Assembly: GCA_009919175.1 (NCBI GenBank)
Contig: RGCL01000004.1
Span: 1-64,000, forward strand
Direction: 5' to 3'
Source of the DNA: Betaproteobacteria bacterium
Lineage (GTDB): Bacteria; Pseudomonadota; Gammaproteobacteria; Burkholderiales; Burkholderiaceae_C
DNA: 64,000 nucleotides
In this document: piece after piece, positions 1-64,000 of the stretch
Numbering within the stretch: the first letter of the stretch is position 1
Layout of the letters: each line of letters begins with the position of its first letter
Made by a program: the position numbers and the translations under genes
The notes under the pieces: generated by a model
Told to the model about the DNA's origin: nothing
The model's input: only the letters and a program-made list of their open reading frames with translations
Database searches by the model: none

Positions 1-153
1 CAGCAACTGCGTGCCCTGGTGCGACAAGCGCGCAAGGACCAAGGCCCCAGTGCCCACGAAGTTGCCCAAGGCCAGTGGCCGCGTCACAGCAAAGCCTTTC
101 GTGAACTGTTTCAATGGCTCAAAGCCAATCGCACCTTTCCCGAACCCGAATGA
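1..153 (+). CDS. darP: DarP/YjgA family ribosome-associated protein (DUF615), C-terminal fragment
   Basis: Frame 1 is open from base 1 to TGA at 151-153: QQLRALVRQARKDQGPSAHEVAQGQWPRHSKAFRELFQWLKANRTFPEPE; resembles the YjgA C-terminus; overlaps the mog start (ATGA). Confidence 0.7.
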   Translation, partial: QQLRALVRQARKDQGPSAHEVAQGQWPRHSKAFRELFQWLKANRTFPEPE

Positions 154-749
154 ACGACGACGCATTGCAACCTGAACCCGGTGCGGATACCGTTCGCATT
201 GGCATCGTCTCCATCAGCGACCGCGCCTCCAGCGGCACGTATGAAGACAAGGGCTTGCCTGCCCTGCGCCATTGGCTCGAGCGCGCCCTCATCAACCCGA
301 TTGACTTCCAGCCCCGACTCATCCCCGACGAGCAGGCCCTGATTTCGCAAACGCTGATCGAGCTGGTGGATGGCGGATGCCACCTGGTGTTGACCACCGG
401 CGGCACAGGCCCCGCCTTGCGCGATGTCACGCCCGAGGCCACCTTGGCCGTGGCCCACAAGGAAATGCCAGGTTTTGGTGAGCAGATGCGGCAAATCTCC
501 CTGCAATTTGTGCCCACTGCCATCCTCTCGCGGCAAGTGGCCGTGATCCGCGACCGCTGCCTGATCATCAACTTGCCGGGGCAACCCAAGTCCATCGAAG
601 AGACCTTGCAAGGCCTGCCCCACGTCAACGGCATTTTTGCTGCTGTGCCCTATTGCATCGACCTCATTGGCGGTCCCTACCTCGAAACCCGCGACGCGGT
701 GTGCAAGGCCTTCCGCCCCAAAAACGCGATTCGCCCGCCCCGCTCATGA
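150..749 (+). CDS. mog: Molybdopterin adenylyltransferase (MogA/MoaB family)
   Basis: IGIVSISDRASSGTYEDKGLPAL...LVLTTGGTGPALRDVTPEAT motifs; ATG at 150 overlaps the darP stop. Confidence 0.9.
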   Translation: MNDDALQPEPGADTVRIGIVSISDRASSGTYEDKGLPALRHWLERALINPIDFQPRLIPDEQALISQTLIELVDGGCHLVLTTGGTGPALRDVTPEATLAVAHKEMPGFGEQMRQISLQFVPTAILSRQVAVIRDRCLIINLPGQPKSIEETLQGLPHVNGIFAAVPYCIDLIGGPYLETRDAVCKAFRPKNAIRPPRS

Positions 750-1459
750 ACAAAGCGACGCCCGTGTGGGGCCTCATGGCCGCTTTGCCCGAGGAATTGG
801 GCGACCTCGTTCATCGCCTGCAAGCGCCCACCACCCACCGCATCGCGGGGCGCGACTTCATTCAAGGCCAACTCCAAGGCCAGACGGTGCATGCCGTCAC
901 GGCTCGCATTGGCAAGGTGGCCGCAGCGCTCACTGCCACCACCCTGATCGAACGCTTTGGGGTCAATCACCTGGTGTTCGTGGGCGTGGCGGGTGGATTG
1001 GGGCAGCAGGTGCGTCGCGGCGACGTGGTGGTGGCCCATGAACTGGTCCAGCACGATTTGAGCGCCTGGCCTTTGTTTCCCCGTGGCGAAATCCCCTTGC
1101 TGGGCAAAACACGCCTGAGCTGCGACCCCACACTCACCCAGGCGTTGCAAACCGCAGCCCAAGAGGCCTTGGTGGGCGAGCAGCGTTTGCACAGTGGCCT
1201 CATTGCCAGTGGGGATCAGTTCATTCAAGGCCATGACATGGCCCAGCGCATCCGCGACCACTACCCCGATGTGCTGGCAGTGGAAATGGAAGGCGCAGCG
1301 GTGGCGCAAGTCTGCGAGGAATGTGGTGTGCCATTTGCCGTCTTGCGCACCATCTCGGATGTCGCCGACGAGGGCGCTGCCCACGACTTTGTGGCCTTCA
1401 TGCGCGACACCGCCGCACCCCTGGCCAGTCGGGTGTTGGCCAGGTTGTTTGCGGGTTGA
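746..1459 (+). CDS. mtnN: 5'-methylthioadenosine/S-adenosylhomocysteine nucleosidase family protein
   Basis: MNKATPVWGLMAALPEEL...VFVGVAGGLGQQVRRGDVVVA...AVEMEGAAVAQVCEECGVPFAVLRTISD; ATG overlaps the mog stop. Confidence 0.85.
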   Translation: MNKATPVWGLMAALPEELGDLVHRLQAPTTHRIAGRDFIQGQLQGQTVHAVTARIGKVAAALTATTLIERFGVNHLVFVGVAGGLGQQVRRGDVVVAHELVQHDLSAWPLFPRGEIPLLGKTRLSCDPTLTQALQTAAQEALVGEQRLHSGLIASGDQFIQGHDMAQRIRDHYPDVLAVEMEGAAVAQVCEECGVPFAVLRTISDVADEGAAHDFVAFMRDTAAPLASRVLARLFAG

Positions 1460-1494
1460 GGGCGGCGCTCAAAGCACCCTGACCTTGAAAAGCC

Positions 1495-1525
1495 TCAACG
1501 GCGCAAAGGCGCAACGGCGCAATGC
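1495..1525. repeat. Short tandem array of a GGCGCAA-type unit between mtnN and cysE
   Basis: tcaacGGCGCAAaGGCGCAAcGGCGCAAtgc: three GGCGCAA units at 8-bp spacing. Confidence 0.6.
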
Positions 1526-1542
1526 CGCAGTGGGCTAGCCGC

Positions 1543-2310
1543 TCACTTGCCAATGAGCTGGTTGATGCGCTCGGCTTCGTAGTGGGCCTGGCGGGCGGCC
1601 TCATCGGGCACGCACGACTCAGCACCCTGGACGCGGGCTGACAAGGTTTCGATGGTCTTCCACAACAAGGCAATCTGATGCTCCTGACTTGCTGTGGTGT
1701 CGCTCAGGCCGCGCAAGGCCAGGCTCAGCGGGTCATCGCCCTGGGTCACGCCATAAGCCGAGAAGGCGGCAGCGGTTTGTTCTGCGTCACGCTGCTCGGC
1801 CAGAATGATGCGGGCCGGATTGCCCACGGCCGTCGCCCCTGCGGGCACAGGCTTGGTCACCACCGCATTGCTGCCAATGCGCGCGCCGTCGCCCACGGTG
1901 AAGCCGCCCAGCACCTTGGCGCCTGCACCCACCACCACATCACGCCCCAGCGTCGGGTGGCGCTTGGTGCCCTTGTAAAGCGAGGTACCGCCCAAGGTCA
2001 CGCCCTGGTAGATGGTGCAGCCATCGCCAATTTCCGCCGTCTCGCCCACCACCACGCCCATGGCATGGTCGAAAAAAACCCCCTCGCCAATGGTGGCGCC
2101 AGGGTGAATTTCTATGCCCGTCATCCAGCGCGACACATGCGAAATGAAGCGACCCAGCCACTTGAATCCGTGGTGCCAGCACCAGTTGGCGCGGCGATGC
2201 AGGATGAGCGCATGCAAGCCGGGGTAGCAGGTGAGGACCTCCCAGGTGCTGCGGGCAGCGGGGTCGCGCTCCAGGATGCAGCGGATGTCAGAGCGAAGGC
2301 GGGCAAACAT
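1543..2310 (-). CDS. cysE: Serine O-acetyltransferase
   Basis: Left-handed beta-helix hexapeptide region [55 protein letters not shown], typical of CysE. Confidence 0.93.
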
Positions 2311-2354
2311 GGCCAGAGTCTATCTGTTGTGGCTGTTCAGAGCAGGCCAGCGGG

Positions 2355-3134
2355 TCAACCCCGCCGGGGTGGTGTGCTCTCGAGCATCTGCTTGGCCACG
2401 CCGCGCAGGATGTGGATGTCCTCCTGCGTGAGTGCCGCACGGTTGAACAACTGGTTGAGCCGGGGCATGAGCTTTTTGGGCGCCTGGGGATCCAAAAACT
2501 GCAGGTGAACCAGGGCTTGTTCCCAATGCTGGAGCAGACCCGCCACCTGGCGCGCATCAGCCAACTGGGGCTCGGGGGTGGCTGGGCGCACCTCAAAGCT
2601 GCCCAGCGCCAGCCGCCACTCATAGGCCACCAACTGCACTGCGGCAGCGAGATTGAGCGAGCCAAACTGGGGATCGGTGGCAATGGTGAGCACGGCATGG
2701 CTGCGGTAGATGTCCTCGTTGCGCATGCCAAAGCGCTCGGAGCCAAAGAGGAAGGCCACACCTTGAGGCCCAGACGGGTGGTCTCCTGGCGCAGTGGCTT
2801 GGCCCGCCGTCTGCGCGCGCGCCACCCAGGCCTGCGCCCATTCGCGCGGGGTATAGGTGGGCGGGCCAAAGTCACGCGGCACCATGGCAGTGGCACACAC
2901 CGTGGTCATGCCGTCCAAGGCCTCCTCCAGGGTGTCCACCTGGCGTGCCTTGTTGAGCACATCCAGGGCGCCACTCGCCCTTTGAATGGTCTCCTCACGG
3001 CGCAAGACATTGGTCCAACGGGGTTGCACCAGGACCAGGTCATCAAACCCCATGACGCGCATCGCGCGGGCGGTGGCCCCCACGTTGCCGGCATGGCTGG
3101 TCTGGATCAAAACGAATCGGGTCTTCAAAGACAT
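2355..3134 (-). CDS. trmJ: tRNA (cytidine/uridine-2'-O-)-methyltransferase TrmJ
   Basis: [34 protein letters not shown]...[45 protein letters not shown]/TrmH family, TrmJ type. Confidence 0.9.
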
Positions 3135-3273
3135 AAAATTTGAACCTTGCGGGTCATCGGACCGGCAAACCAGCCCAGGCCACCTGAGCTGGGCGCAATG
3201 GTCAGGCCCAGGCCACGCTGTTGACGCATTGTTCCATCAAAGTTCAAACCTGCTGCGCTTGTCGCCCAACGCC

Positions 3274-4194
3274 ATGACTACATCAACGGTCTCCAATTCT
3301 TTGCATCCCATGCTCAACGTGGCCATCAAGGCCGCCCGTGCGGCCGGTGCCATCATCAACCGCGCCGCCCTGGATGTGGAGTCGGTTCGGGTCTCGCAAA
3401 AGCAGGTCAACGACTTTGTCACCGAAATCGACCAGGCCAGCGAAGCCATCATCATCGAGACCTTGCTGCAGGCCTACCCCGATCACGGCATCCTGGGCGA
3501 AGAAACCGGCCAGACCCACGGCAACCCGCACTCTGAACACATCTGGATCATCGACCCGCTCGATGGCACCACCAATTTCATCCATGGCTTCCCGGTCTAT
3601 TGCGTGAGCATTGCCCTGCAATCCAAAGGGCGTCTGGAGCAGGCCGTGGTCTACGACCCCAGCCGCAACGACCTCTTCACCGCCACGCGCGGACGCGGTG
3701 CCTTCCTCAATGACCGCCGCTTGCGGGTGAGCAAGCGCACCCGCTTGCAAGAGTGCCTGGTGTCCACGGGCTTTCCCTTCCGACCGGGCGACGACTTCCC
3801 CACCTACCTGAGCGTCATGGCCGATGTCATGCAGCGCACCGCGGGCTTGCGCCGCCCGGGTGCGGCCGCGCTGGATCTGGCCTACGTGGCGGCAGGCTAC
3901 AGCGATGGTTTCTTTGAAACGGGTTTGTCGCCCTGGGACATGGCAGCGGGCGCCTTGCTGATCACCGAGGCGGGTGGCCTGATTGGCAATTTCACCGGTG
4001 AATCCGACTACCTGCACCAGCGCGAATGCCTCGCGGGCAACCCCAAGATCTATGCCCAGTTGGTCAACCTGCTCAAGCCCTATTCCAAATTCGCCAGCGC
4101 CCAGGACAAAGCCCGCGTGAGCCAGCATGTGATGGCGCTGGGCTCGCTGCTGCGACAGCACAACGCCGCCAAAGACGGGCAGGGAGCGGCCTGA
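3274..4194 (+). CDS. suhB: Inositol-1-monophosphatase SuhB
   Basis: [31 protein letters not shown]...GEETG...[18 protein letters not shown]...[15 protein letters not shown]; start chosen at ATG 3274 rather than the ORF-track extension. Confidence 0.93.
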
Positions 4195-4195
4195 G

Positions 4196-6820
4196 ATGAC
4201 CGCCTCGGCTGCGGCTTCAAGCAAGCCCTGGGAGCAAGACCTGGCCGGGCACACGCCCATGATGCAGCAGTACCTGCTCATCAAGCAGCAGCATCCCCAC
4301 ACCCTGGTCTTTTACCGGATGGGGGATTTTTACGAACTCTTTTTTGACGATGCGCACAAGGCAGCGCGTTTGCTCGACATCACCCTCACCCATCGTGGGC
4401 AATCGGCTGGCCAGCCCATTCCCATGGCGGGTGTGCCCTTTCACGCCGCCGACAACTACCTCGCGCGCCTCATGCGCCTGGGCGAATCGGTGGCGATTTG
4501 CGAGCAAGTGGGCGAAGTGGGCGGCAAAGGCCCGGTGGCTCGCGAGGTCGTGCGCGTGGTCACGCCCGGCACCCTCACCGATGCCTCCCTCATGCCCGAC
4601 AAGCGCGAGGCCGTGCTGCTGGCCATCCACCTCAACCCCAAATCCAAAGCCAACCGGGGCATGGGGCTTGGGCTGGCGTGGTTGAGCGTGACCGAAGGTG
4701 TGATCCGCCTGGCCGAATGCAGCCTGGACGATTGGGCCAACTGGGCCACGCGCATTGCCCCGAGCGAAATCATCCATGCCCAGGAGTTGCCCAGCGACAC
4801 CACCCTGTGGTTCAAAGGCAGCTGGGCCACCAGCCCCAGGCCAGGCTGGTCTTTCGACGCAGGCCTGGGGGAGCGCAAGCTGTGCGAGCGCCTGGGCACC
4901 CAAAGCCTGCAGGCCTGGAGCGCGCAAGAACTCACCCAAGCCCATGCTGCGGCCGCCGCCTTGCTCACCTATGCCGAGCACACCCAAGGCCAGCCGCTGC
5001 ACCATGTGCGCAACCTCCAGGTGGTGCGCAACGACGCCCAGGTGATGCTCAATGCAGCCACCCTGCGCAACCTCGAGCTGGTTCAAACCCTCAAGGGCGA
5101 AGACAGCCCCACCCTCTTTTCTCTGCTCGACACCTGCATGACCCCCATGGGCTCGCGCTTGCTGCGCCGCTGGATCACCGAGCCGCCGCGTGATCACGAT
5201 CTGGCCAAGCAGCGCTTGCAGGCCATCCAGGCCTTGCAGGGTCACGAAGGCATGGGGCCGTGGCAAAAGCTGCGCGCACGGCTCAAAGACATCAGCGATG
5301 TGCAACGCATCCAGGCACGCATTGCCCTGCGCCAGGTCAAACCCCGCGAGCTGGTGGCACTGGGGATGGCCTTGCAACACGCACGCGAGCTGCCTGCCCT
5401 TTTGCCCACCGACGAGCTGTTCGTGCCCAGCATCATGGCGCTCACGCCCAATCCGCACATCCAGTCGTTGCTCGCGCATGCCCTGCTCGACGAGCCCTCG
5501 GTGCAAATCCGCGATGGCGGGGTGTTTCGTGCCGGCTTCGACGCCGAGCTCGACGAGCTGCGCGGCATTCAGGACAACGCCGACGGCTTCTTGCTCCAAC
5601 TCGAAGCCAAGGAGCGCGAAGCCACAGGCATTGCCAACCTCAAGGTCCAGTTCAACCGGGTGCATGGCTTTTACATCGAGATCTCGCAGGGGCAACTCGA
5701 CCGCGTGCCTTTGCACTACAAGCGACGCCAGACCCTGAAAAACGCCGAGCGCTTCATCACGCCAGAGCTCAAGGACTTTGAAGACAAGGCCTTGTCCGCG
5801 CAGGAACGCGCCCTGACCCGCGAGAAATGGCTGTACGAACAGCTGCTCGATGCCCTGCAAGCCCATGTGCCCGCGCTGGCTGAACTGGCACAGGCCTTGG
5901 CGCAACTCGATGGGTGGTCCACGCTCGCCGAGCGGGCGTTGAGCCTGGGCTGGCAAGCGCCCGAATACGTGGCACACCCCTGCATCCAGATCGAAGGCGG
6001 GCGGCATCCGGTGGTCGAGTCACGCCTGGCAGAGAGTGGCATCTCCTTCATGGCCAATGACACGGATCTGGGACACCAGTCGCGTCTGCAAATCATCACC
6101 GGCCCCAACATGGGCGGCAAGTCCACCTACATGCGCCAGGTGGCACTCATTGTGTTGCTGGCCTGCATGGGTTCACCCGTACCGGCCAAGCGCTGTGTGA
6201 TTGGCCCCATCGATGCCATCTACACCCGCATCGGCGCAGCAGACGACCTGGCCAATGCCCAGTCCACCTTCATGCTGGAGATGACCGAGGCCGCACAAAT
6301 CCTGCACGCCGCCACCCCAAATAGCCTGGTGCTCATGGATGAAATTGGCCGGGGCACCTCCACCTACGACGGCCTGTCGCTCGCCGGCGCCATCGCCTCA
6401 CACCTGCACGACAAGTGCAAGTCGTTTGTGCTGTTTGCCACGCATTACTTCGAGCTCACCGACTTTCCGCTGCAACACCCTGCCGCATTCAATGTGCATG
6501 TGAGTGCAGCCGAGCAAGGCAAAGAGGTCATCTTCCTGCATCACATCGAGGCCGGTCCTGCCAACCGCAGCCACGGCATCCAGGTGGCGCGGCTTGCGGG
6601 CATGCCCCAAGCCGTGCTCAATCAGGCCCAGCATGCCCTGGCGCAACTCGAAGCAGCGGCGCAGGCCGGACAGAGTCAGGTCGATTTATTTGCCACACCG
6701 CCCGAGGCCAGCGCCCCCGCACCCAGCGCCGCCGAATTGCGGCTGGCCGACCTCGACCCCGATGCCATGAGCCCGCGCGAAGCCCTCGAAGCCCTCTACG
6801 CCCTCAAAAGACTGCTCTGA
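4196..6820 (+). CDS. mutS: DNA mismatch repair protein MutS
   Basis: [34 protein letters not shown]; Walker [26 protein letters not shown]. Confidence 0.98.
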
Positions 6821-6850
6821 GCGCCAAAAAAAATCAGGGTCAGATGGGAA

Positions 6851-7696
6851 TCAATTGGCCCAATTCACCCAGCCCAGGCCATGGGTGATCAGGATGAGCA
6901 GGCCAAACACAATGCGGTAATGGGCAAAAGGCACAAAGCTGTGGGTGGACACAAAGCGCAATAACCAGCGCACGCACACCCAGGCGCTCAGGAACGCGGC
7001 CACCAGCCCCACCATGAACATGGGCAGGTCGGCGAGGTTGAGCAAGTCTCTGGCCTTGTAGAGGCTATAGACCCCGGCACCAATCAGGGTGGGGATGGCC
7101 AGATAAAACGAAAACTCGGTGGCCACCGTGCGGCTCAGACCCAGCCACAGGCCGCCCATGATGGTGGCTCCGCTGCGGCTGGTGCCCGGCACGAGCGCGA
7201 GGCACTGCAGCAAGCCCACACGCAAGGCATCTCCTGCGGTCATGTCGTCCACCGATTGCACGCGCGCAGTTTGCCCCAGCACCTGGGCTTGACGGGCGAA
7301 GCGTCGCTCAATCCACAAAATGGCCAAGCCCCCCAGGATGAAGGTGGTGGCCACCACATGGGGTGTGAACAAATGCGCCTTGATGGTCTTGCCCAGCAAC
7401 AAGCCCAGGACCACCGCAGGTACAAATGCGATCAGCACGTTTTGCGTGAAGCGCCAAGCCTGGGGCTTGCGTTGCAGCAAACCGCTTGCCGTGGCGTAAA
7501 GGCGGGACCAAAAAATCAGGATGACTGCAAAGATGGCACCCGTCTGGATGGCAATCTCAAAGACCTTGGTTTTCTCGCCATCCATGCCCAGCAATGCACT
7601 GGTGAGGATGAGGTGGCCGGTGGATGAAATGGGCAGAAATTCAGTCAATCCTTCCACCACCCCCATGATCACAGCATTGAGCCACCAAGCGTCCAT
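6851..7696 (-). CDS. uppP: Undecaprenyl-diphosphatase (UppP/BacA)
   Basis: [19 protein letters not shown] and [16 protein letters not shown] signature motifs; multi-TM. Confidence 0.95.
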
Positions 7697-7752
7697 ATTG
7701 GTCTTCCTCTCGAAAATGAGATTATGGCCATCGCGCGCCTACAATTTCGGCC

Positions 7753-9582
7753 ATGAACGAATCAGCCCGTCCCGCCAGCGAAGCCTCTGAGAGTGGCAAG
7801 CCCAGCCACTTCCTGAGGCAAATCATCGAGTCCGACTTGGCCCATGGCACGCACGCCCAGCGTCGCTGGGCTGGCAGCCCCGGCGAGGCTGCACACCATG
7901 CCCAAGCTGCGCTAGACCCTGCCCGCATCCGCACCCGGTTCCCGCCCGAGCCCAATGGCTATTTGCATGTGGGTCATGCCAAGAGCATTTGTCTGAACTT
8001 TGGATTGGCCAGGGAATACGGCGGCGTGTGCCACATGCGCTTTGATGACACCAACCCGGAAAAAGAAGAACAGGAATACGTGGACTCCATCCTGGACGCG
8101 GTGTCGTGGCTGGGTTTTTCGTGGGACAGTCACTTCAACGGCCAAACGCAAAGTCACCTCTACTTCGCCAGCAACTACTTCGACGTCATGTACCGCGCGG
8201 CCGAGCACCTGATCGAAACCGGTCACGCTTATGTGGACGAACAAAGCGCAGAAGACATGCGCATCAACCGGGGGGACTTCGGCAAGCCGGGTGTGAACAG
8301 CCCCTTTCGCTCGCGCACACCTCAAGAGAACCTTGCCCGTTTTCGCCAGATGCGTGCAGGCGAATTGCCCGATGGCGCTGCGGTGTTGCGTGCCAAGATC
8401 GACATGGCCAGCCCCAACATCAACTTGCGCGACCCGGCCATCTATCGCATTCGCCGCGCCACCCACCACAACACGGGCGATGCCTGGTGCATCTACCCCA
8501 TGTACACCTTCGCGCACCCGATTGAGGATGCACTGGAAAACATCACCCACAGCATTTGCACGCTGGAATTCGAAGACCAGCGCCCCTTTTACGACTGGCT
8601 GATGCAACGCCTCTCTGAAGGCGGCCTCATCAACACCCCCGCACCACGCCAGTATGAATTCGCGCGCCTGAACCTCACGCACGTGATCACCAGCAAGCGC
8701 AAGCTCGCGCAACTGGTCCAGGAGCAACGCGTCACCGGCTGGGACGATCCCCGCATGCCCACCATCGTGGGCTTGCGCCGTCGCGGCTTCACCCCCGAGA
8801 GCATTCGTCTGTTTGCCGAACGCATTGGCGTGAGCAAAAGCGACAGCTGGATTGACTACAGCGTGCTCGAAGGCTGCCTGCGCGAAGACCTGGAAAACAA
8901 GGCCCATCGCGGCATGGCTGTGCTCGACCCGGTTGAACTCGTGCTCACCAATTGGGCTGAGGTGTTTGGCTCTGCCGATCATGTCGAGGTCTGCACCCAG
9001 CCCGCGCTGCCCCACTCTGCATTGGCGCAAGGCCAGACCCCGCCGCCCGAGCGCGTCTTCCAGCTCGGGCAGTCGGTCTGGATCGAACGCGAAGACTTTG
9101 AAGAGACGCCGCCCAAGGGCTACAAGCGACTCTTCCCCGGTAACCTGGTGCGCCTCAAGGGCGGTTATGTGGTCGAGTGCACAGGTTGCGTGCGCGATGA
9201 CAACGGCCAGGTGACGCAGGTGCTGGCCAAGCTCATCCCCGATACCAAGAGCGGCACACCCGGCGCCGACAGCGTCAAGGCCAAGGCGGCCATCACCTGG
9301 GTGAGCGTGGGCGACGGTGTGGCCGCGCAAGTGCGCTTGTATGAGCACTTGTTCATCGACGCCCAACCCGATGCCGGAGGCAAGGACTTTTTGCAAAGCC
9401 TCAACCCCAACAGCCTGCGCACCGTGACCGCCTATGTGGAGCCGTCACTGGCGAAAGCCCAGCCCGATCAGAAATTCCAGTTTGAACGCCATGGCTACTT
9501 TGTGGCCGACCGCGTGGACCATCGCCCTGGTCATCCCATCTTCAACCGGGTCACTGGCCTTAAAGACAACTGGAGCAAGTGA
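7753..9582 (+). CDS. glnS: Glutaminyl-tRNA synthetase
   Basis: RTRFPPEPNGYLHVGHAKSICLNFGLA; FARLNLTHVITSKRKLAQLV; PTIVGLRRRGFTPESIRLF. Confidence 0.97.
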   Translation: MNESARPASEASESGKPSHFLRQIIESDLAHGTHAQRRWAGSPGEAAHHAQAALDPARIRTRFPPEPNGYLHVGHAKSICLNFGLAREYGGVCHMRFDDTNPEKEEQEYVDSILDAVSWLGFSWDSHFNGQTQSHLYFASNYFDVMYRAAEHLIETGHAYVDEQSAEDMRINRGDFGKPGVNSPFRSRTPQENLARFRQMRAGELPDGAAVLRAKIDMASPNINLRDPAIYRIRRATHHNTGDAWCIYPMYTFAHPIEDALENITHSICTLEFEDQRPFYDWLMQRLSEGGLINTPAPRQYEFARLNLTHVITSKRKLAQLVQEQRVTGWDDPRMPTIVGLRRRGFTPESIRLFAERIGVSKSDSWIDYSVLEGCLREDLENKAHRGMAVLDPVELVLTNWAEVFGSADHVEVCTQPALPHSALAQGQTPPPERVFQLGQSVWIEREDFEETPPKGYKRLFPGNLVRLKGGYVVECTGCVRDDNGQVTQVLAKLIPDTKSGTPGADSVKAKAAITWVSVGDGVAAQVRLYEHLFIDAQPDAGGKDFLQSLNPNSLRTVTAYVEPSLAKAQPDQKFQFERHGYFVADRVDHRPGHPIFNRVTGLKDNWSK

Positions 9583-9587
9583 GCCCC

Positions 9588-9875
9588 ATGTCCACCGCAC
9601 TGGCTCAACTCAAGGCCTGCCGCGATGCCCTCGCAGCCTGGCGTGAAGGGCGCTTGCCCATGACGGCGTTTTGCCAACAAGCCCGCGCCGCACAGGACTG
9701 CCTGGATGCCTTGCCCGAGCGTTACACCGAGGTGTGGCACAACTTGCTCGACCGCCTGGAGTCGAGTGCGCTGTTTGCCGAGGAGAGTTGTTCGTTCAGC
9801 CAGACCGACTTGGTCGATGGCCTCAGCCAGTGGCTGGATCAGGCTGAAAAGCGACTGAGTGCAACGCCGGCTTGA
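9588..9875 (+). CDS. Hypothetical protein, 95 aa, immediately downstream of glnS
   Basis: ORF with ATG at 9588, 5 bp after the glnS stop; no family recognised. Confidence 0.6.
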   Translation: MSTALAQLKACRDALAAWREGRLPMTAFCQQARAAQDCLDALPERYTEVWHNLLDRLESSALFAEESCSFSQTDLVDGLSQWLDQAEKRLSATPA

Positions 9876-9905
9876 TGGCGCGAGAAGGCCACCGCCCTGG
9901 TGGGC

Positions 9906-10391
9906 CTATTGCAATGGCCCCTTGAGCGCCGCAGGAATGGGCAGCGCCACCACCTGAATGCCCTCTTCTTCCAAGGCCTGGGCTTGCTCGCGTGAGGCTT
10001 GCCCGCGAATGCCTCTGGCCTCGGTTTCACCGTAGTGGATTTTTCGTGCTTCTTCGGTGAAGCGCTCGCCCACGTCCTCGGTTTGCGCCATCACTTCCTT
10101 GACGGCTTTCATCCAGGCCGCTTGCAGTTGCTGGGGATTGAGCTGGGCCAAATCGACCGCCTCGGGCATGGGAGCAGCCGGGGTTGAGGTGGTGGTGGGT
10201 GCCGATGCGGCAGCGGGCTCGCTGGCCCCCAGGTTGAGACGTGGCGCACTGAGTTTTTTAGAAAGGGACTGGCTGCCGCACAAGGGGCAGGTCAGCAAGC
10301 CGCGGGCGAGCTGACTCTGGAAGTCGTCTTCGGAGGCAAACCACCCCTCGAACACATGTTGATGCTCACATTGAAGGTCAAGGACTTTCAT
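9906..10391 (-). CDS. DUF1178 family protein
   Basis: MKVLDLQCEHQHVFEGWFASEDDFQSQLARGLLTCPLCGSQSLSKKLSAPRLN, typical DUF1178 N-terminus. Confidence 0.85.
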   Translation of the reverse strand: MKVLDLQCEHQHVFEGWFASEDDFQSQLARGLLTCPLCGSQSLSKKLSAPRLNLGASEPAAASAPTTTSTPAAPMPEAVDLAQLNPQQLQAAWMKAVKEVMAQTEDVGERFTEEARKIHYGETEARGIRGQASREQAQALEEEGIQVVALPIPAALKGPLQ

Positions 10392-10426
10392 GCGGGCATT
10401 ATGTCAGGCAGGCATCTCACCTGTGA

Positions 10427-11914
10427 TCATGAGGACAATGCCTGGACCATGGCTTGCGCGCACAGGCTCATGAGCCAGCCCGGCAACACGCCCACAACCA
10501 GCACCAAGGCGCCATTGAGGGTGAGCAGCCACCGCACATCCGCACCAGCCGTGACGGGCGTTGCAGTGATGGGGGTGTCAAAGTACATGACCTTGACCAC
10601 GCGCAGGTAATAAAACGCGCCGATGAGGGACATGGTCACAGCAAACACCGCCAGGACCATGCTGGGCGTGTCGCCACCGGCCACCAGGGCTTGCAACACG
10701 GAGAGCTTGGCCGCAAACCCCACCATGGGGGGAATGCCCGCCAGCGAGAACAGGCAAATAGCCATCACCGCCGCAAACAAGGGGCTGCGCTGATTGAGGC
10801 CTGCAAAGTCTGAAATCTCTTCGCTCTCAAAGCCACCACGGGCCAACAGGAGGATCACGCCAAAGACAGCTAGCGTGGTGAGCACATAGCTCACCACATA
10901 GAACATCGCGGAGCTGTAGGCGTTGGCGGTGTATTGAGGTTGGCCATGCACCACGCCGCTGAGCATGCCCAGCAGCACAAAACCCATTTGGGAAATGGTG
11001 GAAAAAGCCAGCATGCGCTTGATGTTGGTTTGGGCAATCGCGGCCAGGTTACCAATGAGCAATGAGGCCACTGCCAGCACGGCCAACATTTGCTGCCAGT
11101 CGAGCGCCAGGGGCAAGAGCCCGTCGACCAGCACACGCATGACCAGGCCAAACGCCGCCAACTTGGGCGCGCCGCCGATCAGCAGGGTGACCACCGTGGG
11201 CGCACCGTGATAGACGTCAGGCACCCACATGTGAAACGGCACCACGCCCAGCTTGAATGCCAGGCCTGCGACCACAAACACCACGCCCAGCACCAGGACC
11301 TGGGAGTGAATCTGACCGGTGGCAATCGCCTTGAACACGGTGTGCAAGTCCAGACTGCTCGTTGCGCCGTAGAGCATGGACAAGCCATAGAGCAAAAAGC
11401 CGCTGGCCAATGCTCCCAGCACGAAGTACTTCATGGCGGCCTCAGTGGCAATGGCCGAATCGCGGCGCAAAGCCACCATGGCGTAGCTCGACAGGGTGAG
11501 CAATTCCAGGCCAAGGTAGATGACCAGGAAGTTGTTCCCACCAATCATCACGTACATGCCCAAGAGGGCAAACATGGCCAGGATGTAGAGCTCGCCACCC
11601 TTGAGCATGTCGCGCTCCTGTGCGTAGGCGTGGCCGTAGACCAGCGTCACCGCCACCGCCAGGGTGGCAAAACACTTGAGCCAGCTGCCCATGCCATCGA
11701 CCACCACCAGATTGCCAAAGGCATACAGGGTGTCGGACTGCGTGCCGCCTTGCGCCAGGATCACCACCAGGCCCAGCAAAGAGCCCAGGGTGAGGTAGTG
11801 GGTGAGTTCGCGGCCACTGGACTTCACGCCCAGGTCAATGAGTGCAATCAGGCAAGCCAGGGTCAGCAGGATGATCTCTGGATAAACGGCCTGCCACAGT
11901 AGCGATTCGGTCAT
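10427..11914 (-). CDS. nuoN: NADH-quinone oxidoreductase subunit N
   Basis: Multi-TM antiporter-like subunit at the end of a complete nuo operon; FSLAGIPPMVGFAAKL motif. Confidence 0.96.
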   Translation of the reverse strand: MTESLLWQAVYPEIILLTLACLIALIDLGVKSSGRELTHYLTLGSLLGLVVILAQGGTQSDTLYAFGNLVVVDGMGSWLKCFATLAVAVTLVYGHAYAQERDMLKGGELYILAMFALLGMYVMIGGNNFLVIYLGLELLTLSSYAMVALRRDSAIATEAAMKYFVLGALASGFLLYGLSMLYGATSSLDLHTVFKAIATGQIHSQVLVLGVVFVVAGLAFKLGVVPFHMWVPDVYHGAPTVVTLLIGGAPKLAAFGLVMRVLVDGLLPLALDWQQMLAVLAVASLLIGNLAAIAQTNIKRMLAFSTISQMGFVLLGMLSGVVHGQPQYTANAYSSAMFYVVSYVLTTLAVFGVILLLARGGFESEEISDFAGLNQRSPLFAAVMAICLFSLAGIPPMVGFAAKLSVLQALVAGGDTPSMVLAVFAVTMSLIGAFYYLRVVKVMYFDTPITATPVTAGADVRWLLTLNGALVLVVGVLPGWLMSLCAQAMVQALSS

Positions 11915-11939
11915 GATGAAGTCCTGTCAGTTGGGCTCG

Positions 11940-13418
11940 TCATTGAGGCAATTTGGAAACGGAGACATGGCGCAGCAACTCGGCCACGGACGCATCCATC
12001 ACATCGGTGAAAGGCTTGGGATGGATGCCCATCCAAAGCACGGCAATCGCCAGCAAAGCCAGCATGAGGAATTCGCGCGCGTTGATGTCGGTGAGGGTTT
12101 TGACGTCCTCATTGACCACAGGTCCGAGGTAGACGCGCTTGAACATCCACAGGGTATAGGCCGCACCAAAAATCAGTGCGGTTGCGGCTGCAAAGCCCAG
12201 CCAGAAGTTGGCCTTGACGCTGGCCAGGATCACCATCCACTCGCCCACAAACCCTGCCGTGGCAGGCAAGCCGCAATTGGCCATGGCAAAGAGCAAGGCA
12301 AACGCCGAGAACTTGGGCATGGTGTTGACCACACCGCCATAGCTGGCAATCTCGCGCGAATGCACGCGGTCGTACAGCACGCCAATGCACAGGAACATGG
12401 CACCCGACACAAAACCGTGGGCAATCATCTGCACGATGCCACCGGCCATGCCCAGGTCATTGAAGATGAAAAAGCCCAGGGTCACAAACCCCATGTGCGC
12501 CACCGACGAATAGGCCACCAGCTTTTTCATGTCTTGCTGAACCATGGCCACCAGACCCACATAAATCACCGCCACCAGCGACAAGGCAATGATGAGCCAC
12601 GCCCACTCGCGACTGGCGTCGGGGACGATGGGCAATGAAAACCGCAAGAAACCATAGGCACCCAGCTTGAGCATGATGGCCGCCAACACCGCAGAGCCAC
12701 CTGTTGGGGCTTCGACGTGCACGTCGGGCAACCAGGTGTGAACCGGCCACATGGGCACCTTGACCGCAAAGGCTGCGGCAAAGGCAAAGAAGATCAGGGT
12801 CTGTGCCGAAGCGGGCAAAGGCATCTTGTACCAGGTGGCCAGATCAAAGCTGCCACCCGACTGGATGTAGAGGTAGATCAGCGCCACCAGCATCAACAAG
12901 GAACCTGCCAGGGTGTAGAGGAAGAACTTGAAGGCCGCGTAGATCTTGTTGGGACCGCCCCAGATCCCGATGATCAGGTACATGGGGATGAGGGTGGCCT
13001 CGAAGAACACATAAAAGAGCATGGCATCGATGGCGCAGAAGACCCCGATCATCAGGCCGCTGAGGATGAGGAACGCGCCCATGTACTGGTTGACCCGCTC
13101 GGTGATGACTTCCCAGCCGGCGATCACCACCACCACGGTGATGAAGGCCGTGAGCGGCACGAACCAGAATGACAAGCCGTCAAGCCCGAGGTGGTAGTTG
13201 ACGTTGAAGCGGGGAATCCACGGTGCAATCTCGATGAATTGCATGGCCGCCGTGCCCGTTTGAAACTGACCCAGCAAGGGCAAGGTGGCCGCAAGACCTG
13301 CCAAGGCGCCCAGCAAGGCCAGCCAGCGCACCAGCCTGACCTGTGATTCCTGGCTCAAGGCCAGAACGATGACCCCCGCCACTATCGGGGTCCAGATCGC
13401 AAGACTCAACAATCCCAT
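11940..13418 (-). CDS. nuoM: NADH-quinone oxidoreductase subunit M
   Basis: NYHLGLDGLSFWFVPLTAFI; KVPMWPVHTWLPDVHVEAPTGGSAVLAAIMLKLGAYGFLR. Confidence 0.97.
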   Translation of the reverse strand: MGLLSLAIWTPIVAGVIVLALSQESQVRLVRWLALLGALAGLAATLPLLGQFQTGTAAMQFIEIAPWIPRFNVNYHLGLDGLSFWFVPLTAFITVVVVIAGWEVITERVNQYMGAFLILSGLMIGVFCAIDAMLFYVFFEATLIPMYLIIGIWGGPNKIYAAFKFFLYTLAGSLLMLVALIYLYIQSGGSFDLATWYKMPLPASAQTLIFFAFAAAFAVKVPMWPVHTWLPDVHVEAPTGGSAVLAAIMLKLGAYGFLRFSLPIVPDASREWAWLIIALSLVAVIYVGLVAMVQQDMKKLVAYSSVAHMGFVTLGFFIFNDLGMAGGIVQMIAHGFVSGAMFLCIGVLYDRVHSREIASYGGVVNTMPKFSAFALLFAMANCGLPATAGFVGEWMVILASVKANFWLGFAAATALIFGAAYTLWMFKRVYLGPVVNEDVKTLTDINAREFLMLALLAIAVLWMGIHPKPFTDVMDASVAELLRHVSVSKLPQ

Positions 13419-13452
13419 GATGCTTCTCTTTGTTCGTGTCGTTGGCAGCGGC

Positions 13453-15471
13453 TCATGGATTGAGCCAGACGAACCAGGTCATGAGGACAAAAATGCCCAG
13501 GAGCATGACACCGGCATAGTGATACAGGTAACCGGATTGCAAGTGGCGCGCAATCGCGGACACCACCCCCACCAGTCGCCAGGATCCATTGACCACCGCA
13601 CCATCAATCAGGGCTTGGTCACCCCCCTTCCACAGCCCAGTGCCCAGCAAACGGGCCAGGCGGGCAAGGATGTTTTCGTTGATCCAGTCCATGTAGTACT
13701 TGTTTTCAAGCAACTGGTAGATCCAGGAGAAGATGCGACGGCATGCCTCGGGCACGCGCGGGTTGATCATGTAGCAGTAATAGGCCACCACCACGCCCGC
13801 CAAGGCCAGGTAGAAAGGCAGGGTGGTGAAGCCGTGCAAAGCCATGGCCACCGGACCATGGAAGGCCTCGGCCAGCTCCGTCATGGCGTGATGGCGCGTG
13901 GCATCGACCACGATGGCGCCGTCGAAGAATGTGCCAAACAGCATGCCGCCCATGGTCATGAAGCCAATCACCACCGAAGGAATGGCCAACAAGATGAGCG
14001 GAATGGTCACCACTGCTGGCGACTCGTGGGGCTGGGCATCGTGATGCCCATGGCCGTGGTGGTCATCGTGGTGGGCATCCGGGTTGAGGTGATGACGCGG
14101 CGCACCGTGGAAGACCAGGAAGTACATGCGGAAGGAATAAAAGGCCGTGACAAACACACCGCAGATCACGGCAAAGTAGGCAAAGCCCGCGCCCGGCAAA
14201 TGCGACTCGGCCACGGCTTCGATGATGCTGTCCTTGGAATAAAAACCCGAGAAGAAAGGCGTGCCAATCAAAGCCAGCGACCCGAGCAAGGACGTGATCC
14301 AGGTGATGGGCATGAACTTGCGAACGCCCCCCATCCAGCGGATGTCCTGGTTGTGGTGCATGCCCATGATCACCGAGCCCGCCCCCAGGAACAACAAGGC
14401 CTTGAAGAAGGCATGGGTCATGAGGTGGAACACAGCCACCGAATAGGCTGAGGCGCCCAGGGCCACGGTCATGTAGCCCAACTGAGAGAGCGTGGAGTAG
14501 GCCACCACGCGCTTGATGTCGTTTTGGATGATGCCCAGAAAGCCCATGAACAAGGCCGTGATGGCGCCGATCACCAAAATGAAATTGAGCGCGGCGTCAG
14601 ACAACTCGAACAGGGGCGACATGCGAGCCACCATGAAGATGCCCGCCGTGACCATGGTTGCAGCGTGGATCAGTGCGGAGATCGGGGTCGGGCCTTCCAT
14701 GGAGTCGGGCAACCAGACGTGCAAGGGAAACTGGGCTGACTTGCCCATGGCACCCACAAACAAGGCAATGCCGGTCACGGTGACCAGCAGCCAGTCGGTG
14801 CCGGGGAACAAGGTGGTGGCCAGGGCGGGCATCTTGGCAAACACCTCGGTGTAATTGAGGGTGTCGGTGAACGCAGCAATGAGGCCAATGCCCAGGATGA
14901 AGCCAAAGTCACCCACCCGGTTGACCAGGAAGGCCTTCATGTTGGCAAAGATGGCACTGGGCTTGTTGAACCAAAAACCAATGAGCAGGTAAGACACCAG
15001 ACCCACGGCTTCCCAGCCAAAGAACAACTGCAGCAGGTTGTTGCTCATCACCAGCATGAGCATGGAGAAAGTGAAGAGCGAGATGTAGGCAAAAAAGCGG
15101 TTGTAGCCTTCGTCCTCGGCCATGTAGCCAATGGTGTAGATGTGGACCATCAACGACACGAAGGTGACCACACACATCATCATGGCGGTGAGGCCATCGA
15201 CCATGAAGCCCACCTCCATCTTGAGGCTGCCCACCACCATCCAGGTGTAGAGCGTTTCATTGAAACGGGCACCGTCCTGAATGACCGACCACAGGGTGCT
15301 GGCCGAAATCAGGAAAGCGATCAACACGCCCAGGATGGTGAGCGAATGGCACACGCGCCGGCCCAGCTGATTGCCCGCAAAACGGGTGCCGAACAGGCCT
15401 GCCAGGGCAGAACCCACCAGCGGTGCCAGGGGCACGGCCAGCAAAGTGGAAGCGTTCAGGGTTTGACTCAT
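13453..15471 (-). CDS. nuoL: NADH-quinone oxidoreductase subunit L
   Basis: GKSAQFPLHVWLPDSMEGPTPISALIHAATMVTAGIFMVARMSPLF. Confidence 0.98.
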   Translation of the reverse strand: MSQTLNASTLLAVPLAPLVGSALAGLFGTRFAGNQLGRRVCHSLTILGVLIAFLISASTLWSVIQDGARFNETLYTWMVVGSLKMEVGFMVDGLTAMMMCVVTFVSLMVHIYTIGYMAEDEGYNRFFAYISLFTFSMLMLVMSNNLLQLFFGWEAVGLVSYLLIGFWFNKPSAIFANMKAFLVNRVGDFGFILGIGLIAAFTDTLNYTEVFAKMPALATTLFPGTDWLLVTVTGIALFVGAMGKSAQFPLHVWLPDSMEGPTPISALIHAATMVTAGIFMVARMSPLFELSDAALNFILVIGAITALFMGFLGIIQNDIKRVVAYSTLSQLGYMTVALGASAYSVAVFHLMTHAFFKALLFLGAGSVIMGMHHNQDIRWMGGVRKFMPITWITSLLGSLALIGTPFFSGFYSKDSIIEAVAESHLPGAGFAYFAVICGVFVTAFYSFRMYFLVFHGAPRHHLNPDAHHDDHHGHGHHDAQPHESPAVVTIPLILLAIPSVVIGFMTMGGMLFGTFFDGAIVVDATRHHAMTELAEAFHGPVAMALHGFTTLPFYLALAGVVVAYYCYMINPRVPEACRRIFSWIYQLLENKYYMDWINENILARLARLLGTGLWKGGDQALIDGAVVNGSWRLVGVVSAIARHLQSGYLYHYAGVMLLGIFVLMTWFVWLNP

Positions 15472-15492
15472 GATGTGCAGTGGCTGTTCGGA

Positions 15493-15801
15493 TCAGCCTT
15501 GAAGCGAATTGAGTTCATCCACATTGATGCTGCGGCGATTGCGAAACAGCAAGACCAGAATCGCCAAGCCAATGGCCGATTCGGCCGCAGCGACCGTGAG
15601 GATGAAAAAGACGAAAACCTGTCCTTGCATGTCGCCCAGGAAATGCGAGAAGGCCACGAAGTTCATGTTCACCGCCAGCAACATCAGTTCGATGGCCATG
15701 AGCAACACAATGAGGTTCTTGCGGTTGAGAAAAATGCCCGTGACAGACAGCGCAAACAAGATGGCGCCCAGCGTGAGGTAGTGTCCAAGCGTGAGGGTCA
15801 T
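15493..15801 (-). CDS. nuoK: NADH-quinone oxidoreductase subunit K
   Basis: [51 protein letters not shown]. Confidence 0.98.
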
Positions 15802-16445
15802 GACGGGTTCTCCTCGGTTTTTTCAGCGGCCACAGCGGGCTTGACGGGGGCCACCTTGACAATTTGCAGCCTGTCCTTGGCACGCACGCGCACCTGGTCA
15901 GCCACGTTCTGGCCTTTGACATCCTTGCGCTCCCTCAGCGTCAGGGCAATGGCCGCCACGATGGCCACCAAGAGGAGCACCGCAGCAATCTCGACCGGAT
16001 AGATGTAGTGGGTGTAGAGGGCAATGCCCAGGCTTTGCGTGTTGGAGTCGCCCGCGGCCACCATGGCCACCGGGTTGGGGATGCTCGGCGCAGAGGTGGA
16101 GCGGAAGGTGCCCAGCAAGACCGCAGCGAGTTCAAGTGCAATCACGGCACCCAGCGTGGCCGCGAGCGGAAAGTGATTCCAAAAGCCTTTGCGGATGGAA
16201 TCGATGTTGATGTCCAGCATCATCACCACGAAGAGGAAGAGCACCATCACCGCGCCCACATACACCAGCACCAGGGTGATGGAGAGGAACTCGGCTTTGA
16301 GCAACATCCAGATCCCCGAGGACTGGAAAAAAGCCAGCACCAGGTAGAGCGCCGCATGCACGGTGTTGCGCGCGGTGATGACGCGAAAGGCGGCAAACAG
16401 CAAAACCGCAGCGAAGACGTAAAACAGGACAGACGTGTAGTTCAT
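15798..16445 (-). CDS. nuoJ: NADH-quinone oxidoreductase subunit J
   Basis: [55 protein letters not shown]. Confidence 0.97.
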
Positions 16446-16453
16446 GCGTGGCC

Positions 16454-16969
16454 TCAGCGGTATTTGGCATCTGCCGCCTTGTTGGCGGCAATTTGCGTTT
16501 CGTAGCGGTCCCCGACCGCCAGCAACATGTCTTTGGTGAAGTACAGGTCGCCACGCTTTTCGCCGTGGTATTCAAAAACATGGGTCTCGACGATGGAATC
16601 CACCGGGCAGCTCTCTTCGCAAAAGCCGCAAAAGATGCACTTGGTCAGATCGATGTCGTACCGGGTGGTGCGGCGGCTGCCGTCATCGCGCACGTCGGAC
16701 TCGATGGTGATGGCCATGGCCGGGCACACTGCTTCGCACAGCTTGCAGGCAATGCAGCGCTCCTCGCCGTTGTCGTAGCGGCGCAGGGCGTGCAGGCCAC
16801 GAAAGCGTGGGCTGGCAGGGGTTTTCTCTTCCGGGAATTGGATGGTGATCTTGCGGGCGAACATGTATCGGCCCGTGAGCGCCATGCCCTTGAAGAGTTC
16901 CAACAGCATGAAGCTGGAGAGGAAATCCTTGAGAGAAAAAGGCAAACGTGTAGCGGTTGTTGTGCTCAT
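16454..16969 (-). CDS. nuoI: NADH-quinone oxidoreductase subunit I
   Basis: Two 4Fe-4S motifs: [12 protein letters not shown] and [19 protein letters not shown]. Confidence 0.98.
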
Positions 16970-16981
16970 CTCAGACTCCGA

Positions 16982-18064
16982 TCAATGCCAGATGGTCCAG
17001 GGGGATTGCATCCACAAGCCCACCACCACCAACCACACCAGGGTCACTGGAATGAAGATCTTCCAACCCAGACGCATGATCTGGTCGTAACGGAAACGCG
17101 GGAAGGTGGCGCGCACCCACAAAAAGAGGGTCACCACCACAAAGGTCTTCAGACCCAGCCAGATCCAGCCAGGAATGAAATCCAGGGCGGCAACCGGTGA
17201 TAGCCAGCCGCCAAGGAACATCAGCACAGCCAGCATGGACACCAGGATCATGTTGGCGTATTCGGCCAGGAAGAACATGGCAAAGGCCATGCCCGAGTAC
17301 TCGATCATGTGGCCTGCAACGATTTCGGATTCGCCCTCCACCACATCGAACGGGTGACGATTGGTCTCGGCCAGGCCAGAGATGAAATACACCAGGAAGA
17401 TGGGCAGCAGGGGCAACCAGTTCCAGGAGAGGAAGGACAAGCCCATGCTGGCAAATTGCCCCTGGTTTTGCGACAGGACGATTTGCGACATGTTCAGGCT
17501 GCCCGTGACCATGAGCACCACGACAAAACAAAAGCCCATGGCGATTTCGTAGCTCACCATTTGCGCCGAGGCGCGCATGGCACCCAAGAAGGCGTACTTC
17601 GAGTTCGAAGCCCAGCCCGCAATGATGACCCCATAAACCTCCAGCGACGTGATGGCCATGAGGAACAGCAAGCCCGCATTGACGTTGGCCAATGCCACTT
17701 CAGGCCCAAAGGGCACCACAGCCCATGCCGCCAGGGCAGGCATGATGGTCATGATGGGACCCAACAGGAAGAGCGAAGTCTGTGCGCGCACCGGAAGAAT
17801 GATTTCCTTGGTGAGCAACTTGAGGGCATCTGCAATGGGCTGCAGCAAACCAAAGGGACCAATGCGGTTGGGGCCTAGGCGAACCTGGGTAAAGCCAATG
17901 GCCTTGCGCTCCCACAGCGTGAGGTAGGCCACGCAACCCATGAGGGGCAGCAGCACAGCCACGATCTTGATGAGGTTCCAAAGGATGGGCCAAGCCAGAC
18001 CGGCCCACCACGACTGCGTGGATAAGCCAAGACCAAAGGAATAGATCTCGTTGACCATGATCAA
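16982..18064 (-). CDS. nuoH: NADH-quinone oxidoreductase subunit H
   Basis: [36 protein letters not shown]. Confidence 0.98.
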
Positions 18065-20151
18065 TGTCCTCCCTTGGCATCAGCGGTTCGCTGCAAGGCG
18101 GGTGCGCGCCGCACCAGGCCATCGAGTTGATACAGGCTGGCCGTGACCGGCTCGGCATTGACGGGCAAGGCATCGATGGGCATGCGCGTGGCGTTGGAGA
18201 GTTTGCTCTCCCAGCCCTGGGGCAAGGCCTGCTCGCGAACCTGCTCGACCGTGTCCTGATCAAAACCCTGCAAGCCCAGGAGATTGCCCAACACGCGCAA
18301 GACCTTCCAGGCCGGGCGCGTATCACCCAAAGGCCGCACCACGCCGTGGAAGGACTGAGCCCGGCCTTCGGTGTTGATGAAGGTGCCAGCGGTTTCGGTA
18401 AAAGGGGAAATGGGCAGCATCACATCGGCCACATCGGCATTGGCCTTGAACGGCGAGAGGCTCACCACCATGCCGACATCGGCCAGACCAGCGCCGGTGC
18501 TGGCAGTGTCCAGGCCGGGTTCGACTTGCAGCAGGAAAACGGCCTTGAGGGCACCGGGCTGCAACATGTGCGCTGCGGTCTTGCCCTTGCTGCGGGGCAC
18601 AGCGCCCACCACCTGCGCACCCACGGTGTTGGCGGCTTCGCCCAAATGGCCAAAGCTTGCACCCGTTGATTCGGCAATCCACTGGGCCAAGGCCAGAAGG
18701 CTGGACGCGCGCACATGGTGTGCGGCGGCATTGCCCAAAAGAATCGCCTTGCGCTCGCCCGAGCACAGCGACTGTGCGATGGCGCGCGCCGTTTCACTCA
18801 CACTCGCTTGCACGGGTGCTGGCACCCCTTTGATCTCGGCCACGGCTGAAGCCACAGAGGCCAGCGCCTGCACCCAGTCGGCAGCGGGCGTCACCAGTTG
18901 CTGGCGGATGGGCATGGCCCAATCCTGAACCTGGGCATGGATGGCATGGACCTGGGCACCCCGGCGTGCGGCCTGACGGATGCGCTGGGCCATGAGCGGC
19001 TGGTCTTTGCGCACATTGCCGCCCACGATCAGCACCCGCTGCAGGTTGGACAACTCGGCCAGGGGCATGCCCAACCAGCGAACGCCTTCTTGGGGGTTGA
19101 CGGGTTCAGCAGCACGCAAACGGCTGTCGATGTTGTCGCTGCCCAAAGCGCGGATGAGTTGCTGCATGAGGTGCAGTTCTTCCACGGTGCTGTGGGGGCT
19201 GGCCAGCGCACCAATGGACGCGGGGCCGTGCTGATGATGCACATCCTGAAGTCCACGCACGACATAGTCCAGCGCGGCGCTCCAGTCGGTCTCTATCCAT
19301 TGACCGCCTTGCTTGATCATGGGTCGGGTCAGACGGTCTTCGCCATTGAGGGCTTCGTAGGAGAAGCGGTCACGATCTGCGATCCAGCACTCGTTGACGG
19401 CCTCGTTCTCGTAAGGCACCACGCGCATGACCTGGTGGTTTTTGACCTGAACAATCAGGTTGGCTCCGGTGGCATCGTGCGGGCTCACCGATTTGCGCCG
19501 ACCCAGCTCCCAGGTGCGCGCCTGATAGCGAAAGGGCTTGGAGGTCAAGGCACCCACCGGGCACAAATCGATCATGTTGCCCGAGAGTTCGGAGTCCACG
19601 GTCTGACCCACAAAGGATTCGATTTCGGAGTGTTCGCCACGGTGAGACATGCCCAGCTCCATGACGCCGGCAATTTCCTGGCCAAAGCGCACACAGCGCG
19701 TGCAGTGGATGCAACGGCTCATCTCTTCCATGCTCACCAGCGGCCCCACGTCCTTGTGGAACACCACGCGCTTTTCTTCTTCGTAGCGCGAGGCGCTGCC
19801 GCCGTAGCCCACCGCCAGATCCTGCAACTGGCACTCACCACCCTGGTCGCAAATCGGGCAATCCAGCGGATGGTTGATGAGCAGGAACTCCATCACCGAC
19901 TTTTGCGCCTTGGTGGCGCGCTCGGATTGCGTGCGCACCACCATGCCTTGCGTCACGGGCGTGGCGCAGGCGGGCAATGCTTTGGGGGCTTTTTCCACCT
20001 CGACCAGGCACATGCGGCAATTGGCCGCGATGGACAACTTCTTGTGATAACAAAAATGAGGAATGAAGGTGCCGATCTTTTCGGCCGCATGCATGACCAT
20101 GCTGCCTTCGGACACTTCGACCTTGCGGCCATCGATTTCAATTTCAACCAT
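18061..20151 (-). CDS. nuoG: NADH-quinone oxidoreductase subunit G
   Basis: N-terminal 2Fe-2S plus 4Fe-4S motifs ([53 protein letters not shown]). Confidence 0.97.
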
Positions 20152-20165
20152 GGTTCGTCATCCGA

Positions 20166-21527
20166 TCAGACATAGGCTGGGACCATGCAGGTCTTGTGGG
20201 TGATGTGGTGTTCGAATTCAGGCCGGAAATGCTTGATCATTCCGCGCACAGGCATGGCCGCCGCATCGCCCAAGGCGCAAATGGTCCGGCCCATGATGTT
20301 TTCAGCCACGTTATCGAGCACGGCCAAATCGCTTTCGCGTCCCTGCCCGTTTTCAATGCGATCCACCATGCGCCACAGCCAACCCGTGCCCTCGCGGCAA
20401 GGGGTGCACTGGCCACAGGATTCGTGCATGTAGAAGTAGGACAGGCGCTGCAGGCTCTTGACCATGCAGCGCGTGTCGTCCATGACGATGACAGCGCCTG
20501 AGCCCAGCATGGAGCCCGCCTTGGCAATGCTGTCGTAGTCCATGGTGCAGTCCATCATGATCTTGGCGGGCAGCACAGGCGCTGACGAGCCACCCGGAAT
20601 CACCGCCTTGAGGGCGCGGCCACCGCGCACACCGCCAGCCAACTCCAAGAGCTTGGCAAAGGGTGTTCCCATGGGGACTTCGTAATTGCCGGGGCGCTCC
20701 ACGTCACCGCTCACCGAAAAGATCTTGGTGCCGCCGTTGTTGGGCTTGCCACAGGCCAGATAGGCTTCGCCACCGTTGCGGATGATCCAGGGCACGGCCG
20801 CAAAAGTTTCGGTGTTGTTGATGGTGGTGGGTTTGCCATAAAGGCCAAAGCTGGCTGGGAAAGGCGGCTTGAATCGCGGCTGGCCTTTCTTGCCTTCGAG
20901 TGATTCGAGCAAGGCGGTTTCCTCGCCACAGATGTAAGCGCCAAAGCCATGGGCGGCATGCAACTGGAAACTGAAGGAGGAACCCAGGATGTTGGACCCC
21001 AGATAACCCGCAGCGCGCGCCTCTTCGAGGGCGGCTTCGAAACGCTCATAGGCCTGGAAGATTTCGCCGTGGATGTAGTTGTAGCCCACGGTGATGCCCA
21101 TGGCGTAGGCCGCAATGGCCATGCCTTCGATGACGATGTGGGGGTTGTGCATGAGGATCTCGCGGTCCTTGCAGGTGCCCGGCTCACCCTCATCGGAGTT
21201 GCACACCAAATACTTTTGTCCAGGGAACTGGCGGGGCATGAAGCTCCACTTGAGCCCTGTGGGAAAGCCAGCACCACCACGCCCCCTCAGGCCCGAGGCC
21301 TTGACGGTGGCAATGACATCGTCTGCCGTGAGGCCGGCACCGCCGTCCTTGGCCAAGATTTTTTTCAGGGCTGAATATCCGCCGCGGGCCTCATAGTCCT
21401 TCAGGCTCCAGTTGGCTCCGGTGAGTCCCGCATAGATCTGGGGCTCGAGGTGACGGCCATGGAAACAGGTGCTTTGCCCATCGGCGCGGTAAGCCGCCAA
21501 CAGTTCGTGCAGGTTCATCACGCTCAT
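20166..21527 (-). CDS. nuoF: NADH-quinone oxidoreductase subunit F
   Basis: [47 protein letters not shown]. Confidence 0.98.
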
Positions 21528-22054
21528 GGGTTGCCTCCTTGCTTGCGCAGCAGCCCGATGAGGTCGTTGAGGCGCTCATGGGACATGAAGCTGCACATGG
21601 TGCGGTCATTGACCAGGGCGACTGGCGCATCGGCACACGCGCCCATGCATTCGCTGGCTTGGACGGTGAACAGGCCATCGGCAGACGTTTGGCCAGGAGC
21701 CACGCCCAATTGCGAGCACACATGCTCCAGGGCTGCTTGACCACCGCGCAATTGGCAAGGCAGGTTGGTACAGACGTTGATCTTGAAACGCCCCACCGGC
21801 TCCTGGTTGTACATGTTGTAGAAGGTGGTCACTTCGTGCACGGCCATGGGCGCCATGCCCAGGTAGTGCGCCAAGGCCAATTCGCTTTCATGGCTCACAT
21901 GACCCATCTCCTGCTGAATGATGGCCAGGCAGGCCATCACAGCGGATTGGCGCTGATCGGCGGGGTACTTGGCCACTTCGCGGTCAAACCGGGCCAAGGT
22001 GGCCGGCGCAAATTCAATGGCCTGCAACTGTGCGGGCTGGGCTGCGGCATTCAT
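21524..22054 (-). CDS. nuoE: NADH-quinone oxidoreductase subunit E
   Basis: [11 protein letters not shown]...[16 protein letters not shown]: thioredoxin-like 2Fe-2S. Confidence 0.96.
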
Positions 22055-23304
22055 CGGTCGATTTCCCCAAACACAATGTCCATGGTGCCAATGATGGCGA
22101 CAGCGTCGGCAATCATGTGGCCACGAGTGAGTTCATCCATGGCCGCCAAGTGTGAAAAACCGGGCGCACGGATCTTGAGGCGGTAGGGCTTGTTGGCGCC
22201 ATCGCTCACCAGGTAGATGCCGAACTCCCCTTTGGGGTGTTCGACGGCGGCATAGGCCTCGCCGGGTGGCACATGGAAACCTTCGGTGAAGAGTTTGAAG
22301 TGATGGATCAACTCTTCCATGCTGGACTTCATGTCCTCGCGGCTGGGCGGCGCGACCTTGTGGTTGTCGGTGATGACCGAACCCGGGTTGTCACGCAGCC
22401 AGCGCACGCACTGCTGAATGATGCGATTGGACTGGCGCATCTCCTCGATGCGAACCAGGTAGCGGTCATAGCAGTCGCCGTTTTTGCCCACCGGGATGTC
22501 AAAGTCCATCTGGTCGTAGACGTCATAGGGCTGGTGCTTGCGCAAGTCCCACACCACACCCGACCCCCTCAGCATGGCACCCGTGAAGCCCAGATTCAAG
22601 GCACGCTCGGGGGTGACCACGCCAATGCCCACCGTGCGCTGTTTCCAGATCCGGTTGTCGGTGAGCAGGGTTTCGTACTCGTCCACCAGCTTGGGGAAGC
22701 GCTGGGTGAAGTCATCGATGAAGTCAAGCAAGGAGCCCTGGCGGTTTTCGTTGAGCTTGGCAATCGCCTGCGCATTCTTGATGCGGGAGACCTGGTATTG
22801 GGGCATGGTGTCGGGCAAGTCCCGATACACACCGCCGGGTCTGAAATAGGCCGCATGCATGCGCGCGCCAGAAACGGCCTCGTACATGTCGAACAAGTCC
22901 TCGCGCTCGCGAAAGCAATAGATGAGGATGTTCATGGCACCACAATCAAAGCCATGGCAACCCAGCCACAGCAAGTGATTGAGTAAGCGGGTGATCTCAG
23001 AGTACATGACCCGGATGTACTGGGCACGCACGGGCACTTCGATGCCCAGGAGCTTTTCAATCGCCAAGCAATAGGCGTGCTCATTGCACATCATGGACAC
23101 ATAGTCCAGGCGGTCCATGTAGGGCAAAGATTGAATGTAGGTCTTGGTCTCGGCCAATTTTTCGGTGGCACGGTGGAGCAGGCCAATGTGGGGATCGGCG
23201 CGCTGGATGACCTCGCCATCGAGTTCGAGCACCAGACGCAGCACACCGTGTGCAGCCGGGTGCTGGGGACCAAAGTTCAGGGTGTAGTTCTTGATGTCAG
23301 CCAT
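22051..23304 (-). CDS. nuoD: NADH-quinone oxidoreductase subunit D
   Basis: [23 protein letters not shown]...[14 protein letters not shown]. Confidence 0.98.
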
Positions 23305-23315
23305 GTCTCACCCTT

Positions 23316-23924
23316 TCAGTGCAAACCGCCATAGTGCTCTTCGCGAATGATGCGCGGCGTGATTTCGCGAGGCTCGATGGTGACCGGCTGATAAATCACG
23401 CGCTTTTGCTCTTCGTCGTAGCGCATCTCCACATGCCCGGAAACAGGGAAATCCTTGCGGAAAGGGTGACCAATGAAGCCATAGTCCGTCAGGAGTCGGC
23501 GCAAGTCCTCATGACCCTCGAAAACGATGCCGTACAAGTCAAAGGCTTCCCGCTCGTACCAATTGGCCGCGCCCCAAACCCCGTTGAGCGAAGGCACCAC
23601 AGGCCAGTCTTCGTTCTCGGCCAGGTACCGCACGCGCAAGCGCCAATTGCGGCTCACCGACAAAAGGTGAAGCACGACACCGTAGCGCGGACCCTGGGCC
23701 AATTCGCTCAAACCGTCCTGGTGGGCGCTGTAGTCCATGCCGCACAAATCGATGAGTTGCTCGAACTGCAGCTTGACATCATCACGCAAGCGCAAGGCCA
23801 CGCGTTCAATGTCTTTGACAGACACGGTGAGGGTGAGTTCGCCGCGATCGAGCACCAGGCTTTGGACGGCATCGCCCAAAGCAGCGCGCAGGGCTTGCTC
23901 TAGGTCTTGAAGGGTTTGTGTCAT
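23316..23924 (-). CDS. nuoC: NADH-quinone oxidoreductase subunit C
   Basis: [26 protein letters not shown]...[37 protein letters not shown]; start placed at [10 protein letters not shown]. Confidence 0.96.
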
Positions 23925-23954
23925 TGCGACTTCCTTGATGGGGTCCGCATGCAA

Positions 23955-24431
23955 TCAGCGGGCAATGGTGTTTTCGCGACGAATCTTGTTTTGCAATTGC
24001 AAGATGCCATAGAGCAAGGCTTCAGCCGTGGGGGGGCAGCCTGGCACGTACACATCAACGGGCACGATGCGATCGCATCCACGCACCACCGAATAGCTGT
24101 AGTGGTAGTAGCCACCGCCATTGGCACAAGAGCCCATGGAGAGCACCCAGCGCGGCTCGGACATCTGGTCATACACCTTGCGCAAGGCCGGCGCCATCTT
24201 GTTGCACAGGGTGCCCGCCACGATCATGAGGTCGGATTGACGCGGGCTGGGGCGAAACAACATGCCAAAGCGGTCGATGTCGTAACGCGCTGCACCTGCA
24301 TGCATCATCTCGACCGCACAGCAAGCCAGGCCAAAGGTCATGGGCCACAAAGAGCCTGTCTTGGCCCAGTTGACCACCGTGTCGTAGGAGGTGGTAATGA
24401 ACCCTTCCTTGAATACACCTTCAAGAGACAT
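23955..24431 (-). CDS. nuoB: NADH-quinone oxidoreductase subunit B
   Basis: [19 protein letters not shown]...[42 protein letters not shown]. Confidence 0.98.
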
Positions 24432-24434
24432 GCT

Positions 24435-24794
24435 TCACTCCCAATCCAAAGCGCCTTTTTTCCACTCGTAGGCAAAGCCCACAACCAGAATGGCAAGAAA
24501 AATCATGACCGACCAAAACCCCACTGGGCCAATCTGCTTGAGAGAAACAGCCCAAGGGAAGAGAAATGCAATTTCAAGATCAAAAAGAATGAAGAGGATG
24601 GCCACCAGGTAATAGCGCACATCGAACTTCATGCGTGCGTCTTCAAAGGCTTCGAAGCCGCATTCGTAAGGGGAGGTTTTGGCCGCATCGGGCTTGCGGG
24701 GACCGAGCAAGAAGCCGAGCACTTGAGGGGCAACCCCCACAGCCAATCCGACAAGGATGAACAACAAGACGGGGAGGTAGTTTTCGAGACTCAT
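24435..24794 (-). CDS. nuoA: NADH-quinone oxidoreductase subunit A
   Basis: [53 protein letters not shown]; start at MSLENYLPV. Confidence 0.97.
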
Positions 24795-24838
24795 GGGCAA
24801 CCTTTGCTTTGAAAGCGTCGATTCCCTGCCCAATTGAC

Positions 24839-24923
24839 TGGTGCCGTCGGCGAGACTCGAACTCGCACAGCTTTCGCCACTACCCCCTCAAGATAGCGTG
24901 TCTACCAATTTCACCACGACGGC
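24839..24923 (-). tRNA. tRNA-Leu (anticodon GAG)
   Basis: Reverse complement GCCGTCGTGGTGAAATTGGTAGACACGCTATCTTGAGGGGGTAGTGGCGAAAGCTGTGCGAGTTCGAGTCTCGCCGACGGCACCA; class II tRNA, encoded CCA. Confidence 0.95.
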
Positions 24924-24992
24924 TTTGCAGGAAAGAACACCTAGTGGTTAACAAGGTGCTCGACAGCTCATGAGTTTACTCCGAATCGACCT

Positions 24993-25418
24993 TCACTTGG
25001 AGGGAATTTGGTTGACGGGAGACCCAACTGAACCAGAACTGACAGGCGCACCAGGCACAGGTGCCGATGCAGAACCGGCAGGTGCTGCATCCTGCGCGGC
25101 AGGGGCAGTGGGGGCCGGTTGGGTCACTTTGTCCAGCACAGATTGCGAGCCCGTGGGGCGGACATTGCCCAAAAAGGCCAAGCCCAAGGTGCTGCAGAAG
25201 AAGAGGGTTGCCAATACAGCTGTGGAGCGTGACAAAAAGTTTGCGCCGCCCGAGGCACCAAACAAACTGCCCGAGCTGCCACTGCCAAAGGCTGCACCCA
25301 TGTCAGCGCCCTTGCCGTGTTGAATCAGGATCAAGCCAATCATGGCCAATGCACTGAGCACTTGCACCACGATGAGAAGTTTTTGAAGCCAGACCATTGT
25401 GGGTTTCCTTTTAGTCAA
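24993..25418 (-). CDS. secG: Preprotein translocase subunit SecG
   Basis: ALAMIGLILIQHGKGADMGAAFGSGSSGSLFGASGGANFLSRSTAVLATLFF. Confidence 0.96.
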   Translation of the reverse strand: MTKRKPTMVWLQKLLIVVQVLSALAMIGLILIQHGKGADMGAAFGSGSSGSLFGASGGANFLSRSTAVLATLFFCSTLGLAFLGNVRPTGSQSVLDKVTQPAPTAPAAQDAAPAGSASAPVPGAPVSSGSVGSPVNQIPSK

Positions 25419-26183
25419 TCAGGCCGTCAAGGCCTGAGCTGTCGAAATCATGTTCAAAAAGTCATCGGCCTTGAGCGATGCACCGCCCACCAGGCCACCA
25501 TCGATGTCGGGTTGCGCCAGCAAATCCGCTGCGTTGGCGGCATTCATGCTGCCACCATACAGGATGGTCATGGTCTGTGCGCGGTCGGTTGCAGCACTCA
25601 GCTGAGTGCGCAACACCGCATGCACCACCTGCGCCTGCTCGGGCGTGGCCGTTTGGCCGGTGCCAATCGCCCACACCGGTTCATAGGCCACCACCATCTC
25701 GCTCACACAGTGGGCCACCACATGAATCACAGCGGCCAACTGGCGTTTGACGACTTGTTCAGTCTGACCCGCCTGACGCTCAGCCAGGGTTTCGCCCACG
25801 CACACAATGGGCGTGATGCCATGAGCAAGGGCTTGCTTGGCCTTGTTGGCCACCAGGTCGTCGGACTCGCCATGGTACTGACGGCGCTCGGAATGGCCAA
25901 CCAGCACATAACGAACCGCGAACTCGCGCAACATGGCAGCTGAGACCTCGCCGGTGTAAGCCCCTTTGTCGTGCACAGAGAGGTCTTGCGCACCCCATGC
26001 CCACCCGCTGCCCTGCCATTCCGCCTGGGCTTGGGACAAGTAGGGAAAGGGCACACAAGCACCGGCGCGCACCTGGGCTGAACAATCCACCGCACGCAAT
26101 GCCCGCAACAGGTCCTGATTGGCTTGCAATCCACCATTCATTTTCCAGTTGCCCATCATCATGGGCTTGCGGGCTGCGCTCAT
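25419..26183 (-). CDS. tpiA: Triosephosphate isomerase
   Basis: MGNWKMNG; YVLVGHSERR; VVAYEPVWAIGTGQTATPEQAQ; ILYGGSMNAANAADLLAQPDIDGGLVGGASL. Confidence 0.98.
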   Translation of the reverse strand: MSAARKPMMMGNWKMNGGLQANQDLLRALRAVDCSAQVRAGACVPFPYLSQAQAEWQGSGWAWGAQDLSVHDKGAYTGEVSAAMLREFAVRYVLVGHSERRQYHGESDDLVANKAKQALAHGITPIVCVGETLAERQAGQTEQVVKRQLAAVIHVVAHCVSEMVVAYEPVWAIGTGQTATPEQAQVVHAVLRTQLSAATDRAQTMTILYGGSMNAANAADLLAQPDIDGGLVGGASLKADDFLNMISTAQALTA

Positions 26184-26195
26184 CGCTGGGCCTGC

Positions 26196-28373
26196 TCAGT
26201 GCGTAGGTGCGGCATCGCCAGCTGCGCCCGCTGCGGGTGCAGACTCGTGATGCTCGGCGGGGGCTGGCTCGGTCACCGCAGGGCGGTCGAGCAAGGCCTT
26301 CATGGACAGTTTGACGCGGCCTTTTTCATCGGTCTCGAGCACCTTGACGCGCACGACCTGGCCTTCGGCAAGGACGTCGGTCACTTTGGCAATGCGCTCG
26401 TGGCTGATCTGGCTGATGTGCAAGAGTCCGTCCTTGCCGGGCAGCAAATTGACCAGTGCACCAAAGTCGAGGATCTTGGTGATGGGGCCTTCGTAAATCT
26501 TGCCCACTTCGACTTCAGCGGTGATTTCCTCGATGCGGCGCTTGGCTTCGTCGGCCTTGGCCGCTTCCGTGGCTGCAATCGTGATGGTGCCGTCTTCCTC
26601 GATGTTGATCTGGCAACCGGTTTCTTCGGTCAGCGCACGGATCACGGCACCGCCCTTGCCGATCACGTCGCGGATCTTCTCGGGGTTGATCTTCATGGTG
26701 TAGAGCTTGGGCGCAAAGGCGCTCACCTCGGTGTTGGCTTCGCTCATCGCGGCTTGCATCTTGCCCAGGATGTGCATGCGGGCTTCTTTGGCCTGGGCCA
26801 ATGCCACTTGCATGATCTCTTGGGTAATGCCCTGGATCTTGATGTCCATTTGCAAAGCGGTGATGCCGTTGGTGGTGCCAGCAACCTTGAAGTCCATGTC
26901 GCCCAGGTGATCTTCGTCACCCAGGATGTCGGTCAACACAGCAAAGCGATTGCCTTCCTTGATCAAGCCCATGGCAATGCCCGCCACGTGGGCTTTCATG
27001 GGCACGCCTGCGTCCATCAGCGAGAGGCAGCCGCCGCACACCGAGGCCATGGAGGAAGAACCATTGGATTCGGTGATCTCGGAGACCACGCGCAGGGTGT
27101 AGGGGAACTCTTCCTTGCTGGGCAAGCAGGCCACCAGGGCACGCTTGGCCAGGCGGCCGTGACCCACTTCGCGGCGCTTGGTCGAGCCCATGCGACCGAC
27201 TTCGCCCGTGGCAAAGGGAGGCATGTTGTAGTGGAAGAGGAAGCGGTCTTCAAATTCGCCAGCGAGTGCATCGATGCGTTGTGCATCCCGCTCGGTGCCC
27301 AGCGTGGTCACCACCAAGGCCTGGGTTTCGCCGCGCGTGAACAGCGCCGAGCCATGGGTGCGGGGCAACACGCTGGTGCGGATTTCGATGGGGCGAACGG
27401 TGCGCGTATCGCGACCGTCAATGCGGGGCTCGCCCGAGAGGATCTGGCCACGAACAATCTTGGCTTCGATCTCGAAGAGCAGGTTGTCGACTTTGACGCC
27501 GTCGAACTCGACCCCTTGTTGGGTCAGGCCTTCTTTGACGGCATCGTAGGCAGCGCGGCAAGCTTGCGTGCGAGCTTGCTTGTTGCGCAGTTGATAGGCT
27601 TCGCGCAAGGGCGTTTCGGCCAGGGCATTGACCTTGGCTTCAAAGTCCACATCGCGGGCAGGCGCTTGCCAATCCCACACGGGCTTGCCGGCTTCGCGCA
27701 CCAGCTCATGGATGGCCTCGATGGCCACTTTGCCCTGCTGGTGACCAAACACCACAGCGCCCAACATCACATCTTCGGGCAACTCCTGAGCTTCGGACTC
27801 GACCATCAGCACGGCAGCTTCGGTGCCAGCCACCACGAGGTCCATCTTGCTGCCCTGACGCTGGGTCTGACCGGGGTTGAGCACGTATTCGCCGTTGATG
27901 TAACCCACGCGGGCTGCGCCAATTGGGCCATTGAAAGGGATGCCGGAGATGCTCAAAGCGGCCGAGACTGCAATCATGGCGGCGATGTCGGCATCGACTT
28001 CAGGGTTGAGGGAGATGGTGTGAATCACCACATGCACCTCGTTGTAGAAGCCTTCGGGAAACAAGGGGCGAATGGGGCGGTCGATCAGACGGCTGGTGAG
28101 GGTTTCGAGCTCGCTGGGCTTGGCTTCACGCTTGAAAAAGCTGCCCGGGATGCGACCCGCTGCATAGGTTTTCTCGATGTAGTCCACCGTGAGGGGGAAG
28201 AAATCCTGGCCGGCCTTAGCATTTTTGGATCCCACCACAGTGGCCAGCACCACGGTGTCGTCCATGTTGACCAGCACAGCGCCGGTGGCCTGGCGTGCGA
28301 TCTCGCCGGTTTCCATGGTGACCGTGTGCTGGCCCCACTGGAAGGATTTGGTGACTTTGTTGAACAGGCTCAT
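26196..28373 (-). CDS. pnp: Polyribonucleotide nucleotidyltransferase (PNPase)
   Basis: Two RNase PH domains, KH domain ([27 protein letters not shown]), S1 domain ([30 protein letters not shown]). Confidence 0.98.
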
Positions 28374-28451
28374 GTGAGCTCCTTATCGTGTGAATGAACG
28401 CACGCCCTTGGCGTGCCTGAGTGCGGTGGGCCGCTTCACAGAACACGATGC

Positions 28452-28499
28452 CATTCCAACAAGCCAGACCAAGCCGCAGTCGCTTGGATTGATGGAATG
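28452..28499 (-). promoter_or_regulatory. Second nested hairpin in the pnp leader
   Basis: CATTCCA (28452-28458) pairs with TGGAATG (28493-28499); inside it CCAAGC/GCTTGG. Confidence 0.5.
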
Positions 28500-28535
28500 A
28501 CACAGCTTCGCTCCGTGGCAAGCAGTGCCCGATGG

Positions 28536-28578
28536 AAGGTCCGCAGGCTTGGACCCCGTCCAAGCACTGCAAGACCTT
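28536..28578 (-). promoter_or_regulatory. Large stem-loop in the rpsO-pnp intergenic region (candidate attenuator / RNase III site)
   Basis: Inverted repeats: AAGGTC/GACCTT (28536-28541/28573-28578) enclosing GCTTGGAC-CCC-GTCCAAGC (28547-28565). Confidence 0.6.
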
Positions 28579-28584
28579 ACAGAA

Positions 28585-28845
28585 TCACTTGCGCAATCCG
28601 AGCTTGGCAATCAGCGCGGTATAGCGGTCAGCGTCCTTGTCTTTGAGGTAGTCCAGCAACTTGCGACGACGGCTCACCATGCGCAAAAGGCCACGGCGAC
28701 CATGATGGTCTTTGTTATTGGCCTTGAAGTGGGGGGTGAGCTCGTTGATGCGAGCGGTGAGCAATGCAACCTGAACTTCAGGGCTGCCCGTATCGTTGGT
28801 GCCGCGAGCGTGCTCACGGACCACATCGGCTTTGACGAGGGTCAT
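28585..28845 (-). CDS. rpsO: 30S ribosomal protein S15
   Basis: [54 protein letters not shown]. Confidence 0.98.
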
Positions 28846-28927
28846 GGTGTTTCCTTGAATATTTGACTTGCGTCACCAGCCGGAAATGCCAGGTGACGTG
28901 CGGCTTTTCAAACGAAAAGTTCGCAGA

Positions 28928-30082
28928 TTATAGGCCCAGCCACTTCTGCAACCGGCCAACCCCCTGGCCAAGGCGGTCCAAATCCTGTGTCGCAAAGCAC
29001 CACCTGAGCCATCCGCCTGAGAAGTCGCCAAAGGCTTCGCCAGGTGCAAGTCCCAATCCCGCCTCGCGAACCAATCTTTTGGCCACATCCAGACCATCGG
29101 AATGACCGGGGATGCGAAAAAAGGCGTACAGGCCTGCGGCCGGGGTGGCCACCTGAAATCCTGGCAGGGCATTGAGTGCAGGGATGAGGGTGTCGCGGCA
29201 TTGGCGCAAATGCTGGCGGGTCTGGGGCACCAGGCTGTGCCGCTGCGACAAGGCCGCCAGGCCTGCACGCTGAACGAACACACTCAGGCACGAGGTGTTG
29301 AATTCAATGAGCTTGCCCACTTGCTCGGTGAGCGACTCGGGCAAGACCAGCCAGCCCAGCCGCCAGCCCGTCATCCAGAAGGACTTGGAAAAACTGCCCA
29401 CCACGATGAGCCGGTCGTCAGGATGGGCGTGGTCCAGAAAACTGGGCGCGCAACCGTTGGCGCTGGACTCGTAATACAGATGGGCATAGACCTCGTCCGA
29501 AAGAATCCAGGTGCCATGGCGGCGGCAGTGCGCCAGCAAGGCCTGCTGGTCTTGCGCCCGCAGGGTCCAGCCCGTGGGGTTGTTGGGCGCATTGAGGATG
29601 AGCAAGCGGGTGTCTGTGCCCAGTTGCTGGATGAGTGACTGCACGTCCAGGGTCCATGCCCCGTCTTTCACCACCAGGGCATGGCTATGCAAGTCCGCGC
29701 CCAGGATCTGGGCTTGGCCAGGCAAATTGGGCCACACCGGTGCCACACACACCACTTTGTCACCGGGATCAACCAGGGTCTGCACGGCCATCATGAGGGC
29801 GCTCACGCCGCCCGAGGTCATGGCGATGCGCCGGTCACTCACTGCACCGTGCTGCTCGCTGAGCATCTCGGCCACGGCCTGGCGCAGCTCGGGCAGACCC
29901 AGGTTGTGGCTGTAGAAGGTTTCGCCACGCTCAATGGATTCGATCGCTGCCTGGCGAACAAAGTCCGGGGTCACCACATCGCCCTCGCCGAACCAAAAGG
30001 CCAGCACATCGCTGCGTCCCAGGCCGGCATTGGCCACTTCTCGGATCTTGGAGCCTTGCAACTCGGCCACGGTGTGTCTCAT
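28928..30082 (-). CDS. Pyridoxal-phosphate-dependent class I/II aminotransferase
   Basis: LNAPNNPTGW; VVGSFSKSFWMTGWRLGW (PLP lysine region). Confidence 0.9.
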   Translation of the reverse strand: MRHTVAELQGSKIREVANAGLGRSDVLAFWFGEGDVVTPDFVRQAAIESIERGETFYSHNLGLPELRQAVAEMLSEQHGAVSDRRIAMTSGGVSALMMAVQTLVDPGDKVVCVAPVWPNLPGQAQILGADLHSHALVVKDGAWTLDVQSLIQQLGTDTRLLILNAPNNPTGWTLRAQDQQALLAHCRRHGTWILSDEVYAHLYYESSANGCAPSFLDHAHPDDRLIVVGSFSKSFWMTGWRLGWLVLPESLTEQVGKLIEFNTSCLSVFVQRAGLAALSQRHSLVPQTRQHLRQCRDTLIPALNALPGFQVATPAAGLYAFFRIPGHSDGLDVAKRLVREAGLGLAPGEAFGDFSGGWLRWCFATQDLDRLGQGVGRLQKWLGL

Positions 30083-30086
30083 CTAT

Positions 30087-31133
30087 TCACTCCCTGGCCA
30101 TCAGAGGCCATCTCGGTTTCACATCAAATGCACCAGGCAACACCGCAGACTCCACCGAGGACTGCAACCGCATGGCGGCAGCCAGCGCAATCATGGCGCC
30201 GTTGTCGGTGCACCAACTCAATTCAGGAAAGTGCAGGCTCGCACCTTGGGACTGGCAGTAGAGGCTCAGCTGGCGACGCAGCTCGGCATTGGCGCCCACG
30301 CCACCGGCCACGACCAGTCGTTGCCATCCGGTTTGCGCCAGCGCCGCCATGGACTTGCGCACCAGCACCTCAACGATCGCAGCCTGGGTGCTGGCCGCCA
30401 CATCGGGGAAATGTGCAGCGGCTTGATCGCCCAATTTCTGGATCTGGGTCCACACGGCCGTCTTGAGACCGGCAAACGAAAAATTCAAGTCGCCGCTGTG
30501 CAGCAAAGGCCTGGGAAACGCAAAGGCCTTGGGGTTGCCCTGCTCGGCCATGCGCGACAAGGCGGCACCTCCTGGATAGTCCAAACCCAGCAGCTTGGCC
30601 GTCTTGTCAAACGCTTCGCCAGCGGCATCGTCAATCGATTCGCCAAGGAGGTCGTAGTGACCGACCGAATGCACGGCCATGAGCTGGGTGTGCCCGCCCG
30701 ACACCAGCAAGGCCACGAACGGAAACTGCGGAGGGTCGGCGCTGAGAAAGGGCGAGAGCAAATGCCCTTCCAGGTGGTGAACGCCCATCACGGGTTTATG
30801 AAGTGCCAAGGCCAGGCCTTGCGCCAGCGCCGAGCCCACCAGCAAGGCCCCTGCCAGCCCCGGACCCCGTGTATAGGCCACCACATCGATGTCGCGCCAA
30901 GTGGTGGCGCTGTGCTGCATCACTTCGCGCACCAGCGGCACCACGCGTCGGATGTGGTCCCGGCTGGCCAATTCGGGCACCACGCCGCCGTACTCGCGAT
31001 GCATGGCGATTTGGGTGTGCAAGGCATGCCCCAGCAAACGCGGCAGCTCGGCGCGCCCCTGCTGGGTGGGCGACCAACCCACCAGAGCCACACCGGTTTC
31101 GTCGCAGGAACTCTCAATGCCAAGCACTCGCAT
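30087..31133 (-). CDS. tsaD: tRNA N6-adenosine threonylcarbamoyltransferase TsaD
   Basis: [59 protein letters not shown]; start trimmed to MRVLGIESS. Confidence 0.97.
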
Positions 31134-31205
31134 GGCCTCAGTGTAGGACAGCCCATGCGGGCATGCGAAAATTGCCCGCTTTAAAGAATCAAAGAGATGT
31201 GACCC

Positions 31206-32310
31206 ATGGACGCTGAAGCCATCAATCAGATCGGTTCCACCTTGCAGGACTTGCATGCGCGCGTGCAAGACCTTCGGAGGTATCTTTGACTACGATGCAA
31301 AAGCAGATCGCTTGCGCACGGTGAATGCGGCGCTGGAAGACCCCGCCGTTTGGAACGACCCCAAAAAAGCCCAGGAACTGGGCAAGGAAAAACGAACACT
31401 GGATGACATCGTGGGCGTCATCGAGCGCCTCGAGTCCGACATTGGCGACAACCTTGAGCTCTATGACATGAGCAAGGAAGACGCTGACGAAGCGGGCCTG
31501 GGCACGATTGCCGAGGATGCAACGCGCCTCACCGGCCTGGTCGAGCGGCTCGAATTTCGCCGCATGTTCAACCAGCCGGCCGACCCCAGCAATGCCTTCT
31601 TGGACATCCAGGCGGGCGCAGGTGGCACCGAGGCCTGCGACTGGGCGTCGATGTTGCTGCGCCAGTACCTCAAGTACGCCGAACGCAAAGGCTTCAAGGC
31701 CACGCTGGAAGACGAGTCCCCCGGCGATGTGGCGGGCATCAAGGGCGCCACCATCAAGATCGAGGGTGAATACGCCTACGGCCTGTTGCGCACCGAGACG
31801 GGGGTGCATCGCCTGGTACGCAAATCCCCCTTTGATTCATCGGGCGGTCGGCACACCAGTTTTGCCAGCATCTTTGTCTATCCCGAGATCGACGACTCCA
31901 TCGAGATCGACATCAACCCGGCCGATGTGCGTGTGGACACCTACCGCGCAAGCGGCGCTGGCGGACAGCACATCAACAAGACCGACTCTGCCGTTCGCCT
32001 CACCCACGTGCCAACGGGCATCGTGGTGCAGTGCCAGGACAGCCGCAGCCAGCACAGCAACCGCGATGTGGCTTGGCGGCGTTTGCGCTCTCGCTTATAT
32101 GACCATGAGATGAAAAAGCGCATGGCCGAACAGCAAAAACTCGAAGACACCAAAACCGATGTGGGCTGGGGACACCAGATCCGCAGCTATGTTCTGGACC
32201 AAAGCCGCATCAAGGATTTGCGAACCAGCGTCGAAATCTCCAACACGCAAAAAGTGCTGGATGGCGATCTGGATGCATTCATTGAGGCCTCGCTCAAGCA
32301 AGGGGTTTAA
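31206..32310 (+). CDS. prfB: Peptide chain release factor 2, expressed by programmed +1 frameshift
   Basis: ATG 31206; 0-frame [27 protein letters not shown] then CTT TGA C (31284-31290) with an upstream CGGAGG SD-like element; +1 frame continues DYDAKADRL...; GGQ at [21 protein letters not shown]. Confidence 0.97.
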
Positions 32311-32339
32311 GCCCCGCTTCTCACTCTGGGAGATACATC

Positions 32340-35000
32340 ATGGCTCGTGAAGGGAATGCAACGGTGGTTCACCGAAGCGATTACAGCCCCGTGCCTTTTT
32401 TCATCGACGACGTTCGACTGACATTTGATCTGGATGAGCAAAAGACCCGCGTCCTCAATGTGATGCGGGTTCGTCGCAACCCCGAGGTCAGCGCCCAGGC
32501 CTTACGGCTCGACGGCGAGGAGCTCAACCTAGCGCGCGTCATGGTCAATGGTCAAGGCACCAGCTTTCGCATGGACAACAACCAGTTGGTGCTGGAAAAC
32601 CTGCCCGAAGGCAGCGAGCCCTTTGAGCTGGAAATCTTCACCACCTGCAACCCCAGCAAGAACACCCAGCTCAGCGGCCTCTATGTGAGCCAGAACTCAT
32701 TTTTCACCCAGTGTGAAGCCCAGGGCTTTCGTCGCATCACCTACTTTCTGGATCGCCCCGATGTGATGTCCACCTACACGGTGACCCTGCGCGCAGATCA
32801 GCAACGCTTCCCGGTGTTGCTCAGCAATGGCAATTTGCGCGAGCAATCCGTTTTGCCCGATGGCCGCCATCAAGCCGTTTGGCATGACCCCTTCAAAAAG
32901 CCCAGTTACCTGTTTGCGCTGGTGGCAGGCCACCTGGTGTGCCGCGAACAGCGCATCCTCGACGGCAGCGGTCAATCCCGCCTCTTGCAGGTGTTTGTTC
33001 GCCCAGGCGACCTCGACAAGACCGAACACGCCATGAAGTCGCTCATGGCCAGCATCGCCTGGGATGAATCCCGTTTTGGCCTGCCGCTGGATCTGGATCG
33101 ATTCATGATCGTGGCCACCTCGGACTTCAACATGGGGGCCATGGAAAACAAGGGCCTCAACATCTTCAACACCAAATATGTGTTGGCCAGCCCCGCCACC
33201 GCCACCGATGCCGACTACGCCAACATCGAAAGCGTGGTGGCACACGAGTACTTCCACAACTGGACCGGCAACCGCGTGACCTGCCGCGACTGGTTCCAGC
33301 TCTCGCTCAAGGAAGGCCTCACGGTGTTTCGTGATCAGGAGTTCAGCCAGGACATGTCGGGCTCGGCCTCCGCCCGTGCGGTCAAGCGCATCGAGGATGT
33401 GCGCTTACTCAGGTCGGTGCAATTCCCCGAGGATGCCGGCCCCATGGCGCATGCGGTACGCCCCGACAGCTATCTGGAAATCAACAACTTCTACACGGTC
33501 ACCATTTACGAAAAAGGCGCCGAAGTGGTTCGCATGATGCAAACCCTGGTGGGGCGCGCAGGCTTTGCCAAAGGCATGAGTCTGTACTTCCAGCGCCACG
33601 ATGGTCAGGCCGTGACCTGCGACGATTTCGTGCAAGCCATTGCCGATGCCAACCCAGGCTCCGCCCTGGACACCCATCGCCAGGCCTTCATGAACTGGTA
33701 TTCGCAGGCCGGCACACCCTTGTTGCGCCTGCAAGGCCATTACCACCCCGAATCCCAGCGCTTTGAAGTCAAGGCCTCGCAGTCCCTGGGCAGCGCCAAC
33801 CGGTCTGCCGCGCACGAAACGCCCAGCACGCACGTCATCCCGGTGATGCTGGGCTTGCTCGATGCCCAAGGGCACGAACTCATGCCCACGCAACTCAAGG
33901 TGCTCACCCAAAGCGAAGACACCTGGGTGTTCGAGGGCATTGCTCAGCCACCCATCCTGTCGGCACTCAGGGGCTTTAGCGCGCCAGTGCTGCTCGAACT
34001 GGAACAAACCGATGCGCAATGGCAAGTCCTCATGGCGCACGACAGCGACCCCTTCAACCGTTGGGAAGCTGCCCAGCGCTTGCTGGGTGTGGCCGCGCGC
34101 GACGCCATTGCACAGGGTCAAACGCAGCAGGTGTTGGCCGCTGACCTGGTCGAGGGTTTGCGGTCGGTGTTGCGCGACCCCGAACTCGACGCCGCCTTCA
34201 AGGACCTGATGCTCACCCTGCCCTCTGAATCCCTGCTGGCTGAACAACTCGACGAAGTCGATCCCCAACAGGTGCATGCGGTTCGTGAATCCATGCGCCT
34301 GCAACTGGCGCTGGCTTTGGAGTCAGATTGGGAATGGGCCTTGACGCACCATGTGGTCCAGGGTCCCTACACCCCCGATGCCAAAGGCAGCGGCTGCCGG
34401 GCACTGCAAGCCCTGGCTTTACTCAACCTGTGTCTGGCAGAAGCCACACGCGGCCAGCATCGCTGGGCTGAATTGGCCAAGCAACGCTTTGATCAGGCCA
34501 GCAACATGACCGATCGCCTGGGCGCTTTGCAAGCCCTGCTGGTGAGCGACCATGCCTTGGCCACCCCGGCTTTGCAGGCCTTTCACCAGCGCTTTGCCCA
34601 TGAGGAGCTGGTGGTGGACAAATGGTTCTCGCTGCAAGCCACCACCTGCAGCAAGCCCGACGCAGTGCTCGATCGGGTGCGCCAACTCATGCGTCATCCC
34701 GATTTCAATTTGCGCAATCCCAATCGCGCCCGCAGCCTGATCTTTGGCTATTGCCAGGGCAACCCCGCTGGCTTTCACCGCCGCGACGCCGCTGGTTATG
34801 TGTTTTGGAGTGAGCAGGTGCTGGCGCTCGACGCCATCAACCCCCAAGTGGCCGCTCGGCTGGCCAGGGCCTTGGACCGCTGGCGCAAGCTCAGCCCCGC
34901 TTATCGCCTGGCCGCACAAGAGGCCTTGCAACGCGTGGCGGCGCACCCATCCCTGAGCAACGATGTGCGGGAAATCATCTCCAACGCCCTCAAGTCCTGA
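32340..35000 (+). CDS. pepN: Aminopeptidase N
   Basis: GAMENKGLNIFN; VVAHEYFHNWTGNRVTCRDWFQLSLKEGLTVFRDQEF (HEXXH zinc peptidase). Confidence 0.97.
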   Translation: MAREGNATVVHRSDYSPVPFFIDDVRLTFDLDEQKTRVLNVMRVRRNPEVSAQALRLDGEELNLARVMVNGQGTSFRMDNNQLVLENLPEGSEPFELEIFTTCNPSKNTQLSGLYVSQNSFFTQCEAQGFRRITYFLDRPDVMSTYTVTLRADQQRFPVLLSNGNLREQSVLPDGRHQAVWHDPFKKPSYLFALVAGHLVCREQRILDGSGQSRLLQVFVRPGDLDKTEHAMKSLMASIAWDESRFGLPLDLDRFMIVATSDFNMGAMENKGLNIFNTKYVLASPATATDADYANIESVVAHEYFHNWTGNRVTCRDWFQLSLKEGLTVFRDQEFSQDMSGSASARAVKRIEDVRLLRSVQFPEDAGPMAHAVRPDSYLEINNFYTVTIYEKGAEVVRMMQTLVGRAGFAKGMSLYFQRHDGQAVTCDDFVQAIADANPGSALDTHRQAFMNWYSQAGTPLLRLQGHYHPESQRFEVKASQSLGSANRSAAHETPSTHVIPVMLGLLDAQGHELMPTQLKVLTQSEDTWVFEGIAQPPILSALRGFSAPVLLELEQTDAQWQVLMAHDSDPFNRWEAAQRLLGVAARDAIAQGQTQQVLAADLVEGLRSVLRDPELDAAFKDLMLTLPSESLLAEQLDEVDPQQVHAVRESMRLQLALALESDWEWALTHHVVQGPYTPDAKGSGCRALQALALLNLCLAEATRGQHRWAELAKQRFDQASNMTDRLGALQALLVSDHALATPALQAFHQRFAHEELVVDKWFSLQATTCSKPDAVLDRVRQLMRHPDFNLRNPNRARSLIFGYCQGNPAGFHRRDAAGYVFWSEQVLALDAINPQVAARLARALDRWRKLSPAYRLAAQEALQRVAAHPSLSNDVREIISNALKS

Positions 35001-35014
35001 TCCACAGGTGAAGC

Positions 35015-36019
35015 ATGAACATTTCTCTGTCCCGTTTTCTGGTTGAACAACAACGCGCCAAAGGGCACATCAGCGCAGAGTTGCGCCTCTTGCTCGAAGT
35101 GGTGGCCAGGGCTTGCAAGAGCATCAGCCACGCCGTAAATAAAGGGGCGCTGGGTGGTGTGCTGGGCAGCGCCGAAAGCGAAAACGTGCAGGGCGAGGTG
35201 CAAAAAAAGCTCGACATCATTGCCAACGAAGTGCTGATCGAGGCCAATGAATGGGGCGGCCACCTTGCGGCCATGGCCTCCGAAGAAATGGACAGCATCC
35301 ACATCGTGCCCAACCGCTATCCCCAGGGCGAATACCTGCTGCTGTTCGATCCTTTGGACGGATCGAGCAACATCGATGTGAACGTGAGCATCGGCACCAT
35401 CTTCAGTGTGCTCAAAAAGCAAGACAGCCAAGAGGGTGTGAGCGAGTCGAGCTTTTTGCAGCCCGGCCGCCAGCAAGTGGCGGCTGGCTACTGCGTCTAT
35501 GGCCCCCAGACCACCCTGGTGCTGACCGTGGGCGATGGCGTGTTCATGTTCACCCTGGATCGCGAGCAAGGCAGTTTTGTGCTCACCCAGTCGGATGTGC
35601 AGATCCCCGAGGACACCAAGGAGTTCGCCATCAACATGTCCAACATGCGCCACTGGGACCAGCCGGTTCGCCGCTACATCGACGAATGCCTCCAAGGCAA
35701 GGAAGGTCCACGCGGCAAGGACTTCAACATGCGCTGGATCGCCTCCATGGTGGCCGATGTGCATCGCATCCTCACACGCGGCGGTGTGTTCATGTACCCC
35801 TGGGACAAGCGTGAGCCCCACAAGCCCGGCAAACTCAGGCTCATGTACGAGGCCAACCCCATGAGCTGGCTGATTGAACAAGCCGGTGGTGCCGCCATCA
35901 ACGGCCAGCAACGCATCCTGGATCTTCAGCCGACGCAGTTGCATGAGCGGGTGAGCGTGATCCTGGGCTCCAAAAACGAAGTGGAACGCTTGCACAGCTA
36001 TCACTTGCAACAGTCTTGA
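35015..36019 (+). CDS. fbp: Fructose-1,6-bisphosphatase class I
   Basis: [49 protein letters not shown]. Confidence 0.97.
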
Positions 36020-36043
36020 AGCGGGCTGCGCAGATCGGCTGGC

Positions 36044-36049
36044 TATAAT
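36044..36049 (+). promoter_or_regulatory. -10 element of the tRNA-Thr promoter (TATAAT)
   Basis: GGCTGGCTATAATTTTGACC ends 10 bp before the tRNA-Thr 5' end; no convincing -35 at 17 bp. Confidence 0.5.
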
Positions 36050-36059
36050 TTTGACCAAC

Positions 36060-36135
36060 GCCGGAGTAGCTCAGTCGGTAGAGCAGCTCATTCGTAATGA
36101 GAAGGTCGGGGGTTCGATTCCTCTCTCCGGCACCA
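36060..36135 (+). tRNA. tRNA-Thr (anticodon CGT)
   Basis: GCCGGAGTAGCTCAGTCGGTAGAGCAGCTCATTCGTAATGAGAAGGTCGGGGGTTCGATTCCTCTCTCCGGCACCA; cloverleaf with encoded CCA. Confidence 0.96.
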
Positions 36136-36141
36136 ACTTGA

Positions 36142-36167
36142 GTCCGCCCCCTGGCGGGCTTTTTTTT
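36142..36167 (+). terminator. Rho-independent terminator after tRNA-Thr
   Basis: GTCCGCC-CCCT-GGCGGGC stem followed by T8. Confidence 0.8.
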
Positions 36168-36181
36168 GCCCTTTCGCATCC

Positions 36182-36457
36182 ATGATTCAACTTGTCTTGC
36201 ATTGCCAACCCGGTGCCAAACAAACCCAAGTGGTGGGCTGGCATGGAGGCCGCATCAAGATTCAGCTCAAAGCACCGCCTGTGGATGGCAAGGCCAATGA
36301 CATCTTGCTCGCGTTCTTGTCCGACGCCCTGGGTGTGCCGCGCAAGAACGTGGTGCTGGCATCGGGTCAGACTCAGCGCATCAAGCGCGTGAGCATCGAT
36401 GGGCTGGCGCTGGATCAGGCCTTGGCCCGGTTGGGCTTAGGCCCGCCAGAAGCCTGA
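36182..36457 (+). CDS. DUF167 / YggU family protein
   Basis: VLHCQPGAKQTQVVGWHGGRIKIQLKAPPVDGKANDILLAFLSDALGVPRKNVVLASGQTQRIKRVSI. Confidence 0.9.
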   Translation: MIQLVLHCQPGAKQTQVVGWHGGRIKIQLKAPPVDGKANDILLAFLSDALGVPRKNVVLASGQTQRIKRVSIDGLALDQALARLGLGPPEA

Positions 36458-36574
36458 GGCCTCTCGCTTGGCCGCCCCAGCCTGGATGAAAGGTGTGGGA
36501 CACCCCGAATGGCTGGGCCTTGTGTTTTGACGCACACTGTGTGCATCGCACTGCGCCAAGTTCAGCCACGCACC

Positions 36575-37723
36575 ATGCCCATTTCATTCCGACGTTCCTG
36601 GTCCAACCCCGAGATCGAACTCTTTCGCGACACCGTCTTGCGGTTCCTCAACGACCACATGATCCCCGATGACGAAGCCGCACGACAGCGCGGCCATGTG
36701 GGTCACGAACTCTGGCGCAAGGCCGGTCAAGCCGGTTTGCTGTGCACCGACATCCCCACCGAATGGGGCGGCGCAGGGGGCGACTTCCGGCACGAGGCCG
36801 TCTTGCACGAGGAAATGTCGCGCCTGTGCCTGAGCGGCATGAACGCCGCTGTGCACTCCATCGTGGCGCATTACTTTCTCAACCACGGCACACTCGAACA
36901 AAAGCAGCGCTACCTGCCCCGCATGGCGCGCGGTGAATGCGTGGGTGCGATTGCCATGACCGAGCCCGGCACAGGCTCGGATTTGCAAGCCATCCGCACC
37001 CGCGCCCAGAAGCAAGACAAGCACTATCTGATCAACGGCAGCAAGACCTTCATCTCCAACGGCATGTTGGCTGGTGTGATCCTGGTGGTGTGCAAGACCG
37101 ACCCCAGCAAAGCTGCGGCGGGCACCTCCATCCTCATTGTGGACACCGAGGACTGCCCCGGCTTTCGCGTGGGCCGGGTACTCGACAAAATCGGACTCAA
37201 GGCACAAGACACGTCCGAACTCTTTTTTGATGATGTGCGCGTGCCCGCCGATGCGGTGCTGGGCGGCGTGGAGGGTCAGGGCTTTTATCAGCTCATGGCC
37301 GATTTGCCCTACGAGCGCCTCATCATTGGCCTCACCGCAGTGGCAGCCATGGAAGGCGCGCTTGAACTCACCCTGGCGCATGTACGCGAACGCAAGGCCT
37401 TTGGCCAGGCGATTGCCGACTTCCAAAACACGCGCTTCAAGCTCGCCGAGATCGCCACAGACATCCAGGTGGGTCGCGCCTTCATCGACCGCTGCGTCGA
37501 GGACTTGCTCAAAGGCCAGCTCGACACCGCCACGGCATCCATGGCCAAGCTGTGGGGATCAGAAGCGCAGGGGCGGGTGATCGATGCCTGCGTGCAACTG
37601 TTTGGCGGCTATGGTTACATGAACGAATACCGCATTGCGCGCATGTACACTGACGCGCGCATCCAGCGCATCTATGGCGGCACCAGTGAAATCATGAAAG
37701 AAGTCATCGCCCGCGCACTTTGA
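36575..37723 (+). CDS. Acyl-CoA dehydrogenase
   Basis: IAMTEPGTGSDLQAIRTRA; QLFGGYGYMNEYRIARMYTDARIQRIYGGTSEIMKEVIAR. Confidence 0.94.
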   Translation: MPISFRRSWSNPEIELFRDTVLRFLNDHMIPDDEAARQRGHVGHELWRKAGQAGLLCTDIPTEWGGAGGDFRHEAVLHEEMSRLCLSGMNAAVHSIVAHYFLNHGTLEQKQRYLPRMARGECVGAIAMTEPGTGSDLQAIRTRAQKQDKHYLINGSKTFISNGMLAGVILVVCKTDPSKAAAGTSILIVDTEDCPGFRVGRVLDKIGLKAQDTSELFFDDVRVPADAVLGGVEGQGFYQLMADLPYERLIIGLTAVAAMEGALELTLAHVRERKAFGQAIADFQNTRFKLAEIATDIQVGRAFIDRCVEDLLKGQLDTATASMAKLWGSEAQGRVIDACVQLFGGYGYMNEYRIARMYTDARIQRIYGGTSEIMKEVIARAL

Positions 37724-37733
37724 GGAGCAAGAC

Positions 37734-38912
37734 ATGTCTGAAGCATTCATCGTGGCCGCAGCCCGCACCGCGGGCGGTCGCCGGGGCGGTCGTTTGGCGG
37801 GTTGGCATCCGGTGGACCTCGCCGCCCAGGTCCTCAACCACCTCGTCGACACCACCCAGATCGATCCAGCCCTGATCGAGGATGTGATCATGGGGTGCGT
37901 GAGTCAGGTGGGTGAGCAATCCACCAATGTGGCGCGCAATGCCGTGCTGGCCTCTCGCTTGCCCGAGTCTGTACCGGGCACCTCGCTCGATCGGCAATGT
38001 GGCTCCTCCCAACAGGCTTTGCACTTTGCTGCCCAAGCCGTGATGTCGGGCAGCATGGATGTGGTCATCGCCGCCGGTGTCGAATCCATGACGCGCGTGC
38101 CCATGTTCACCTCCTCGGCCTTGCCCCAGAAGGCGGGCATGGGCTTTTATCAAAGCCCGCTGGTGAACCAGCGCTACAACGATGTGATCTTCAGCCAGTT
38201 CATGGGCGCCGAGATGATGGCGCGCAAATATGGCTTCACCCGCGAAGCCCTGGATGCCTATGCTTTGCAAAGCCACCAACGCGCCAAACGCGCCACCGAA
38301 GCGGGCGTGTTTGAGCGGGAGATCGTGCCCGTGGCCGTGCGCGATGAGCACGGTCACCCCACCGATGTGATGCACACCCAAGACGAGGGCATTCGCAGGG
38401 ATGCCACCCTCGAGAGCATCGCCTCGGTCAAGCTGCTGCAAGAGGGCGGCCTGATCAGCGCCGCCAACGCCAGTCAGATCTGCGACGGCGCCAGCGGTGT
38501 GATGGTGGTCAATGAACGTGGCCTGCGGCAACTTGGCCTCAAGCCTTTGGCGCGCATTCATCACATGAGCGTCCTGGGTCATGACCCGGTCATCATGCTC
38601 GAAGCCCCCCTGCCCGCCACCGAGCGTGCGCTCAAGAAGTCGGGGCTTTCGATCCATGACATCGATTTGTACGAAGTCAACGAAGCCTTTGCCCCCGTGC
38701 CGCTGGCCTGGCTCAAAGCCCTGGATGCCGACCCGGATCGACTCAATGTGCACGGCGGTGCGATTGCCCTGGGCCACCCTCTGGGGGCATCGGGCACCAA
38801 ACTCATGGCCACCCTGGTCCATGCCCTGCACCAGCAGGGCAAGCGCTATGGCCTGCAAACCATGTGTGAAGGCGGCGGCATGGCCAATGTCACCCTCATT
38901 GAGCGCCTATGA
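37734..38912 (+). CDS. Thiolase family acetyl-CoA acyltransferase
   Basis: LDRQCGSSQQALHFAAQAV (active Cys); VNEAFAPVPLAWLK; NVHGGAIALGHPLGASGTKL. Confidence 0.95.
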   Translation: MSEAFIVAAARTAGGRRGGRLAGWHPVDLAAQVLNHLVDTTQIDPALIEDVIMGCVSQVGEQSTNVARNAVLASRLPESVPGTSLDRQCGSSQQALHFAAQAVMSGSMDVVIAAGVESMTRVPMFTSSALPQKAGMGFYQSPLVNQRYNDVIFSQFMGAEMMARKYGFTREALDAYALQSHQRAKRATEAGVFEREIVPVAVRDEHGHPTDVMHTQDEGIRRDATLESIASVKLLQEGGLISAANASQICDGASGVMVVNERGLRQLGLKPLARIHHMSVLGHDPVIMLEAPLPATERALKKSGLSIHDIDLYEVNEAFAPVPLAWLKALDADPDRLNVHGGAIALGHPLGASGTKLMATLVHALHQQGKRYGLQTMCEGGGMANVTLIERL

Positions 38913-39724
38913 GTCAGCCCAACCCCCAGGCTGAACTGGTCACGGTGGAGCACACCGGTGCGGTGGCGGTGCTGCGCCTGAACCAGCCCGAACGACTCAA
39001 TCCCTTGAGCCTGCCCTTGCAAGAGCGTTTGCGTGAGCGCTTGCAGGAACTCGCACGCAACACAAGCGTTCGTGCGCTGGTGATCACGGGTGCAGGCAAA
39101 GCCTTTTGCGTGGGGGCAGACCTCACCAGCATGCAGCCCCCAGTCCAAGGGCAAAGCCTGGGCGAGCAAACCTGCGAGATCATGCTCAAGCTGTCCAATC
39201 GGCTGGTTGAAGACCTTCGCGCCCTGCCCTTTCCTGTGGTGAGTGCCCTCAACGGCCCTTGTGCGGGCGCGGGCGTTGGCCTGGCCTTGGCCGCTGACCT
39301 GGTGGTGGCAGCCCAGTCGGCGTATTTCTTTTTGTCGTTCATGCCTCGCCTGGGCATCGTCCCGGATCTGGGCAGCACCTGGTTCCTGGAACGCTTTGTG
39401 GGTCGGCCACGCGCTGTGGCCATGTCCTTGCTGGGCGATCGGATCAGCGCGCAGCAAGCCCACAGCTGGGGGCTGATCTGGTCGTGTGTGGACGATGCCG
39501 AACTCATGCCGCAGGCCATGGCGCTGGCGCAACGGTTGAGCCAATTGCCAGCGCACGCCGCACAGGAGATTCGCCAGGCCTTTGACTCCGCCGCCCAACA
39601 GGATCTGGGCACGCAGCTCCAGTACGAAGCCCGACGCCAGCGCGAGCTCATCGACAAGCCCGAGTTTCAAGAAGGGGTGAATGCGTTCCTGCAAAAACGC
39701 GAGCCCCGCTTCCCCAGCCGCTGA
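38909..39724 (+). CDS. Enoyl-CoA hydratase/isomerase (crotonase) family protein
   Basis: RALVITGAGKAFCVGADL; FPVVSALNGPCAGAGVGLALAADLVVAA. Confidence 0.92.
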   Translation: MSQPNPQAELVTVEHTGAVAVLRLNQPERLNPLSLPLQERLRERLQELARNTSVRALVITGAGKAFCVGADLTSMQPPVQGQSLGEQTCEIMLKLSNRLVEDLRALPFPVVSALNGPCAGAGVGLALAADLVVAAQSAYFFLSFMPRLGIVPDLGSTWFLERFVGRPRAVAMSLLGDRISAQQAHSWGLIWSCVDDAELMPQAMALAQRLSQLPAHAAQEIRQAFDSAAQQDLGTQLQYEARRQRELIDKPEFQEGVNAFLQKREPRFPSR

Positions 39725-39876
39725 GCGGCGCATAAGCCACAGCCCTTGCGCTGGCCTTCGTGATGGCCGCGTGGATACCCTTTCATTGAGTGTGTGATTG
39801 AGAGCGCACGGCTTCAGGGTTAACACAGATACCCGTGACCACACTTTGACTCAACAATCCCGGCGCAAGCGCTGGT

Positions 39877-39894
39877 TTTCAATCGTCATTGAAA
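39877..39894. promoter_or_regulatory. 18-bp dyad upstream of livH (candidate operator or hairpin)
   Basis: TTTCAAT-CGTC-ATTGAAA perfect inverted repeat located 57 bp upstream of the livH ATG. Confidence 0.4.
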
Positions 39895-39950
39895 CCAACT
39901 CTCGCGCTCACAGATCGAACGCAGGATACGGACACAGGAATCACCACAGG

Positions 39951-40826
39951 ATGCAGGAACTGCAAGTCATCTTCAATGGCTTGGCCCAAGGATGTATTTA
40001 CGGCCTGATCGCCATGGGCTTCGTGCTCATCTACAAAGCCACCGAGACCGTCAGCTTTGCACAGGGTGACCTGATGATGCTGGGGGCGTTTTGTGGTTTG
40101 GCGCTCACGCAATGGATGGGCTGGCCTTACTGGTTGGGGGTGCCCAGCGCCTTGGTGGCCATGGCCATCTCGGGTTGGCTCATCGAACTCGCAGTCATTC
40201 GTCCCATCCTGGGTCAACCCGCCTTCTCGGTGGTCATGCTCACCTTTGGCATTGGCTATGTGGCGCGCGGGCTCATCACCATGATCCCCAACGTGGGCAC
40301 CGACACCCATGCCTTTGCCACACCCTATTCCGAGATCACCTACGACATCCATGGCATGGTCATCAGTGCCAGCCAGGTGGTGGTGGTGGTCACCACGGCC
40401 GCACTGTGCGGCCTGCTCTACCTGGTGTTCAGCCGCTCGCGCCTGGGCATTGCCATGCAAGCGGCCTCGCAAAACCAGCTCGCTGCCTATTACATGGGCA
40501 TCCCGGTCAAACAGCTCAATGGCCTGGTCTGGGCTTTGGCCGCTGTGGTGGCAACGATTGCCGGTCTGCTGCTCGCCCCCATCACCTTTGTGCATGCCAA
40601 CATGAGCTTCATTGGCCTCAAGGCGTTTCCTGCGGCGGTGGTGGGGGGCTTCACCAGCTTGCCCGGTGCCATCGTGGGCGGCCTCATCATCGGCCTGGTC
40701 GAAGCCCTCTCGGGCTTTTACCTGCCCGAGGGCTTCAAGGACGTGGCGGCGTATGTGGTGGTCTTGCTCATGCTGGCCATCAAGCCCAATGGCTTGTTTG
40801 GCGAAAACCTGCGGAAAAAAGTCTGA
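39951..40826 (+). CDS. Branched-chain amino acid-type ABC transporter permease (LivH-like)
   Basis: GLAQGCIYGLIAMGFVLIYKATETVSFAQGDLMMLGAF; GGFTSLPGAIVGGLIIGLVE. Confidence 0.93.
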   Translation: MQELQVIFNGLAQGCIYGLIAMGFVLIYKATETVSFAQGDLMMLGAFCGLALTQWMGWPYWLGVPSALVAMAISGWLIELAVIRPILGQPAFSVVMLTFGIGYVARGLITMIPNVGTDTHAFATPYSEITYDIHGMVISASQVVVVVTTAALCGLLYLVFSRSRLGIAMQAASQNQLAAYYMGIPVKQLNGLVWALAAVVATIAGLLLAPITFVHANMSFIGLKAFPAAVVGGFTSLPGAIVGGLIIGLVEALSGFYLPEGFKDVAAYVVVLLMLAIKPNGLFGENLRKKV

Positions 40827-40829
40827 GTC

Positions 40830-41906
40830 ATGCGCTTCATCTTCAAGACCGATTACGACCAAGACATTCGCCTGGCCAAGCACGGCGGCCATGTGTTTTG
40901 GTATGGCTTGCTGGTCCTTTTTCTGGTGGGAGCCCCCTGGCTGCTCGATGAATACTGGTTGGCCCAACTCACCTTTGTGCTCATTTATGGCGTGATTGGC
41001 CTGGGGCTGATGCTGCTGGCCGGCTTCACCGGGCTGTTCTCGATTGGCCATGCGGCCTTCCTGGGGGTGGGGGCGTACACCGAAGCGGTGCTGGCTCACC
41101 ATGGGTGGCCGTTTCCCTTGTCGCTGGCCATGTCCGCGCTCCTGGCCGCCGCCGTGGGTGCGGTGGTGGGCTTGCCGGCCTTGCGCGTCAAAGGCATTTA
41201 TCTGGGCATTGCAACCTTGTCGTTTGGCTTCATCGTTGAAGAGGTGCTGGCGCGCTGGGAAAGCCTCACTGGCGGTAATGCAGGCAAGCACGTGCCCACG
41301 CTCAATGCCTTTGGCTGGGAAGCCAGCGACGAAACCCGTTTTTACATGGTCTGCCTGGTGGTGACCACGCTCAGCACGCTCGCGGTGCTCAACCTCTTGC
41401 GCAGCCCCACGGGGCGCGCCTTTGTCGCCATCCGCGACTCTGAAATCTCGGCGCAAAGCATGGGCATCCACCTGGCTCACTACAAGACCCTGAGCTTCAT
41501 GATCTCGGCTGCGCTGGCTGGCATGGGGGGCGCGCTCTATGCCCACAAGCTGCAATTCATCAGCCCCGACCAGTTCAACATCCTGCAGTCCATCGATTTG
41601 TTGCTGATGGTGGTGATCGGCGGACTGGGCTCCATCCACGGCGTTTTCCTTGGCGCCATCTTCCTCATCACCATGCCTCAACTCATTTCATTGGGCAAAG
41701 ACCATTTGCCGGATGTGATTGGCCAGGCACCGGGTTTGCAGGCCGTGGTGTATGGGGTGGTGCTGATTGCCTTTGTGCTGCTCGAGCCCATGGGCTTGTA
41801 TGGCCGCTGGCTCAAAATCCGCACGTGGTTGCAGCTCTTTCCCTTTTATCGCCGGGGCATGTTCAAGCGGCAAAAGAGCTTCCAGAAATCGGATCGACTC
41901 AAATGA
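40830..41906 (+). CDS. Branched-chain amino acid-type ABC transporter permease (LivM-like)
   Basis: GLGLMLLAGFTGLFSIGHAAFLGVGAYTEAV; MVVIGGLGSIHGVFLGAIF. Confidence 0.93.
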   Translation: MRFIFKTDYDQDIRLAKHGGHVFWYGLLVLFLVGAPWLLDEYWLAQLTFVLIYGVIGLGLMLLAGFTGLFSIGHAAFLGVGAYTEAVLAHHGWPFPLSLAMSALLAAAVGAVVGLPALRVKGIYLGIATLSFGFIVEEVLARWESLTGGNAGKHVPTLNAFGWEASDETRFYMVCLVVTTLSTLAVLNLLRSPTGRAFVAIRDSEISAQSMGIHLAHYKTLSFMISAALAGMGGALYAHKLQFISPDQFNILQSIDLLLMVVIGGLGSIHGVFLGAIFLITMPQLISLGKDHLPDVIGQAPGLQAVVYGVVLIAFVLLEPMGLYGRWLKIRTWLQLFPFYRRGMFKRQKSFQKSDRLK

Positions 41907-42718
41907 GCGAAGACATCCTCTTATCCGCCCGCGAGCTGAGCATGCGCTTTGGTGGCGTGCTGGCGGTCAACAACGTGAGCTTCGACGTCCACAAGGGCGA
42001 GGTTTTCACCCTCATTGGCCCCAATGGCGCGGGCAAGACCACGGTGTTCAACCTCATCAGTGGCATTTATGTGCCCACCCAGGGTGAGGTGATGTACCAG
42101 GGCAAGTCACTGGCCAGTGTGCCGCCCCACGGCGTGGCCGGCCTTGGCATTGCCCGCACCTTCCAGAACATCGAACTCTTTGAGCATGCGACGGTCTTGC
42201 AAAACCTGCTGATTGGCCGTCACACCCACCGTGAAACCAGCGTGTGGAGCGACATGTTCTTCACCCGCCGCGTGCGCGAGGCCGAAATCAAGGCGCGCGA
42301 AAAGGTGGAACAAGTCATCGACTTTCTTGACTTGCAACACCATCGCGATGCCATGGTGGCGGGCTTGCCTTATGGCGTGCGCAAAGTCATTGAACTCGCA
42401 CGCGCCTTGTGCACCGAGCCCAAGTTGCTGCTGCTCGACGAACCCTCCTCCGGCCTCAATGTCGAGGAAACCGAGGACATGGCGTTTTGGATTTCAGACA
42501 TCAAGAATTTGCTGGGCATCACCGTGCTGATGGTGGAGCACGACATGAGCCTGGTCTCCAAGGTCTCCGATCGGGTGCTGGCCATGAGCCAGGGCGAGGT
42601 GCTCGCCATGGGTACACCCGCACAAGTGCAATCCCATCCCGATGTCATTGAGGCCTACCTGGGCTCCATCGACGATGTGACCAGCCTGCGCCGCGAGCCG
42701 GCCAAGGGGGGCGCATGA
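41903..42718 (+). CDS. ABC transporter ATP-binding protein (LivG-like)
   Basis: GPNGAGKTTVFNLISG; GLGIARTFQNIELF; LLLDEPSSGLNVEE. Confidence 0.94.
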   Translation: MSEDILLSARELSMRFGGVLAVNNVSFDVHKGEVFTLIGPNGAGKTTVFNLISGIYVPTQGEVMYQGKSLASVPPHGVAGLGIARTFQNIELFEHATVLQNLLIGRHTHRETSVWSDMFFTRRVREAEIKAREKVEQVIDFLDLQHHRDAMVAGLPYGVRKVIELARALCTEPKLLLLDEPSSGLNVEETEDMAFWISDIKNLLGITVLMVEHDMSLVSKVSDRVLAMSQGEVLAMGTPAQVQSHPDVIEAYLGSIDDVTSLRREPAKGGA

Positions 42719-43506
42719 ACACGCTGACCACGCAGGACGACGTCATGCTGCGCTTGCTCAATGTGGAAAGCGCCTATGGCCCCATCAAGGCCATCCGTGG
42801 CGTGAGCCTGGAGGTGCGTGTGGGCCAGATTGCCACGGTCCTGGGCAGCAACGGGGCAGGCAAGAGCACCATCCTCAAGACCATCAGCGGCATCATCGAT
42901 CCCAACAAGGGCAGCATCGAATTCAAGGGTGAAAACATCACCGCCATGGATCCCGCGCACGTGGTGCAGCGCGGCCTCATGCACGTGCCCGAGGGGCGCG
43001 AGGTCTTCCCCCTGCTGTCGGTGCGCAACAACTTGCTCATGGGGGCTTACACCCGCAAGGACCGCGATGCCGTGGAGCACGACATGGAAGCGGTGTTTCG
43101 CTACTTCCCCATCCTGAGCGAGCGCGCTCACCAGGATGCAGGCCTGCTCTCGGGCGGACAACAGCAGATGTTGGCCATCAGCCGCGCCCTCATGGCCAAT
43201 CCCGAGCTCATCCTGCTCGACGAGCCCAGCCTGGGCTTGAGCCCCAAGCTCACCAAGGAAATCTTTGAGATCGTGGTGCGCATCAACCGCGAGCGCGGCA
43301 CCACCATCTTGCTGGTGGAGCAAAACGCCAACATGGCCCTCAACGCCGCAGATTACGGCTATGTGCTGGAAAACGGCCGCATCGTGATGGAAGACACCTG
43401 TGCGCGCTTGCGTGAAAAAGACGACATCAAAGAGTTCTACCTCGGCATGAAGGAGCAAGGTGTCCGCTCCGAGCGCCGCTGGAAGAAAAAGAAGAACTGG
43501 CGCTGA
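42715..43506 (+). CDS. ABC transporter ATP-binding protein (LivF-like)
   Basis: GSNGAGKSTILKTISG; HVPEGREVFPLLSVRNNLLMGA; LSGGQQQMLAISRALMANPELILLDEPSLGLSP. Confidence 0.95.
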   Translation: MNTLTTQDDVMLRLLNVESAYGPIKAIRGVSLEVRVGQIATVLGSNGAGKSTILKTISGIIDPNKGSIEFKGENITAMDPAHVVQRGLMHVPEGREVFPLLSVRNNLLMGAYTRKDRDAVEHDMEAVFRYFPILSERAHQDAGLLSGGQQQMLAISRALMANPELILLDEPSLGLSPKLTKEIFEIVVRINRERGTTILLVEQNANMALNAADYGYVLENGRIVMEDTCARLREKDDIKEFYLGMKEQGVRSERRWKKKKNWR

Positions 43507-43509
43507 CCC

Positions 43510-45369
43510 ATGAGCAACCTCTGGAACCTCTCTCACATCCAACCCTGCCATGACGTGGTGCTGCCAGGGGACACGGTGGCCGCCATGTTCTGGAATGCGG
43601 TCCAGGCGCGTGGTCCAAAAGTGTGGTTGCGGCAAAAGGAGTTTGGCCTCTGGCGCAGTTGGACCTGGGACCAGACTGCGGCCTCGGTGAGCGAAATCGG
43701 CCATGGCCTTTTGTCGCTGGGGTTTGAACACCAGCACACCGCCTCCATCCTCTCCAACACCAATGTCGAATGGGTCCTGTCTGACCTGGCCGTGCTGTGC
43801 TGTGGCGGCGTGTGCAATGGCATCTATCCCACCGATGCGGCCTCGCAGGTTCAATACCTCTGCGAGGACTCGCGCACAGTGATCCTGTTCGTGGAAGACG
43901 ACGAACAGCTCGACAAAGCCCTGGAGGTGCGCGATCAACTGCCCCTCCTCCAAAAGATCGTGGTCTTTGACATGGAGGGCTTGCACCACCTCGACGACCC
44001 CGATGTGATCAGCCTAGAGGATTTGCGCGCGCTGGGGCGTGCCCACATGGCGCAACACCCCGGCCTGCTGGCCCAGCGCAGTGCCGCCGTCGCGCCTCAA
44101 GACCTGGCCATCCTGGTCTACACCTCGGGCACCACGGGCAAGCCCAAAGGCGCCATGCACACCCATGCCGGCATCGTCTACACCACGCACGGCTACAACA
44201 CCATCAATGCGCGCTACGACACCGATGAGTGCATGTGCTTTTTGCCCCTGTGCCACATCGCCGAGCGCCTGGGCGGCGAGTACTTCTCCCTCTACACCGG
44301 CGCAGTGCTCAACTTCGTCGAGAACCCCGAGACCGTGCCCGAGAACGTACGCGAGATTGCACCCACTGTGTTCACCGCTGTGCCCCGGGTGTGGGAAAAG
44401 TTTTATTCGGCGGTGGCCATCTCCATCAAGGAAGCGGGGGTGATCCAGCAAGCCGCCTATGCCTGGTCCATTGGCATTGGCCAGGCTGTGGCCAATAAGG
44501 TGCTGGCCCGCCAAGCCGTGCCCCTGCACCTCAAGCTCGCCTTCACCCTGGCGCGCTGGCTCGCGCTCAACAATGTGAGGAAGGTCATCGGCATCCACCG
44601 CTCGCGCTACCTGGTCACGGGCGCAGCCCCCATTTCGCCCGATCTGGTGCGCTGGTACCTGGCTTTGGGTGTGCCCATGATCGAGGTCTGGGGCATGACC
44701 GAGACCTGCGGCGCGGCCACCGGCGTTGCGCCTGACCGCATCAAACCCGGCTCCATCGGGATGCCCGCGCCGTACAACGAAATCCGCCTTGACCCGCAAA
44801 CCAGCGAAATCCAGGTCCGTGGTCCCAATGTCTTCAAGGGCTACCTGAATCTGCCCGACAAAACCGCAGAAACCATCGATCCCGACGGCTGGTTGCACAC
44901 CGGCGACGTGGGTGCGATGGACGATGAAGGGTTTTTACGGATCACCGATCGGATGAAAGACATCATCATCACAGCTGGTGGCAAGAACATCACCCCCAGC
45001 GAGTTGGAAAACGAGCTGAAGTTCTCGCCCTACATCACCGATGCAGTGGTGATTGGCGACCGGCGTCCCTACCTGGTCGCGATCATCATGATCGATCAGG
45101 AAAACGTGGAAAAGTTTGCTCAGGATGCCGATGTACCGTTCAGCAATTACGCCTCTCTCACGCGCACGCCCGAGGTGCAGTCGCTCATCCTGGCCGAAAT
45201 CGACCGCGTCAATGTCAAATTCGCCCGCGTGGAGCAAATCAAGCGGTTCTTCCTCCTTGACACCCAACTCACCGCCGAGGACGAGGAACTGACCCCCACC
45301 ATGAAGCTCAAACGCAAGCTCATCGAAAAGAAATACGCCGAGCGCATCGAGACGATGTACCGGTCCTGA
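43510..45369 (+). CDS. AMP-dependent acyl-CoA synthetase (long-chain type)
   Basis: LVYTSGTTGKPKGAMHTHAG; EVWGMTETCGAATG; DGWLHTGDVGAMDDEGFLRITDRMKDIIITAGGKNITPSELE. Confidence 0.94.
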   Translation: MSNLWNLSHIQPCHDVVLPGDTVAAMFWNAVQARGPKVWLRQKEFGLWRSWTWDQTAASVSEIGHGLLSLGFEHQHTASILSNTNVEWVLSDLAVLCCGGVCNGIYPTDAASQVQYLCEDSRTVILFVEDDEQLDKALEVRDQLPLLQKIVVFDMEGLHHLDDPDVISLEDLRALGRAHMAQHPGLLAQRSAAVAPQDLAILVYTSGTTGKPKGAMHTHAGIVYTTHGYNTINARYDTDECMCFLPLCHIAERLGGEYFSLYTGAVLNFVENPETVPENVREIAPTVFTAVPRVWEKFYSAVAISIKEAGVIQQAAYAWSIGIGQAVANKVLARQAVPLHLKLAFTLARWLALNNVRKVIGIHRSRYLVTGAAPISPDLVRWYLALGVPMIEVWGMTETCGAATGVAPDRIKPGSIGMPAPYNEIRLDPQTSEIQVRGPNVFKGYLNLPDKTAETIDPDGWLHTGDVGAMDDEGFLRITDRMKDIIITAGGKNITPSELENELKFSPYITDAVVIGDRRPYLVAIIMIDQENVEKFAQDADVPFSNYASLTRTPEVQSLILAEIDRVNVKFARVEQIKRFFLLDTQLTAEDEELTPTMKLKRKLIEKKYAERIETMYRS

Positions 45370-45404
45370 CCCCTTTTTTGTTTCATTCAACAAGGAGACC
45401 TCCC

Positions 45405-46559
45405 ATGAAACGCAATCTGAGCATCCTGGCCCTGGCCCTGGCGCTGGGCAGTGCCGCATTCGCCCAGCAAGGCGTGAGCAAGGACACCCTGACCTTAGGG
45501 TCGATTCAGGACCTCTCCGGACCACTGGCAGGCTTTGGCAAGCAGGTGCGCATGGGTCTGCTGCTGGCTGCTGACGAAATCAACGAGCAAGGCGGTGTGA
45601 ATGGCCGCAAGATCGTGATCAAGATCGAAGACTCCGGCTATGACCCCAAAAAGGCCGTGCTGGCCGCGCAAAAGCTGGTCAACCAAGACAAGATCTTCGC
45701 CATGATCGGCCACATCGGCACGGCGCAAAACCTCGCAGCCATGCCCGTTCAATTCAGCAAGAACGTCATCAACTTCTTCCCAGTGACGGCGGCGCGCGAA
45801 ATGTTCGAGCCCCTGCATCCGCTCAAGTACGCTTTTGCGGCCACTTACTACGACCAGATGCGCCTGGCCGCGCCCAAGCTGGTGAAAGAAAAGAACCTGC
45901 AAAAGATCTGCACCATCTACCAGGACGACGAATTCGGCCTGGAAGTCTTCCGGGGTGCTGAAGCCGGCCTCAAGTCCATTGGCATGGACTTCACCGAGAA
46001 AACCACCTACAAGCGGGGCGCGACCGAGTTCTCGTCCCAGGTGGCTCGCATGAAGTCGGCGGGTTGCGAGATGGTGGTCCTGGGCACCATCATCCGCGAA
46101 ACCGTGGGCACCATTGGCGAGTCCCGCAAAACGGGCTTCAACCCGGTCTTCCTGGGTTCCTCGGCCTCCTACACCGACTTGATCCACAAGCTGGGCGGAC
46201 GCGCCATGGACGGCCTCTATGCCACCATGACTTCGCAGCACCCCTACTTGGATGAGGCCTCCCAGCCCATCAACTTCTGGGCCAACAAGTACAAGACCAA
46301 GTTCAACGAAGACCCCACCGTGTTCTCCGTGTACGGCTATCAGGCGCTGAGCCACTTTGCCAACGCGGCCAGCAAGGCCGGCAAAAATCTGACTCATGAA
46401 ACCTTCATCAAGGCCATGGACTCCACCACCATCCAGCCCGACATTTTTGGCAGCCCCGCGATGACCTTCAGCGCCACCAAGCGCCTGGGCAGCAACACCT
46501 CACGCCTGTCGCAAATCCAGGAAGGCCGCTGGAAAGTGGTGTCGGGTTACGTGCAGTGA
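45405..46559 (+). CDS. ABC transporter substrate-binding protein (branched-chain amino acid/amide type)
   Basis: Signal peptide MKRNLSILALALALGSAAFA; DTLTLGSIQDLSGPLAGFGKQVRMGLLLAADEINEQGGVNGRKI. Confidence 0.94.
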   Translation: MKRNLSILALALALGSAAFAQQGVSKDTLTLGSIQDLSGPLAGFGKQVRMGLLLAADEINEQGGVNGRKIVIKIEDSGYDPKKAVLAAQKLVNQDKIFAMIGHIGTAQNLAAMPVQFSKNVINFFPVTAAREMFEPLHPLKYAFAATYYDQMRLAAPKLVKEKNLQKICTIYQDDEFGLEVFRGAEAGLKSIGMDFTEKTTYKRGATEFSSQVARMKSAGCEMVVLGTIIRETVGTIGESRKTGFNPVFLGSSASYTDLIHKLGGRAMDGLYATMTSQHPYLDEASQPINFWANKYKTKFNEDPTVFSVYGYQALSHFANAASKAGKNLTHETFIKAMDSTTIQPDIFGSPAMTFSATKRLGSNTSRLSQIQEGRWKVVSGYVQ

Positions 46560-46606
46560 TCCCAACTCAGAAACGGGCTTGTGGCCCGCTTCCTTGATCT
46601 GAATTC

Positions 46607-46636
46607 AACGCCCTCTCAGGAGGGCGTTTTTTTTGA
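46607..46636 (+). terminator. Rho-independent terminator
   Basis: AACGCCCTC-TCAG-GAGGGCGTT followed by a T tract; 9-bp perfect stem. Confidence 0.9.
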
Positions 46637-46661
46637 GTAGGCAACAGACGATAGACCCCGT

Positions 46662-48323
46662 TCAGCCCTGCGACAACGCCCGCTCCACGATGGCGGCAGC
46701 CCCTGGAATCGGCGCACTGCCTAGGGTGCCGCGCCACTTGCGGCTCAATCGCGTCTGACAAAACGCCACCGCCACCGATTCGGGTGCATGGGCGATGAGC
46801 AGGCTGGCCTGCATCAGCAAGGCCAATTGTTCGGTGAGCCCACGCGCAGCGGCTTCGTCGGTGCTGTGCTGGGGATGGGCCAGGGTCGAGACCAAGTCCT
46901 GGTAAGCCGCATCCCAGTCGGCATGGAAACCGCGTGCGCCTTGCCACTCCTGCTGCAAGGCCTCCTGACATTGCGGACCTCGCGCGAGGGCGCGCAACAC
47001 GTCCAGGCACATGACATTGCCCGATCCCTCCCAAATGGAATTGAGCGGGCTTTCGCGAAAGAGCCGGCCAAAGGGTCCTTCTTCCACATAGCCCGCACCA
47101 CCGGTGACCTCCATGGCCTCGGCCATGGCCTGGGGCGTGCGCTTGCACACCCAGTATTTGGCCGCAGGGGTGAGGATGCGGCGCAAGGCCAACTCGGACT
47201 CACTGGCCTGTGCGTCATAGGTACGCGCCAAACGCAAAGCCAACCACATGGCAGCTTCGCTCTCCAGCGACAAATCGGCCAGCACGGTTTGCATCAGGTC
47301 GTGTTCGCTCAATCGGCGGCCAAAGGCACTGCGCGCTCGGGCATGGTGAATGGCCTGGCTCACGCCTGCGCGCAAGAGGCCAGCCGAGCCAATGGTGCAG
47401 TCCAGCCGGGTGTGGTTGCCCATTTCCAGGATGGTGGGAATGCCACGTCCCACCTCGCCCACACGCCAGGCGCTGGCCGCATCGAACTCGACCTCGGAGG
47501 AGGCATTCGAGTGGTTGCCGATCTTGTCTTTCAAGCGCTGGATGCGGATGCGGTTGAGCGAGCCATCAGGCAAGACGCGCGGCAAAAAGAAACAGGTCAA
47601 CCCCGCCGAGCTACCTGGGTCGGTTTGCGCAAGGATCAAAAAGGCATCGCACATCGGCGCCGAAAAAAACCACTTGTGCCCAGTGACCTGGTATTGCTCA
47701 CCCCACTCGCTCATGCCCACGGCCTGAGCCAGTGTGGTGTTGCTGCGCACATCGGAGCCGCCTTGCTTTTCGGTCATGCCCATGCCCATGGTCACCGCTT
47801 TTTTGCTGCGCACAAAAGTCAAACGTGGGTCGTAGTCGTTGGCCAAAAGGCGCGGCAACCAATCGGCGGCCAGCTGGGGATGGCGTGCCATCACTGGGAC
47901 CACAGCAAAGGTCATGGTCACGGGGCATTGCACTCCGTTTTCCAATTGGCTAAAGAGGTAATAGGCGGCGGCTCGGTGCACCTGCGCGCCCGCGCCCGGC
48001 TGCGCCCAGGGTGAAGCGTGCAGGCCGTCGCTCAAGGCCATGTGCATGAGCTGGTGGTAGGCCGGATGAAAGCTCACCTCGTCGATGCGGTGGCCAAAGC
48101 GGTCAAAGGCCTTGAGGCTGGGCTTGTTCGCATTGGCCTCGATGGCCCACTGCTGAGCCTGGGCACTGCCATAGCGTTGCCCCATGTCCGACAAGCGGGC
48201 TTGTTGCTCGGTGCTGGGCTGGGCCAAGACCCGCGTGGCCTGCTGCAAGGCCGAGTCGACCGCGTAGAGGTTGACGTCCACAAACGGGGTGGACTGGTTG
48301 AAGACGCTGTGGGTGTCCGACAT
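46662..48323 (-). CDS. AidB-like acyl-CoA dehydrogenase family protein
   Basis: MGMGMTEKQGGSDVRSNTT; EVTGGAGYVEEGPFGRLFRESPLNSIWEGSGNVMCLDVLRAL; start at MSDTHSVFNQ. Confidence 0.9.
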   Translation of the reverse strand: MSDTHSVFNQSTPFVDVNLYAVDSALQQATRVLAQPSTEQQARLSDMGQRYGSAQAQQWAIEANANKPSLKAFDRFGHRIDEVSFHPAYHQLMHMALSDGLHASPWAQPGAGAQVHRAAAYYLFSQLENGVQCPVTMTFAVVPVMARHPQLAADWLPRLLANDYDPRLTFVRSKKAVTMGMGMTEKQGGSDVRSNTTLAQAVGMSEWGEQYQVTGHKWFFSAPMCDAFLILAQTDPGSSAGLTCFFLPRVLPDGSLNRIRIQRLKDKIGNHSNASSEVEFDAASAWRVGEVGRGIPTILEMGNHTRLDCTIGSAGLLRAGVSQAIHHARARSAFGRRLSEHDLMQTVLADLSLESEAAMWLALRLARTYDAQASESELALRRILTPAAKYWVCKRTPQAMAEAMEVTGGAGYVEEGPFGRLFRESPLNSIWEGSGNVMCLDVLRALARGPQCQEALQQEWQGARGFHADWDAAYQDLVSTLAHPQHSTDEAAARGLTEQLALLMQASLLIAHAPESVAVAFCQTRLSRKWRGTLGSAPIPGAAAIVERALSQG

Positions 48324-48351
48324 GGTGCGACCTCGGTGGATGTGCCAGACC

Positions 48352-50331
48352 TCAGGCCTGGATGTGGGCAACGATGTGGCGGGCGGCCACCTGCTGGCCT
48401 ACCCCCACCGTCAATTGGGTCACCTGCCCGGCACGCGGCGCGCACAAGCGATGCTCCATCTTCATGGCTTCGAGCACGAGCAAGACATCGCCCGCCTGCA
48501 CCTGATCCCCCAGGGCCACCTCGACGCGCACCACACGCCCGTGCAAGGGGGCGCTCACGGTGCCATCGGCCACGGCGGCATGGCGGCTGGAGGGCTGCAG
48601 GCTCACGTCCTCGCCTTCGCACTGGGACAGGCCCGATTGCATCCAGAATGCATCGCCCGCGCGCACCCACTGCGCCACCACAGGCTGACCATCGATGCAG
48701 GCCGACACCACCTGCGCGTCGAGCACCTGCCAATTGCTCAAGTGCCAGGTTTGCTCGCCCAGGCTCACCTGCCAGTCCTGGGCATGCCCCACAAGATGCC
48801 AGCTTTGGCGCGCCTCACCCGACTGGATCACCACCTGTCGCTCCAGGCGGTGCGAGGCATGCCACAGGGGCTCCTGCGCCGTTTGCCAACCATGGGGCGC
48901 GACCGCCAGTGTCAGGGCGGCCAGCGCCTGCAAGCGCACATCTGGCACAGGCTGGAGGGCCTGCGCCTCGTCGGCCAGGAAACCCGTGTGCGCCGCACCA
49001 GCCTCGAACACGGGGTGCGCCAGCACCTGGGCCAACAACACGCGGTTGGTGGGCAGGCCCAGGCACACGGTCTGCGACAAGGCCCGCATCATGCGCTGGC
49101 GCGCATCGTCCCGGTCTGTGCCGTGGGCGATGAGCTTGCCCAGCATGGAGTCGTAAAACGGGCTGATGGTTTGCCCGCTGTGCAAAGCCGCATCGACCCG
49201 CACGCCTTCGGGCGCTTGCCAGCGCTGCAAGCGCCCCGCTTGCGGCAAATGCGATTGAGCCGGGTCTTCGGCACACAGGCGCACTTCCAGCGCGTGGCCA
49301 GACGATTCAAAGCGTGCGAGCAATTCATCCTGATCCAGGCTCAAGGGCTCGCCACGCGCCACACGAAACTGCCACGCCACCAGATCCAGCCCCGTGAGGC
49401 ATTCGGTCACCGGGTGCTCGACCTGCAAGCGCGTGTTCATCTCCATGAACCAGAACTCACCCTGGGCATTGAGCAAAAACTCCACCGTCCCGGCCCCACA
49501 GTAGCCGGCCTGGCCGGCCGACTGCGCCACGCGAATCGCAGCCCCACCCATGCGGCGACGCAAGGCCGCATCGACTCGGGGTGAGGGAGCCTCCTCGATG
49601 AGCTTTTGATGCCGACGTTGCACCGAACAATCGCGCTCGCCCAGGTGCAACACATGCCCATGGGCATCGGCCAGGATTTGTACCTCGACATGGCGCGGCT
49701 CAATGAGGGCGCGCTCAAGCAGCAGGCGGCCATCGCCAAACGCCGCCTGTGCCTCGGCCTGGGCTGATGCCAATGCCGCAGGCAATTCGTCTGGCTCAGT
49801 GACCAAGCGCATGCCGCGCCCGCCACCGCCCGCTGCCGCCTTGACCATGATGGGCCAACCCAGACCCTTGGCTTGGCTATGCAAGGCCTTCAAGTCCAGG
49901 CTGGCCGATGTGCCGGGCAGGACGGGTACGCCCGCACGCTGCATGCGTTCGCGGGCATTGGCCTTGTCCCCCATGGCTCGCATGGCCGAGGGCGCAGGTC
50001 CTATCCAGACCAGGCCCGCATCGATCACGGCTTGGGCAAAGTCAGCGTTCTCAGACAAAAACCCATAACCGGGATGCACCGCCTGGGCGCCGCTTTGGCC
50101 AGCCGCATGAAGGAGTTTGGCGATGTCGAGGTACGAGTCGGCAGGGCGCTCACCGCCCAGGCTGACCACCTGGTCGCAGGCCTGCAGGTGGGGCGCACCG
50201 CGATCGGCATCCGAATGCACACCCACACAACGCAGCCCCAGTTGCCGGGCTGTGCGCGCCACGCGGGCCACGATCTCGCCACGATTGGCGATGAGCACGC
50301 TGTCAAAGGGTTGGAAGCGACCTGAGCCCAC
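48352..50331 (-). CDS. Acyl-CoA carboxylase biotin-carboxylase/biotin-carrier alpha subunit (geranyl-/3-methylcrotonyl-/propionyl-CoA carboxylase family)
   Basis: GRFQPFDSVLIANRGEIVARVARTARQLGLRCVGVHSDAD; MVKAAAGGGGRGMR; C-terminal biotin motif VLEAMKMEHRL; GTG start inferred at 50331. Confidence 0.93.
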   Translation of the reverse strand: MGSGRFQPFDSVLIANRGEIVARVARTARQLGLRCVGVHSDADRGAPHLQACDQVVSLGGERPADSYLDIAKLLHAAGQSGAQAVHPGYGFLSENADFAQAVIDAGLVWIGPAPSAMRAMGDKANARERMQRAGVPVLPGTSASLDLKALHSQAKGLGWPIMVKAAAGGGGRGMRLVTEPDELPAALASAQAEAQAAFGDGRLLLERALIEPRHVEVQILADAHGHVLHLGERDCSVQRRHQKLIEEAPSPRVDAALRRRMGGAAIRVAQSAGQAGYCGAGTVEFLLNAQGEFWFMEMNTRLQVEHPVTECLTGLDLVAWQFRVARGEPLSLDQDELLARFESSGHALEVRLCAEDPAQSHLPQAGRLQRWQAPEGVRVDAALHSGQTISPFYDSMLGKLIAHGTDRDDARQRMMRALSQTVCLGLPTNRVLLAQVLAHPVFEAGAAHTGFLADEAQALQPVPDVRLQALAALTLAVAPHGWQTAQEPLWHASHRLERQVVIQSGEARQSWHLVGHAQDWQVSLGEQTWHLSNWQVLDAQVVSACIDGQPVVAQWVRAGDAFWMQSGLSQCEGEDVSLQPSSRHAAVADGTVSAPLHGRVVRVEVALGDQVQAGDVLLVLEAMKMEHRLCAPRAGQVTQLTVGVGQQVAARHIVAHIQA

Positions 50332-50336
50332 GCGCG

Positions 50337-51488
50337 TCAGGTCCTGGGCAAGGTGTGCATGAATTTGCAAATGATGCCCAGCATCACCTCGTCGGCGCCG
50401 CCGCCAATCGAGGCCAGACGTCCGTCGCGGTACATCCGCGAAATGGGGTTCTCCCAGGTGAAGCCCATGCCCCCCCAAAACTGCAAACAGGCATCGGGCA
50501 CGGTGCGCAAGAGGCGACCGGCCTTGAGTTTGGCCATGGATGCCCACTCGGTCACATCGCGCCCGGCGATGTAGTGCTCGGTGGCCATGTAGGTGAGCGC
50601 GCGCAGGGACTCGACTTCGGTCTTGAGCTCAGCCAGCTTGAAGTGCACCGTTTGATTGTCGAGGATGGCGCGGCCAAAAGCCTCGCGCTCGCGGGTGTAG
50701 TCAATCGTCTGGTCGATGCAGTTGATCAGCCCCTGGATGGCATTGGCCGCGCACCACAGGCGCTCTTCCTGGAACTGCTGCATCTGATAGATGAAGCCCA
50801 TGCCCTCCTCGCCAATGCGATAGCGCTGAGGCACGCGCACGCTGTCGAAATGGATCACGCCGGTGTCACTGGCCATCATGCCGATCTTGCGGATCTTGCG
50901 CGCGCGCGTGATGCCTGGTGTGTTCATGGGCACCATGATCAAGCTTTTGTTCTTGTGGGCAGCACCCTCGCTGGTGTTGGCCAGCAGACACATCCAGTCG
51001 GCTTGCAAGCTGTTGGTGATCCACATCTTGCCGCCATCGATCACATAGTCGTCGCCATCTTTGCGTGCGGTGGTGCGAATGGAGGCCACATCAGAGCCCG
51101 CACCGGGCTCGGACACCCCGATGCAGCCCACTTGCTCGCCCCGAATCGCTGGCACCAGGAATTGCTCGCACAGCGCTTTGGAGCCAAACCGCGCCAGGGC
51201 GGGGGTGGCCATGTCGGTTTGAACGCCAATCGCCATGGGGATGGCACCGCAGCTGATGTGCCCCAGGGTCTGCGCCATCATCACCGAATAGGAATAGTCC
51301 AGACCCAGGCCACCATACTCGGTGGGCTTGGTCAAACCGAGGAATCCCAGATCGCCCAGCTTGCGAAACACATCGTGAGCGGGGAACTGTTCAGCGGCCT
51401 CCCAGTCGTCCACGTGGGGGTTGATCTCTTGGTCAATGAAGCGCTTGAGGTTGCGCTCGAGCTCTTCGTGTTCATGGGTGATCAGCAT
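50337..51488 (-). CDS. Acyl-CoA dehydrogenase (possible AtuD/citronellyl-CoA or isovaleryl-CoA dehydrogenase-like)
   Basis: IGVSEPGAGSDVASIRTTARKDGDDYVIDGGKMWITN; QFWGGMGFTWENPISRMYRDGRLASIGGGADEVMLGIICK. Confidence 0.92.
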   Translation of the reverse strand: MLITHEHEELERNLKRFIDQEINPHVDDWEAAEQFPAHDVFRKLGDLGFLGLTKPTEYGGLGLDYSYSVMMAQTLGHISCGAIPMAIGVQTDMATPALARFGSKALCEQFLVPAIRGEQVGCIGVSEPGAGSDVASIRTTARKDGDDYVIDGGKMWITNSLQADWMCLLANTSEGAAHKNKSLIMVPMNTPGITRARKIRKIGMMASDTGVIHFDSVRVPQRYRIGEEGMGFIYQMQQFQEERLWCAANAIQGLINCIDQTIDYTREREAFGRAILDNQTVHFKLAELKTEVESLRALTYMATEHYIAGRDVTEWASMAKLKAGRLLRTVPDACLQFWGGMGFTWENPISRMYRDGRLASIGGGADEVMLGIICKFMHTLPRT

Positions 51489-51511
51489 GGGGGCTCCAGT
51501 TCAAGGGGATG

Positions 51512-53086
51512 TCAGGGTCTGGCCACGCCATATTGCATGGGCCTCAGGGGGGTGTGTTGGGCGCGTTGGCACAGGCCCAAGGTGAGGGTCAGGACACGGC
51601 GCGTGTCACGCGGATCAATGATGCCGTCATCGAGCAACAAACCCGAGGTGTAAAAGGCGCTCATCTGCCGCTCAAAGGTGTCCACCACGCGCTGCTGCAT
51701 GGCTTGCAAGCGGGCTGGGTCGACTGACTCGCCTTTGGCCCGCGCCGACTCCTGCATCACGATGCCCATGGTGCCCGCTGCCTGCTGCGGACCCATCACC
51801 GCCGTTTGGGCGTTGGGCCACACGAACAGGAAGCGGGGACCAAAGGCGCGGCCACACATGCCGTAGTTGCCCGCGCCAAACGAGGCGCCGCACTGCACGG
51901 TGATCTGTGGCACACGGGCATTGGAGAGCGCCTGGATCTGCTTGGAGCCGTGCTTGATCATGCCGGCTTGCTCGGACTCTTTGCCCACAATGAAGCCCGT
52001 GGTGTTTTGCAGCCACACCAGAGGTAAGCCGCTTTGGTCGCAGGCTTGCACAAAGTGGGCGATCTTGTTGCTGCCAGCCGGATCGATGGGACCGTTGTTG
52101 CTGATCACGCCCACGCGGTGTGCGCCAATCGATGCATGGACGCACAAGGAGGCCGGGCCATGATCGGCCTTGAATTCCAGCCATTGGGAGCCATCGACCA
52201 CATGCCGCAGCACCTCACGCATGTCGATGGGGGTGCGCCAATCGGGCGGCATGAGGTCGAGCAAGCCCTCGGCCTGAACCAGCGGGGCCAGATCGGCAGA
52301 GGGGGTGAAGTCGGAAGACTGCCAGCCCAGAGCGGCAATCAACTCGCGCGCCAGACCCAGGGCATGGGCATCGTCTTCGGCCACGTACTCGGCCAGACCC
52401 GACACACTGGCGTGCATGTCAGCACCACCCAGGGCTTCGTCATCGGCCACTTCGCCGGTGGCCGCTTGCAGCAAGGCCGGCCCAGCCAGAAATGCACGCC
52501 CGCGCCCACGCACCATGATCACGTAGTCGGATAAGCCCGTCATGTAGGCCCCACCCGCCGTCGAAGGACCATGGACCACGGCCAACACAGGAATGCCCGC
52601 CGCTGACAAGCGGGTGAGGAGATGGAAGTTCCCACCGCCATGAATGAACTGTTCCACCCGGTACTGCAGCAGGTTGGCCCCGGCAGACTCCACCAGGTGC
52701 ACAAAGGGCAAGTGGTTTTCCAGGGCAATGCGCTGGGCACGCTGGAATTTTTCCAGACCCATGGGCTGCAAGGCGCCGGCATCGATGCCCGCATCGTCGG
52801 CCACCAGCATGACCCAAGTGCCCGATACACGGCCTATGCCGGTGATCAGACCCCCACCCGCCACGGACTTGTCCGGGTCTGGCGTGTCTTGCAGCCAGCC
52901 CGCCAGGGTGGAGAGTTCAAGAAAGGGCGAACCAGGATCGAGCAGGCGTTGCACGCGCTCGCGGGGGAGCAACTGCCCGCGCCGCGTCATGCGCGGCAGG
53001 GCCTGCGCGCTGCGCTCGCGGGTGCGCGCCTCGATCTCGCGCCAGCGTGCCAGGGTTTGGGCGTGGTGTTCGCGGTGTGTGCTCAT
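51512..53086 (-). CDS. Acyl-CoA carboxylase carboxyltransferase beta subunit
   Basis: RERVQRLLDPGSPFLELSTLAG; NNGPIDPAGSNKIAHFVQACDQSGLPLVWLQNTTGFIVGKESEQAGMIKHG. Confidence 0.94.
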   Translation of the reverse strand: MSTHREHHAQTLARWREIEARTRERSAQALPRMTRRGQLLPRERVQRLLDPGSPFLELSTLAGWLQDTPDPDKSVAGGGLITGIGRVSGTWVMLVADDAGIDAGALQPMGLEKFQRAQRIALENHLPFVHLVESAGANLLQYRVEQFIHGGGNFHLLTRLSAAGIPVLAVVHGPSTAGGAYMTGLSDYVIMVRGRGRAFLAGPALLQAATGEVADDEALGGADMHASVSGLAEYVAEDDAHALGLARELIAALGWQSSDFTPSADLAPLVQAEGLLDLMPPDWRTPIDMREVLRHVVDGSQWLEFKADHGPASLCVHASIGAHRVGVISNNGPIDPAGSNKIAHFVQACDQSGLPLVWLQNTTGFIVGKESEQAGMIKHGSKQIQALSNARVPQITVQCGASFGAGNYGMCGRAFGPRFLFVWPNAQTAVMGPQQAAGTMGIVMQESARAKGESVDPARLQAMQQRVVDTFERQMSAFYTSGLLLDDGIIDPRDTRRVLTLTLGLCQRAQHTPLRPMQYGVARP

Positions 53087-53949
53087 GCGCGCTCATCCAG
53101 GACCTTGGGACGGCTGGCCAAGTGAAAGCCATTGAACTCGGGTGTGCTGCCCCCCGTGCCGACTTGCGGCCAGATGCGCTTGGCATTGGGTGCTGCGCCG
53201 TCCACGCGCAAGCAAGCCCCAGAGATGAAGGCCGCAGCCTCACTGAGCAAAAACACGATGGCTGCCGAGACTTCGCTTTCGGTGCCCATGCGCTGCACGG
53301 GCACGAGCTGGCGCATGCCACGGATTTGCGCAGTCATCTCGGGGGGGTATTGGTCCATGCCACTGGAAGCGATCCAGCCCGGAGCGACGGCATTGACGCG
53401 AACGGGTCCCCACTCCAGGGCGGCGGTTTCGGTGAAGTTGAGCATGCCAGCGCGCGCCGCACCCGAGTGCCCCATGCCTGGCATGCCCATCCAGATGTCG
53501 GCAATCACATTGACGATGGCTCCACCATGCTGCGCCATCCATTGATTGCGGCATTCGCGCGCCATCAAAAAACCACCGGTGAGGTTGTTGCGCACCACGG
53601 CATCCCAGCCTTTGGCGCTGATGTCTGACAGAGGCGATGGGAATTGACCCCCAGCGTTGTTCACCAGCCCATCGATGCGGCCATGGATGCGCAGCACATC
53701 GGCCACGGTCTCCCGCACGGTGTCTTCTTCGCGGATGTCGCACACATGGATGCTGGACTCGCCCCCTTGCTGAGCCAACTCGGCAGCCACGGCTTGGAGC
53801 TTGTCGCGCTTGCGGCCTACCAGTGCCACGCGCGCGCCCAGGCTCACGAGTTCATGGGCGGTGCAGCGCCCAATGCCAGATCCGCCCCCGGTGACGAGCA
53901 CCACTTGCTGGGCAAAAAGACCCGGCCGAAACACGCTGCGATAAGTCAT
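53083..53949 (-). CDS. Short-chain dehydrogenase/reductase
   Basis: VVLVTGGGSGIGRCTAHELV; GLVNNAGGQFPSP; RVNAVAPGWIASSGM; start at MTYRSVFRPG. Confidence 0.93.
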   Translation of the reverse strand: MTYRSVFRPGLFAQQVVLVTGGGSGIGRCTAHELVSLGARVALVGRKRDKLQAVAAELAQQGGESSIHVCDIREEDTVRETVADVLRIHGRIDGLVNNAGGQFPSPLSDISAKGWDAVVRNNLTGGFLMARECRNQWMAQHGGAIVNVIADIWMGMPGMGHSGAARAGMLNFTETAALEWGPVRVNAVAPGWIASSGMDQYPPEMTAQIRGMRQLVPVQRMGTESEVSAAIVFLLSEAAAFISGACLRVDGAAPNAKRIWPQVGTGGSTPEFNGFHLASRPKVLDERA

Positions 53950-54045
53950 TCGTCTTTTCCATATTCCAAGCATTTCCTTGTCTGGAATATAGGTACGCAC
54001 CCCCAGGGTGTCAATTCGTGCAAGGCCAGTGTCGCGGTGAGGTCC

Positions 54046-54831
54046 TCATGCAGGACCCAGGCGTTGACCGCCACGTCCTGCCCCCTGCTCAAAGGCCTTG
54101 GCGCCGCGTTCAGCTTCGCCCGAGGCCAGGGTATGGAGGCCGCATTCAAACTCCTGGGCCAAGGCCTCGTCCAAGGTGAGGCCAAATTGCTCGTGAGCCG
54201 ATCGCCGGTCGTTGCGCATGCAAGTCTGGGGGTGTCGTGACAGTTCCTCGGCCAATGCCACTGCTGCTGCAAGCGCTTGACCATGCGGCACGACCCGGTT
54301 GGCCAGTCCCATGGCCAGGGCTTCAGGTGCAGCGACGGCGCGGCCCGTGAGGATGAGATCCAGGGCACGCGACAAACCAATGAGCCGGGGCAGGCGCACA
54401 GTGCCGCCATCGATGAGGGGCACGCCAAAGCGGCGGCAAAACACACCCATCACCGCCGAGTCCTCCATCACCCGCAAATCACACCACAAGGCCAGCTCCA
54501 ACCCGCCCGCCACCGCATGACCGGCAATCGCCGCAATGACCGGCTTGCCCAGCAGCATGCGCGACGGCCCCATGGGACCATCGCCAGTGGGCTCGATGCG
54601 GTTGCGACGCTCGGCATCGTTCAAGGCCTTGAGGTCGGCACCGGCGCAAAAACTGCCGTGCTCGCCATGCAGCACGGCCACATCGGCGTCGGGATCGGCA
54701 TCAAAACGGCGAAAGGCATCGGCCAGGGCCTGGGCAGTGGCACGGTCCACAGCATTGCGAGCCTGGGCACGGTTGAGGCTCACGATGGTGATGCGGCCTT
54801 GCTGGCGAACCAGTACATCGGTTGAGGACAT
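54046..54831 (-). CDS. Enoyl-CoA hydratase/isomerase (crotonase) family protein
   Basis: HGEHGSFCAGADLKAL; KPVIAAIAGHAVAGGLELALWCDLRVMEDSAVMGVFCRRFGVPLIDGGTVRLPRLIG; start at MSSTDVLV. Confidence 0.92.
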   Translation of the reverse strand: MSSTDVLVRQQGRITIVSLNRAQARNAVDRATAQALADAFRRFDADPDADVAVLHGEHGSFCAGADLKALNDAERRNRIEPTGDGPMGPSRMLLGKPVIAAIAGHAVAGGLELALWCDLRVMEDSAVMGVFCRRFGVPLIDGGTVRLPRLIGLSRALDLILTGRAVAAPEALAMGLANRVVPHGQALAAAVALAEELSRHPQTCMRNDRRSAHEQFGLTLDEALAQEFECGLHTLASGEAERGAKAFEQGAGRGGQRLGPA

Positions 54832-54950
54832 GAAAGGCTCCTTGTGGACTGGGGTTATATTGGCATCTTCGCTGTTCATGCCACCGCACTTGTCCTGTTC
54901 AGGTGATGGGGGTTTTGTAGTACCGATTTCCAGTTTGCCCATTGCCCGCC

Positions 54951-56057
54951 ATGAATGCTCCCCTGCTGAACGACACCTTCCTCAAAGCCTGCCTGCGCCA
55001 GGCCACAGACCACACTCCGATTTGGCTCATGCGCCAAGCCGGACGCTATCTGCCCGAATACTGCGCCACACGGGCCAAAGCCGGCAGCTTCATGGGCTTG
55101 GCCACCAACGTGGGCTTTGCCACCGAGGTGACCTTGCAGCCGCTGGAGCGTTACGCGCTGGACGCAGCCATTTTGTTCAGCGACATCCTGACCGTGCCCG
55201 ACGCCATGGGTCTGGGCCTGAGCTTTGCCCAGGGCGAGGGACCCCGCTTTGAACGCAACATCCGCACTGAGCAGGATGTCCAAGGCCTGGCCGTGCCTGA
55301 CATGAACCGCCTCAAATATGTGTTTGATGCGGTGACCTCGATCCGCCGTGCACTCAAGGGGCGCGTCCCCCTGATTGGTTTTTCGGGCAGCCCCTGGACC
55401 CTGGCGTGCTACATGGTCGAGGGCGGCGGCTCGGAGGACTACCGCGCCGTCAAGTCGCTGATGTATGCCCGCCCCGACCTCATGCAACGCATCCTGGACA
55501 TCAATGCCGATGCGGTGGCGCTCTACCTGAATGAACAAATCCGCGCAGGCGCACAGGCCGTGATGGTGTTTGATTCCTGGGGCGGGGTCATGGCCGATGG
55601 CCTGTTCCAGCGCTTCAGCCTCGCATCTGTAGCTCGCGTGTTGTCGCAACTCATCCGCACCCACGAGGGCGTCACCATCCCGCGCATCGTCTTCACCAAG
55701 GGCGGTGGCCAGTGGCTGGGCGACATGGCGGCACTGGACTGCGACGCGCTGGGTGTGGATTGGACGGTCAACCTGGGCAAAGCACGCGCGCTGGTGGGCG
55801 GCGCCGTGGGCGGTCCGGGCAAAGCCTTGCAGGGCAACTTTGACCCCATGGCCTTGTTTGCGCCGCCTGAGCAAGTGGCCGCCGAGGCCATCCGTGTGCT
55901 GGAAGACTTTGGCGCGCCGCACACCGATGCGTCTACCACCGGCCCCACCCAGATCTTCAACCTCGGTCACGGCATCAACCAGTTCACGCCGCCCGAGCAT
56001 GTGAGCGCCCTGGTGGACACGGTGCACGCGCACTCGCGCGCCATGCGCAAGCGCTGA
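54951..56057 (+). CDS. hemE: Uroporphyrinogen decarboxylase
   Basis: [68 protein letters not shown]. Confidence 0.98.
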
Positions 56058-56072
56058 GCCCGCGCCGCAGGT

Positions 56073-57392
56073 TCAGCTCAGGCCGGTTTGGCTGGCCAGC
56101 ACCTTGTCGATGCGCCGGCCATCCATGTCCATGACTTCAAAACGCCAGTTGGCCCAGGTCACGCTGTGCCCCTCGGTGGGCAAGCGCCCCATAAGGTAGA
56201 GCATCAGGCCCGCCAACGTGTTGTAGTGGCCGCCCTCTTCATCGGGCAAGTCGTCCAGTGCCAGGCGCAGCTTGATCTCCTGCAAGGGCATGAGGCCGTC
56301 GAGCAACCAGGACCCATCCTCGCGTTGCGTCGCCCAGTGGATGGTGTCGTGCGAAGACGGGGTGAGTTCACCCGTGATGGCCTCAAGCAAATCTCCCGGC
56401 GTCACCAGGCCTTGCACCTCACCATATTCATCGACCACACAGGCCAGGCGCCCCAGGCCGTGGCGCTTGACGTTTTGGTGTTGCTCGGCCTCCACCTTGA
56501 GTTTGGTGAGCAAGTCCAGCCCGGTGAGGGTTTCAGGCAAATAGAGCGCGGGCTCGATCAAGTCGGCAATGGGTTCATGGCGCTGGGGATGCTGGATCAG
56601 GGTCGACAGCGCAATGACCCCCAGCACATGGTCCATGGAGCCCTTGGCCACCAAATACCAGGAGTGCAGGGGTTGCTCACGAATCTCGGCCAGCGCCTGC
56701 TCCACGGTGGACTGGCCATCGAGCCAGACCACATCGGCACGCGGGGTCATGAAGGAGGTCAAGGGTCGATCGTCCAGACGAAAGACGTTGCTCACCACCT
56801 GATGTTCCTCGGCCTCGATGGCGCCATGCCCCACGGCCTCGGTGAGGCTCACCGACACGTCTTGCGATGTCATGCGGTGGACTGCGGCGTTGTCCAGCCT
56901 GAGCAACCTCAGGATCCAGGCCGTAGAACCTGCAAGCAAGCGCACAAAGGGTTTGGTGAGCCAGGCCAGGGACAACATGAGGGGGGCAAGCCAGCGGGCC
57001 AGGGTCTCGGGAAACATTTGCCCAATGCGCTTGGGCACCAGCTCGCCAAAGATGATGGTGAAAAAGGTGATGCCCACCACCACCAAGGCGGTGGCCAGCG
57101 GCGAAGCCCAGGCTGGACTCAGACCCAGGGCTTGCAGATCGGCCATGAGCGGACCGCTGAATGCGGCCTCGCCCACGATGCCATTGAGCAGGCCAATCGA
57201 GGTGATGCCCACCTGAACCGTGGAGAGGAACTCGGTGGGCTTGTCCACCAGCTCCAGCGCCTTGCGCGCACCTGGGACCTGATCCTCGGCGAGGCTGAGC
57301 AGGCGGTTGCGGCGCGAAGCGGCCACGGCCATTTCGGACATGGCAAAGACCGCGTTGACCAGGGTCAGAAAAACGATGAGAAGGATGTCCAT
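56073..57392 (-). CDS. Hemolysin/CNNM (DUF21-CBS-CorC) family membrane protein
   Basis: DUF21-type TM region (NAVFAMSEMAVAASRRNRLLSLAE), paired CBS region, C-terminal CorC/HlyC domain. Confidence 0.88.
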   Translation of the reverse strand: MDILLIVFLTLVNAVFAMSEMAVAASRRNRLLSLAEDQVPGARKALELVDKPTEFLSTVQVGITSIGLLNGIVGEAAFSGPLMADLQALGLSPAWASPLATALVVVGITFFTIIFGELVPKRIGQMFPETLARWLAPLMLSLAWLTKPFVRLLAGSTAWILRLLRLDNAAVHRMTSQDVSVSLTEAVGHGAIEAEEHQVVSNVFRLDDRPLTSFMTPRADVVWLDGQSTVEQALAEIREQPLHSWYLVAKGSMDHVLGVIALSTLIQHPQRHEPIADLIEPALYLPETLTGLDLLTKLKVEAEQHQNVKRHGLGRLACVVDEYGEVQGLVTPGDLLEAITGELTPSSHDTIHWATQREDGSWLLDGLMPLQEIKLRLALDDLPDEEGGHYNTLAGLMLYLMGRLPTEGHSVTWANWRFEVMDMDGRRIDKVLASQTGLS

Positions 57393-57416
57393 TCAGTTGG
57401 GGGCGACAATCAATGC

Positions 57417-58250
57417 ATGGCACTGTACTTGATTGGTGATTTGCAGGGTTGTCGGCCCGCCTTTGAGGCCTTGCTCCAAGCTTTGGATTTCTCGCCCAGC
57501 CGCGACCATGCCTATGTGTTGGGCGACCTGGTCAACCGGGGACCTGACAACCTGGGTTTGTTGCGCCGATTGCGTGAGCAGGAGTCGGCCTTTTCCTGTT
57601 TGCTCGGAAATCACGACTTGCATTTGCTGGCTGTGCACCTGGGGCTCAAGTCGCTCAAGCCAGGCGACACCATTGCAGATGTGTTGAATGCCCCCGATGT
57701 GAACGACTTGCTGCATTGGCTGCGGCAACAGCCTCTGGCACGCTGGGCACATGGCGTGCTCATGGTGCACGCGGGCGTGCTGCCGCAATGGGACACGCCG
57801 CTCACCCTGGCCTTGGCCGACGAAGTCTCCCGTGAGCTTCAATCCGAGTCTTGGCCCTGGTTGATTGAACACATGTATGGCAACGAGCCTCGCCAATGGC
57901 GCGATGCCCTCCAGGGCATCGAACGCTGGCGTGTGGTGATCAACGCCCTCACCCGCTTGCGCTTTTGCACCCCCGATGGGGTGATGGACTTTGAGGCCAA
58001 GTCCGGGCTGAACGACGCGCCCAGCGGTCATGCAGCCTGGTTTGACATCGAAGGGCGCCGCACCCAGAACACCCCCATGGCCTTTGGGCATTGGTCCACC
58101 GCGGGTGGGCTCAAACGGCCTAACCTGGTGAATGTGGACACAGGGTGCGTGTGGGGAGGCCTGCTCAGTGCCGTGGAACTGGACCCCGTGCAACCGTCGA
58201 ACTGGTGCGACCCGGCACGCTGGGTGCAGGTCAGCTGTCCGAGTTCTTGA
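57417..58250 (+). CDS. apaH: Symmetrical bis(5'-nucleosyl)-tetraphosphatase
   Basis: MALYLIGDLQGCRPAFEALLQAL...YVLGDLVNRGPDNLGLLRRL...CLLGNHDLHLLAV. Confidence 0.96.
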   Translation: MALYLIGDLQGCRPAFEALLQALDFSPSRDHAYVLGDLVNRGPDNLGLLRRLREQESAFSCLLGNHDLHLLAVHLGLKSLKPGDTIADVLNAPDVNDLLHWLRQQPLARWAHGVLMVHAGVLPQWDTPLTLALADEVSRELQSESWPWLIEHMYGNEPRQWRDALQGIERWRVVINALTRLRFCTPDGVMDFEAKSGLNDAPSGHAAWFDIEGRRTQNTPMAFGHWSTAGGLKRPNLVNVDTGCVWGGLLSAVELDPVQPSNWCDPARWVQVSCPSS

Positions 58251-59643
58251 AGAGGGCCGCCACCTTGCGCTTGGGGCGGATGTTGCTCGAGCGGGTGGGT
58301 GACGCAGCTGGCTTTTGCGATTCCCAGGTGGGCGTTTCACCCTCGGGCACATCGGCGTTGTAGGGCTGGGTGAAAAACGGATCAAGCGGCTTGGCGGCCG
58401 CAGGCGCTGAGGCAGAACGGGGGCGCGCGGGAGCCGCATTGCTGCGCGAACCGCGATGGGCATCGTCGCGCGAGCCTCGGTGGCCATCGTCGCGGGCGGG
58501 GCGTTGCGGGGCATGCCACGTCTGGAGCTGGGCTTTTTGCTTGGTGAGCTTTTCAATGTCGCCCAACAGTCGGGCATCAGACGGCGTGACAAAACTGAGG
58601 GCCAACCCCGAAGCCCCGGCACGACCCGTGCGGCCAATGCGGTGGACGTAGTCCTCGGCATTGAAAGGCAAATCAAAGTTGAACACGGCGGGCACGTCCT
58701 TGATGTCCAGGCCGCGCGCAGCCACATCGGTGCACACCAGCAATTGCACCTGGCCTTGCTTGAAGGCATCGAGTGCCTTGAGGCGTTCGTCCTGGCTCTT
58801 GTCGCCATGCAAGGCGTTGGTGACAAAACCATCGCGCTCGAGCGCACGCGCAAGGCGGGCGCAACCCAGCTTGCTGTTGCAAAACACAAAGGCCTGGCCA
58901 ATCTCGCGCTCGCGCACCAGATCGCGCAAGGCATAGCGCTTGTCTTCGTCGCTCACCGAGAAGAACTGCTGGTCGACGGTGTTGGCGGTTTCGTTGGGGC
59001 GGGCGACCTCGATGGTCACAGGTTGCTGCAAGTAGCTGCCAGCCAGCCGCTTGATCTCGGGCGAAAAGGTGGCCGAGAAAAGCAGGGTCACGCGCTGCTT
59101 GGGCAAATGGCTCAGGATGCGTTGCAAGTCGGGCAAAAAGCCAATGTCGAGCATGCGGTCGGCTTCGTCGAGCACCACGTACTCGACCTGGTTGAGCACC
59201 ACATTGCGCGCCTCGATGTGATCGAGCAGTCGCCCAGGCGTGGCCACCAGGACTTCCACACCACGCTTGAGGGCGGCAGTTTGAGGCTTCATGTCAATGC
59301 CGCCAAAGACCACGGCGCTGCGCAAGTGGGTGTATTTGGCGAACAGCAAGATTTGCTGAGCCACCTGATCGGCCAGCTCGCGGGTAGGCAACAGCACCAG
59401 GGCGCGCACCGGATGGCGCGCTGGCGAGGTGGAGGTGTTCTCATGCTTGAGCATGCGGTGCAAGAGTGGCAGCGAAAACGCGGCGGTCTTGCCAGTGCCC
59501 GTCTGGGCTGCGCCCATGACATCTCTCCCAGTGAGCACCACAGGGATGGCCTGGGCCTGGATGGGGGTCATGGATTCGAAACCCATCTCGGCCACGGCTT
59601 TGGCCAGAGGAGGGGCAAGGTTCAGTTGACTAAATGCACTCAT
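58231..59643 (-). CDS. rhlE: DEAD-box ATP-dependent RNA helicase RhlE
   Basis: GAAQTGTGKTAAFSLPLL; VLDEADRMLD; SATFS; YVHRIGRTGRAG; start at MSAFSQLNLA. Confidence 0.94.
   Translation of the reverse strand: MSAFSQLNLAPPLAKAVAEMGFESMTPIQAQAIPVVLTGRDVMGAAQTGTGKTAAFSLPLLHRMLKHENTSTSPARHPVRALVLLPTRELADQVAQQILLFAKYTHLRSAVVFGGIDMKPQTAALKRGVEVLVATPGRLLDHIEARNVVLNQVEYVVLDEADRMLDIGFLPDLQRILSHLPKQRVTLLFSATFSPEIKRLAGSYLQQPVTIEVARPNETANTVDQQFFSVSDEDKRYALRDLVREREIGQAFVFCNSKLGCARLARALERDGFVTNALHGDKSQDERLKALDAFKQGQVQLLVCTDVAARGLDIKDVPAVFNFDLPFNAEDYVHRIGRTGRAGASGLALSFVTPSDARLLGDIEKLTKQKAQLQTWHAPQRPARDDGHRGSRDDAHRGSRSNAAPARPRSASAPAAAKPLDPFFTQPYNADVPEGETPTWESQKPAASPTRSSNIRPKRKVAALFKNSDS
58447..58494 (-). repeat. 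Two tandem 24-bp units in the rhlE 3' coding region
   Basis: cgaaccgcgatgggcatcgtcgcg / cgagcctcggtggccatcgtcgcg (20/24 identical) encode RDDGHRGS/RDDAHRGS. Confidence 0.8.
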
Positions 59644-59670
59644 TGGTGCGCATTGTCGCACCTGCGGGGC

Positions 59671-60237
59671 TTAGGCCTTGGGCAGGGTCACGCCGACCTG
59701 TCCCTGGTACTTTCCGCCCCGGTCTTTATAACTGGTTTCGCAAACTTCGTCGCTTTCGAAGAACAGGACCTGGGCACAGCCCTCGCCGGCATAAATCTTG
59801 GCGGGCAAGGGGGTGGTGTTGGAAAACTCCAGGGTCACATAACCCTCCCACTCGGGCTCAAAGGGGGTGACGTTGACGATGATGCCGCAGCGGGCATAAG
59901 TGCTTTTGCCCAGGCAGATGGTCAGCACATTGCGCGGGATGCGGAAATACTCGACCGTGCGCGCAAGGGCAAAACTGTTGGGCGGGATGATGCACACATC
60001 GGCGTGGATGTCGACAAAGCTCTTCTCGTCGAAGTTTTTGGGGTCCACTACCGTGCTGTGGATGTTGGTGAAAACCTTGAATTCTGGTGCACAACGGATG
60101 TCGTAACCGTAGCTGCTCGTGCCATAGCTCACGATCTTTTGCCCATCGCGCATGCGGATTTGACCAGGCTCGAAGGGCTCGATCATGCCGTGCTGCTCGG
60201 CCATGCGGCGGATCCAGCGATCACTCTTGATGCTCAT
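59671..60237 (-). CDS. dcd: dCTP deaminase
   Basis: [73 protein letters not shown]. Confidence 0.97.
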
Positions 60238-60271
60238 GTGCACTCCCTGTGGATGAAGGGCATTGTAGAGA

Positions 60272-61378
60272 TCAGGGCAAAGCCCCTTGAACACCCTGGA
60301 CCAGGTAGTTCATGTTCAGGATGTCGGCATCGGTGGCCGCCTGCCCTTTGGGCACGCGCAGCTTACCCTCGCGGTCGGTCACCGGACCCACAAACACCTG
60401 GCGCTTGCCGCTGGCCATGTCCTTGGACATGGCGTCCACCTTGTGTTGCACGGCCTTGGGCACGCGATGCCCGTAGCTGCCCACGCGGATCATGCCCTCG
60501 CGAAGACCGCCCCACACATTGCCCGAGACCCATTTGCCCTCGAGCACGGCCTTGACGCGTGACACATCGTAAGCGCGCCAGTCGTGCTCCACGGCCAGCA
60601 GTTGGGCATCGGGGGCAATGGCACGCATGTCGGAGTGGTAAGCCACAGCCCAGGCGCCACGCGTCTGGGCTGCCGCCATCACTGCGGTGGATCCCGTATG
60701 GAAAGCCAGCACCTCGGCGCCTTGATCGAGCAGGGTCATGGCGGCATCGCGCTCCCGCGCAGGGTCAAACCAGGCTTGCAGCCAGATCACCTTGACCACC
60801 GCCTGGGGATGGACGGAGCGCATGCCCAGGGTGAACGCGTTGATGCCCTGCAAGACCTCGGGGATGGGGTAGCCCGCCACATAACCAGCCACGCCATTGC
60901 GGCTGACCATGCCTGCGGCCACGCCTGCGAGGTAGCGGCCTTCGTAATAGCGGGCATTGGCGGTGGCCACATTGGCAGCGCGCTTGTAGCCTGTGATGGA
61001 TTCAAAGCGCACATCGGGGAACTCCTGGGCAACCCGCATGACGGGCTCCATGTAGCCAAAGCTGGGCGCAAAAATGAGCTTCACGCCCTCGCGCGCCCAC
61101 TGGCGCATGAGCCGCTCGGCATCCGGTCCTTCGGCCAGGTTCTCGACATAGCGCGTCTTGACGCGGGGCGCTTGCCCAGCCGTGTTCAAGCTCTGTTCAA
61201 TCGCCTGTCGCCCCAACTCATGTTGCCGCACCCAGCCCATGTCGGTGAGCGGAGCGACATAGAGAAAGCCCACCTCCAGTGGCGTTGGCGCAATCGCACT
61301 GGACTGAGCCTGGGCGGTGGTGAAGAAGCTGAGCAGATAACAGACGGCCAGCAACTGGCCTTTGAGGTTTTTGTACAT
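60272..61378 (-). CDS. BMP-family (purine-nucleoside/basic membrane protein type) ABC substrate-binding protein
   Basis: Signal peptide [80 protein letters not shown]-type SD before ATG at 61378. Confidence 0.88.
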
Positions 61379-61412
61379 GGTGTTCCTCGACATGGCCCCT
61401 TGTGGGGCGGAC

Positions 61413-61441
61413 AAAAAGAAACGCGCCCATTGGCGCGTTTC
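61413..61441 (-). terminator. Rho-independent terminator of the tRNA operon
   Basis: Minus strand GAAACGCGCC-AATG-GGCGCGTTTC then TTTTT. Confidence 0.85.
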
Positions 61442-61446
61442 TAAAG

Positions 61447-61523
61447 TGGCGGAGTGGACGGGGCTCGAACCCGCGACCCCCGGCGTGACAGGCCGGTATT
61501 CTAACCAACTGAACTACCACTCC
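61447..61523 (-). tRNA. tRNA-Asp (anticodon GTC)
   Basis: GGAGTGGTAGTTCAGTTGGTTAGAATACCGGCCTGTCACGCCGGGGGTCGCGGGTTCGAGCCCCGTCCACTCCGCCA. Confidence 0.97.
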
Positions 61524-61540
61524 ACGTGGCTTGTGCGTTC

Positions 61541-61557
61541 ACCAAACAGAGTTTGGT
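61541..61557 (-). other. Inter-tRNA hairpin between Glu and Asp genes
   Basis: ACCAAAC-AGA-GTTTGGT perfect 7-bp inverted repeat. Confidence 0.6.
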
Positions 61558-61571
61558 CAAGTGCAACAACT

Positions 61572-61638
61572 TGGCGACCCTACGGGGATTCGAACCCCGG
61601 TACTCACCGTGAAAGGGTGATGTCCTAGGCCTCTAGAC
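61572..61638 (-). pseudogene. 5'-truncated tRNA-Glu (anticodon TTC): D arm onward present, 5' acceptor strand and positions 8-9 missing
   Basis: Minus strand GTCTAGAGGCCTAGGACATCACCCTTTCACGGTGAGTACCGGGGTTCGAATCCCCGTAGGGTCGCCA; preceded by ...ACCTCCACCAAA (the 3' end of tRNA-Ala) instead of a GACCCTA-like acceptor strand. Confidence 0.75.
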
Positions 61639-61640
61639 TT

Positions 61641-61716
<76 letters not shown>

Positions 61717-61735
61717 TTTGGGCATCGAGACCGGC

Positions 61736-61741
61736 ATTATA
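61736..61741 (-). promoter_or_regulatory. -10 element (TATAAT) of the Ala-Glu-Asp tRNA operon
   Basis: Minus strand AAGCTGGCTATAATGCCGG, 19 bp upstream of the tRNA-Ala 5' end. Confidence 0.55.
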
Positions 61742-61818
61742 GCCAGCTTTTATTGCCCCCTGACCGACCCACCCTTCACACATCCACAAAGCCCGAGGCG
61801 CCCCGTGTGAAGCCGGCC

Positions 61819-63207
61819 TCAAAGTCCAGCGCGGATGAGCCCCACCACGCGATCGCGATCGCTCAAGGCCAGCACCTGATCCAGCGATGGGGTTTGCGGC
61901 GTGCCCAGCACCAGCACGCGAACGGGCATGGCCAACTGGGGCATCTTGAGTTGATGGGCCTGCAACACGGTCTTGATGCCTGCGGCAATGGCCGCTGCCG
62001 ACCACTCCACGGTTTGCAGGCTCTGGGCGAATTCGGCCAGCGCGGGTTTGACGGCATCGGTCACATGCTGAGCCAGATCGGCGGCGCTGGGCTGCACGGG
62101 GCCTGCCATGCGGTTGAGCCAATCGGCAAGCACACACAAGGTGTCACAGCGGTCTTTGAACAAATCGCAGCGCGCAGCCAGCCGCGCAGGGTCACCGTCC
62201 AGGGCTTGGGGCTCAAGCCAGGGCTTGACCATTTGGGCAAGCGCATCGCCCGTACACGCCTTGAGGTGCTGGGCATTGACCCACTTGAGCTTGGCTTCAT
62301 CAAACTGGGCTGCACTCTTGCCCAGGTGGTCGAGGTCGAACCAGGACAGGAATTGCTCGCGCGAAAAGATTTCGTCGTCACCGTGGCTCCAGCCCAGTCT
62401 GGCCAGGTAATTGACCATGGCATCGGGCAGATAGCCTTCGGTGCAGTACTGAGTGACAGCCTTGGCACCATTGCGCTTGCTCATTTTTTCGCCCTGCTCG
62501 TTGAGCACGGTGGGCAAGTGGGCATAGACCGGATGGGCTCGCCCCAGGGCTTGGAAGATGTGAATCTGCCGGGGGGTGTTGTTGACGTGATCGTCGCCGC
62601 GAATGACATGGGTGATGGCCATGTCGATGTCATCCACCACCACACAAAAGTTGTAGGTGGGTGTGCCGTCCGGGCGGGCGATCACCAAGTCGTCGAGTTC
62701 GGCATTGGCCACTTCGATGCGACCCTTGACCTTGTCGTCCCACACCACACTACCGCCCAGCGGGGTCTTGAAGCGCCAAACGGGTTTGACGCCTTCGGGG
62801 ATGGCGGGCAAGGTCTTGCCCGGCTCAGGCCGCCAGGTACCGTCATAGCGGGGCTTGAGCTTGGCGGCCATTTGCCGCTCGCGCAAGGCATCGAGTTCAG
62901 CCACGCTCATGTAGCAAGGGTAGACCCAGCCTTGCGCGCGCAATTGCTCGAGGACCTCCTTGTAGCGGTCCATGCGCTGCATTTGATAGAAGGGACCTTC
63001 ATCGGGGTTGAGGCCCAGCCACTGCATGCCTTCGAGGATCACGTCCACGGCCTCCTGGCTGGAGCGCTCGACATCGGTGTCTTCGATGCGCAAGATGAAA
63101 ACGCCGTCTTGTGACTTGGCAAATGCCCAGGGGTACAAGGCCGAACGGATGTTGCCCAGGTGGATAAAGCCAGTGGGCGAAGGCGCAAAGCGGGTGCGAA
63201 CGGTCAT
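61819..63207 (-). CDS. gltX: Glutamyl-tRNA synthetase
   Basis: [59 protein letters not shown]. Confidence 0.98.
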
Positions 63208-63210
63208 GAT

Positions 63211-64000
63211 TTATGCCAAGGAATCCAGGCCAATCGACAAATCGGCCTTGAGGTCATCGAGGTGCTCCAGGCCAACTGCCACACGGATGAGGCCTTGACC
63301 AATGCCTGCAGCTTGACGCTGCGCTTCGGTGAGTCGGCCATGCGAGGTGCTCGCCGGATGGGTGATGATGGTTTTCACATCGCCCAGGTTGGCGGTGACC
63401 GACATGAGTCGGGTGGAGTCGATCACATGGAAGGCATTGCGCCTGAGCTCAGGGCCTTTGACATCAAAGGACAGCACCGCCCCACCCAGACCCGATTGCT
63501 GGCGCATGGCCAATGCGTGCTGCGGGTGGCTGGCAAGCCCGGGGTAATGCACACGACTGACCTGGGGGTGATCTTGCAGCCACTGCGCCAGCTCCAGTGC
63601 CTGCTGCGATTGCGCTTTCATGCGAATGCCCAAGGTCTCCATGCCCTTGAGCACCACCCAGGCGTTAAAGGGCGACAGGCTCATGCCTGCGCTGCGCATC
63701 ACTGGCACAAACGTGTTGCGCACCAGTTCCTCGGAAGCGCACAAGGCACCGGCCACCACGCGGCCCTGGCCGTCGAGGTACTTGGTGCCTGAATGGATGA
63801 TGATGTCAGCCCCCAAGCGTGCAGGCTGTTGCAGGGCTGGCGTACAAAAACAGTTGTCCACAGCCAGCAAGGCACCCGCTGCGTGGGCAATGTCAGCCAA
63901 GGCGGCAATGTCACACACCTCGGTGAGCGGATTGGTGGGCGTTTCGGCAAACAGCAACCGCGTCTGGGGCTTGACGGCGGCGCGCCAGGCCTGCACATCG
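63211..64000 (-). CDS. metZ: O-succinylhomoserine sulfhydrylase / Cys-Met metabolism PLP enzyme, C-terminal portion (runs off the window)
   Basis: LLFAETPTNPLTEVCDIAALADIAH; IIIHSGTKYLDGQGRVVAGALC (PLP Lys); SSLG-like NLGDVKTIITHPASTSHGRLTEAQRQAAGI. Confidence 0.88.
   Translation of the reverse strand, partial: DVQAWRAAVKPQTRLLFAETPTNPLTEVCDIAALADIAHAAGALLAVDNCFCTPALQQPARLGADIIIHSGTKYLDGQGRVVAGALCASEELVRNTFVPVMRSAGMSLSPFNAWVVLKGMETLGIRMKAQSQQALELAQWLQDHPQVSRVHYPGLASHPQHALAMRQQSGLGGAVLSFDVKGPELRRNAFHVIDSTRLMSVTANLGDVKTIITHPASTSHGRLTEAQRQAAGIGQGLIRVAVGLEHLDDLKADLSIGLDSLA

Follow-up and report, generated by a model that had tools for sequence, protein, structure and literature searches.

A tRNA-Glu(TTC) gene joined without its 5′ acceptor strand to tRNA-Ala in a Limnohabitans-group draft genome is most likely an assembly error or a dead spare copy

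Introduction

In Comamonadaceae, including Limnohabitans, the gene for glutamate–tRNA ligase, gltX, flanks a tRNA cluster in the order Ala(GGC), Glu(TTC), and Asp(GTC). The locus described here has the same gene order, the same tRNA bodies, and the same flanking gltX, but it alone is without the spacer between tRNA-Ala and tRNA-Glu and the first 9 nt of tRNA-Glu. Two described phenomena come closest to this arrangement. Overlapping or 5′-edited tRNA genes of mitochondria are likewise adjacent genes on the same strand with one acceptor end incomplete (PMC4284800), whereas at our locus no bases are shared for pairing, the 5′ strand is wholly lost, the setting is a bacterial chromosome, and the arrangement occurs once. 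The same review reports that, where two tRNAs overlap, the E. coli processing machinery destroys the downstream one. It adds that overlap processing has never been seen to yield a downstream tRNA truncated at its 5′ end and that bacteria are not known to carry out programmed 5′ editing (PMC4284800). If real and functional, the tRNA-Glu studied here would, judging by that review, be the first bacterial tRNA made without a 5′ acceptor strand. The other phenomenon is technical: metagenome assemblies that have not been curated are known to suffer from local assembly errors and chimeras (PMC7111523). Our locus resembles such errors in that the draft is fragmented, the sequence occurs in one assembly, and the spot is repeat-prone with breaks in many relatives; their defining feature is a lack of read support, whereas our comparison was made from the assembled sequence alone.

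The locus lies in a stretch of 64,000 nucleotides that was analysed as a whole (hereafter the window), on an 86,008-base contig (C172) of a draft assembly of 2,931,436 bases in 248 contigs that is rated 99.99% complete. Judging from its fragmentation, the draft is probably metagenome-derived. The source is a freshwater bacterium of the Limnohabitans group, in a genus that includes Limnohabitans.

Results

The locus is an ordinary gltX-tRNA-Ala-tRNA-Glu-tRNA-Asp operon on the minus strand of the window. The gltX gene (61819–63207), a conserved neighbour upstream of the tRNAs, is an intact open reading frame encoding a glutamate–tRNA ligase of 462 aa (TIGR00464, 506 bits, above the cut-off; PF00749), and it is the single full gltX detected in the whole draft. 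It is followed by a tRNA-Ala(GGC) that is complete including its CCA (61641–61716; ARAGORN and Rfam), 100% identical copies of which were found throughout the genus, and, beyond the truncated gene, by a complete tRNA-Asp(GTC) of 77 nt (61447–61523; ARAGORN). The two bases AA (61639–61640) are all that separates the Ala CCA from position 10 of tRNA-Glu(TTC), which is represented by positions 10–76 (61572–61638; sequence and Rfam) and lacks the 5′ acceptor strand (positions 1–7), U8, and C9. The junction reads ...CGCTTACCTCCACCA-AA-GTCTAGAGGCCTAGGACATCACCCTTTCACGGTGAGTACCGGGGTTCGAATCCCCGTAGGGTCGCCA on the minus strand and is deposited in the draft as CCACCAAAGTCTAGAGG. A preliminary description of this DNA had reported a tRNA-Glu(TTC) without its 5′ acceptor strand, joined to the CCA of tRNA-Ala via AA, which is exact in the sequence and agrees with both programs. 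ARAGORN called Ala(GGC) at 61716–61641 and Asp(GTC) at 61523–61447 in the window and no Glu, and the Rfam tRNA model RF00005 matched the Glu remnant at model positions 7–64 only, with 37.5 bits compared with 62.9 and 68.0 bits for the neighbouring tRNAs.

The 67 nt that remain of the Glu gene match the functional tRNA-Glu genes of many relatives with 100% identity, indicating that the fusion is not a chance resemblance and that there is no sign of drift since any loss of the gene. The D arm, the anticodon arm with TTC, the T arm, and the 3′ GCCA of a functional tRNA-Glu are all present, while the seven-pair acceptor stem and U8 were found lacking by pairing count, RF00005, and ARAGORN. The nine bases 5′ of the Glu body (TCCACCAAA) allow 3 of the 7 acceptor pairs, and the cloverleaf is lost in the predicted fold (−20.6 kcal/mol vs −29.0 kcal/mol for the relatives' version), in line with the earlier remark that the upstream bases do not replace the acceptor strand and that U8 is missing. 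We considered and rejected two ways in which the strand could be supplied from nearby. Sharing of bases with the 3′ end of tRNA-Ala yields the same 3 of 7 pairs, which is about chance level, and for a permuted tRNA with its 5′ strand downstream, the spacer offers just GACC in TTGACCAAAC, which by eye is not kept in relatives. The hallmarks of an overlapping or edited tRNA, shared bases or a repairable stem conserved in relatives, were not found at this locus.

We then compared the junction across relatives. Among the 84 genomes of the genus, the fusion is present in the window's own and in no other, and the pattern CCACCA-N(0-8)-GTCTAGAGGCCTAGGACA had no match in 85,462 species genomes (GTDB r220), a set that may leave out the window's own genome; with 0 of 83 other genus genomes and 0 of 85,462 species genomes carrying it, the fusion was rejected as a feature conserved in relatives. 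Every relative with an assembled Ala-Glu junction has the same operon with the Glu gene intact. The 5′ acceptor strand, U8, and C9 together make up GACCCTATC, and the intact form reads GACCCTATC-GTCTAG. Where measured in the genus, 31–71 nt lie between the Ala CCA and G10, always ending in GACCCTATC, and positions 1–9 are absent from the window, which bears out the earlier estimate that about 9 nt of the tRNA and a spacer are missing. Of the 84 genus genomes, 51 contain the intact start GACCCTATCGTCTAGAGG, which is missing from every contig of the draft, and a parallel scan found the intact form in at least 120 stretches of named Comamonadaceae and relatives. This comparison of the spacer, which the preliminary description had proposed, revealed an intact Glu 5′ end wherever the junction was assembled. 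The best matches to the window flanks among the compared genomes reached approximately 70% identity.

The copy number of the intact gene varies. It is single-copy in G061, G073, G074, and G075, which are assembled in one or two contigs, and two intact copies occur in G006, G022, G033, and G105. In G006, two Ala-Glu-Asp operons lie on contigs C11 and C6 of one draft with gltX-like sequence before each, reflecting either a duplication that took in the whole operon and gltX or the mixing of two strains in the draft. Genus-wide, the Ala-Glu spacer frequently contains a short hairpin-like repeat and mostly ends in AGGTT(T/A)TGACCCTATC.

An intact second tRNA-Glu(TTC) had been expected elsewhere in the genome, and it is absent from the assembly as judged by DNA search, the Rfam tRNA family, and sequence patterns for an intact start (TGACCCTATCGTC with at most 1 mismatch and GACCCTATCGTCTAGAGGCCTAGGACA with at most 2 mismatches). 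The single 1-mismatch match to TGACCCTATCGTC, on contig C168, is not followed by a tRNA body, and tRNA-Glu(CTC) was discarded as a backup, there being no further Glu gene among the tRNAs named in the draft. The missing intact copy proves little, because tRNA-Ile(GAT), tRNA-Ala(TGC), and 16S were likewise not found in the draft (the 16S search missed 5 of 14 control genomes and is weak alone) and because an intact copy is absent from 8 of 40 high-quality genus assemblies, the window's draft among the 8. The two undetected tRNA genes adjoin each other in the one-contig relative G073; together with 16S, they mark repeats that were left unassembled, and tRNA-Ile(GAT) must exist in the organism. 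The genes nearby make normal use of Glu codons (14–22 per gene), and the cell must therefore have a working tRNA-Glu.

A second tRNA-Asp(GTC) was found at the end of a 7,469-base contig, C233 (positions 7393–7469); the last base of the contig coincides exactly with the first base of this gene. Over its 77 bases the gene does not differ from the window copy, and the sequences diverge beyond them. A contig end at a shared 77-base repeat looks like a graph break at k=77, which suggests that a second operon went unassembled or that the assembly is tangled here. The terminator after the Asp gene of C233 resembles those after the operon's tRNA-Asp in G011, G103, G003, and G089, and the GC content of the contig is 0.557 compared with 0.613 for the window. 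C233 would come either from a second Ala-Glu-Asp operon, the upstream half of which was unassembled or unbinned, or from a related strain that was sampled together with this one. Downstream of its Asp gene lies a gene for a GH81-type glycosyl hydrolase (PF17652). In about 20 or more genus genomes (hand count), a contig ends inside the operon or within approximately 100 bases of it, indicating that the operon is hazardous for assemblers.

Discussion

The truncated gene is most likely an assembly error or a dead spare copy and not new biology. We assign a probability of roughly 60% to a local assembly or consensus deletion, the inclusion of a minor variant being counted in. The cell would then have the ordinary operon with an intact tRNA-Glu, and the draft would have lost about 30–70 bases between Ala and Glu, whether by a local error of assembly or consensus or by taking up a minor variant or a chimeric read path, at a site where short identical tRNA repeats may have tangled the assembly graph. 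We infer that this junction does not represent what the living population carries. An assembly error is favoured because the fusion is unique to one assembly while the intact start occurs in most genomes of the genus, because the Glu body is undecayed and the adjoining gltX intact, and because the draft is fragmented and missing its repeats, C233 is broken at Asp, and the spot is prone to breaks. A junction normally enters a de Bruijn assembly only if some reads contain it, which makes a real deletion possible in at least a fraction of the population; a lineage-specific one is possible too, since the closest compared flanks are too divergent to come from species-level relatives.

A real deletion, with the window copy as a fresh pseudogene and an intact tRNA-Glu in a second Ala-Glu-Asp operon that was left unassembled or unbinned, is a tentative alternative that we consider about half as probable. 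The identical tRNA-Asp on C233, where the contig ends at the 5′ end of the gene, and the operon-like terminator behind it would fit such an operon, as would the four relatives with two intact tRNA-Glu genes, each of which lies within its own Ala-Glu-Asp operon in G006. However, the relatives whose assemblies comprise one or two contigs carry a single operon, the draft yielded a single full gltX and a single Ala(GGC), and the lower GC of C233 could reflect contamination from another strain. The pseudogene was perhaps made by a short-homology deletion with GTC at both edges; some relatives' spacers start with AAAGTC, which would supply the homology. Far less probable, to the point that we hardly credit it, is that the cell has no tRNA-Glu(TTC) other than the truncated gene, whose transcript would lack the 5′ acceptor strand and be made functional by an unknown route, such as a Thg1-like 3′-5′ polymerase acting on the TAGGGTC strand, a 5′ piece supplied in trans, or processing that shares bases of tRNA-Ala. 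The assembly is indeed without an intact copy, and bacterial Thg1-like proteins can mend 5′-truncated tRNAs in vitro (PMC4284800). Against this, such a route would need to restore seven pairs and two unpaired bases, the rest of the draft contains no near copy of TGACCCTATCGTC with a tRNA body behind it, the arrangement recurs in none of the 83 genus and 85,462 species genomes, and the draft also lacks a tRNA-Ile(GAT) that must exist. Among the three explanations offered by the preliminary description, an assembly deletion and a second copy stay the best, and a repaired or overlapping tRNA, which has little but the missing copy in its favour, is very unlikely. As it stands, the locus is a warning that tRNA operons of draft genomes can be broken despite a high completeness score (99.99% here).

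The surroundings of the operon were also inspected. A gene for a Bmp/PnrA-like ABC transporter substrate-binding protein (60272–61378, minus strand; PF02608) lies downstream of tRNA-Asp. We also considered that two operons had been joined into a chimera at the Asp gene, a reading that is weakened by G099, which has the order gltX-operon-Bmp on one contig. The Bmp/PnrA-like gene directly follows the operon in the window (60272–61523) and in G099, G015, and G022, and it is placed elsewhere in other relatives, for example 7 kb downstream of the operon in G006.
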